A stretch of DNA of 40,465 bases, taken from positions 1 to 40,465 of the forward strand of contig NJDG01000010.1 of the NCBI GenBank assembly GCA_002254885.1, given 5' to 3'. This document shows positions 1-40,465 of the stretch, one piece after another; the stretch's first letter is position 1; each line of letters begins with the position of its first letter. The notes beneath the pieces are model-generated. The model worked only from the letters and a program-made list of their open reading frames with translations, was not told the origin of the DNA and searched no databases. The stretch comes from Thermoplasmatales archaeon ex4572_165. GTDB taxonomy: Archaea > Thermoplasmatota > E2 > DHVEG-1. A program made the position numbers and the translations under genes.

Positions 1-311
1 ACTTTTTCAACACGATCAATTTTAATATCCGCTTTCTTACCCTTTTTCTTCCATTTCTTAGCTGCTTTCCTGAAACCCGGACGTACATCATAATTTGGAA
101 CATTGGGCTTAAAACTTGGTTTACCTTTCTCCCCTTTCAAACGCTGTATCTCATCTTTCAATTTCTGGTTTTCTTTTTGAAGATCTTGATTCTCTTTAAC
201 TAGATTTTCTAGGACAGATAAAAGTTTACAGATCAAATCTTTAACCATTTCTTTATCATCAAAATCAAATTCATCAGGATTAAAAGACTTAATGTTCTGT
301 GGAATTTTCAC
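1..311 (-). CDS. IS66-like transposase, N-terminal part (cut by window edge)
   Basis: The reverse strand reads about 103 codons from a GTG at 311; a stop lies two codons upstream, so this start (or an internal ATG) is forced. The product begins VKIPQNIKSFNPDEFDFDD, then has a Gln/Lys/Glu/Leu-rich coiled coil (ENQDLQKENQKLKDEI) and a basic segment (LKGEKGKPSFKPN). That arrangement is typical of the N-terminus of IS66-type TnpC transposases, where a leucine-zipper-like helix precedes the DNA-binding and DDE parts. The catalytic domain would lie before base 1, so whether the element is intact cannot be judged. An inverted-repeat element lies immediately upstream. Confidence 0.6.
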   Translation of the reverse strand, partial: MKIPQNIKSFNPDEFDFDDKEMVKDLICKLLSVLENLVKENQDLQKENQKLKDEIQRLKGEKGKPSFKPNVPNYDVRPGFRKAAKKWKKKGKKADIKIDRVEK

Positions 312-422
312 AGTTTACACCACAAACATAATTGTTTTCTATCAATCCAAATCATTAGCAAAAGCATCCCAACACGAACATCTGTTATAGAATTTCAAAT
401 ACAGTAATTATCCGGTATTTTC

Positions 423-671
423 AACGGAAGTTCCAGAGTGTTTTTGACCTCCCATATCTGTAAAATGTACTTTTTTGTACCTTATTAGTGGTCACTAAAA
501 CATGAAAATATCGACAGTTTTTTAAGAAAAACTCAACTAATCCGTGTGAATGATATAGAAAGTAGACACTAGGAGAAAACAAAATTTTTAAAGAAAAAAA
601 ACACGCCATCTCCTGTAATTCAAAAGGATTTTCTAAGATCTTCTCGTTATTTTTTCTGGAACTTCCGTTTC
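423..671. repeat. Small element bounded by 15-bp inverted repeats (MITE-like)
   Basis: The sequence AACGGAAGTTCCAGA at about 423-437 recurs as its exact reverse complement, TCTGGAACTTCCGTT, at about 657-671. The roughly 220 bp between them contain only a short low-complexity reading frame with no recognisable protein features. The arrangement fits a miniature inverted-repeat transposable element, or an end remnant of the adjacent IS66-like element. No clear target-site duplication is visible. The remainder of 312-903 is AT-rich with no supported gene. Confidence 0.5.
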
Positions 672-903
672 AAAAAAATATCAAATTACCAAATAATATT
701 GGGCAAGTTAAAAAATAGAATCATTTTTAGATCAAAATGAAACAAGCACATTGTTTAATACTATTTTTCCAATAAATATGGATGCTACCTTTTATGAGTC
801 ATATGTTTGCATTAATTGTCCATAATTGCAGAAATACAAAAAGGAAACATATCAACATTGCAATTACTGATTTTAAATATAAATAAACCAATAGGAGATA
901 ATA

Positions 904-2439
904 TTAAACATCATACAGCTGATAATATTTATCTTTTAGATAGGAGATATATACATTTGAGTTAAGACCTTCCCCACAGCATTGTTTAACAATATCATCA
1001 GCAGGTAATCGACAACCAATTTTATGAATATTTTTGTCAAGCCATTGTATAATAGATGAAAAATCACCCTGGCTTATCTGATTTAGTGTATCTGGATTAT
1101 CTTTTGTTAATTGATTGAAAAGTTGAGCAGAATATATTGAACCAATTGCATATGTGGGAAAATACCCGATACTTCCACCACTCCAATGCATGTCTTGAAG
1201 GACTCCTTCTTTATCATTAGTTGGTGTAACTCCTAGCATTTCCTCCATTTTTGTATTCCATATCTGAGGCAGTTCATCTACACTAATTCTATCTTCCATT
1301 AGATCTGTTTCTATTTCAAAACGAAGGATAACATGAAGGCAATATGTAAGCTCATCTGCTTCAACCCGTATTAAAGAAGGCTGTACTCTATTGACTATCG
1401 CATACCATTCATCAAAGCTGGTATTTTTAAAATAATCAGGCATTTTTTGTTGGAATAATGGATAGTAATATTTCCAAAAATGTGTACTTCTAGCTACCAT
1501 ATTCTCCCAGAAACGAGATTGAGATTCATGCATACCAAGAGAAGGCGAATCAGAAATTACCGTGTTTTTATATTCATCCTGAGGCATACCCAGCTCATAA
1601 AGAGCATGACCTGCTTCATGTATCGTTGAAAAAAATGAAAACAATGGACTGTCTTCTTTATAGCTAGTTGTAATTCTTACATCATCATATCCTAAACTTG
1701 TTGTAAATGGATGAGTAGATACATCAATTCGTGATCTGTCACCTGAAAGACTCATTTTTTCAATAATTCCTTGGGTAAGCTCTTTTTGGATGTTAATTGG
1801 AAACCTTATTTTTGGGTTTATTTGATTTTGATAAGTGGAACTGTTTTTGATATTTTCAAGGAGTTCAATAAGATTTTTTTTCAAAAAATGAAACTCTTTA
1901 TTTAATTTATCAACTGTCATTCCCTCTTCATATCCATCAAGAAGACTATTATAACGGGGGCCAGGTATATCTATATAACCACAATATTCTTTTTCAAGCT
2001 CTACAATTTTCTTTAAATGTGGTGAAAAAACCGAAAAATCGTTTTTCTCTCGTGATTCTTCCCATTTTTGATAGGAAACCGTAGTTGTTTTTACCATACG
2101 GGTAACATAATCAGAGGGGATTTTTCTTGATTTTCCGACATCTTTCTCTAATCTTTTAACAACATGTTTATCCTTTTCTTCCAAATCATCAATATTAGAT
2201 GAAAGATTTTGAATATGATTCCAGAATTCATCAGATACTACTCGTTCATGACTGAGTTTTGATATAAGAGCACCATGTTCAGATCTATCTGAGGCACCAT
2301 TCTTAGGCATATATGTCATCTGGTCCCATCCAAGAAGGGCACCGATCCCTCCAAAAACAGATAGTTCTTTTTGTTGATTGTAAATATAATCTAGAGATGC
2401 ATTATCTTTTTTATCCATCATTCTCATCTTAACGTCCAT
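904..2439 (-). CDS. M32 family metallocarboxypeptidase (carboxypeptidase Taq type)
   Basis: This is a zinc carboxypeptidase that removes C-terminal residues from peptides, probably in the cytoplasm because no signal peptide is visible. The M32 signature is clear: HEAGH (about residues 275-279) gives the two His ligands and catalytic Glu, and HESQSRFWEN about 30 residues later carries the third ligand. Length (about 511 aa) is normal for the family. The frame extends to a GTG at 2448, but that codon lies inside the ribosome site GAAAGGTGA. ATG at 2442 or 2439 is more likely, and 2439 gives the better spacing. It is divergent from the C11 peptidase, and the two could act in sequence on extracellular protein and imported peptides. 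Confidence 0.93.
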   Translation of the reverse strand: MDVKMRMMDKKDNASLDYIYNQQKELSVFGGIGALLGWDQMTYMPKNGASDRSEHGALISKLSHERVVSDEFWNHIQNLSSNIDDLEEKDKHVVKRLEKDVGKSRKIPSDYVTRMVKTTTVSYQKWEESREKNDFSVFSPHLKKIVELEKEYCGYIDIPGPRYNSLLDGYEEGMTVDKLNKEFHFLKKNLIELLENIKNSSTYQNQINPKIRFPINIQKELTQGIIEKMSLSGDRSRIDVSTHPFTTSLGYDDVRITTSYKEDSPLFSFFSTIHEAGHALYELGMPQDEYKNTVISDSPSLGMHESQSRFWENMVARSTHFWKYYYPLFQQKMPDYFKNTSFDEWYAIVNRVQPSLIRVEADELTYCLHVILRFEIETDLMEDRISVDELPQIWNTKMEEMLGVTPTNDKEGVLQDMHWSGGSIGYFPTYAIGSIYSAQLFNQLTKDNPDTLNQISQGDFSSIIQWLDKNIHKIGCRLPADDIVKQCCGEGLNSNVYISYLKDKYYQLYDV

Positions 2440-2645
2440 CATTTTCACCTTTCATTATTGCTAATTTATTATTCTATGATTAGTAATAATCTTGTGTATA
2501 TTGTTCTTCCTGATAAATGCTTTTTTTGTTTTGAAAATGAAATATGCTTCCAGTTAACAATGATAAGTTTTATATTAATATAATATAGTATTACTATTGA
2601 ATAATACAACATATGGAGTAAAATTAAAACAAAGAGGAAAAATGA

Positions 2646-4788
2646 ATGAAAAAATTTAAACAAACATTAGCAATTGTAATTGTAGTTCTTTTTATCGACT
2701 CTGGTTTTGTTCATAGTATTGCTGATTTAAATGAAAATGATACTTTAAAAACAGATGTAAAAATCGAAGGATTTTATCAACCAGATACTTTTGATTTTAT
2801 TAATGAATATAAGATGATTACAAATCATGACAAACCAGAAAATATGGGATTTTTGGATAAGATTAACAATAATTCAGATTCTATTAATTACCAACAAGAA
2901 AATAAGAAATGGACATGGATTTTTTATGATGATGCTGATTTTTATCGAGCATATGATCCATTAGAAGACTTTTCAGATGAAGCATATTCAAATGATAATC
3001 TTGATGTAATAGTATTACAGGACAAAGAAAATGGACCTGCAAAAATGTGGTATGTTGATGGGAATCATAACACCAATGTATTAGAGAATATGGGCGAGAT
3101 TAATATGGGTGATTCTCAAACATTACAGGATTTGGTCGAATATGCAAAGAACAATTTCCCTGCAGATAGATATATTTTATCAATGTATAATCATGGCGGA
3201 GGGTGGATGGGTGCATGTTCCGACGATACAGATAATGATTTTTTAACAATGGATGAAATGCAAAAAGCATTATCAGAAACAAGGGGGTGTAGACCTTATT
3301 TGTTTTACTGCTCCCTGCCTTATGGGTGCTATTGAATCGGCATATGAACTTAGAGATTGTGTTGATATTTATATCGGAAGTGAAGAACTGAGCGGTTATG
3401 GCCATTGGTTTGACACAATTGAAAATATTTGTGAAGAAATAGATGACAATCCAGATATTACAAACAATGAACTCAGTGAATTCATCATTCAATCATTATG
3501 GGATAAAACTTCATGGCAACCATCTCTTACGATGAGTGCTGTAAAAACTTCAATGATGGAACCTTTGATTTCATCCCTAGATACTCTTGCAAGTGACTTG
3601 ATAACATATTATAATGAATCTTATGATTTGTTCTGGGAGGTTTATGCTGAGGTTCAAGGCTTTGGAAATGGATTTTGTGTTGATGTTTATGATTTAGTGA
3701 ATAAATGCAGCGTAGCTGATTTTCATCCAAGTATAATTGAAGATTTTGTAGAAGTTAGGGATTGTTTTTCAGATTGTATTATTGATGAATGTCATGGCGA
3801 TTATTCTGGCGCATATGGACTTACTATTTACGTTCCAGATCTTTTAAGTTATTATTATGCTTCACATTATGGGGATTCTGCATACGGGCTTGATTTTTCA
3901 CAAAATACAAATTGGGGTGAATTTGTATCATTATATTTTCAAGAAATAATTGAATATGGTGTAGATCAATATCAAACAGAAACAACAACAGGTATGGTAT
4001 TATGTTATAAATATAAATGGACTCAATCTTTTATACCAACAAAAGAGGATTTAATAAAATTAAAATTAAAACTTTATCGATTTGGTGACATAACCTCAGA
4101 TCTTAAGGTTTCAGTGAGATCAGAAAAAGAAGGATATGATCTAACAACAATATCAATACCATATGATAGCGTTCCAAAAGATGTGTGGGAATGGGTCGAG
4201 TTTGATTTTCCAGATATTGTTTTGATTACTGGTGAGACATATTATATTCTTTTATCAACAGATGGTGGAGATAATACTGAGAATGCGTATAGCTTTGCGG
4301 GAAGTAACGACCCAGATTCATATTTAGATGGGGATATCTGGCTTTATTATACCAGTTCAGAAAGTTGGAAGATGTGGGATCCACCAATTGATGCTTGTTT
4401 TAAGACCTTTTTTGAAGGATCTGGTTTAAATCCCCCCGTGATAGAAGGTCCATCATCTGGGGAATCTGGAATTTGTTATGATTACTCATTTGTATATAAT
4501 GATCCTGATAATTTAGATGTCTCATATTTTATTGATTGGGGAGATGGTAAAGTTGAGGAATGGACCGGTCCACATCAATCTGGAATCAAAACTACCTTTA
4601 GTCATGTTTGGAATGAAAAAGGATCATATGTTATAAATGCAAAAGCAAAAAACTCTGATGATATTGAAACGGGATGGTCAACACTTGAAATAACGATGCC
4701 TAAAAACAAATTACATGGTTATTTTTTATTTCAACGATTCCTACAAAATCATTCACATTTATACAAAATATTGATGCAGACATTGTAA
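2646..4788 (+). pseudogene. Secreted clostripain-like (C11) peptidase with PKD domain, frameshifted
   Basis: Two overlapping frames make one C11 cysteine peptidase. Frame 1 (2646-3335) has a signal peptide (about residues 1-26), a TWIFYDDADFY strand and the catalytic His in YNHGGGW (His183). Frame 2 supplies VDLICFTAPCLMGAIE with the catalytic Cys codon at 3316-3318. The frames join at the G5 run 3283-3287; removing one G restores the reading. Downstream are the rest of the protease fold, a beta-rich region and a PKD domain (FIDWGDGKVEEW) followed by MPKNK and a hydrophobic tail. The ribosome site GAGGAAA precedes the ATG. With the frame restored, the protein would be about 713 aa, exported and cell-surface or secreted. 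It is either a recent pseudogene or a homopolymer sequencing error; both catalytic residues are retained. Confidence 0.85.
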
Positions 4789-4795
4789 AGAGAGC

Positions 4796-5560
4796 CTACA
4801 TAGTCAATTCAATTCCAACTGGACAATGATCTGAACCTATCACATTTGAAAGTATAAATGCATCTTTGATCTTTGATAAATATTCTTTATTGACAAAGAA
4901 GTAATCAAGTCTCCATCCAACGTTTCGATCTCTTGCTTGTGTTCGGTAGCTCCACCAGGAATAATGACCAGGTTCTTTATTATACTCTCTAAATGTATCT
5001 ACATATCCATGATCAATAAAGGTATCTATCCATGCCCGTTCAACAGGTAAAAAACCTGAAGAGCGTTCATTTGCTTTTGGGTTTGATAGATCAATAGGAG
5101 TGTGAGCCGTGTTAAAATCTCCACAAACAATAATGTTTTTACCTTGTTGTTTCAGCTCATCAGCATAATCAAGAAAAGTATTATAAAAATCGAGTTTATA
5201 GTTTAGTCTTTCTTCACTTTGTTTTCCATTTGGAAAATAAATATTAAACAAAACAAAATCATCATATTCTGTAATAATAGTCCGTCCTTCATTGTCAAAT
5301 TTTTCAATTCCAAACCCATTTTTTATCTGATGGGGTTGTTGTTTTGAATATGTTGCAACACCACTGTATCCTTTCCTTTCAGCAGGATTAATAAAAACAT
5401 GATATCCAGGCGTATTTTTGAGATGTGGGGGGAACTGATCAGACATTGCTTTTATTTCCTGTAAACACAAAATATCTGGTTTTTCTTTTTGAAACCATTC
5501 AAAAAAACCCTTTTTTTCTACTGCACGAACACCATTAACATTCCATGAAACAATTTTCAT
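4796..5560 (-). CDS. xth: Exodeoxyribonuclease III (AP endonuclease, ExoIII family)
   Basis: This is a DNA repair nuclease that cleaves 5' of abasic sites and trims 3' ends. The 254-aa protein shows the family landmarks in order: [10 protein letters not shown] at the N-terminus (metal/active-site Asn), ILCLQEIKA (metal-binding Glu), [17 protein letters not shown] (catalytic Asp and Asn), WRLDYFF and the terminal GSDHCPVG (catalytic Asp-His). Length matches single-domain bacterial and archaeal ExoIII. The gene ends a few bases from the convergent C11 gene. No Shine-Dalgarno is evident before the ATG, so it may be leaderless. Confidence 0.96.
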
Positions 5561-5635
5561 AAACAGAAACTGAAATAGATTTTTGTTTGATAAATGTTAA
5601 TGTTTGTGAATCGATTTGGCAATATGAAATTATAA

Positions 5636-6640
5636 TTAATATTTTATCATATTTGATCTGTTTTTACTTTTAATTATTTGCGGAATCCATCTTAATTTAT
5701 GGGATATTCGCCCTTGAAAAAATGTATAATTTTTTATTGTTTTTGGATTTTTATCCATAAACTTCATCATTAATTGATGGAAATGAGCAATATTTTTTAC
5801 ATGAAATTCTATTTCTACATCTGAATGTCCAATGGATTTCATTATACAAACAACATAGGGACACTTTTTAAACGATTTAATTACTTTTGAAATATCTTTT
5901 AAGTTATTTAAAAAAACATCTGCTTTTATATGATATAAGCCTAATTTTGAAACATCAATATCAATTCTGTATGATTGAATTACGCCATTTTTTTTTAAAT
6001 TTTTAATCCTATTGCTAATAGTACTGCTTGTAAGATTCATCTCTCTTGAAAGTTTAATAATTGATGTTTTTGCATTTGATGAAAATGATTGTAAGATTTT
6101 CATATCATTTTTACTGATTTCTAATTGTTTTTCTTGCCTAGTGATATCATATTTTTCATTTTCTGGCCTTATTTTATTGGTTATTAGGTATGTAGGTCTG
6201 AAGGATAATGCTTCATATTGGAAGAATAGTTTTGAATTTGTTAGATATTCTCCATGATGGACAAATATCTTGTTCCATATTGGATAAAATGAATTAATAT
6301 TATGTACCCAAAATATGATTCCTAAATCAAATTCCCCTTCTAATGTTGAAACTACCCATGTGTTTGGCATTTTTGAAAAATAGTCTATTATCTGTCTTTT
6401 TTTTGCCGAATTTATATTAATGTATTTTGTATAAAATTTTATTACATTGAATCCGAAATTGTATGAATTTATTGAAGTATAATATCTTATGATCACTTGT
6501 TTATCTTCAAGTCTTTTAATTCTATATCTAAGGGAGTTCTCAGGGATATTGATCTCTTTTGCAATTCTTCTTATTGATTTTCTTGAATTTGTATCCAAAT
6601 TATAGAGTATTTCTTTATCTTTTTCTGTAAAATCGTGCAT
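5636..6640 (-). CDS. Lrp/AsnC-like regulator with two HTH domains
   Basis: The 334-aa protein has two winged-HTH modules of the AsnC type. The first is at about residues 8-55 (ILYNLDTNSRKSIRRIAKEI). The second is at about 180-230 (MKILQSFSSNAKTSIIKLSR). Each is followed by an alpha/beta segment like the Lrp ligand-binding (RAM) domain, so the layout is a tandem duplication in one chain. Single Lrp proteins are about 150 aa. The gene is divergent from the C25 peptidase across 115 bp, with A/T-rich TATA-like sequence close to both starts. It could control its own gene and the peptidase, for example in response to amino acids, but that is inferred from position. No Shine-Dalgarno is seen. Confidence 0.85.
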   Translation of the reverse strand: MHDFTEKDKEILYNLDTNSRKSIRRIAKEINIPENSLRYRIKRLEDKQVIIRYYTSINSYNFGFNVIKFYTKYININSAKKRQIIDYFSKMPNTWVVSTLEGEFDLGIIFWVHNINSFYPIWNKIFVHHGEYLTNSKLFFQYEALSFRPTYLITNKIRPENEKYDITRQEKQLEISKNDMKILQSFSSNAKTSIIKLSREMNLTSSTISNRIKNLKKNGVIQSYRIDIDVSKLGLYHIKADVFLNNLKDISKVIKSFKKCPYVVCIMKSIGHSDVEIEFHVKNIAHFHQLMMKFMDKNPKTIKNYTFFQGRISHKLRWIPQIIKSKNRSNMIKY

Positions 6641-6755
6641 TATTTAGTGGATAATACTTATATTTTATTATATTTTCGTATATTACACCAAATTCTGATA
6701 AAAATACTTTAATATTACATTAAAGTTATTTAAATATAGTAATGGAGAAATAAAT

Positions 6756-8687
6756 ATGATAAAAAAAGTCTTATCAATCCTTTGTGTGCTATCATTTCTA
6801 AACATTAATATGAGTGTAATTGAATCGGATAGTATTTCTTTTGGAGTAACAGATAATCAAAATCAAACAAATAAAACACAACTTAAAACAGAAAAATTTT
6901 TGATTTCGGATATTGAAATAATAGATAGTGGTGATTACGTTTATATTGATATTAAGTCTGATTCTTATATATCTGAACCCGGAAAACCTTTGTTGCCATT
7001 AATCTCAAAAGAATTTTCTTTTCCATTAGGGACAAAAATTTTAGATGTCAATGTTAATTGTGAATATGTAGAACATATTCTATCAAAGAAAATTTTACCC
7101 TCACCAAAACCATCAATTATTTCAAATGAATTCGTACAAAATAATAAATTGCTTAATGAAAGTATATATAATTCCCCATCAGTTTATCCATCAGAACCTT
7201 TTAGCTTTTCAAGGGGTGCAGGATTAAAAAACAATAAACATGTTCTTTTTTTAAATGTCAATATTGCACCCCTTTGTTACCCCATTGAAAATACAATAAA
7301 AATCCCTAAAACCATTGAAATAATCATTGAATATCAATTACCTACCGATTCAATTTTTACTGCTGATGAATATGATATGGTAATAATTACATCAGAAATA
7401 TTTTCATCAAGTATTCAACCATTGATAGATCATAAAAATGCATATGGTATTCAATCATTTTTAAAAACAACAGAAGAAATATTTAATGAATATGAAGGGA
7501 GAGATGATACTGAAAAAATTAAATATTTCATCAAGAATTCAATTGAGGAATTTGGTATAAAATATGTCATGTTGATTGGCAATGATCAAATTGTTCCGAT
7601 GAGAAAATGTGCAAATACTGTGATAACCGGTGTTATTAACTGGCATTACATCCTCTCTGATCTTTACTATGCAGACATCTACGATAATAAAGGTGAATTT
7701 TCCTCATGGGATACAAATCAAAATGAAAAATATGGCGAATGCTATTATGATTACCGTTCCTATCCAATCGATATGGAAATAATCGACATTGTTGATTTCT
7801 ATCCAGATGTTGGCATAGGCAGACTACCATGTTCATCTATCAATGAATGTAACATCATCGTAGATAAAATCATACAATATGAAAAACAGACATATCATGA
7901 AAACTGGTTCAATACCATCCTGCTTTTAGGTGGAGATACATTCCCAGATAATTTATCATTATATGAAGGAGAATGGTTTCATGAACAATATACTGCCCCA
8001 ACAATGAAACAACAAGGATTTACCATAGAAAAACTATTTACTTCAAAAAGTACATTTTCCCCCACCATCATCAATGAAAACATCAATAATGGAGCAGGAT
8101 TTCTCAACTATGTAGGTCATGGATACACAGATAGTATCGGAACATCTTCACCTCATGGAATAGAACATATGTCGTATTCACTCTCAGATATCAATGCATT
8201 ATCCAATGATTATAGGCTGCCTATATGCTTTTTTGATGCTTGCTTAACAGGTAAAATAGATTATGACATTTTGGATAAATTAATGCTACCATTGATTTCA
8301 TTATATCCAACTCCATTTATGCATTTCATGAAAAGAATCTTAGATTCAATTGAAACACAAAGGCATTTTCCTTGTTTTTCAGGATCATTTATAACAAAAC
8401 AATCAGGAGGATGTATTGCAGCTGTTGCAGCAACACAACCAGGGCTTGTTGGCTTTGCGATTGATGATGAAGAAATCATAGATATTGTCTTTGGATCATC
8501 AATTTTGAACCGATTTTTTTTCGAGTCATATGAACCCGGAATTATTCTTTCAGATATGTTTATTGAATCTCAGAATTTATATATTAACTTCATTAGAAAC
8601 CTAGATAGTATGATAGTTGATTGTGTAACGCTCCAGGAGTTTAACCTCTTTGGTGACCCCAGTTTAAAGGTTGGAGGATACCCATAG
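6756..8687 (+). CDS. Secreted gingipain-like (C25) cysteine peptidase
   Basis: This 643-aa protein starts with a signal peptide (about residues 1-20). A beta-rich propeptide-like region runs to about 200 (EPGKPLLPLISKEFSFPLG is typical). The caspase-like C25 catalytic domain begins at DMVIITSE. Catalytic His455 lies in NYVGHGYTDS and Cys496 in CFFDACLTG. The domain closes with the common C25 ending NLFGDPSLKVGGYP, and no further C-terminal modules follow. TAATGGAG just upstream gives a ribosome site for the chosen ATG. Likely substrate is extracellular protein cleaved after basic residues, as in gingipains, though specificity cannot be read here. The protein would be exported and cell-surface or secreted. 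It is divergent from the tandem Lrp-like regulator. Confidence 0.92.
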   Translation: MIKKVLSILCVLSFLNINMSVIESDSISFGVTDNQNQTNKTQLKTEKFLISDIEIIDSGDYVYIDIKSDSYISEPGKPLLPLISKEFSFPLGTKILDVNVNCEYVEHILSKKILPSPKPSIISNEFVQNNKLLNESIYNSPSVYPSEPFSFSRGAGLKNNKHVLFLNVNIAPLCYPIENTIKIPKTIEIIIEYQLPTDSIFTADEYDMVIITSEIFSSSIQPLIDHKNAYGIQSFLKTTEEIFNEYEGRDDTEKIKYFIKNSIEEFGIKYVMLIGNDQIVPMRKCANTVITGVINWHYILSDLYYADIYDNKGEFSSWDTNQNEKYGECYYDYRSYPIDMEIIDIVDFYPDVGIGRLPCSSINECNIIVDKIIQYEKQTYHENWFNTILLLGGDTFPDNLSLYEGEWFHEQYTAPTMKQQGFTIEKLFTSKSTFSPTIINENINNGAGFLNYVGHGYTDSIGTSSPHGIEHMSYSLSDINALSNDYRLPICFFDACLTGKIDYDILDKLMLPLISLYPTPFMHFMKRILDSIETQRHFPCFSGSFITKQSGGCIAAVAATQPGLVGFAIDDEEIIDIVFGSSILNRFFFESYEPGIILSDMFIESQNLYINFIRNLDSMIVDCVTLQEFNLFGDPSLKVGGYP

Positions 8688-8727
8688 ACCCCCCCTTATT
8701 ATATTGGACACATACGATTGTTGATCT

Positions 8728-11337
8728 CTAGGAAAATCTCCATATATCTCTCTGTTGAACTACCGAGTTTTCATTTTGATCTGTTGCAATGACCTGAATT
8801 GATTGCTTTCCAAATGAAGAGCCCTCCAAAAAATATTCATATGGAAACTCATCATCAATTAAACATAATTCATCATTTACATAAAATGAAACTTCCTTGA
8901 TTCCATCTCCTGGATTTATTATGTCAATTTTAATTGTAACATCGCCAAAAACAAGGGGTGTAAAAAATGAAAAAATACGATTATTTCCGGCATATATTCC
9001 ATTTGTAGGAGAAGAGATATCAATTGACAAGGATGACTCTTTTGTTGGATTGATTGTTAACGTTGGATCTCCACAAAGCACCAAACCATAATACCATTCT
9101 TTTTCCCATTGCGTAAATGGTGCCTGTAAATTAAACCAGTCGACAAATGATTCACCGATACTTTTTCCTTCACCTAATGATCTTGTAAAATCTTGAAAAT
9201 AAAGCATACTTCCACTTTTTGATGAAGCAATGGTCACAAGGCCATAGCTAGTATTGAAAATGTATGAACCTGCTAGATAGTTTTCATCTGTGAATCTTCC
9301 GGGTCCACATGAGAATAGATTATAAAATAAAACAGGTGGATCTTCTTTTTGGATAGTTTCTGAATATACCCAATCGCCATGATTAAAGAATCCGGCGATA
9401 TCAAATGGACAACCATTACCTATTGCCTTTTTCCACGTTCCACCTTCAACACTTTCGTTTTCAAAGGGGGCAACTTCTGATTCATCGTTGATGTATTCTG
9501 TGGTCATTCTTTGGTCTTTATCATCATTTTCATAGGGTCCTGCTATCAGCCAAGTTCCAATATGAGATATTGTATCTGAACTGGGATTGAATGTTAGTCC
9601 ATCTATTTTTTCACCGTTTGAAGTGCATAAACGAGCTGAAAATCCATGGTTGCCCACCCATTCTGATATTTTAATTATTAGATGGTTTTCACCGGATTGC
9701 AATTCCACTGATGTCTTAGTCATATCTGAAATATAATCACCATATCGATTATCCATGATTATTTCTTTGCCATTTAGCCATGCTTTCATTCCATCATCAT
9801 AACCCGTCCATAATTCGCAATTAATGTCTTTGTCTGCATTTATTTTTGTATAGCAATATGTTGCACCAAAATCAGCATTATCACCATGTTCATCTAAATT
9901 TATATATGGAGCCCCTGATGAATAAATCGTCCAGATTTTTCCACCCATCAATTCACCTTCAACAGGCGTAATCTGGGCTTCATTTACTAAAAGATAATTG
10001 GTGTTAAGATACTCCCAGAACCTATCCGATGAATCCTGATGAAATCCATTCACAAGCCAACTTCGAATAAATGTTGCTTCACTGCCAGAGTATTCAGGGT
10101 TATTCATTTGATATTTAAGATCAGGAATGCTGTTTAATTGTTCATCTGTAAATCGTGCAGATAATTGATAATCCCAAGATTCTTGACTTATTTTACAAAG
10201 TAGTCTATTCCACCCCTGATTTAATGTTACATCGATTCGATATTGATCTTCAATCCATCCAGTATACACATCTTTTTGTAAGATATTCTCCCCGTTTAAC
10301 CAGGCAATGATACCATCATCAGATCCAAGCAATAATTTTGCGTCTCTTTGAATAGGACTAAACACATACACATGAGCATAGGTTACTGCCTCTGTTGGAT
10401 GTCTGCCAAAATGATGACCACCAGAATAGCTATGTGCACATACTGTAACAAAATGTTGCCCTTTTTGTAGATTATCAAGGTAATCTTTTGCTGTTGTTTG
10501 ATATCCAAAATCATATCGGCTGATATTCTCATCAAAAACCTCATCTAAATTAATGTCCATTGAATACCAATCTTCATCAACATATTCTAGACCTCTCCAA
10601 GGAACAGAAAGATTTCCAGTATTGTACTGATGGATTTTATCAAAATAATCCAAGATTAATGTTTCCTCGTCATTCCATTGTAGTGAAGAAGCAAATAATC
10701 TTCCCACAAATAGTTCTGGTCCCATATCACCAGATCCAGAAGCATGATTCTCATAAATATCGTCATTATTACTGTCAGTCCATAATCCATCAACATCCAT
10801 GTAGAATAAATCACAAGGAAATATTGAATCTGATACATCTGCCCATGCAACTGGAATGTCACCAATAAATATTACACCAACTGCTCCGTTTTGATATTGA
10901 GTTTTAACCCAGTTTTTTATTTCTTTTGGATTTCCACCAGAGATAGTATCAATTGATAGTATCAAATATCCTTTTTCTTCTAGATTGTATATATACTGAT
11001 CTATTTTTTCTTCAATTTGATTTGTATATAGTTTTTCTTCAATAAGAATTGAACAGCTTTTAGATGTGCTAACAGTATCTATAGCTAAATGATGTTGAGT
11101 AAAGATACTTTGAGAATAAGGATGCGATGATTGATACTCTTCAAATGTTCCTATGGTTGCATTAGGTGGAAGATCCATTTCTAAAACTGAAATATCAGGA
11201 GGGAAAATATTTTGTTGATTTTGTATTTGATATGTTTCTACTTCAATGATTGGTGGAAACGATAACAAGATAACACAAAATATTGTGATTGTAAATAATT
11301 TAATTTTTACTTTTTTTGGCGAATTAGAAATAATCAT
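8728..11337 (-). CDS. Secreted C25-like peptidase homologue with inserted beta-sandwich modules
   Basis: This 869-aa protein has a signal/anchor segment (about residues 12-30) preceded by a G5 ribosome site. A C25/caspase-like core is recognisable: GAVGVIFIGDIPVAW, DLFYMDVDG, ELFVGRL, a candidate catalytic His302 in VCAHSYSGGHH, and a candidate Cys about residue 677 in LFYNLFSCGPG. The typical ending GLVLCGDPTLTI is also present. Between His and Cys lie about 370 residues with two similar modules, DDGIIAWLNGENI (about 341) and DDGMKAWLNGKEI (about 514). These resemble PA14-like or carbohydrate-binding beta-sandwiches. After the core comes an Ig-like domain (about 780-869). It is convergent with the C25 gene. 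Whether it is an active protease or a binding protein on a C25 scaffold is open. Confidence 0.8.
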   Translation of the reverse strand: MIISNSPKKVKIKLFTITIFCVILLSFPPIIEVETYQIQNQQNIFPPDISVLEMDLPPNATIGTFEEYQSSHPYSQSIFTQHHLAIDTVSTSKSCSILIEEKLYTNQIEEKIDQYIYNLEEKGYLILSIDTISGGNPKEIKNWVKTQYQNGAVGVIFIGDIPVAWADVSDSIFPCDLFYMDVDGLWTDSNNDDIYENHASGSGDMGPELFVGRLFASSLQWNDEETLILDYFDKIHQYNTGNLSVPWRGLEYVDEDWYSMDINLDEVFDENISRYDFGYQTTAKDYLDNLQKGQHFVTVCAHSYSGGHHFGRHPTEAVTYAHVYVFSPIQRDAKLLLGSDDGIIAWLNGENILQKDVYTGWIEDQYRIDVTLNQGWNRLLCKISQESWDYQLSARFTDEQLNSIPDLKYQMNNPEYSGSEATFIRSWLVNGFHQDSSDRFWEYLNTNYLLVNEAQITPVEGELMGGKIWTIYSSGAPYINLDEHGDNADFGATYCYTKINADKDINCELWTGYDDGMKAWLNGKEIIMDNRYGDYISDMTKTSVELQSGENHLIIKISEWVGNHGFSARLCTSNGEKIDGLTFNPSSDTISHIGTWLIAGPYENDDKDQRMTTEYINDESEVAPFENESVEGGTWKKAIGNGCPFDIAGFFNHGDWVYSETIQKEDPPVLFYNLFSCGPGRFTDENYLAGSYIFNTSYGLVTIASSKSGSMLYFQDFTRSLGEGKSIGESFVDWFNLQAPFTQWEKEWYYGLVLCGDPTLTINPTKESSLSIDISSPTNGIYAGNNRIFSFFTPLVFGDVTIKIDIINPGDGIKEVSFYVNDELCLIDDEFPYEYFLEGSSFGKQSIQVIATDQNENSVVQQRDIWRFS

Positions 11338-11484
11338 TTATTGTCCCCCTATACAATAATAATATCCCATCTATTGTTTAATAATTTTTGTATTGCTCAA
11401 AGATCAAATGGTATTATACTTGTTATCTTTCTAATACTATCTATGTTTCCATGCAACTTTTTAATAGTCTGATTTTTCAAAAAA

Positions 11485-11859
11485 TTAATTTTTTATTTGC
11501 ATGGTCCAGCTGTACTTTTCAAGGAGGATATTTATTTCCTCTCCAATTCTTTCGCATTCCTTTCCATCAATATTATTGGGGGTAATATCTCTATTTTTTA
11601 AAGAAAATTCCAAATATTTGTTCATTGATGAATTAATAGGGCATGCTATTGGTTTCTCAGGGTCAAAAGACAATGTATGTTCAATAGTGGGTACAAGTTC
11701 AGTTATATCTTTCTTCAACTCCAATGATTCCCCATTTTCATCATAGCTATGAATTTCTGTTATATCATTTAATTCAAGGCCATAAGTTGCAAATGCTTTT
11801 TTACAACCTGTTTTTTTCATGATTTCTTTTGCCTCTTCAAGAACATCCATTTTGTTCAT
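11485..11859 (-). CDS. Hypothetical protein, 124 aa
   Basis: The product begins MNKMDVLEEAKEIMKKTGCKKAF and is acidic and mainly soluble, with no signal peptide or membrane segment. Two Cys are visible (KKTGCKK and PIACPIN) but no metal motif. The frame extends one codon further to a TTG; ATG 11857-11859 follows the ribosome site GGGAG and is preferred. It follows the 72-aa coiled-coil gene by about 15 nt on the same strand, so the two are probably cotranscribed. I do not recognise the family. Confidence 0.7.
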   Translation of the reverse strand: MNKMDVLEEAKEIMKKTGCKKAFATYGLELNDITEIHSYDENGESLELKKDITELVPTIEHTLSFDPEKPIACPINSSMNKYLEFSLKNRDITPNNIDGKECERIGEEINILLEKYSWTMQIKN

Positions 11860-11874
11860 CAACTCCCTTTATTT

Positions 11875-12093
11875 TTATTCATGTTTCAGATGTTCTGCTT
11901 CTTCTTCTAATTCGCGGATTTGATGTTTTATCTTATCAATCTTTGAATCAATTTTATCCTTATGTTTATCAAATTTTATATCAGAAATTTCCTTGTTTTG
12001 ATGTTTCTCTTTGATTTCTCTTAAATGTTTTTGTTGAAATGCCCTCATTGAATTCAATTCTTTGATTTTACTTTCAATTTTTTCTCTATTCAT
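11875..12093 (-). CDS. Small charged coiled-coil protein, 72 aa
   Basis: The whole protein is a Lys/Glu-rich heptad-like helix (MNREKIESKIKELNSM through IRELEEEAEHLKHE), predicted as one continuous coiled coil with no membrane segment. The ribosome site GAAGGA lies about 6 nt before the ATG, which supports translation. It is the first gene of a two-gene unit with the 124-aa hypothetical protein. Function is not identifiable; small coiled coils of this kind could act as scaffolds or regulators. Confidence 0.75.
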   Translation of the reverse strand: MNREKIESKIKELNSMRAFQQKHLREIKEKHQNKEISDIKFDKHKDKIDSKIDKIKHQIRELEEEAEHLKHE

Positions 12094-12265
12094 ATTAATT
12101 CCTTCATCTTTAATTTTTAAGTTACTTTTTTTACATAATTATCTAATATATTCATTGTAAAACCTCAGAAAAAATTAGCAAATATCCTTCCATGACTCTA
12201 TATTTCTCATACTTCTACCTCATTGATTGTTTGTAGGAGTCGTTAGCTCTTATTATGAGCGGTTT

Positions 12266-12317
12266 TGGCGGGCGTCATGGCAAAGAGACGTCATGGCGGA
12301 CGTCAAGGTGGACTTCA
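12266..12317. repeat. Four imperfect 12-nt GC-rich tandem repeats
   Basis: Within the 490-bp AT-rich gap 12094-12583, four copies of a unit near TGGCGGACGTCA follow each other: 12266-12277 (TGGCGGGCGTCA), 12278-12293 (with 4 extra bases), 12294-12305 (TGGCGGACGTCA) and 12306-12317 (AGGTGGACTTCA). Their GC content is far above the surroundings. The copies can also be read inside a short frame beginning ATG at 12255 that encodes a Gly/Arg-rich peptide (MSGFGGRHGK), which has no clear ribosome site. It could be a protein-binding array or a gene remnant. Confidence 0.6.
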
Positions 12318-12378
12318 TCACCTTATATCCATACAATATATAAGGTTGATAAATATTTTTCTGTGATGACCTGTGACG

Positions 12379-12429
12379 AAACTTTGTTATAAAGTTTTCT
12401 AACTTGGTACATAATTGGGATAACTTGGT
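12379..12429. promoter_or_regulatory. Hairpin plus 21-bp-spaced direct repeats upstream of DUF134
   Basis: A perfect 7-bp inverted repeat AAACTTT-GTTAT-AAAGTTT spans 12379-12397. It is followed by TAACTTGGT at 12400-12408 and again at 12421-12429, a 21-bp spacing equal to two helical turns. A weaker copy, TAACTTGAA, is at 12471. The phased spacing suggests protein binding on one face of the DNA, but no regulator can be assigned. Confidence 0.35.
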
Positions 12430-12537
12430 GATAAGATTCTTATTAGTTATTGTACTAAAAAATTTTGTTATAACTTGAAAAAAAAGATTATTTGTTCTTA
12501 CATAAATTTTTTATATTATTTAAATTTTATAGCAAAT

Positions 12538-12580
12538 GTTTTTATACAACATAACATATGTGTAACTAAAATGGTTAGTT
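12538..12580 (+). promoter_or_regulatory. Promoter and dyad operator of the DUF134 operon
   Basis: A TATA-like box (TTTTTATAC) lies around 12538-12546. About 26 bp downstream, an inverted repeat AACTAA-N5-TTAGTT (12564-12580) covers the expected transcription start and ends just before the ATG at 12584. The palindrome ACATATGT sits between them. A dyad over the start site is a typical archaeal repressor position, and autoregulation by the first gene, a DNA-binding protein, is plausible. Confidence 0.5.
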
Positions 12581-12583
12581 TAT

Positions 12584-12904
12584 ATGCCTGAATGCAGACG
12601 CAATAGAGGGCGATGTCGAGGTAGACGATGGATAAGCCAACTACCTGAAAATCACCCTGAAAATCAACCATATGAAAAACTTGAACCTAATTCAATACGT
12701 TTAACCATTGAAGAAATCGAAATCATACGACTCATTGACTTAGAAAATATGACCCAACAAGAGGCAGCAGCACAACTAGGCGTATCAAGAAAAACATTAT
12801 GGAATGATTTACAGCGAGTAAGAAGAAAAGTAGCTCATGCACTTGTTCATGGTCACCCAATTTGTGTTGCAGGTGGAGCATATAAACTAAGAATAAATGA
12901 ATAG
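12584..12904 (+). CDS. DUF134 family HTH transcriptional regulator
   Basis: The 106-aa protein has a Cys/Arg-rich start (MPECRRNRGRCRGRRW), the conserved LTIEEIEIIRLIDLENMTQ, then a sigma-70-region-4-like HTH (AAAQLGVSRKTLWNDL) and the ending HGHPICVAGG. This is the DUF134 pattern. DUF134 proteins are small DNA-binding proteins often placed first in clusters of NifX-like and Mrp/MinD ATPase genes, and the conserved Cys and His may bind metal or an Fe-S cluster. It is followed at 12 nt by the DUF5320 gene. It probably regulates the cluster that runs to 19.4 kb. Confidence 0.9.
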   Translation: MPECRRNRGRCRGRRWISQLPENHPENQPYEKLEPNSIRLTIEEIEIIRLIDLENMTQQEAAAQLGVSRKTLWNDLQRVRRKVAHALVHGHPICVAGGAYKLRINE

Positions 12905-12916
12905 GAGATAAAAAAA

Positions 12917-13267
12917 ATGGCAAGAGGCGATAAAACAGGACCTGAAGGTTATGGCCCTCGCAGTGGGAGAGGCTTAGGATATTGCAATGATTATGATAGC
13001 CCAGGTTACACAAAAAACCTTCCTCATGGTGGCCGTGGTTTCAGGCAGAGAGATGGCAGAGGTTTTAGATGTGGAAGAGGCTTTGGATATCATAGGACGA
13101 ATTATCCAAAATATCCCACCAATTATTCATATGAACCAGAACATACCATAAACAATGATGAAGAAAAAAGCTATCTTAAACAAGCAATTAACCATCTTGA
13201 ATCTGAACTTTTATCACTTAGAGATCGGTTAAAACAACTTGGAAAAAACAAAGAAGAATCTCCATAA
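12917..13267 (+). CDS. DUF5320 family protein
   Basis: The 116-aa protein begins MARGDKTGPEGYGPRSGRG, the typical DUF5320 N-terminus (M-x-R/G-G-D-x-T-G-P). A Gly/Arg/Tyr-rich region follows, and a C-terminal coiled coil ends it (YLKQAINHLESELLSLRDRL). AGGAGAT lies before the ATG. Function is unknown; the family recurs next to NifX-like and MinD ATPase genes. The gene is cotranscribed with DUF134 at 12 nt spacing. A 59-nt gap to the next gene contains AGGCCTCAAATAGGCC, a short dyad. Confidence 0.82.
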   Translation: MARGDKTGPEGYGPRSGRGLGYCNDYDSPGYTKNLPHGGRGFRQRDGRGFRCGRGFGYHRTNYPKYPTNYSYEPEHTINNDEEKSYLKQAINHLESELLSLRDRLKQLGKNKEESP

Positions 13268-13326
13268 AATTATATTATGAGGATTTCTTTATAGGCCTCA
13301 AATAGGCCAATTTGGAGAGACTCTGA

Positions 13327-14139
13327 ATGAATCAGAAAACAATGCAAGATGATAACGTTGATAAAAACCTTAATCAAATCAAAAATATAATTGCGGTTCT
13401 AAGCGGTAAAGGTGGAGTTGGAAAAAGTACTGTTGCAACAAATCTAGCGCTAACCTTGGCTGAACAAGGATATCAAGTAGGCATATTAGACAGTGACATC
13501 CATGGTCCAACAATTCCAACAATGCTAGGTTTAGAATCAGAACGGATAACACAATCAGAAGATGGTTTAAAACCAATTCAAGCAAGCAAAAACCTCAAAG
13601 TTCTTTCTATGGGATTTCTCATCAACAACAAAGATGATCCAATTATCTGGAGAGGCCCTATGAAGATGGGTGCAATAAAACAACTACTTGGAGATTTCAA
13701 CTGGGGAACTCTTGACTATCTCATCATTGATCTGCCACCTGGAACCGGCGATGAACCATTAAGTATTGCTCAACTCATCCCAAAAATGACTGGGGCAATC
13801 ATTGTAACAACACCCCAAGACGTGGCTCTTGTCAGTGTAAGAAAATCAATAATGTTTGTTAAAAAAATAAACATCCCCCTTATTGGTATTATTGAAAATA
13901 TGAGTGGTTTTTCTTGCCCACATTGTGGAAAAGAAATCAACATTTTTAAATCAGGTGGGGGGAAAAAAGCTGCCTTGAACCTTAATGTTCCATTTTTAGG
14001 AACAATTCCCCTTGATCCCCATATTGTTGAAGCAGGTGATGCAGGGAGTACTATTCTTGAAAAAGATGCGCAAATCACAAAATCATTATATAAAATAAGT
14101 GAAAACATGAAAAAACAATTAAAAAACAAGGGAGATTGA
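13327..14139 (+). CDS. Mrp/NBP35-type P-loop ATPase, Fe-S cluster carrier
   Basis: This 270-aa protein carries a deviant Walker A, SGKGGVGKST (residues 26-34), a DSDIHGPTIP motif, DLPPGTGDEP and a C-terminal CPHC (Cys197, Cys200). These are the marks of Mrp/ApbC/NBP35 ATPases, which bind a labile [4Fe-4S] cluster at a dimer interface and hand it to apoproteins. Length and motif order are complete. It acts in the cytoplasm. The gene sits between two DUF5320-like genes and ahead of the NifX-like pair, which fits cluster or cofactor transfer. Confidence 0.93.
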   Translation: MNQKTMQDDNVDKNLNQIKNIIAVLSGKGGVGKSTVATNLALTLAEQGYQVGILDSDIHGPTIPTMLGLESERITQSEDGLKPIQASKNLKVLSMGFLINNKDDPIIWRGPMKMGAIKQLLGDFNWGTLDYLIIDLPPGTGDEPLSIAQLIPKMTGAIIVTTPQDVALVSVRKSIMFVKKINIPLIGIIENMSGFSCPHCGKEINIFKSGGGKKAALNLNVPFLGTIPLDPHIVEAGDAGSTILEKDAQITKSLYKISENMKKQLKNKGD

Positions 14140-14145
14140 ATAATT

Positions 14146-14349
14146 ATGCCTGGTGGAGATGGTACCGGTCCTATTGGCGGCGGCCTTGGTCGCGGCGGTG
14201 GCGGTCGTGGTAGAGGTAGTGGTTTTGGACAAGGTCATGATGGTGAATGCCGTTGTCCAAATTGTGGTCATCATGAACCTCATCAACTGAGTGTCCCCTG
14301 TTATAACAGAAAATGTTCTAAATGTGGAGCACCTATGACTCGTGCTTAA
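14146..14349 (+). CDS. Small Gly-rich zinc-ribbon protein
   Basis: The 67-aa protein starts MPGGDGTGPIGGGLGRGGGG, the same opening as DUF5320 proteins. It ends with two CxxC pairs, CRCPNCGHHEP and CYNRKCSKCGAPM, likely a zinc ribbon or Fe-S site. It begins 6 nt after the Mrp gene, with GGGAG upstream. A role as a metal-binding partner or adaptor of the cluster proteins is inferred from context. Confidence 0.78.
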   Translation: MPGGDGTGPIGGGLGRGGGGRGRGSGFGQGHDGECRCPNCGHHEPHQLSVPCYNRKCSKCGAPMTRA

Positions 14350-14400
14350 TAGATAAAGATAAAATGAAAAGTGAATAATAGAAAAAATGGAGATGAAAAT

Positions 14401-14769
14401 ATGAAAATTGCAGTATCAGCAACAAGTAATGATTTAGATGGAGAGGTAGATCAGCGATTTGGACGCTGTAAATATTTTTTATTAATTGATTCTGAAAACA
14501 TGGATTTCAAAGTAATAGAAAATGAAAGCATCATGGCATCTGGAGGGGCAGGAATAAAAGCGGCAGAAACAATAGTAAACAACGGAGCTGAAATTCTTAT
14601 AACTGGAAATGTTGGACCTAATGCATTTCAAACGCTTTCTGCGGGAGGAATCAGAATATTTACTGGGGCAAGTGGAGCAATAAAAGAATCAATTGACCAA
14701 TATAAAAATGGTGAACTAAAAGAGACAGGGGGCGCTAATGTTAGTAGTCACTCTGGGATGAAGAGGTAA
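14401..14769 (+). CDS. NifX/NifB-C-like dinitrogenase cofactor family protein
   Basis: The 122-aa protein (MKIAVSATSNDLDGEVDQRFGRCKYF, read in part) matches the dinitrogenase iron-molybdenum cofactor-binding fold: the DQRFGRC strand, AAETIVNNGAEILITGNVGPNA and the terminal GAIKESIDQYKNGEL helix. The frame opens further upstream, but ATG 14401 follows GGAGATG and starts at the conserved residue. Family members bind Fe-S or Fe-Mo-S metal clusters or act as small carriers. No nif structural gene is visible. It is paired with a second paralogue 6 nt downstream. Confidence 0.9.
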   Translation: MKIAVSATSNDLDGEVDQRFGRCKYFLLIDSENMDFKVIENESIMASGGAGIKAAETIVNNGAEILITGNVGPNAFQTLSAGGIRIFTGASGAIKESIDQYKNGELKETGGANVSSHSGMKR

Positions 14770-14775
14770 AAGAAT

Positions 14776-15177
14776 ATGAGAATTTGTATACCAACCATGG
14801 GAGAAAACGGGCTTGATAACCCAATTGGTGAACATTTTGGCAGAGTACCAACATATACAGTTGTTGATCTTGAAACAAATGAAGTGAAAGTAATTGCTAA
14901 CACAAGTGAACATGCAGGTGGCACAGGTTATCCCCCTGAAATAATGAAAAGAGAAGGAGTAGATATTATGATTTGCAGAGGTCTAGGAAGACGGGCAATT
15001 ACGATGTTTGAACAGATGGGAATTGAGGTTTATATTGGTGCTTCTGGAACAGTAAAAGACGCAGTAGATGCATTCAAACAGGGAACTCTTCAAAAAGCTA
15101 GTGAAGGTGATGCCTGTGGACAACATGCATTTAGAGATGAACATCATCATGAACATAATAAGGGCAATTGTCAATAA
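14776..15177 (+). CDS. NifX-like family protein with His-rich tail
   Basis: This 133-aa second NifX-like protein begins MRICIPTMGENGLDNPIGEH, with FGRVPTY, GVDIMICRGLGRRA, GIEVYIGASGTVKDA and AFKQGTL in the family order. It differs from its neighbour by a C-terminal extension rich in His and Cys (DEHHHEHNKGNC), which suggests metal binding. The ribosome site GAGG precedes it. It would work in the cytoplasm with the Mrp and MinD-type ATPases. Confidence 0.9.
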   Translation: MRICIPTMGENGLDNPIGEHFGRVPTYTVVDLETNEVKVIANTSEHAGGTGYPPEIMKREGVDIMICRGLGRRAITMFEQMGIEVYIGASGTVKDAVDAFKQGTLQKASEGDACGQHAFRDEHHHEHNKGNCQ

Positions 15178-15252
15178 ACAAAGAATGTAGTTTATCATAA
15201 AAATTATAAACTTTATAATGAAAATTTATTAAAAGATTTATATGGAGATGTT

Positions 15253-15780
15253 ATGTCAATATATGCATTTGAAAATAAGCAACCAACAATCGGAGAGGGC
15301 TCTTTCATATATGAATCAGCAGATGTAATTGGTAATGTGAAACTTGGAAAAAACTGTTATATTGGCCCTGGTGCTAGAATCCGAGGAGACTATGGAACAA
15401 TAACTATTGGTGATAACACAGCAATTGAAGAAAATGTTGTGATTCATGCTAGACCCAATGACATCACAGTTATTGGAAGTTATGTAACAATAGGCCATGC
15501 AGCAATTATTCATAATGCAACAATAAATGACTGGGCAGTGATTGGTATGGGATCAATTGTTAGTGACTGGGCTGAAATTGGGCAATGGGCCGTTGTTGCA
15601 GAAGGGGCAGTTGTGAAAAATAAACAGAAAATTCCAGATAAATCAATCGCTGTTGGTATCCCTGCAAAAATTATTTCAGAAACAACGCCAGAATATGAAA
15701 AACAATGGACAGAATTCAAAAATGTATATGTAGATCTTGCCCGGGAAAGATTGCCTAATTCACTTAAAAAAATTAAATAA
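15253..15780 (+). CDS. Gamma-carbonic-anhydrase-like left-handed beta-helix protein
   Basis: This 175-aa hexapeptide-repeat protein shows many (I/V)-G-x4 turns and the three His positions of gamma carbonic anhydrases: His65 (VVIHARPND), His82 and His87 (GHAAIIHNATI), spaced as in Cam. It would bind zinc or iron and form a trimer. Members may hydrate CO2 or have lost activity and act as assembly factors. GGAGATG precedes the ATG. It interrupts the Fe-S themed genes after a 75-nt gap that may hold a secondary promoter (TATAAACTTTATAATG). Confidence 0.88.
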   Translation: MSIYAFENKQPTIGEGSFIYESADVIGNVKLGKNCYIGPGARIRGDYGTITIGDNTAIEENVVIHARPNDITVIGSYVTIGHAAIIHNATINDWAVIGMGSIVSDWAEIGQWAVVAEGAVVKNKQKIPDKSIAVGIPAKIISETTPEYEKQWTEFKNVYVDLARERLPNSLKKIK

Positions 15781-15799
15781 ATAAGAGGGAAAAATTAAG

Positions 15800-16663
15800 A
15801 TGAAAACGTATCTTGAATGTATCCCGTGTTTTATCCGTCAGTCGTTGGAAGCTGCGCGAATGGCAACAGATGATGAGGCAATTCATGAAGAAATCATAAA
15901 GGATGTCATGAAATATCTTCAATCTATTTCTTTTAGCAATTCTCCACCTGAAATTTCAAGAGAGGTACATAATATAATTAAAATCAAATCCAATTCATCA
16001 GACCCATATAAAAAAGTTAAAGACCAATCAAATAAAATGGCTGAAAATCTATATCCTCGCCTTAAAGAACTGATAGAAGAATCTGATGATTCACTACTTA
16101 TGGCAATTAAACTATCCATTGTTGGTAATGTCATTGATTTTGGTACAAGCAACCGATTCAATGTTGAAGATATGCTTGATAAAGCAATAAATCAAGACTT
16201 TAATGATAATGCATATCCTCAATTCAAAGAATCATTAACGCGTGCAAAAACCATCCTTTATTTAGCAGATAACACAGGAGAAATCTTCTTTGATAAGCCA
16301 CTACTTGAAGAACTTGTAAAAAGAAATAAAAAAATTACATATGTAATAAAAGCCAATCCAATTATTAATGATGCGACAATTGATGATGCGAAATTTGCAG
16401 GTATTGACAAACTTGCAAAAATCCTTGAGGGAGACAAAGGACAAAACAAGTCAACACCGGGGATATTGCTGAAATATGCATCAAATGAGTTTTTAGATCT
16501 ATTTAATTCCGTTGATATGGTGATAAGTAAAGGTCAGGGTAACTATGAATCATTGAATGAGAGTTCAAGAAAGATTTTTTTCCTTTTAATGGTTAAATGT
16601 CCTCTTGTTGCAAGAGATATGGGAACTGAACTGGCTCGTCTAGTTTTAGAGGTGAAAGAATGA
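15800..16663 (+). CDS. DUF89/ARMT1-like damage-control phosphatase family protein
   Basis: The 287-aa protein has the DUF89 landmarks in order: MKTYLECIPCFIRQSLEAAR, GNVIDFGTSNRF, ILYLADNTGEIFFDKPLLEE (metal-binding Asp and Asn), VIKANPIINDAT, KGQGNYESLNE and FFLLMVKCPLVAR. This is the archaeal AF1104-like group. DUF89 enzymes are metal-dependent phosphatases acting on damaged or reactive phosphometabolites; the substrate here is unknown. It overlaps the next gene by 4 nt, so it is translationally coupled to the MinD ATPase. Confidence 0.92.
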   Translation: MKTYLECIPCFIRQSLEAARMATDDEAIHEEIIKDVMKYLQSISFSNSPPEISREVHNIIKIKSNSSDPYKKVKDQSNKMAENLYPRLKELIEESDDSLLMAIKLSIVGNVIDFGTSNRFNVEDMLDKAINQDFNDNAYPQFKESLTRAKTILYLADNTGEIFFDKPLLEELVKRNKKITYVIKANPIINDATIDDAKFAGIDKLAKILEGDKGQNKSTPGILLKYASNEFLDLFNSVDMVISKGQGNYESLNESSRKIFFLLMVKCPLVARDMGTELARLVLEVKE

Positions 16664-17496
16664 TTATATCAGTTGCGAGTGGAAAAGGTGGAACCGGAAA
16701 AACAACTATTGCAACAAATCTTGCATTGAGTCTTAAACAAACTCAGTTTATTGATTGTGATGTTGAAGAACCTAATGCTAATATTTTCTTTAAGGCAAAA
16801 ATTGATGAAAGAAAAGATGTAACTGTTGAAATACCCATAATTGATGATGAAAAATGTGATTATTGTGGTAAATGTTCCCAGTTTTGCACATATAATGCTC
16901 TTGCGGTTGTCCCTTCAAAAGTCCTTGTTTTCCCAGAGTTATGTCATTCCTGCAGAGGATGTGGACTTGTATGCCCAAAATCTGCAATTTCTTGGGGGAA
17001 ACGATCGGTGGGAACAATTGAACATGGTGTTGTTGATGGAGTTGATTTCTATCATGGTTTACTACATGTTGGTGAAATCCAAACAATCCCTGTGATAAAA
17101 GCTTTGAAGAAAAAGATTGATAAAACAAAAAATGTCATACTAGACGCGCCTCCTGGAACGTCATGCCCAGTTATTGAAACAGTAGGGATATCAAATTACT
17201 GTATCCTTGTCACAGAGCCAACACCCTTTGGCCTTCATGATTTAAAACTTGCGGTCGAGGTTGTAAAACAATTAAAGATTCCTTTTGGAGTTATAATCAA
17301 TCGTGATGGTGTTGGCGATAAAAAAGTAGAACATTTTTGCCAAAGTGAAAAAATAACTATCCTCTTAAAAATTCCACATAGCACAGAAATTGCACATTTA
17401 TACTCAAAAGGGATTGCTTTTGCATGCGAGTTAAAAGAATGGGATGATGAATTTAAAAACCTTTTTCATAAAATACAAGAGGAGATTAAAAAATGA
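16660..17496 (+). CDS. MinD-superfamily P-loop ATPase with inserted 2[4Fe-4S] ferredoxin domain
   Basis: The 278-aa protein starts MIISVASGKGGTGKTTIATN (deviant Walker A) and carries an inserted bacterial-type ferredoxin with eight Cys: C66, C69, C72, C76 (CDYCGKCSQFC) and C95, C98, C101, C105 (CHSCRGCGLVC). DAPPGTSCPV and VTEPTPFGLHDL complete the ATPase. The family is widespread in anaerobes beside NifX-like genes and is thought to couple nucleotide use to Fe-S or metal cluster handling; no reaction is established. It overlaps both DUF89 and the second paralogue by 4 nt, indicating a heteromeric pair. Confidence 0.92.
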   Translation: MIISVASGKGGTGKTTIATNLALSLKQTQFIDCDVEEPNANIFFKAKIDERKDVTVEIPIIDDEKCDYCGKCSQFCTYNALAVVPSKVLVFPELCHSCRGCGLVCPKSAISWGKRSVGTIEHGVVDGVDFYHGLLHVGEIQTIPVIKALKKKIDKTKNVILDAPPGTSCPVIETVGISNYCILVTEPTPFGLHDLKLAVEVVKQLKIPFGVIINRDGVGDKKVEHFCQSEKITILLKIPHSTEIAHLYSKGIAFACELKEWDDEFKNLFHKIQEEIKK

Positions 17497-18356
17497 AACA
17501 GATAACGGTGATCAGTGGAAAAGGAGGCACAGGAAAAACCTCTGTGACAGCAGCATTTGCATCATTATCTACTAACGCGGTCCTTGCAGATTGTGACGTT
17601 GATGCAGCAGATCTTCATTTAATCCTAAAACCCAAGATCAAAAAAACCATAGGTTTTCATGGTCTAAAAATCGCTTCTATTGACAAAGAAACATGTATTG
17701 ACTGTAAAAAATGTTATACAAATTGTAGGTTTGACGCAATTGATGAAGACATCAATTTAATTAAAGAATCTTGTGAAGGATGTGGTGTCTGTGAATATGT
17801 CTGCCCTGTTGATGCCATTAAGATGGTTGATAGAGATTCTGGTTTTTCTTATATTTCTGAGACACGTTTTGGACCTATGGCCCATGCAAAATTAAACACA
17901 AGTGAAGAGGCCTCCGGAAAGCTAGTTACAGAGGTAAGAGAACAAGCAAAAAAAATTGCAGAAGAAAAAAATAAAGATCTAATCATTATTGATGGACCGC
18001 CTGGAATTGGATGTCCTGTGATTTCAGCAATTTCTGGTGTTGACCTAGTATTGATTGTTACTGAGCCGACATTATCTGCAATTCACGATCTTGAACGAAT
18101 ACTTGGAGTAACAGAGCATTTCAACATTCCCTCAATTGTTTGTATAAACAAATTTGATATTAACAGCGAAAATACCCAAAAAATCAAGGATTATTGTAAA
18201 GATAATGATATTTCGGTTGTAGGTTTGCTTCCATATGATACAGTTGTGACTGATGCCATGGTTCAAGAAAAAACCGTGATTGAATACTCAAAAGGAGTTC
18301 TATCAGATAACCTACTCAATATGTGGAATAAGATAAAAAAGAAGATGGATCTATGA
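17493..18356 (+). CDS. Second MinD-superfamily ATPase with ferredoxin insert
   Basis: This 287-aa paralogue has MKQITVISGKGGTGKTS at the start, eight ferredoxin Cys (C68, C71, C74, C78 in CIDCKKCYTNC; C94, C97, C100, C104 in CEGCGVCEYVC), DGPPGIGCPV and VTEPTLSAIHDLER. The conserved segment TRFGPMAHAKLNTSEEASGKL marks this subgroup. It overlaps the preceding paralogue and the following NifU-like scaffold by 4 nt each, so the three are probably made in fixed proportion. Confidence 0.92.
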   Translation: MKQITVISGKGGTGKTSVTAAFASLSTNAVLADCDVDAADLHLILKPKIKKTIGFHGLKIASIDKETCIDCKKCYTNCRFDAIDEDINLIKESCEGCGVCEYVCPVDAIKMVDRDSGFSYISETRFGPMAHAKLNTSEEASGKLVTEVREQAKKIAEEKNKDLIIIDGPPGIGCPVISAISGVDLVLIVTEPTLSAIHDLERILGVTEHFNIPSIVCINKFDINSENTQKIKDYCKDNDISVVGLLPYDTVVTDAMVQEKTVIEYSKGVLSDNLLNMWNKIKKKMDL

Positions 18357-18784
18357 TCAAAGATAAAGATTTCAACAAAATGGTTAATGATATTCAAAAA
18401 AAAATAGAACATTATGAGGAAACAGATTTCTCAAAGAAAGTGATTGACGAATACAGAAATCCCAACAATTTTTACGCTATTGAAAATCCTGATGTTACAG
18501 GAGAAATTAAGGGTCCCTGTGGAGATACAATGAAAATTATGTTAAATGTTGAAAATGACATAGTTGTTGATATTGGTTTTTTAACAGATGGTTGTTGTAC
18601 AAGTATTGCATGTGGCAGTATGCTTACTAAGATGGTACAAGGGAAAACTTTGAAAGAAGTCTCCATAATTACAAGTGAAAAATTAAACGATGCATTGGAT
18701 GGTCTACCTGAAAACCATGTGCATTGTACCGTTCTTGCAGTAAATACATTAAAAAAAGCTCTTAACAAATTTGATAGAAGATGA
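18353..18784 (+). CDS. NifU/IscU-like Fe-S scaffold protein
   Basis: The 143-aa protein contains the scaffold motifs VIDEYRNPNNFYAIENPDVTG, GPCGDTM (Cys56), DGCCTSIACGS (Cys81/82 and Cys87) and HCTVLAVNTL (Cys125), matching the three cluster-ligand Cys of IscU. It has an N-terminal extension of about 25 residues. Scaffolds assemble [2Fe-2S] or [4Fe-4S] clusters for carriers such as Mrp. No cysteine desulfurase gene is next to it, so sulfur must come from elsewhere. Confidence 0.9.
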   Translation: MIKDKDFNKMVNDIQKKIEHYEETDFSKKVIDEYRNPNNFYAIENPDVTGEIKGPCGDTMKIMLNVENDIVVDIGFLTDGCCTSIACGSMLTKMVQGKTLKEVSIITSEKLNDALDGLPENHVHCTVLAVNTLKKALNKFDRR

Positions 18785-18794
18785 TTATTGTAAA

Positions 18795-19442
18795 ATGAAA
18801 CTAACCATAGTTTATGATAATGATATATACAAGAAAAACATTGATTTAAAATCAGATTGGGGTTTCTCGTGTTTAATTGAAACAGAAGGTAAAACTATTT
18901 TATTTGACACAGGAGCAAATGGCGAGATACTTTTGAATAATATGCGACTTCTTGGCATAGATCCTTATATTATTGATATAATTGTGATATCTCATGAACA
19001 TTGGGATCACAATGGAGGATTGAAAGCATTAGGGTTAATTGTTGATGATATTGAATTGTATCGACTGGAAGATAAACCATGTGGAAACATGAACCTTAAA
19101 AATATTGGAATGTCTCAGAAGATTACAAAAGGAGTATATACAACAGGAAAATTAACGGGCACTCCAAAAGATGAACAATCACTAATTCTCCAAGGAAAAG
19201 ATGGTTGGTATGTTCTCGCAGGGTGTTCGCATTCAAGTGTGGAAAAAATATTAAATGTTGCCAGAACTTATGGCGATGTAGTTGGTTTGATTGGTGGATT
19301 ACATGGTTTTAATAACTTTCATGTTTTAAATGATTTAAAACTTGTTTGCCCAGTTCATTGTAGCAAATATAAAAAAAAGATACATGAATTATTTCCAGAT
19401 GCTAGTATTAATGCAGGCGTAGGTAAAATAATCGAGATTTAA
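18795..19442 (+). CDS. Metallo-beta-lactamase-fold hydrolase
   Basis: The 215-aa protein has the MBL metal motif SHEHWDHNGG (HxHxDH), an upstream FDTGANGE loop, a later GCSHSSVE and the ending GGLHGF/CPVHC with further His ligands. This corresponds to the COG1237-type subgroup (annotated after dihydropterin-linked ribofuranosyl phosphate synthase), whose members often sit beside MinD ATPase/NifX clusters. The frame reaches a TTG at 18771 inside the NifU gene; ATG 18795 begins at the conserved start. It is the last gene of the cluster, followed by a 132-nt gap. Confidence 0.9.
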   Translation: MKLTIVYDNDIYKKNIDLKSDWGFSCLIETEGKTILFDTGANGEILLNNMRLLGIDPYIIDIIVISHEHWDHNGGLKALGLIVDDIELYRLEDKPCGNMNLKNIGMSQKITKGVYTTGKLTGTPKDEQSLILQGKDGWYVLAGCSHSSVEKILNVARTYGDVVGLIGGLHGFNNFHVLNDLKLVCPVHCSKYKKKIHELFPDASINAGVGKIIEI

Positions 19443-19574
19443 GGAAAAGTTTTGGAAAAAACTGCATCCTCTAAAAAAATATCTACAAATATTCATTTAT
19501 TCACTGTCAAATCAGTTAAACCTTAAATATACATGTAAACAGGAAAAAATACCATAAAAAAGAAGGAAATAAAA

Positions 19575-20744
19575 ATGAAAGATGATTGGAGAATATCAGA
19601 TAGAGTTCTGCAGATACAAAAATCTGCAATCCATGAAATGACAAGATTATCAAAAGAAGTAGAGGATGTTGCATTCTTATCCTGGGCAAAACCTACTTCC
19701 GATACACCTGAACATATAAAAAACGCAGCTATTGAAGCAATAAAAAAAGGATTAGTAGGTGGGTATTCGGAGAACGCAGGTCTTTTAAATTTGCGAAAAG
19801 AGATAGTTAAGAAACTAAAAAAAGATAACAATATTGATGCAGAAGTATCACAGTTACTGGTAACCATTGGTGCTATTGAAGGATTATCTTCTGCCATTAT
19901 GACCCTGGTTAACCCTGGCGATGAAGTAATTCTTCCATCTCCAACATATTCCACCCATATTCAACAGGTTATTCTTGCATCAGGTAAACCTATTCTTGTT
20001 CCCACAATTGAAGAACAAGGATTTTCCTTAGATATTGAAGGTATAAGAAATGCAGTAACTTCTAAGACAAAAGCAATTATTTATTGCTCCCCTAGCAACC
20101 CAGCTGGTGCTGTTTTTTCAGAAAAACAACTTCGCCAGTTAGCAGATATTGCCCTTGAGCACAACTTGATGGTAATTACAGATGAAGCATATGAATATTT
20201 TACGTATGATGATCATAAACATTTTAGTATCGCTTCGATTCCAGAAATGAAAAAGAATGTAGTTAGTTGTTTTACTTTTACAAAAAGCTATGCGATGACC
20301 GGTTGGAGAATTGGATATCTACATGCAGATGAAACACTGATTCCCCAGATAACCAAAGCACATATTCCTTTTGCCATTTGTGCCACCGTAGTTTCTCAAT
20401 ATGCGGCACTTGCAGCATTACAAGGTTCTCAAGAATGTATTGTAAAATTCAGAGAAAAATATCTTTCTGCTCGTGATTTAATGTGTAAGAGACTTGATGA
20501 TCTTAGCTCAGTTTTTGAATATAAAAAGCCAAGAGGTTCATATCTAATGTTCCCTAAAATATTATTGAAAGAAGGAAAAGATTCAACAATGTTTTGTAAG
20601 AAACTATTAAGAGAAGCGAAAGTTTCAACGACTCCCGGAATTGCATTTGGACCAACAGGTGAAAGTCATCTAAGACTGTCTTTTTGTGTTAACGAAGAAA
20701 CGATAAATAAAGCATTTGATAGAATGGAGATATATTTTAAATAA
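19575..20744 (+). CDS. PLP-dependent class I/II aminotransferase
   Basis: The 389-aa protein has the fold-type I signature: GGYSENAGLLNLRKEI, YCSPSNPAGAV (Asn contacting PLP), TDEAYEYFTYD (Asp binding the pyridine nitrogen) and TKSYAMTGWRIGY with the PLP Lys. HLRLSFC near the end provides the substrate-carboxylate Arg. Length is normal. It catalyses amino transfer between an amino acid and a 2-oxoacid, in keeping with amino acid fermentation; specificity is not determinable. AAGGAAAT before the ATG supports the start. Confidence 0.94.
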   Translation: MKDDWRISDRVLQIQKSAIHEMTRLSKEVEDVAFLSWAKPTSDTPEHIKNAAIEAIKKGLVGGYSENAGLLNLRKEIVKKLKKDNNIDAEVSQLLVTIGAIEGLSSAIMTLVNPGDEVILPSPTYSTHIQQVILASGKPILVPTIEEQGFSLDIEGIRNAVTSKTKAIIYCSPSNPAGAVFSEKQLRQLADIALEHNLMVITDEAYEYFTYDDHKHFSIASIPEMKKNVVSCFTFTKSYAMTGWRIGYLHADETLIPQITKAHIPFAICATVVSQYAALAALQGSQECIVKFREKYLSARDLMCKRLDDLSSVFEYKKPRGSYLMFPKILLKEGKDSTMFCKKLLREAKVSTTPGIAFGPTGESHLRLSFCVNEETINKAFDRMEIYFK

Positions 20745-20856
20745 TAATTTTACAATGAAAGGAAAATGAAATGAACAATGGTTAATTATACTATTTTACG
20801 TAAGAAAAAACATTGATTTGAAATATTGATTGAACCATAAAAAATAGTGAGATAGT

Positions 20857-22095
20857 ATGAACAGTAAAAAAGAGATCTACCTAATATTTCTTTGGCATGC
20901 TTTTTTTTTGGCTATTACTATGTCAATGATTGATTTTAATACGGTTTTCCCCGCTTTAATTTCTTCTTTAACAGGTTCTAAAATTGTTTTTGGTGCTATT
21001 TATTCAGTTATCTTTGGTGTTCCCCTTATTTTCAATGTAATCTTTGGCCACTATCTTTCTTCAAAAGAATACAAGAAAAAATATCTGCTATTTGGTATAA
21101 CTCTTAGAGCATTTTCCTTTTTGGGAATGGCCTTTTTTACCCACAAATATGGAAATCAAAACCCTACATTGGTAGTTATAAGTTTATTTTTCTTGGTGTT
21201 TTTATTTTCATTTAGCGGTGGATTTGCAGGTATTGTTTATACTGATTTAATTGGCAAGTTTTTAAAGAAAGGAGAAAGAGGGAAATTGTATTCATTTAAA
21301 CAGTTTTTTAGCAGTGTAGGTTTCTTAATCGGTGGACTGATCATTGCATATGCTTTCAATGTTTCAAATATTACTTATCCAAATAATTATGCTCTAATTT
21401 TGTTTATGGGTTTCATCGGACTTCTTATTGCATCTGGCCCCTTTTGGTATATCAAAGAGCCTGCTTCTAAAACAGAGAATCAAGAGTCATTTTTTGTTTT
21501 TATTAGAAAAATCCCATCGATACTAAAATCAGACAGAAGTTTTTCAAGATTTATTCTTGTTGAAAATCTTACAAGTTTTAGTTTAATGATTTTGCCTTTT
21601 TACATCATATATGCTCAGGAAATCTTTGATAAAACACTTCTCAGTTTCTATCTTTTTGCAATTATTGGCGGTTCCATTGTTTCAAATATTTTTTGGGGTA
21701 TGATTTCAGAGAAATTCAGTTCAAAAAAAATTATGAAAGTATGTATTTTTTTGGGTGCTTTAATACCTATTCTCTCTTTATTGATAGTGCCATTAGGTCC
21801 ATATTATTTTTCGATAATATTTATTTTGGTTGGTTTCATTAAAAGTGGCAGAGTCGTTGGATTTAATCCATATCTTCTTGATATTGCTCCTGAAAAACAA
21901 AGAACCTGTTACCTGGGGATACGTGGAACGTTAAGCATTCTAACTATTGTTCTTCCAATGCTTGGCGGCTTGTTTATTGAGTTAATGGGATATTCTTTTA
22001 CATTTGTTATTGTTAGCCTAGTAATGTTTATTTCATTGCTTTTATTGAAAGATAAAAATGTTTTAAAGTCAGATATGATGTCCCATGGAAGATAA
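20857..22095 (+). CDS. MFS transporter, 12 membrane segments
   Basis: The 412-aa integral membrane protein has about 12 hydrophobic segments and a charged central loop (IKEPASKTENQESF) dividing two halves, as in the major facilitator superfamily. KKGERGKLYSFKQFFSS matches the cytoplasmic loop between helices 4 and 5. Substrate is unknown. It is followed after 25 nt by the ferredoxin-DUF1858 fusion gene, so they may be cotranscribed. Confidence 0.85.
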   Translation: MNSKKEIYLIFLWHAFFLAITMSMIDFNTVFPALISSLTGSKIVFGAIYSVIFGVPLIFNVIFGHYLSSKEYKKKYLLFGITLRAFSFLGMAFFTHKYGNQNPTLVVISLFFLVFLFSFSGGFAGIVYTDLIGKFLKKGERGKLYSFKQFFSSVGFLIGGLIIAYAFNVSNITYPNNYALILFMGFIGLLIASGPFWYIKEPASKTENQESFFVFIRKIPSILKSDRSFSRFILVENLTSFSLMILPFYIIYAQEIFDKTLLSFYLFAIIGGSIVSNIFWGMISEKFSSKKIMKVCIFLGALIPILSLLIVPLGPYYFSIIFILVGFIKSGRVVGFNPYLLDIAPEKQRTCYLGIRGTLSILTIVLPMLGGLFIELMGYSFTFVIVSLVMFISLLLLKDKNVLKSDMMSHGR

Positions 22096-22120
22096 TAGGA
22101 TTAATTAGGAGTATCTAAAA

Positions 22121-24019
22121 ATGAAAAGATACAAAGTATCCAAAGAATGTATAGGCTGTAGAGCATGTGCAGAAGTTGCAGATTACAATTTTGAAATAAA
22201 TGAAAATAATCAAGCGTATCTGAAAAAGCAACCTGAAAATAAAAACGAGGTGGATAAATGCCAAAAAGCTCTGGATGTTTGCCCTGTTAATGCAATTTCA
22301 GTAACCGATGGTAAAAACCAAGATGTTGTAAAAGCAATATTGGCAACATCTAATGTTAAAACAACGTTAGATAAACATCCTGAATTAAAAGATGTATTAC
22401 TTGACCTTTCACCCAAGTTTAAAAGAATGCAAAATCCTTTGGTATATAATACACTAGCACGTTTTGCTAATTTTAATGATGCTGCAAATGTTACTGGTGT
22501 TTCGATTTGTGAAATTCTTCATATAATTAACAAACATCTTGGCGTTGAAAAAAAGTTATTAAAGAGTATGCCAGAATGCATTAAAGAAACAAAAGAAAGA
22601 CCCGAAAGTAAAAGTGTTGATGTGTCGTGGGAAGAAAGCGATGAGCGTTATATCTATAATGATGGCACAATCGAGGATTTGATCCAAAAGGTATCCAACC
22701 TTCCACCACAAAATAACATAGTGATTATATCAACAGTAAAACCTGATGAATTACTTAAGGTAATAAATGGTCTAAATTTAATTTTTAATATTGAAAAAAA
22801 CAGAGAATATAGAATATCAATTTTTAATCCTCAAAAGAAAGAAAAAATGGTTCCATGGCAGAAACGAAAGGAACATTTTGAAATTCTTGATGTTAGAACA
22901 ATGACAACAGATCCATTTGATGTTATCATAAAAAAGGCATATGACGTTGAAGAAGATAGTGGAATTACCCTAGTCCAAAGTTTTGAGCCATATCCAATGA
23001 TTAACATGCTTTCAGAAATGGGATTTGAACATCTCACTGAGCAGAAAGAACCAGGGGAATTTTGGATATATCTTCACAAAAAAATAAGTGAAAAGCAAAA
23101 GGATGAAACATCTTCTACGAAAGTTGATGTAGTAATACAGTCTGCAACACCAGTTGCATATCCTGTTATTATGCGTTTGCTTCAATCAGAAAAAATTAGG
23201 AATAACATTAACATTAAAGAACTTAAAGTATGGGAAGAAACCGAAAAGCATCTTGCTTGGATTACAAGCAGTAAAGCTGATATTAGTTTCTCTTCGCTTA
23301 TCACATCAGTAAAATTACGAAATAATGACATTAAAATACCTGCTCTTTTTGTTTGGGATAATTTTGTGTTGTTAAGTCGTTTTAAAGCAGAAAGTTTAAA
23401 AGATTTTAAGGGGAAAGAAATTTACACGCCTTTGTTTGAAGAAGCCCCACCTGCAAAAATTACTAAATATCTAATTAAGGCAAGTGGTTTGAATCCTGAT
23501 GATTTTAAATTTGTTTTTGGAAAACCTTTTGGTAGACCCGAAGAGATTTACAAAGATTTTGTTACGGGGAAAACTGATACTGTAATTCTTCGTGAACCTG
23601 AGGCAAGTTATGCTATAAAAATAATGCAAGATAGAAATGAAGAAATCGCAATATTATCATTTAATAAAATTTGGAATGAGATTAATCCAGGTTTTGGAAG
23701 TTTTCCTAATGCAGGTTTGGTATTAAAGGGTGAATTTGCAAGAAAATATCCTGAATTGACCAAAGTATTTTTAGAAGAGCTTGAATCAGCTATTAATTGG
23801 GTTAATATGAATAGAAAAGTTGCTGCTAAACTTTCTTTTGATATGATGCGTCAGCCTGTTGACAGGGTTGAATTATTTTTAGCTCGTGTCAATTTTGATT
23901 ATATAAGTGGGAAACCTTTAATTGAAAAAGTGAAGCAATATTTTGATATCTTAAATCAACATGATGTTGTAAATATGAAAATTGATAAAGAATTTCTTGA
24001 TATTTTCAGGATGGATTAA
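22121..24019 (+). CDS. Ferredoxin-DUF1858-DUF2249-substrate-binding-like fusion protein
   Basis: The 632-aa protein lacks a signal peptide and has four parts. Residues 1-62 are a ferredoxin-like domain with CIGCRAC and CQKALDVCPVNAI. Residues 75-142 resemble DUF1858 (HPELKDVLLDLSPKF, ITGV-like ANVTGVSICEIL). Residues 250-322 resemble DUF2249 (ILDVRTMTTDPFDVI, GITLVQSFEP, FWIYLHKK). Residues 335-632 resemble an ABC-type periplasmic binding fold of the SsuA/ThiY kind (QSATPVAYPVIMRL, REPEASYAIK, NAGLVLKGEFARKYPE). Residues 150-250 are unassigned. The binding domain is normally extracytoplasmic, so a cytoplasmic version joined to a redox centre is unusual. TAGGAG precedes the ATG. A ligand-sensing or redox-linked role is inference. 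Confidence 0.82.
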   Translation: MKRYKVSKECIGCRACAEVADYNFEINENNQAYLKKQPENKNEVDKCQKALDVCPVNAISVTDGKNQDVVKAILATSNVKTTLDKHPELKDVLLDLSPKFKRMQNPLVYNTLARFANFNDAANVTGVSICEILHIINKHLGVEKKLLKSMPECIKETKERPESKSVDVSWEESDERYIYNDGTIEDLIQKVSNLPPQNNIVIISTVKPDELLKVINGLNLIFNIEKNREYRISIFNPQKKEKMVPWQKRKEHFEILDVRTMTTDPFDVIIKKAYDVEEDSGITLVQSFEPYPMINMLSEMGFEHLTEQKEPGEFWIYLHKKISEKQKDETSSTKVDVVIQSATPVAYPVIMRLLQSEKIRNNINIKELKVWEETEKHLAWITSSKADISFSSLITSVKLRNNDIKIPALFVWDNFVLLSRFKAESLKDFKGKEIYTPLFEEAPPAKITKYLIKASGLNPDDFKFVFGKPFGRPEEIYKDFVTGKTDTVILREPEASYAIKIMQDRNEEIAILSFNKIWNEINPGFGSFPNAGLVLKGEFARKYPELTKVFLEELESAINWVNMNRKVAAKLSFDMMRQPVDRVELFLARVNFDYISGKPLIEKVKQYFDILNQHDVVNMKIDKEFLDIFRMD

Positions 24020-24105
24020 AATTACTGTGCATCATGAGTTTAATCATATTATTTCTTTCAACATTTAGAAACCTTTCGTTGAATATTTTAGTGATTTATC
24101 GTTGA

Positions 24106-24138
24106 TTGTGTTATTATTTTACACAACCATTATATAGT
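24106..24138 (+). promoter_or_regulatory. Promoter with dyad TTGTGT-N9-ACACAA and TATA box
   Basis: The dyad TTGTGT (24106-24111) and ACACAA (24121-24126) is followed directly by CATTATATAGT, a strong archaeal TATA context. The same arrangement, with identical 9-nt spacing, occurs at 28872. It precedes the 42-aa peptide and the TDT transporter. An operator abutting the TATA box could serve an activator or repressor. Confidence 0.65.
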
Positions 24139-24188
24139 TGAAAACATTCGCAATAATTAGAAAAAAATCATCTGGAGGAAAGACAAAA

Positions 24189-24317
24189 ATGATCAAAGAC
24201 ATAAATGAATTAATAAAAACTCTGGAATGTGATGAATTAAAATTTTTAGAATTCATAGAGCCCAAATATGAAAAAGAAATTAAGATTAATATGTCAAAAA
24301 AAAATTGTGCATTATGA
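24189..24317 (+). CDS. Small peptide, 42 aa
   Basis: A short frame begins ATG at 24189, with the strong ribosome site GGAGGAAAG 8-10 nt upstream and a promoter at 24106. It encodes a mostly helical, acidic/lysine-rich peptide, MIKDINELIKTLECDEL onward, ending KKNCAL, with two Cys. No membrane segment is visible and I do not recognise a family. The strong translation signals in a 400-bp gap make it likely real, but it could be a leader peptide for the TDT transporter gene 104 nt downstream or a truncated remnant. Confidence 0.55.
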   Translation: MIKDINELIKTLECDELKFLEFIEPKYEKEIKINMSKKNCAL

Positions 24318-24421
24318 AATCTAGAAAAATCGGGCAATAATTCAAAATATCATAGATTAACACTACGAAATAATTGTATTAAAGAAACTTGTTTAAAACT
24401 AAATAATGGAGATTATAAAAT

Positions 24422-25543
24422 ATGGAAGAAAGAATAGATAAAAAAATGCGTTACAGCTGGATTAAAAATTTTGGCCCTCAATGGTTTTCAGCAGTAATGG
24501 GTACAGGCGCACTTTCCATATCAATGAATATTGCATCAGATTATTATTCACCATTTTCATATATTTCACAGTTTTTTTTGTTGTTTTCAATTATCATGTT
24601 TTTGGTTTTTATTGTACCTTGGACAAGTAGATTTATTACTAATTATAACGATGTAAAAAAAGATTTATTTCATCCAGTTCTTGGAAATTTTTTTCCAACA
24701 ATGCCAATAAGCCTGGTTATTATTGGAATAGCACTCGATCGTGTTGGTCCAAGTATCATAGATATCTCTGTTGTTAACACGATTTCATTATATTTATTTA
24801 TTATTGGATCAATTGGTATCTTTATTTTTGGATGGATGATTTTATCAATAATATTTACACATAAAAAAATCAAGTTAGAACATGCAAATTATGGATGGTT
24901 TATACCACCCGTCTCTCACCTTATCATACCTGTTTTAGGTTTTTCATTAATGAAACATTATACAGATGCTTTGGTTGATAATATTTTATTTTTTATATCT
25001 ATGATTGGTTTTAGCGTTGGATTACTTCTGTTTATATTCGTAGGTTCAATTGTTTACCACCGCTATATCTTCCATGAGTTACCACCATCTCATTTAGCTC
25101 CAACTTTTTTAATAGGAATTGCACCTACCTCAATTATTACGATTATTTTAGTAAAAATCCTTGGGGCGCTTTCTGGTTTTTCTATTCTTGGTATAGATTC
25201 ATCTTCTATTTCTGCAGAAATAAAATTATTATCTGTAATGACTTGGGGTTTTTCATTGTGGTGGTTTGCGTTCTTTTTAATTTTATTTGCATATTATGTT
25301 AAAAACAAGAATCATCCTTTTGTTTTTGGATGGTGGGCATATACTTTCCCCCTTGGTGCATTTGTCATTTCAAACGGAGCTATTGGAAATATTATAAATG
25401 TTTCATTTTTCAGTTATATCATTCAATTTGGAAACATATTACTTTTGTTGGTTTGGTGTATAGTATTTTATCTAACTTTGAAACAGACATTAAATGGAGA
25501 AGCTTTTAAAGGTCATGTTGAAGAGGAACAAAATAAAATGTAA
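24422..25543 (+). CDS. TDT family transporter (tellurite-resistance/dicarboxylate, SLAC1-like)
   Basis: The 373-aa protein has about ten membrane helices and the TDT opening FGPQWFSAVMGTGALSI. It also has HPVLGNFFPTMPIS and PPSHLAPTFLIGIAPTS, typical of the TehA/Mae1/SLAC1 fold. Family members transport dicarboxylates, sulfite or anions, or give tellurite tolerance; the substrate here is unknown. GGAGA before the ATG supports the start. It lies downstream of the shared-dyad promoter, and sulfite export would fit a sulfur/redox regulon, but this is inference. Confidence 0.88.
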   Translation: MEERIDKKMRYSWIKNFGPQWFSAVMGTGALSISMNIASDYYSPFSYISQFFLLFSIIMFLVFIVPWTSRFITNYNDVKKDLFHPVLGNFFPTMPISLVIIGIALDRVGPSIIDISVVNTISLYLFIIGSIGIFIFGWMILSIIFTHKKIKLEHANYGWFIPPVSHLIIPVLGFSLMKHYTDALVDNILFFISMIGFSVGLLLFIFVGSIVYHRYIFHELPPSHLAPTFLIGIAPTSIITIILVKILGALSGFSILGIDSSSISAEIKLLSVMTWGFSLWWFAFFLILFAYYVKNKNHPFVFGWWAYTFPLGAFVISNGAIGNIINVSFFSYIIQFGNILLLLVWCIVFYLTLKQTLNGEAFKGHVEEEQNKM

Positions 25544-25588
25544 TAATAGATAAAAATATTAGCTTAGTAAGTATTGGTATATTTAAAC

Positions 25589-26545
25589 ATGACAAATAAA
25601 ACAAAAATGATTGCATTTGGCCCTGTTCCATCAAGACGCCTTGGGCAAAGTTTAGGCATAAATAATATTCCTCCTAAAACCTGTTCATATTCATGTATTT
25701 ACTGTCAAATTGGTAGAACCCTAAATATGAATGTAAACAAGCAGGTATTCTACGAACCAAAAGAGATACTGGAAGAGGTGAAAAATAAAGTAAAAGAATC
25801 AAAGATTAAGGACGAATCTATTGATTATCTTGCTTTTGTGCCAGATGGAGAGCCTACATTAGACATTAACCTTGGTGAAGAAATTGAAATACTCAGTTCA
25901 CTTGGAATCAAAATTGCAGTTATTACAAATTCTTCTTTGTTATGGAAAAAAGAGGTTAGAGATAAGCTATGTAAAGCTGACTGGGTTTCAGTAAAGATTG
26001 ATGCTATAAATAAAGATATCTGGAAGAAAATCGATAGACCTTATAAATCTCTGAAACTTGATAGAATACTAGATGGCATATCAAAGTTTTCAAGAGCTTT
26101 TGATGGTGATTTAGTAACAGAAACAATGCTTATCAAAGATGTTAATGATTCTGAAAAAGAATTAGAAGCTATTGCTGATTTTATCTCTGGGTTAAATCAT
26201 AAAAAGAGCTATATTTCCATCCCGATCCGACCACCAACTGAAAAATGGGTTAAACCCGCAGATGAACAAGAGATAAATACCGCATATCAAATTTTCAAAG
26301 AAAAAGAGATTGATGTAGAATATCTCATTGATTACGAAGGAAATTCTTTTGCATTTACAAAAAATGTTGAAGAAGATCTGTTGAGCATTACCTCAGTACA
26401 TCCAATGAGAAGAGAAGGTGTGGAAGTTTTTTTACAAAAAGCAAATGCAAACTGGGAAGTAATCAAAAAATTACTCGGTGAAAATAAGCTAATTAAGCTG
26501 CAATATCATGGAAAAGATTTTTACATGAAAAAGATAAGAAATTAA
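25589..26545 (+). CDS. Radical SAM protein (COG0731-like)
   Basis: The 318-aa protein has the radical SAM cluster CSYSCIYCQIG preceded by FGPVPSRRLGQSLGINNIPPKTC, the well-known opening of the COG0731 Fe-S oxidoreductase group. DGEPTLDINLGEEIE and KIDAINKDIWKKIDRP follow. A C-terminal region (about 260-318) looks like a small winged-helix domain. The frame opens at a TTG at 25574, but ATG 25589 is at the conserved start. The reaction is unknown. No Shine-Dalgarno is evident, so it may have its own leaderless transcript. Confidence 0.88.
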   Translation: MTNKTKMIAFGPVPSRRLGQSLGINNIPPKTCSYSCIYCQIGRTLNMNVNKQVFYEPKEILEEVKNKVKESKIKDESIDYLAFVPDGEPTLDINLGEEIEILSSLGIKIAVITNSSLLWKKEVRDKLCKADWVSVKIDAINKDIWKKIDRPYKSLKLDRILDGISKFSRAFDGDLVTETMLIKDVNDSEKELEAIADFISGLNHKKSYISIPIRPPTEKWVKPADEQEINTAYQIFKEKEIDVEYLIDYEGNSFAFTKNVEEDLLSITSVHPMRREGVEVFLQKANANWEVIKKLLGENKLIKLQYHGKDFYMKKIRN

Positions 26546-26620
26546 TTGTATTGCTAAATATATTTTAAAATATTTGATTTAATTCATTTGGAATCGTAAT
26601 TTCACAATTTTAATGTAATA

Positions 26621-26905
26621 TTATTCTAAAAGGTGATTAAAAGAATGATCAAATAACCACATATTGAACATATCATATTCATCATTTGCAAGATATTCTC
26701 CAACAGTTATTAGTTCAGGATTCGTAAGTTCATCACCATGAATTTCCAAGAAATCTTTCATTCTGTTACAATATTTTTTGTAGAATTCACATGCAGATAA
26801 AATTGTTTCCTTTGAAATTTCAGGATGATTTTCCAAAATATGGGTGAGTTGTAAAATGCCTGAATCAGTCTCAAAATTACATATTTTACATTTCCATTTT
26901 TTCAT
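26621..26905 (-). CDS. Small zinc-finger-like protein, 94 aa
   Basis: The product starts MKKWKCKICNFETDSG and has His in LTHILENH, giving a C2H2-like CxxC...HxxxxH pattern that probably binds zinc. The rest is an acidic helical segment. GAAGGTT before the ATG is a reasonable ribosome site. It is a lone gene between the convergent radical SAM gene and the divergent flavoprotein gene. I do not recognise the family; nucleic acid binding is possible. Confidence 0.72.
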   Translation of the reverse strand: MKKWKCKICNFETDSGILQLTHILENHPEISKETILSACEFYKKYCNRMKDFLEIHGDELTNPELITVGEYLANDEYDMFNMWLFDHSFNHLLE

Positions 26906-27097
26906 TTATTAACCTTCTCAACCCCATTACGGTTTAGAATTCTAATATTAAATTACTTATAAAGATTGTGGACGATATGAGTAACACCCTCATTTAAGTT
27001 ACATAAAATAAGTTTTTATTATTAATCATCTAGAAATATTTAAGTTGCCAACTGTGATTCGTCTGACTTGTAAAAATCTAAAAAATGTGGTATAGCT

Positions 27098-28231
27098 ATG
27101 GAAAATACAGATGTTTTAATAATTGGTGGCAGTGCATCAGGTATTGTTACCGCGGTTACAGGTAAATCAAATTATCCAGATAAGACATTTATGGTCGTTC
27201 GTAAGGAAAAACAGGTAGTTGTGCCTTGCGGAATTCCTTATATTTTTGGATCTTTAGATGGTAGTGATAAAAATCTCATACCGGATACAGTTTTAGAAAA
27301 TCCAGGTATAAAACTTAAGGTCGATGAAGCAATTTCTGTTGATCTTGAAAAAAAGATATGTAAAACATCTGATGGGACAGAAATTGGTTTTGACAAACTT
27401 GTATTTGCAACAGGTTCAGATACAAAAGTTCCTAATTGGCTTAAAGGTGCAGACAAAGAAAATGTTTTTACCATACCAAAAGACAAAATATATCTTGACA
27501 AGGCTTTATCTAAACTCAAAGATTGTAAAAAAATCGTTGTTGTAGGTGGCGGCTTCATTGGGGTTGAAGTATCTGATGAGCTAAATAAGAAAAATAAAGA
27601 TGTTACTATCGTTGAAATATTACCACATGTGTTATCCCTTGCTTTTGATAAAGAAATGGCTGTTAGAGCAGAAGAAATTCTTAAATCACGTGGTGTAAAA
27701 ATAAAATCCGGTGTTGGAGTAAAAGAAATACTAGATTTTTTCACTAGAAAAACAAGCAGTATTATGCTTGCATCCACAGCTTGTGCTGAGGCAAGAATTG
27801 CTGGTATGAGTCTTTATAAACTTTCGGCTGTAAAGACATTTGGTGGCACAATTGCAATTTTTTCAACAGCAATTGGAGATACTGGCTTTGGAGTAGCAGG
27901 TTTAACAGAAGATATGGCACGTAAAGAAGGTTTTGATATTGTCGAGGGTAGTTTTGAGGGAATTGATAAACATCCTGGAACTTTACCTGGTACAAATAAA
28001 CAGATGATAAAGCTAGTTGTAGCAAAAGATTCAGGTATGATACTTGGTGGTGGTGTTATTGGGGGACTAAGTGCAGGAGAGTTAACAAATATACTTGGAT
28101 TTGTCATTCAAAATAAAATGACCATAAATTCTCTTTTGACTGCTCAAATTGGGACTCATCCATTAGTTACAGCACCTCCAACTGCATATCCTCTAATAAA
28201 AGCAGCTGAGGTTGTTTCAAAGAAGCTCTAA
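27098..28231 (+). CDS. CoA-disulfide-reductase-like flavoprotein with internal deletion
   Basis: The 377-aa pyridine nucleotide-disulfide oxidoreductase has the N-terminal FAD motif DVLIIGGSASG and a redox Cys44 in VVPCGIPYIF (single-Cys type, as in CoA-disulfide reductase/NADH oxidase). LVFATGSDTKVP and the NAD(P)H motif VVVGGGFIGVEV follow. At residues 212-213 (nt about 27730-27737) GVGVKEIL runs straight into DFFTRKTSSIMLAS. Family members have about 70 residues here, ending in the second FAD motif GDCAE, which is missing. The usual length is about 445. The reading frame is kept, so this is a clean in-frame deletion or an assembly collapse. FAD binding would be impaired. Confidence 0.88.
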   Translation: MENTDVLIIGGSASGIVTAVTGKSNYPDKTFMVVRKEKQVVVPCGIPYIFGSLDGSDKNLIPDTVLENPGIKLKVDEAISVDLEKKICKTSDGTEIGFDKLVFATGSDTKVPNWLKGADKENVFTIPKDKIYLDKALSKLKDCKKIVVVGGGFIGVEVSDELNKKNKDVTIVEILPHVLSLAFDKEMAVRAEEILKSRGVKIKSGVGVKEILDFFTRKTSSIMLASTACAEARIAGMSLYKLSAVKTFGGTIAIFSTAIGDTGFGVAGLTEDMARKEGFDIVEGSFEGIDKHPGTLPGTNKQMIKLVVAKDSGMILGGGVIGGLSAGELTNILGFVIQNKMTINSLLTAQIGTHPLVTAPPTAYPLIKAAEVVSKKL

Positions 28232-28243
28232 TAATTGGCCTGT

Positions 28244-28271
28244 AAAAAGAATTTCATTGGAATTTCTTTTT
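28244..28271 (+). terminator. Hairpin and T-run after flavoprotein gene
   Basis: AAAAAGAATTTC (28244-28255) pairs with GAATTTCTTTTT (28260-28271) around an ATTG loop with one mismatch, ending in T5. It lies 13 nt after the stop codon. The remainder of the gap to the cupin gene (28272-28459) has no supported feature. Confidence 0.5.
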
Positions 28272-28459
28272 GATGATGGTTGTAATTCGTCAACCTCATC
28301 TTTTAAAAAATTAAATTTCTAAACAATGAACAGTTATTAAAGAATCTTACTTTTGACGATCCGTTTCATTTTTTAAGGAACATTAATTGAATGTTTTGAA
28401 TGTGAACTATCAAATAATTAAAAAACATAGGGGAAGAGAAAAACTAGGGATATGATATT

Positions 28460-28801
28460 ATGAAACATGTGCATTATACAGATATTGAAGCAGAAATTCC
28501 AGATGTTGATGGATTAAAAGATGTAACTATTCGATGGCTTATTACAAAAAAGGATGGTGCAAAGAATTTTACTATGCGGTTGTTTGAAGTTCAGCCCGGC
28601 GGATATACTCCTTCACATCAACATGACTGGGAACATGAGGTTTTTATTGTAAAGGGATCTGGTGAATTACGCGATAAAGATAGTGCTTATCCCTTTAAGG
28701 TGGGTGATGTTGTTTATGTGCACCCCATGGAATGGCATCAGTTTGTAAATACTGGTGACGATATTTTACAGTTTATTTGTGTGATTCCATATCAATCTTA
28801 A
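28460..28801 (+). CDS. Cupin domain protein
   Basis: The 113-aa single-domain cupin has the two metal motifs: PSHQHDWEHEVFIVKGSG (His, His, Glu) and VHPMEWHQFVN (His). This is the usual 3-His/1-Glu metal site. It is cytoplasmic, and ligand and reaction are unknown; small cupins often bind a metal and sense or convert small molecules. It lies upstream of the DUF302/thioredoxin unit but is separated from it by a T-rich terminator and the dyad promoter. Confidence 0.9.
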   Translation: MKHVHYTDIEAEIPDVDGLKDVTIRWLITKKDGAKNFTMRLFEVQPGGYTPSHQHDWEHEVFIVKGSGELRDKDSAYPFKVGDVVYVHPMEWHQFVNTGDDILQFICVIPYQS

Positions 28802-28807
28802 AACTAA

Positions 28808-28825
28808 TTTTTTTTCTTTTTTTTT
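28808..28825 (+). terminator. Oligo-T terminator after cupin gene
   Basis: T8-C-T9 begins 7 nt after the cupin stop codon. Long T-runs at gene ends are typical archaeal termination signals. Confidence 0.55.
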
Positions 28826-28871
28826 AGTGGAATTTAACATTGTTTTATTACATGGATAGTCATTAATATGG

Positions 28872-28902
28872 TTGTGCTAAATTTTTACACAAACATTATA
28901 TA
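28872..28902 (+). promoter_or_regulatory. Promoter with dyad TTGTGC-N9-ACACAA and TATA box
   Basis: TTGTGC (28872-28877) and ACACAA (28887-28892) flank a 9-nt AT spacer and are followed by CATTATATAGT, as at 24106. It is positioned upstream of the DUF302 gene. It is a candidate operator shared by two transcription units. Confidence 0.65.
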
Positions 28903-28935
28903 GTAAAAAAACAATAATCCTTGTTAAGTGATATT

Positions 28936-29502
28936 ATGTTTGAAAAAATAAAAGAAAAAAACGTACTAAAAAGCAAATGGAGTTATATGATCATTAGTGC
29001 AGTCATAACAATGATTGTTCTTTCTGGAATTATGGTCATAGCAATGAAAACAAGCTCAGATGATCTAATGATCAATGAACATAAAAGTAAATTTAATACA
29101 ATCGAGGAAACAGTTCAGGCAATCTATGATGGAGTAGATGCATTCAATACAGCACATAGCGAAGAAATTGAAGAAATAGGTGCATGGTCTGTTATAGATA
29201 TTTTAAACGTAACAGATAAAATAGTTGCAAAACATCCTGAATTTAGCGACATGAAAGAAACAAAAATACTAAGTCTTTGTAACGCAAAAATTGCATATGA
29301 TATGCTTGGAGAAGACGGAAGAAGAAAAATATCAACTATGATGCCTTGTGCAATTGGAGTATATGAAAAATCAGATGGGATATATATATCAGGTTTCGAT
29401 ATGAACATGTTTGCTATGATCATGCCAAGCAACATTGGAAATGTGCTTAAAGTAGTAGCAGAAGCCGATGCAGAAATACTTTCACATGCAATATCAGAAT
29501 AA
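28936..29502 (+). CDS. Membrane-anchored DUF302 domain protein
   Basis: The 188-aa protein has one N-terminal membrane segment (about residues 14-36, YMIISAVITMIVLSGIMVI) and a DUF302 domain (about 50-188). The domain contains the conserved CNAKIAYDMLG, MMPCAIGVYEKSDGIYISGFD and EADAEILSHA. DUF302 is a small alpha/beta domain of unknown function found in bacteria and archaea, sometimes near sulfur or redox genes. Two Cys (CNAK and MMPC) are conserved in position. ATG 28936 is chosen over an upstream TTG. A thioredoxin gene follows 43 nt later, so a redox partnership of the two is plausible. Confidence 0.8.
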   Translation: MFEKIKEKNVLKSKWSYMIISAVITMIVLSGIMVIAMKTSSDDLMINEHKSKFNTIEETVQAIYDGVDAFNTAHSEEIEEIGAWSVIDILNVTDKIVAKHPEFSDMKETKILSLCNAKIAYDMLGEDGRRKISTMMPCAIGVYEKSDGIYISGFDMNMFAMIMPSNIGNVLKVVAEADAEILSHAISE

Positions 29503-29545
29503 CAATAATATAAAACATAGAAAAATCATCAAGGAGCAAAATAAG

Positions 29546-29938
29546 ATGATTGAACTATTTAAATCAAAGAAAAAGAATAAAGAAAAACCAATTCAACCAG
29601 ATGAATGGCCAAAACATGTAGAAACATTAAATCATGCCTCCTTTGATCAATTCATAAATAAATACCCTCTATCGGTCATTGATTTCTGGGCTCCTTGGTG
29701 TAAACCATGTAAAACAATGCTCCCACGTTTAAGAAGACTTGAAAGATTATATGTGGGAAAAGTCGCATTTGGCAGAGTGGATACTCAAATAGAAAAAGAC
29801 ATTGCAAAAAAATACAACATTATGGGTATCCCACACTTTGGTTTTTTTCATCATGGGAAAAAAATAGGAAGCGCAACCGGAGTGAAATCCGTTGGAGATA
29901 TGAAAGAATTAATTGATACATATCTCTCAAAATATTAA
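29546..29938 (+). CDS. Thioredoxin-family protein
   Basis: The 130-aa protein has the active site FWAPWCKPCKTM, the following KVAFGRVDTQ strand and the cis-Pro IMGIPHFGFF, so it is a complete thioredoxin fold with an N-terminal extension of about 35 residues. The frame extends upstream into the DUF302 gene, but AAGGAG 8 nt before ATG 29546 sets the start. It reduces protein disulfides; a partner on the DUF302 protein or another client is inferred from adjacency. Confidence 0.9.
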   Translation: MIELFKSKKKNKEKPIQPDEWPKHVETLNHASFDQFINKYPLSVIDFWAPWCKPCKTMLPRLRRLERLYVGKVAFGRVDTQIEKDIAKKYNIMGIPHFGFFHHGKKIGSATGVKSVGDMKELIDTYLSKY

Positions 29939-29971
29939 TAACAAATTCATATATGTATCATTGATTTTGTA

Positions 29972-30196
29972 ATGCGAAAAAAAACATTATCGATTCAATG
30001 TAATATCTGTGGAAATGAAATTTTTTTATATGTAAAGTTTGGAAAGGGACATTTAATTCGCTGTTGGAAAAATAAGATCATTAAAGATAATTCAATAAAA
30101 GAAGGAAAACATGTTAAATGTCAATGTGGAAACATTATCGGAATTGATAACAGCGTATTCATAAAAATAAAAAAACAAAATATCAATATTAAATGA
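29972..30196 (+). CDS. Small zinc-ribbon-like protein, 74 aa
   Basis: The basic 74-aa protein has CNICGNEIF and CQCGNIIG, a paired-Cys zinc ribbon, with another Cys in LIRCWKN between them. There is no clear Shine-Dalgarno; a TATA-like stretch (ATTCATATATG) just upstream could give a near-leaderless transcript. It follows the thioredoxin gene by 33 nt. I do not recognise the family. Confidence 0.68.
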   Translation: MRKKTLSIQCNICGNEIFLYVKFGKGHLIRCWKNKIIKDNSIKEGKHVKCQCGNIIGIDNSVFIKIKKQNINIK

Positions 30197-30253
30197 TTCA
30201 TCACAATTATGCAAAATAATAATATAAAAAAATGTAAAAACTAATGTTTTTTG

Positions 30254-30275
30254 TAACTTAGTTTCATTATATATT
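30254..30275 (+). promoter_or_regulatory. Promoter with TAACTTAGTTTCAT motif and TATA box
   Basis: TAACTTAGTTTCAT (30254-30267) abuts a TATA-like ATTATATATT. The same 14 nt recur at 31224 before the next unit. The box lies about 45 nt before the membrane-protein start. Confidence 0.45.
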
Positions 30276-30316
30276 ATGTACAAAGAAATACATAATATCT
30301 AGATGGTGTGAAAAAA

Positions 30317-30961
30317 ATGAAGAATGAAACCTTTAATAATATAACACATGAAATACATGTTTTTCTTATTTTATCAACCGTAAATATCATCTTTGGAGCC
30401 CTTACAATGGCTATTGGAATATCAACATTCATCAACAACATCCAAATGATAATTCCATTTCAAGAAGGATTTTTTCCAAATAGTTTTTTTATTATTTATG
30501 GTGGAATAGCATCCATTATTGGTATCTGGTGGATCATATTAAGTGTATCAAATTTAGATTTTATTACAGATTTAAAAATCGATTTGTACAAAAAACGGAA
30601 AAATATTTCAGATGAACACATCACAAAGACAATCATTCAGATGGTATCTTATTACCGAGAAAACAATAAAACAATCAGGAGGATGATTATCATCAGTAAA
30701 ATCGGAGGATATTTCTTTATTCTAATCGGTATATTATCAATAATTAATACAAGTAAAGATTTTTTAGAAAGCATTATCTGGCTAGATCAATTGCTCAGTC
30801 CACTTGGAATAATTTTAATGTTTATTCTAGGTATTACCAGTCTTTTCATTCCACGTATTTTATCGAAATATAATACAATATGGGATTCTAGAATTTCAGA
30901 AAGCAAAGATGTTGAAAAATTATTTCATCATCAATTGAGGACAGAACAAAATGAAAAATAG
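30317..30961 (+). CDS. Hypothetical four-TM membrane protein
   Basis: The 214-aa protein has about four hydrophobic segments: VFLILSTVNIIFGALTMAIG, FFIIYGGIASIIGIWWIIL, IGGYFFILIGILSI and LGIILMFILGI. A soluble Lys-rich loop of about 50 residues lies between the second and third. GGTG sits upstream; ATG 30317 is preferred over the GTG at 30308. It overlaps the winged-HTH gene by 11 nt, so the two are coupled and may form a membrane-linked regulatory pair. The family is not recognised. Confidence 0.75.
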   Translation: MKNETFNNITHEIHVFLILSTVNIIFGALTMAIGISTFINNIQMIIPFQEGFFPNSFFIIYGGIASIIGIWWIILSVSNLDFITDLKIDLYKKRKNISDEHITKTIIQMVSYYRENNKTIRRMIIISKIGGYFFILIGILSIINTSKDFLESIIWLDQLLSPLGIILMFILGITSLFIPRILSKYNTIWDSRISESKDVEKLFHHQLRTEQNEK

Positions 30962-31223
30962 AAGAACCCAATATGAGATTTATTGGGAGATTCTTACACT
31001 CTGTAAGAATCCAAAAAGTTATACAAAAATCATTAACCACTGTAATCTAAACTCTAAAATTGGAACCCCATATCTTTCCTTTCTTTTAGAAAAGAAATAT
31101 TTAATTTTGTTAGAGGATAAGACTGGTTCTCAATATCAAACAACCGAGGATGCTCACGTTTTTTTATCTCTTTTTTCAAAAATGTATAAAGAGCTTTTTA
31201 ATAAGTATGCATCATCTAAATAA
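30951..31223 (+). CDS. Winged-HTH transcriptional regulator, 90 aa
   Basis: The small basic protein matches the archaeal single-domain winged HTH group (COG3432-like). It begins with RTQYEIYWEILTLCKNPKSYTKII, followed by the recognition helix GTPYLSFLLEKKYL and the wing LLEDKTGSQYQTTEDA. It starts inside the end of the membrane-protein gene (11-nt overlap), indicating translational coupling. It could bind the 14-nt motif that precedes both this unit and the following gene; that is inference. Confidence 0.85.
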   Translation: MKNRRTQYEIYWEILTLCKNPKSYTKIINHCNLNSKIGTPYLSFLLEKKYLILLEDKTGSQYQTTEDAHVFLSLFSKMYKELFNKYASSK

Positions 31224-31251
31224 TAACTTAGTTTCATAGCTCATTATATAG
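31224..31251 (+). promoter_or_regulatory. Second copy of TAACTTAGTTTCAT before a TATA box
   Basis: The exact 14-nt sequence occurs at 31224-31237, just after the winged-HTH stop codon. ATTATATAG lies 6 nt further, about 40 nt before the next start. The distance to the TATA box is about 6 nt longer than at 30254. Confidence 0.45.
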
Positions 31252-31289
31252 TTATTTTTATATTCAATATTTATAAGGTGATAAAAATT

Positions 31290-31667
31290 ATGAAAAAAGG
31301 AATAATACTTGGAATTGGTTTGATAACAATGCTTCTTTTAATCACGCCAGTAATCCCTGCAAATGAATATAATTTAATCGAAAATGCACAAGATCAAATA
31401 ATTAATAATATCGAATCAAAAAATAACTTAAAAGAAACAATTTCTAATACATTGATGCAGAGTATTAATCAAAAAGGATCTCAAAGGATCATATCATTTC
31501 TGTTAAATCTTATAATTTCATTGATATTTTCCGGGATAGCAACAATTTTTGCAATCATATTTGGACCTTTATTAGCAATTTTTGTAAAAATTATTACAGC
31601 CCCTGCAATGATTCTTGCAAAAATTATTGAGCTTATATTTGGCTCAATAAATTCATACAATCAATAA
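31290..31667 (+). CDS. Small exported hydrophobic protein, 125 aa
   Basis: The 125-aa protein has a signal peptide (IILGIGLITMLLLITPVIPA), a short polar helix (residues about 25-60) and a long hydrophobic C-terminal half (about 65-120) that may span or lie in the membrane. AAGGTGATA before ATG 31290 is a good ribosome site. It lies under the second 14-nt motif and upstream of the C1 peptidase. Membrane-active peptide, inhibitor or chaperone roles are all possible; no family is recognised. Confidence 0.7.
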   Translation: MKKGIILGIGLITMLLLITPVIPANEYNLIENAQDQIINNIESKNNLKETISNTLMQSINQKGSQRIISFLLNLIISLIFSGIATIFAIIFGPLLAIFVKIITAPAMILAKIIELIFGSINSYNQ

Positions 31668-31695
31668 AAGAGGCTGAAACAAAAAATCTTAATTC

Positions 31696-31712
31696 TTTTT
31701 TCTATTTTTTTT
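31696..31712 (+). terminator. Oligo-T terminator
   Basis: T6-C-T-A-T8 lies about 30 nt after the stop codon of the small exported protein and before the promoter of the C1 peptidase, so the two genes probably have separate transcripts. Confidence 0.5.
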
Positions 31713-31769
31713 ATTGACAACAACCCACATATTTTATATATAATTCATAATATATTATAATTGAAGATT

Positions 31770-32867
31770 ATGAAATATGCTACAATAATTATACTATTAA
31801 CTCTGCTGATTATCTCTTTTCAACCGCTTATAGTTTCAGAAGAAACAAATACAAATGATTTACCTTCCTTTTTCAGCTGGAGAGATATTGATGGTATTGA
31901 TTATTCAACACCAGTAAAAAATCAGGCACCAGCTCCAACCTGCGAAGCTTATGCATTATGTGCATCATTAGAAACAATACTTCAATATGAAACAAAAGAC
32001 CTTTACACCCCTGACCTTTCAGAAACACATTTGTATTTTTATGCAGGTGGAACATTTGATGCTGGATATGTAAATATTATCGATGCAGCAAACTATCTAA
32101 TGGGTCATGGAGTTCCTGATGAAGGATGCTATCCAGACCCACACAGACCTTATGACTATCCATATACTAGCCTAGAAGGTTGGGAAAATAGAACCGTGAA
32201 AATAACTGAATGGGGTTGGGTAGAACCAAACAATGAAGCAATAAAACAAGCATTAATTGATCATGGGCCACTTGCAGCTTGTTTTTATCTTTACAAAGAT
32301 TTTAATTATTATACCGATGGTATTTATAAACATAAATGGGGCGAAGTAAACAGTGGGCATGTGATGAGTATTTATGGTTATGATGATGGAAAACAGTGTT
32401 GGATTATAAAAAACAGCTGGGGAAAAAGATGGGGCGATAATGGCTGGATTAAAATGGATTACGATTCAACATTGTTTGCAGATTGGTATGGAGAAAACAC
32501 AGGTATCATGTATATTGATGGAGTATATGGAAACATCGAACCAGATGTGCCAAAAGTTTATATTAAGAGTCCTAAAATCTATCATTCTTATTTGTTTGGA
32601 AATAAGTTTTATCAAATACTAAACAATATCCCAGGTATCCCCGAAGCAGCTTCAAGAATTATTGGTTCCATAACCCTTGAAGTCAGTGCTGAAAACACTG
32701 AAAAAATCGAGTTTTATGTCGATGATCAATATCAAACAACAGATGAGGCTGCTCCTTTTGAATGGGCCACTAAATTACCAAAAGGATCGCATACAATTGA
32801 AACCTATGCATATGATTCTGATGGAGATGTCTCAAAGGACCTCCTTGAAGTATTCGTTTTATTATAA
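31770..32867 (+). CDS. Secreted papain-like (C1) cysteine peptidase with Ig-like C-terminal domain
   Basis: The 365-aa protein has a signal peptide (residues 1-22) and a papain core without an I29 propeptide. The core has Gln52 and Cys58 in KNQAPAPTCEAYALC (papain spacing), His197 in NSGHVMSIYGYDD and Asn215 in WIIKNSWGKRWGDNGW. A beta-rich Ig-like domain follows at about 290-365 (KIEFYVDDQYQTTDEAAPFEW). The frame opens at a TTG nine bases earlier; ATG 31770 is preferred. A TATA box (TTTATATATAA) about 30 nt upstream and no Shine-Dalgarno suggest a nearly leaderless mRNA. The enzyme would be exported and may attach through the Ig-like domain. Confidence 0.93.
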   Translation: MKYATIIILLTLLIISFQPLIVSEETNTNDLPSFFSWRDIDGIDYSTPVKNQAPAPTCEAYALCASLETILQYETKDLYTPDLSETHLYFYAGGTFDAGYVNIIDAANYLMGHGVPDEGCYPDPHRPYDYPYTSLEGWENRTVKITEWGWVEPNNEAIKQALIDHGPLAACFYLYKDFNYYTDGIYKHKWGEVNSGHVMSIYGYDDGKQCWIIKNSWGKRWGDNGWIKMDYDSTLFADWYGENTGIMYIDGVYGNIEPDVPKVYIKSPKIYHSYLFGNKFYQILNNIPGIPEAASRIIGSITLEVSAENTEKIEFYVDDQYQTTDEAAPFEWATKLPKGSHTIETYAYDSDGDVSKDLLEVFVLL

Positions 32868-33064
32868 AAATAAGTTTTCAGGGAGTTAAACTTCTGGTTT
32901 ACCCTATTACTTTTGTTCTCATCAACCATTTGCTTTCTTCAACTAAATGGCATTTAAAACCAAGATTACTCCACCTAGTAAATTCCCTTTTAGAGATGTT
33001 TTACACCAATTTTGATTTTCGTATGAACTATATTTTTAAATATTTAATCCATATATGGGCTTTT

Positions 33065-34375
33065 ATGCAAAAAGATGCATTACTTGAAATTCTTTCTGAT
33101 TGGAATTTTTGGGCAAAAGAAATAGATTCAGGAATTAAGAGAGAAGAATATGTAAAAAAAATTATTAATCTCATCACTAAAACCAATCAAATAGTCTGTA
33201 TTACAGGAGTTAGAAGAAGTGGCAAATCAACAATAATAAAACAAATCGCAATGGAAATAATCAAAGATACAAAAAGGGAAAATATACTGATAGTGAATTT
33301 TGAAGATGAAAGATTTTCTGAAAGAAATCTAAAAACACTTATAGATATATATAACTGTTATCTTGAAAAAATAGGGCCAGATAAGAAACCTTTTGTTTTT
33401 TTAGATGAAATACAAAATGTTATAGAATGGGAACGATTTGTAAGATGGAAACATGAGAAGAAAGAAGCGGAAATCGTTGTTACTGGTTCCTCCTCTAAAT
33501 TACTTAGTGCAGAGTTGGCAACCCTGTTAACAGGAAGACACTTGATGTTTAATATCTATCCCCTGTCTTTTAAAGAATTTTTGAAATTTAGAAAATTACA
33601 TGTAAACTCTGAAATAGATATTGCTACGAAAAGAATAGAGATAAAAAGATTGTTTCATGAGTACTTAGAATTCGGCGGATTTCCCGAAATTGTTTTATCC
33701 TCTGAGAAAAAAAGAGTTCTTTTAAGTTATTTTGAAACTATAATTTCAAGAGATATTATAGAGCGATACAATATACGGGAAAGGGAAAAAATAAAAACAC
33801 TTGCAAAATTTTACCTAACAAATATTTCTTCCACAATAACCTATAATAAGGTTTCTAAATTCATTGGTATACCTCTTACGACAGTTGAACGTTTTTCTGA
33901 ATATCTTAAGACTGCGAATTTGATATTTTTTATTAAAAGTTTTTCTTATTCTCTGAAAGAACAGGAAAAAACACCAAGGAAAGTATATTCCATAGATAGT
34001 GGTTTATCAAATACCATCGGCTTTCGATTTATGAAAAACTTTGGAAGAATCATGGAGAACATAGTTTTGTTAGAATTAAAAATACGACAGACATTCAATC
34101 CAGGTATTGAGATATTCTATTGGAAAGATTATCAACAACGAGAAGTTGATTTCGTTCTGAAGGAGGGAACGAAAGTTAAACAATTAATACAAGTTTGTTA
34201 CAATATAGATGACATGAATACAAAAGAAAGAGAACTTCGAAGTTTGATAAAGGCAATGGATGAATTTAAATTAAAAGAGGGGATTGTGATCACAGAAGAC
34301 TTTGAAGATGAAGAAAGAATTGATGGTAAAAAGGTGTTTTATAAGCCAATATGGAAATGGTTGTTATCTCCTTAG
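33065..34375 (+). CDS. AAA_14/DUF4143 ATPase (first copy)
   Basis: The 436-aa protein has Walker A GVRRSGKST, Walker B FVFLDEIQN, a GSSSKLLS sensor and the conserved TGRHLMFNIYPLSFKEFL. It ends with a DUF4143 C-terminal domain (KVYSIDSGLSN, EIFYWKDYQQREVDFVLKEG). These two-domain ATPases are common and often mobile in archaea; their function is uncertain. The frame opens further upstream, but ATG 33065, about 27 nt after a TATA-like TTTAAATAT, is more likely and would be leaderless. A paralogue lies at 35800-37092. Confidence 0.9.
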   Translation: MQKDALLEILSDWNFWAKEIDSGIKREEYVKKIINLITKTNQIVCITGVRRSGKSTIIKQIAMEIIKDTKRENILIVNFEDERFSERNLKTLIDIYNCYLEKIGPDKKPFVFLDEIQNVIEWERFVRWKHEKKEAEIVVTGSSSKLLSAELATLLTGRHLMFNIYPLSFKEFLKFRKLHVNSEIDIATKRIEIKRLFHEYLEFGGFPEIVLSSEKKRVLLSYFETIISRDIIERYNIREREKIKTLAKFYLTNISSTITYNKVSKFIGIPLTTVERFSEYLKTANLIFFIKSFSYSLKEQEKTPRKVYSIDSGLSNTIGFRFMKNFGRIMENIVLLELKIRQTFNPGIEIFYWKDYQQREVDFVLKEGTKVKQLIQVCYNIDDMNTKERELRSLIKAMDEFKLKEGIVITEDFEDEERIDGKKVFYKPIWKWLLSP

Positions 34376-34662
34376 TTTTGATTGTTGGCTATTCAATTTT
34401 TTTTACAACCGATCAAATCAGTTGAAGATGGCTAAAATAATCATTCCTAAGAAGTAAAATTACCAAATATATAATTTAATCCTTGAAAATAAGTTTTTCA
34501 TGAGTTTAATCCCATATTTGCACTGAAGTTTTTCCACATCATTCATTCATGTTTTCAAATTGACTAACAATCAAAAAGTCTACTTATCTGCAAAACGTCG
34601 GTTACAATCCAGCAAACAATTTTTGATTCTTTCATAAGGTATTTTGATAATTGGAAAGAATG
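34376..34662. other. Gap with no supported feature
   Basis: This 287-bp AT-rich stretch lies between the ATPase and the convergent RelE-like toxin gene. I see no gene, RNA or strong repeat in it. Confidence 0.5.
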
Positions 34663-34935
34663 TTATAATCTGTTGTATCCAACTTCCCTCTTAATAAGTT
34701 CAATTACATTTATCCTCTTATTATTAATGGAATAAATAATGCGATAATCCCCAATTCTGAGTCGATATTTCTTTGTATTGGTATCTTGCAATTCTTTATG
34801 ATTGCAATGTGGTCGAGATGTTACTGGATCTTCTTTTTGCTCCTGTAAATGTTTTCTTATTTTATCCTGCATATTCTTTGGTAATTTTTGAAATGTTCTT
34901 TGAAATGTTCTGGATACAAGAACTGAGTAAGTCAT
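34663..34935 (-). CDS. RelE/ParE-type toxin
   Basis: The 90-aa basic protein shows the RelE fold in order: YSVLVSRTFQRTFQKLPK, KIRKHLQEQ, the central KKYRLRIGDYRIIYSIN and the terminal INVIELIKREVGY. Conserved Arg and Tyr residues for mRNA cleavage are present. RelE toxins cut mRNA on the ribosome and are held inactive by the partner encoded upstream. The antitoxin frame ends 5 nt before this start but is broken. Length and motifs look intact. Confidence 0.9.
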   Translation of the reverse strand: MTYSVLVSRTFQRTFQKLPKNMQDKIRKHLQEQKEDPVTSRPHCNHKELQDTNTKKYRLRIGDYRIIYSINNKRINVIELIKREVGYNRL

Positions 34936-34940
34936 TCAGC

Positions 34941-35123
34941 TCACAGCTCATCTAGTGAGATAAAATCTTCTTCTGCAAGGATCTTATTCCATTTTTCATC
35001 CATTTTTTCCATGCATATCATTTGATGAGTTTTCTTACAATATTATCATAGGTTTCGCCTTTTGTTCCAAGGTTGAGTAATGCTTTTTTTTTGTTGTGAA
35101 ATTGAAATTGTCGTATTTGTCAT
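34941..35123 (-). pseudogene. Broken RelE-associated antitoxin
   Basis: From ATG at 35123 the frame reads MTNTTISISQQ, then a 9-base A run (T run at 35084-35092) shifts it. In the next frame it continues KALLNLGTKGETYDNIVRKLIK. A second shift of opposite sign near 35013-35026 leads to MEKMDEKWNKILAEEDFISLDEL and the stop at 34941. The total length is 61 codons, so the two shifts cancel, but the unedited reading stops early. This matches small archaeal antitoxins that precede RelE. It is real decay or two sequence errors. Confidence 0.75.
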
Positions 35124-35204
35124 ATCACACCTTATAATTATTATAATCACCATAATTTTTATAATTTTTTATTTCATTCTATCCGAACAATTCCCCCATA
35201 CCTC

Positions 35205-35267
35205 ATCAATCACACAAAATCTTGTACCATATGAACACTATCTAAACGGTGTGTTATCAATCACACA
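35205..35267. repeat. Direct repeat ATCAATCACACA and dyad near antitoxin promoter
   Basis: ATCAATCACACA occurs at 35205-35216 and 35256-35267. The second copy is part of the dyad GTGTG-N8-CACAC (35249-35266). It lies between the divergent antitoxin and the 109-aa protein gene and could be an operator of either. Confidence 0.35.
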
Positions 35268-35366
35268 CAAAAATGGGATTTTTCAATGAAAACAAGAAAA
35301 GAAATATGGAATAATCAACTAAAAAAATTATAAATAATTATTACGTTTAGAATTTGGAACCATAAA

Positions 35367-35696
35367 ATGAAACAAAAAAAACTAATAATAGCGATTATTG
35401 CTATTATCATAATAATTTCTTCAATTGCCATCTACTTATTATCACAACAAGACTCAAGAGTAGAGGAAACATGCTTTATGACATTCAATAAACTTGATGT
35501 GGAACCAAGAGATTTTATTAACATTACCGAATCTGAAATACAAAAATATTCATTTATTACAGAGGGAATCACATCTCAAGAGATGTCTAAAAAATGTGAA
35601 GATTTTGAAGAATTCCTTAATTTCTTGGATCAACATTCTACAAGAAATATATACTATAATGATAAATATTATCATATCTTATATGTAACACCTTGA
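35367..35696 (+). CDS. Small anchored or secreted hypothetical protein, 109 aa
   Basis: The product begins MKQKKLIIAIIAIIIIISSIAIYLLS, a strong N-terminal membrane segment or signal peptide. A soluble part of about 80 residues follows with two Cys (EETCFM and KKCEDF). A TATA-like AAATTATAAATAATTA is about 35 nt upstream, and no Shine-Dalgarno is seen. No family is recognised. It may belong to the accessory region. Confidence 0.65.
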   Translation: MKQKKLIIAIIAIIIIISSIAIYLLSQQDSRVEETCFMTFNKLDVEPRDFINITESEIQKYSFITEGITSQEMSKKCEDFEEFLNFLDQHSTRNIYYNDKYYHILYVTP

Positions 35697-35799
35697 TTTA
35701 TTAATAATTAGAAAAATATGGTTTTCATTTATGAAGATACTAAGGTAATCGAATGTTTCTTCTTTGTATCAAATAGACATAAAGAATAATATTGAAGCT

Positions 35800-37092
35800 T
35801 CATTCATCAGATTTTAATAACCAATTCCACAATGGCATAAATGTGATTTTTCTTCCGTGATTTTTTTCAACTTTTTCAAAGTCCTCTGTAAGAATTATTC
35901 CTTCGTCAAGCTTGAATGTTTCCATTGCAGATATTAATCCATCAATCTCTCGTTGTCGGGTTTTTTCATTGGTAACATTCCAACAGATTTGAATGAGCAT
36001 TGTAGGCTTTAATCCCTCTTTTATTAGAAAATCAACTTCATGTTGTTTTTTGTCCTTCCAGAAAAAAACATCTTTTTTTCTTCGTAATAGTTCTAAAAAA
36101 ACAATATTTTCTGCGTTTCTTCCAAGATCTTCAGAGATTCTGAATGCTACAGCGTTTCTAAGGCCAGTATCGATACAATAGCTTTTTTTATTTTGTTTAA
36201 ATTGTATTTTTGTTTTATAAGAGAAAACAGGTACTGTGAGAATCATAAAAGATTCTTCAAGATACTGTAAATGTTTCTCAACGGTTTCAACACTGACATC
36301 AACAGCATTTGCTATACTTCTAAAAGAAAATTCTTTGCTGTTATTACTTAATAGATGATAACTTATTTTTCGAGTGATATCATATGAGACATTATAGCGG
36401 GCGGAGATATCTCTTGCAAGGATGTCGTTATGGATGTTTGTAAGAATCGTTTTTCGTTCAAAATCGTTTTTCCCGATGATCTCTGGAAATCCACCAGCCA
36501 GGATATATGTTTGTAAATGATGAAGGATCTTATTTTTATGGTATGCAAGATACTCATTTGAGAAATTATTCCAACCAATAAAACATAGATATTCTTTAAA
36601 GGAACAGGGAAAAACAGTAAACGTGACATGTCTTCCCGTGAGCACTCGCCCAATATCTTGTGAGAGAAGGGATGCAGAGGAACCTGAGACGAATATTTGT
36701 TTGAACCTTCCTTGATCATATAAGGTTCGTATCCATCGCTCCCAACCAGTTTTTTGTTGGATTTCATCTAAAAAAAGATAACTAACATTAGGGTTAATTT
36801 TTTCAACTGCTTTCATGATTTCATCAAATGATGCAGCGTTTAATTCTACATCATCAAAGTTTAAAAAAACGATATCCTTTGGATGAACTTCCTTATTTTG
36901 TAAGATAGTAATAATTTGATAAAGAGTTGTTGTTTTCCCTGATCTTCTCACTCCAATGATATCTTTGATATGTTTGATTTCAAGAGTTTTTTGTATATCA
37001 CTGGTTATATCTCTTTGAACACCAGATAATTTGTTAATAGACGTGCTTTCAGCCCACCAGGGATTCCAGTTTCTTATTGATGCTTCAAGCAT
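35800..37092 (-). CDS. AAA_14/DUF4143 ATPase (second copy)
   Basis: The 430-aa protein has Walker A GVRRSGKTT, Walker B YLFLDEIQQ, GSSASLLS, TGRHVTFTVFPCSFKEYL and a DUF4143 C-terminus (SYCIDTGLRN, VFFWKDKKQHEVDFLIKEG). It is the same architecture as 33065-34375 but clearly diverged, so the two are paralogues and not a recent duplication. Family role is unknown. It is isolated by AT-rich gaps and sits next to the IS1634 element. Confidence 0.9.
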   Translation of the reverse strand: MLEASIRNWNPWWAESTSINKLSGVQRDITSDIQKTLEIKHIKDIIGVRRSGKTTTLYQIITILQNKEVHPKDIVFLNFDDVELNAASFDEIMKAVEKINPNVSYLFLDEIQQKTGWERWIRTLYDQGRFKQIFVSGSSASLLSQDIGRVLTGRHVTFTVFPCSFKEYLCFIGWNNFSNEYLAYHKNKILHHLQTYILAGGFPEIIGKNDFERKTILTNIHNDILARDISARYNVSYDITRKISYHLLSNNSKEFSFRSIANAVDVSVETVEKHLQYLEESFMILTVPVFSYKTKIQFKQNKKSYCIDTGLRNAVAFRISEDLGRNAENIVFLELLRRKKDVFFWKDKKQHEVDFLIKEGLKPTMLIQICWNVTNEKTRQREIDGLISAMETFKLDEGIILTEDFEKVEKNHGRKITFMPLWNWLLKSDE

Positions 37093-37257
37093 ATACTGTA
37101 ATTAGACGGTTTTATTTATATATGTTTCTATCAAAGTCGACAATTTATAATATTTTTTGTCAATAGTAATCTACAATAATCACTCAAACATTGCTAAGTA
37201 CAATACATACAAACCCAATAAAAAATAAGCCAGTCAACTTAGAATATGTAACACCTA

Positions 37258-38814
37258 CATTCCGCACTTTTCTAAGAAAAACATCTCATTTTCTTAATTT
37301 CTTTATCCGTCAATGAAGGATTCATTGGCAAATCGTATAACTCTCATATCATACTGTCCTACTATTCCTATTTTACATGTTCATCTCCACGGTACATAGG
37401 GTTTCAACCCTTCTTCAAACTCCTAAAGCGACATCCAATCTCTCAACTAATCTGTATTTTTTTATTTTTTCCCGGTCAAACCCCAATTCCATACACGGCC
37501 TCATACTCTGTTCCAAACAAAGACAATACCTTCCGTGGTGTATCCCAAATGTTCATCACCTCCAACAACATACCATCCGCATCATACAACACACTGATTC
37601 CTTCAAATACTTGAAACATCCGCCGTATCGTCGGATGATCCGTTGGTTGCCCTTTCTGATCAGGAACTGTTTCATGAACCTGCTGAAAATTCATACGAAG
37701 TTTCCGTTCGGCAAGAGCATATACCAGAAGCCCCAATCATATGATACTGCCATTTCTTCTGCAGCGTTCCCACTCCCTGCAACGCATCTTTTTTACAATT
37801 GAATCCTTGTTTAGAAGGATGCCAGAGTTTCTTTTCTAACCGTTCTTTCTCCCGATGTATCCTTTTTTCTAATGTTTTCATTTCACGAGCATAGGCTTTC
37901 TCTGAAAACACAAGGATCCATCGTTGCTGAATACCTGCATACATCATCTTTGTGCTAAACAAATGATACCCGATAAAAGAGGTACTTTCATTCAAATCAT
38001 CAGTTTTAATAGCGCTGATAAGTTCCTTAGCATCAAGTACTGTCTCCGGTACACGAGAGATCCATCGAAGACCCGTTGGAACAGACTGTAGATTCTTTTT
38101 CGTATAAAATGCACTATCCCACACCCAAATACGCTCATCACTCCACACCTTTTGTACTGATGCAGCATACGTTTTCGCTAAGATTCGGAAATGTTCTTTA
38201 TCTGAAGTATTCCCACTTAATGTTTGAATGAACACTGGAAGATGACGTCCAGTGATAATGAGACCACGAACTGTTTCAGATCTGGACGGTTATCCTTGGA
38301 AAAACCATGAGTAAGGGTAATCGGAGCCGCATCAATATCATCCTCAACTGGAGTATATTCTCCTTGAAGACTTATGCTACTAGTGTCACTATGATAAAAT
38401 CGATTGTTTCCTTCATAGTGTTGAGCGTTGGCTGCCGCACGCATGAATGTTTCTTCAAGACCAGCATCAGATAATTTATCTAAGGTTTGACCGAGGCAGT
38501 CATCATTGAAATCATCAGCATGCAACCCTTTTCCAATAAGCAACTTTACTGGTTTAGTTTGGAAGAATTCTGGGAAAAGATATAATGGTCGATAGGTAAA
38601 ACCAAAGGTATTTAACGTCATGGCTTTCACGGCTTGACCGCAGGTTACTTTTTGCCGTGGGTCGATTCCAGTAATCTTGTTTATTTCTTCTTCTAGTTGG
38701 ATTTCGTTGCAGACTGCTGCAACGATTCCTAGGTGATCTAGGTTTTTACTTTGGTACATGCATCCATCCCGAAAATAGAAAACGAGAATTAATTATTTAA
38801 AGATGTGCGGAAAG
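37258..38814 (-). mobile_element. IS1634-family insertion sequence, degraded
   Basis: The element of about 1.56 kb has candidate terminal repeats CATTCCGCAC (37258-37267) and GTGCGGAAAG (38805-38814), matching inverted at 9 of 10 positions. The transposase frames lie between them. No convincing target duplication is seen, so the exact ends are approximate. Confidence 0.6.
37476..38759 (-). pseudogene. IS1634-family transposase with two frameshifts
   Basis: Three frames in order make one transposase of about 427 aa. The first (38217-38759) has the DUF4277-like N-terminus LDHLGIVAAVCNEI, QAVKAMTLNTFGF and the DDE-part HSDTSSISLQGEY, THGFSKDNRPDLKQF. A 1-nt loss near 38258-38268 then leads to LIITGRHLPVFIQTLSGNTSDKE and VWDSAFYT. 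A third shift at the C4 run 37731-37734 (G4 on this strand) leads to GLLVYALAERKLR and IPDQKG-like VPDQKGQPT, to the end EAVYGIGV. These are IS1634 landmarks. The element cannot be autonomous if the shifts are real. Confidence 0.85.
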
Positions 38815-38961
38815 TGAGATTATTGTTTGATTTTTTTAATTGAATTTCATTTCAATTTCATAGATATTTAGTCGGATGGCCAGAATGAATTAAATAAACC
38901 CTGAAAAATATCATAAATAATTATATATTAGTATGACTCTATTGAAATTGGAGGAGTTCCT

Positions 38962-40191
38962 ATGAAAAAAATAATATTAAGTTTTTCCCTGGTTTTATTA
39001 TTGTTGATGGGTAGCCTTGCAATTACTAATGCAATGGAAGATGTGGTTGATCGCGGAGAAAATTCATACTCAAAAGAAAGCACAGATAGTTATGATATTC
39101 AGTGGATGAAAGAATATGGATCTAGTCCGTGGTCTGATGCACGTTACCAGGGTCCACAACCGATTGGTGATAGTGATAATGATGGCGACAATGAACTGCT
39201 GATCAGTGGTAGAGATGCAGCACTTCGGGTCATGGAATGGGATGAAACTAAGCAAACCTATGTTGAGACTCATACGTTACGACCACCTTTATATCCATTT
39301 ATCAACTGTGACGCAGGAGGTATGGCTATCGGCGATGTGACGAATGATGGTACAAATGAAATTGCTGCCACATGGTACACCACGATATATCATTATGGGA
39401 CATCTGGATATCGTATCATTGGTTTGAATCCTTTTATTTTTTTCAATAATGGTGGAAGTGCAGATTGTCTCATTGGGGATTGTACCAATGATGGAGAAAA
39501 TGAATTAATTGTTAGTGGAGGAATCCTTGGACGAAGAGATGGTGTAGTTGGTGAAATTACGGTGTTTAAATGGAATGGACTATTTTTGGAACGAATTGCT
39601 GAATATAATGATCCTCAAACTAATGGTTATGTGTATATGCCGGGCCTTGGTGATGTTGATGATGATGGTGAAAATGAAATCGTTTGTGCTTATGCTGGAA
39701 AAGTTGTAGTATTAGAATGGGATGCTGCGAGCAAAGAATTCATTCCTAACGAAGTGATTCGCCCCGCTCCAATTGATGATTATCCATTTGGCATCGTCTG
39801 TAAAGATTGTGATAATGATGGAATTGATGAGATTCTTCTCAGTTATTATAATCCGCGTGTTAGTATTTTCAAATACGATGGAACAGACTATGAGGTACAA
39901 TTTGATATCACTTGGCCAAATGGAGAACCAGTTATTGAAGGCATTGATGTTGGTGACACAGATGATGATGGACATAATGAAGTAGCAGCCGGTGCTGGAG
40001 AAACTCATATTCTACAATGGGATGGATCTACCTATGTTGAAGAAGCAGTGCTTCCTACATTTGGATGGATGGCGGTGGTCTGCATCGGTGATTGTGATAA
40101 TGACGGCAAAAATGAGATAAACGCTGGAAATGTTGAAGTGGAATCTGGTCAACAATATACCGAATGGGTGTTTAAATACAGTGGGGAATAA
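38962..40191 (+). CDS. Secreted FG-GAP/VCBS beta-propeller protein, seven repeats
   Basis: The 409-aa protein has a signal peptide (about residues 1-24). It then carries seven Ca-binding-type repeats with the D-x-D-x-D-G-x-(N/D)-E core: GDSDNDGDNEL, GDVTNDGTNEI, GDCTNDGENEL, GDVDDDGENEI, KDCDNDGIDEI, GDTDDDGHNEV and GDCDNDGKNEI. Seven blades would close one integrin-like propeller. Such proteins bind ligands or surfaces; the partner is unknown. GGAGGAG before the ATG and a TATA box near 38918-38929 give a clear promoter. It sits next to the IS element. Confidence 0.9.
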   Translation: MKKIILSFSLVLLLLMGSLAITNAMEDVVDRGENSYSKESTDSYDIQWMKEYGSSPWSDARYQGPQPIGDSDNDGDNELLISGRDAALRVMEWDETKQTYVETHTLRPPLYPFINCDAGGMAIGDVTNDGTNEIAATWYTTIYHYGTSGYRIIGLNPFIFFNNGGSADCLIGDCTNDGENELIVSGGILGRRDGVVGEITVFKWNGLFLERIAEYNDPQTNGYVYMPGLGDVDDDGENEIVCAYAGKVVVLEWDAASKEFIPNEVIRPAPIDDYPFGIVCKDCDNDGIDEILLSYYNPRVSIFKYDGTDYEVQFDITWPNGEPVIEGIDVGDTDDDGHNEVAAGAGETHILQWDGSTYVEEAVLPTFGWMAVVCIGDCDNDGKNEINAGNVEVESGQQYTEWVFKYSGE

Positions 40192-40207
40192 GAGGCGTTT
40201 TCTCCTA

Positions 40208-40214
40208 TTTTTTT
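40208..40214 (+). terminator. T7 run after propeller gene
   Basis: T7 lies about 17 nt after the stop codon of the propeller gene. It is a plausible archaeal termination signal but is short. Confidence 0.3.
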
Positions 40215-40284
40215 GTTAGAATTTGAATATTTTACGAGTAAACACCATTTCAAATAATATTATTTTTATGTTAATATATAATAT

Positions 40285-40320
40285 GCAGGAGGAAGGGATT
40301 TGAACCCATTTTCTCCAGTG
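40285..40320 (-). other. Possible tRNA 3'-end fragment
   Basis: The reverse strand reads AAATGGGTTCAAATCCC followed by CTTCCTCCTGCA, which resembles a tRNA T-arm (GGG-TTCAAAT-CCC) and acceptor 3' strand. The T stem has one mismatch, and no matching 5' acceptor, D-arm or anticodon arm is found nearby in the expected place. It could be a remnant left by an element that uses a tRNA gene as its attachment site. The last 250 bases otherwise hold no supported gene. Confidence 0.35.
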
Positions 40321-40465
40321 AATTTGTAATTTTTTAAGGAGAGATACAAAAATATTGAACGTGAGAAGTCATTTCTTTTTTTTACGGGTATAATATTATG
40401 TCTTAAATCAATCTTGAAAAATCATCGTAAACGTTTTTTCTGTGTCCAATGAACAATACAGTGAC

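Follow-up and report, generated by a model that had tools for sequence, protein, structure and literature searches.

A predicted cytosolic fusion of ferredoxin, DUF1858, DUF2249, and binding-protein modules in a Thermoplasmatales archaeon belongs to a family linked to nitric oxide in bacteria

One open reading frame in a 40,465-nucleotide stretch of DNA from Thermoplasmatales archaeon ex4572_165 (contig NJDG01000010.1; the whole stretch is called the window here) raises the question of what a periplasmic-binding-protein (PBP) fold does when it is joined, inside the cell, to a ferredoxin and to DUF1858 and DUF2249 domains. An initial annotation had read the encoded protein as such a fusion, placed it in the cytoplasm for lack of a signal peptide, noted an MFS transporter beside it, and suggested either a ligand sensor or a redox-gated enzyme. 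Domain and fold searches of residues 1 to 632 upheld the fold and DUF assignments, the predicted fold added a second DUF2249-like module, so that five modules can be described, and the neighboring transporter is real (Table 1).

Table 1. Coordinates of the fusion gene, its modules, and the neighboring features of the window
Feature	Position	Strand	Evidence
ORP-like cluster: DUF134, Mrp/NBP35, NifX-like, ARMT1-like, two MinD-ferredoxin ATPases, NifU-like, MBL hydrolase	12584..19442	+	Pfam; archaeal homologs
Block absent from relative G021: aminotransferase, MFS, fusion gene, SLAC1 (6.1 kb)	19442..25585	+	
MFS transporter, directly upstream	20857..22095	+	Pfam MFS_1, 3.5e-28
Five-module fusion protein, 632 aa	22121..24019	+	ORF, ATG start; 80 related loci
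Single-cluster [4Fe-4S] ferredoxin (predicted), residues 1-62	22121..22306	+	Pfam Fer4_13, 3.5e-13
DUF1858 and its C-terminal extension, residues 76-155	22346..22585	+	Pfam DUF1858, 4.4e-10
C130, H134, C153, near-invariant	22508..22579	+	Conservation across 69 family rows
First DUF2249-like module, residues ~170-245	22628..22855	+	AlphaFold secondary structure, predicted fold only
Second (canonical) DUF2249 module, residues 254-322	22880..23086	+	Pfam DUF2249, 6e-6; relatives up to 3e-20
NMT1/THI5-type PBP domain, residues 333-632	23117..24016	+	Pfam NMT1 in 35/40 relatives; Foldseek; tblastn
SLAC1/TehA-type anion channel, downstream	24422..25543	+	Pfam SLAC1, 3.5e-56

By its motif, the N terminus of the fusion protein is a ferredoxin predicted to bind a single [4Fe-4S] cluster. 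Fer4_13 matched residues 8 to 61 of the window protein, and the cluster ligands C10, C13, C16, and C54, plus P55 (CxxCxxC followed by a distant CP), were present in all 58 ferredoxin-type rows of our conservation alignment, which comprises 69 rows, 11 of them ferredoxin-less. DUF1858 matched residues 76 to 132, and DUF2249 matched residues 256 to 318 at 26.4 bits, slightly below the Pfam cutoff of 29.5; both domains were matched in 39 of 39 scanned relatives. The intervening residues ~170 to 245 had no Pfam match of their own in the window protein. In an AlphaFold model built on the 69-row alignment (mean pLDDT, 84; pTM, 0.58), the ferredoxin was followed by a DUF1858 made of helices, then by two β-α-β-α-β-β modules, and last by a PBP fold with two lobes. 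Fold searches with the middle region were weak overall, although the TusA-like protein TsuB was matched to the DUF2249 module with a Foldseek probability of 1.00 (E ~0.03). C130, H134, and C153 were found in 58/58 ferredoxin-type and 10/11 ferredoxin-less rows and are a possible metal or thiol site. Nowhere in the 632 residues was hydrophobicity sufficient to suggest a signal peptide or a transmembrane segment; together with the N-terminal ferredoxin, this agrees with the cytoplasmic location first proposed.

The C-terminal module was initially matched in the window protein only weakly, by SsuA_fam (5e-4). Across the family the assignment is firmer, NMT1/THI5 reaching a best E value of 1.8e-8 among the matched relatives. 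When the predicted fold was compared with the PDB by Foldseek, Thi5 ranked first (1.7e-13), followed by 3hn0, SsuA, and PqqT (~1e-11 to 1e-13); the matches also included entries titled "Enzyme of biosynthetic pathway," which we take to be MqnA. Exported solute-binding proteins (SBPs) were matched by tblastn at 3e-11, a profile including SBPs matched Thi5 at 1e-8, and a joint family-plus-SBP profile matched 3hn0 at 6e-35. Conservation is highest in the PBP domain, where 74 of 300 positions are invariant in the 58 ferredoxin-type rows; for the ferredoxin, the figure is 9 of 62. Structural residues W412, E492, P493, and W518 are common to the family and exported SBPs; the polar positions E375, K376, H377, D413, R472, R491, and E494 are invariant only within the family and, judged by secondary structure, would lie in motifs where the strands end to form the ligand cleft. 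In Thi5, K62 is the lysine that binds PLP, H66 is the histidine donor, and CCCFC is the iron motif; none of the aligned positions is conserved in the family, and we therefore rejected membership in Thi5. Given these missing residues and the family's own invariant cleft residues, the family probably has a ligand of its own and is unlikely to carry out HMP-P synthase chemistry. A typical exported SBP was rejected as well, on the differing polar cleft residues and the lack of a signal peptide and of ABC partners.

A survey for the same fusion in other genomes found the family at 80 loci (37 to 80% identity), most of them full-length and some ended by contig edges. They span Bacteroidota, Chlorobiota, Campylobacterota (Desulfurellales), Spirochaetota, Fermentibacterota, Fidelibacterota, Chloroflexota, and other phyla, and the carriers are mostly metagenome bins, many with short contigs. 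Because these loci are independent and both flanks of the window gene match the archaeal family, an assembly join or chimera is ruled out. No description of the five-module protein was found in the open-access literature (PMC text), and on this basis its architecture is a new combination of known parts. Two variants of it are informative. A ferredoxin-less subfamily of ~566 residues begins at residue 73, and in four loci a gene for a 62-residue ferredoxin lies just upstream. In five others (L040, L041, L042, L045, and L089), a PepSY_TM protein of ~510 residues with four transmembrane segments and a predicted cytoplasmic C terminus is fused in front, giving ~1,150 residues; elsewhere PepSY_TM is encoded by a separate gene adjoining the fusion gene. 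No ABC partner cluster recurred across the 80 loci, whereas a permease and an ATPase do flank exported relatives. Searches of viral contigs found nothing, and tblastn searches of plasmids gave only partial relatives.

The survey also brought up proteins outside the family. Six loci (L128, L129, L130, L131, L141, and L002) encode a separate family of 230 to 250 residues in which DUF2249 precedes a region that, judged by eye, looks like carboxymuconolactone decarboxylase; these genes adjoin a stand-alone DUF1858 gene, a Crp/Fnr-type gene with Hcp, or peroxiredoxin-, ferritin-, or rubrerythrin-like genes. In two further loci, L132 and L134, relatives of the PBP domain that are exported form, together with an ABC permease, an unexplained transport cluster; next to it are a TonB-type receptor and an 85-residue protein that, again by eye, looks like the iron-hydrogenase regulator of the TM1266 type.

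How did such a protein come to be in an archaeon? The window's genome encodes ribosomal protein S3Ae, which was confined to archaea in our control set, indicating that the host is indeed archaeal. The full-length family was absent from the other genomes of the host's phylum that were searched (G026 gave only a partial DUF2249-type match), and the window protein was 62 to 80% identical to the bacterial relatives compared, 80% being the maximum; on these two grounds, vertical descent was rejected. It groups with a Fidelibacterota protein (L032), near three from Bacteroidota (L031, L033, and L034). In the archaeal relative G021, 24 nucleotides separate the MBL gene from the radical-SAM gene, where the window has a 6.1-kb block between them, and the DNA flanking this block is conserved in the archaeal family. 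The MinD proteins of the window are 77 to 82% identical to those of G021 versus ~39 to 47% to those of Bacteroidales, so these neighbors are native, and transfer of a whole bacterial cluster was rejected; homologs in archaeal relatives show the same for the part of the ORP-like cluster from MinD to MBL. Since the MinD proteins are archaeal-like and the fusion protein is bacterial-like, the fusion gene entered a native archaeal MinD-ferredoxin/NifU cluster by horizontal transfer from bacteria, and the aminotransferase of the block, 63% identical to that of L043, may have arrived with it.

Other contents of the window and its genome are recorded here in their own right. The MFS transporter is 69% identical to that of another archaeal relative and ~30% identical to those beside bacterial homologs, and says little about the role of the fusion protein. 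The block absent from G021 also holds the SLAC1/TehA-type channel gene; enterobacterial NsrR regulons are reported to include TehB- and NarK-like genes (PMC1274295). Many genomes in the archaeal family, G001 and G002 among them, carry a stand-alone DUF1858 gene (~70 to 120 residues), and the window's genome, which is incomplete, yielded no DUF1858 other than that of the fusion gene. The window also carries a fluoride riboswitch (RF01734; 12227-12331, minus strand; 44.4 bits) and a gene at 6756-8687 (plus strand) for a 643-residue protein that, although the genome is archaeal, partially matches the PorU family of type IX secretion sortases (8e-23, below the cutoff); the protein is probably a C25-type peptidase.

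The neighbors of the bacterial genes give an indication of function. A heme-copper nitric oxide (NO) reductase was encoded nearby in 14 of the 80 loci (12 of quinol type and 2 other COX1 proteins with a presumed NO-reductase role), Hcp in 5, and a hemerythrin-PAS protein in 9, for a union of 24 loci. Twelve loci from Bacteroidota and Chlorobiota, like the window, instead surround the family gene with MinD-ferredoxin and NifX gene types; they do not overlap with the 24 at all, and they are not the closest relatives of the window protein. The available flanking DNA of the remaining ~44 shows neither kind of neighbor. With PepSY_TM counted in, the NO-type label changes at least nine times on the family tree, i.e., it is spread across it. 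Two operon types stand out: in one, genes for a PepSY_TM protein and a NO reductase of the quinol type accompany that of an NsrR-like repressor (Rrf2), and the other combines a Crp/Fnr regulator, a ferredoxin, the ferredoxin-less protein, and Hcp. Co-occurrence was calculated in 198 Bacteroidales genomes with shared ancestry ignored. Of 13 ferredoxin-type carriers, 8 had NorB (others, 38 of 185; p = 0.0025) and none had Hcp (others, 91 of 185; p = 0.00026); Hcp was found in all 3 ferredoxin-less carriers, a result without significance by itself (p = 0.12). On plasmids, the exported SBPs nearest to the family adjoin NO-type genes in the two cases examined (NnrS and Crp/Fnr in Aliarcobacter; Hcp and hemerythrin in Paraclostridium); other exported SBPs in Bacteroidales had no visible NO-type neighbors.

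Operator sequences point the same way. Seven exact matches to the HcpR2 consensus box GTAACnnnnGTTAC (PMC1274295) were found in 860 kb, where about one was expected, and all were intergenic. Four lie at -80/-81 of the operon of ferredoxin, ferredoxin-less protein, and Hcp; a neighboring Fe-S protein has two at -70, and the fused gene of L094 has one at -34. Two Desulfurellales members carry an FNR-type box at -84/-88. The Rrf2 regulator of the NO reductase operons has three cysteines in 11 of 11 members, and the palindrome TACTAC-N6-GTAGTA occurs upstream of its gene, again before the NO reductase, and, in three loci, between divergent Rrf2 and PepSY-fusion genes. Two candidate Rrf2-type operators upstream of stand-alone fusion genes (L050 and L044; 0.24 expected under an inflated null) are suggestive. 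Upstream of the window gene, in its archaeal host, no HcpR box was seen. Collectively, these data make a link between the family and NO well supported in bacteria. Because the window's genome is 73% complete and yielded neither Hcp nor NorB, a NO role for the window copy is indirect, drawn only from its family.

Starting from the established architecture, conservation, and operon partners of the family, the operator boxes of its relatives, and its transfer into the archaeon, we propose with moderate confidence that the protein is a cytosolic, ferredoxin-driven redox protein of a nitrosative-stress or Fe-S-protection response that acts on a small ligand bound in the cleft of its PBP domain. The electron flow, the ligand, and the chemistry we infer as follows. 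The ferredoxin domain would supply electrons, as a free FrdX-like ferredoxin would for the sister subfamily; the DUF1858/DUF2249 part, with the domain order of DrpB and the Cys-His-Cys set, would pass on or sense the redox state; and the cleft would be the working site, holding a small, probably anionic ligand or cofactor. The task could be to reduce or clear a small molecule that is derived from or damaged by NO, or to aid Fe-S proteins that NO has attacked, and the window copy would have retained it. Several observations weigh against this proposal: in Bacteroidales, the ferredoxin-fused form avoids genomes with Hcp; the window and 12 other loci have MinD-type instead of NO-type neighbors, and ~44 loci have neither; and Hcp and NorB were not found in the window's genome, at 73% completeness. 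An electron-driven role is favored because the ferredoxin is kept fused or, in several loci, adjacent, and because the PepSY_TM tether joins at its predicted cytoplasmic end. The known members of the PepSY_TM superfamily are heme reductases. One of them, FoxB, uses hemes to carry electrons through the membrane, from a donor that is unknown (PMC13038864). As the target of the electrons, a small molecule derived from or damaged by NO and bound in the cleft is the simplest choice that gives every domain a part. More tentatively, the family may be an unrecognized class of cytosolic ferredoxin-dependent enzymes in which the PBP fold is catalytic on a nitrogen-oxide-derived or NO-damaged molecule, under HcpR/NsrR-like control across bacterial phyla, and which was transferred to an archaeon.

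PBP domains commonly act as ligand sensors and Fe-S clusters are targets of NO, so the same parts could make a sensor: the PBP domain would bind a metabolite, and the ferredoxin and C130/C153 would report redox state or NO damage to a partner, with no catalysis. In favor of this, the gene stands alone in many genomes, and DrpA and DrpB are called putative nitrate sensors in a report that cites earlier work for this (PMC11218638). Against such a reading, Pfam and the AlphaFold model gave no kinase, cyclase, or DNA-binding output domain in the window protein, the operons already contain dedicated NO-type regulators (Rrf2 or Crp/Fnr), and the PepSY_TM fusion and the exchange for a free ferredoxin fit electron transfer better. 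We regard a signaling role as possible but doubtful. The initial choice between a ligand sensor and a redox-gated enzyme was thus reasonable, and the evidence leans toward redox; that annotation missed the link to NO defense and was also without the breadth of the family, the second DUF2249 module, and the transfer from bacteria.

The MinD-type loci raise another alternative, in which the protein would assist the assembly or repair of Fe-S or metal cofactors together with the MinD-ferredoxin/NifX (ORP-like) genes; the link to NO would then be secondary, because NO destroys Fe-S clusters. The repeated pairing argues for a functional link, and this context was reached independently in the window, where the cluster is native and only the fusion protein is near bacterial ones. 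Neighbors of the FeS_assembly_P (SufT-like) and NifU types fit as well, as does the transfer of Fe-S clusters to ORP proteins by MrpORP (PMC6345978). The NO reductase and Hcp operons, however, have NO-type operators and no MinD-ferredoxin or NifX genes, and we consider a primary assembly role unlikely. Least probable is a Thi5- or MqnA-like biosynthetic enzyme of an unrelated cofactor pathway, with a catalytic PBP fold and ferredoxin as its reductant: the Thi5 fold and profile matches and the highly conserved cleft suit it, but the Thi5 residues are missing and no thiamine or menaquinone genes were recognized in the neighborhoods examined.

The redox role that we favor would draw together elements that recur around NO metabolism and have no assigned function. 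Hcp-linked ferredoxins, DUF1858, and DUF2249 are joined here, with a ligand-binding domain, in one conserved polypeptide, and their joint occurrence yields a testable hypothesis, namely, that together they supply electrons to, or report on, a small molecule that NO produces or damages. If true, the binding-protein fold would gain a further cytosolic use, coupled to redox, next to those in Thi5 and MqnA, and a component of NO defense that has gone unannotated would be identified in anaerobes of sediment and sulfidic environments.

Five known systems come closest to the protein or its neighborhood. The ORP complex/MrpORP cluster of Desulfovibrio shares Mrp/NBP35, NifX-like, and paired MinD-ferredoxin genes with the window and, as described (PMC6345978), lacks the fusion protein. 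SBPs of the NMT1/THI5/SsuA type, of which 3hn0 (Parabacteroides BDI_1369) is the nearest solved structure, share the PBP fold and the general layout of the cleft; the fusion protein differs in its polar cleft residues and its lack of export and transport partners. Thi5 is likewise cytosolic with a PBP fold and is the best structural match, apart from its catalytic residues. In the FrdX-Hcp pair of the HcpR regulon, a ferredoxin lies beside Hcp behind an HcpR box (PMC1274295, PMC12915319), and knockdown of frdX in C. difficile causes NO sensitivity (PMC12915319). The ferredoxin-less subfamily sits between just such a pair of genes; in the window the ferredoxin is instead fused, and Hcp and HcpR were not found in the 73% complete genome. 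Finally, DrpB of Thermus thermophilus (PMC6282519) has no ferredoxin, PBP domain, or equivalents of C130 and C153, and is hence a different protein with the same module order, DUF1858 followed by two DUF2249 domains, the first of which is assigned in our family by predicted fold only. The likeness extends to a tblastn match over residues 78 to 236 (E = 3e-5) and to a setting of nitrogen-oxide respiration: DrpB is encoded in nitrate respiration clusters (PMC6282519). DUF2249 proteins are induced in denitrifying haloarchaea (PMC11218638).
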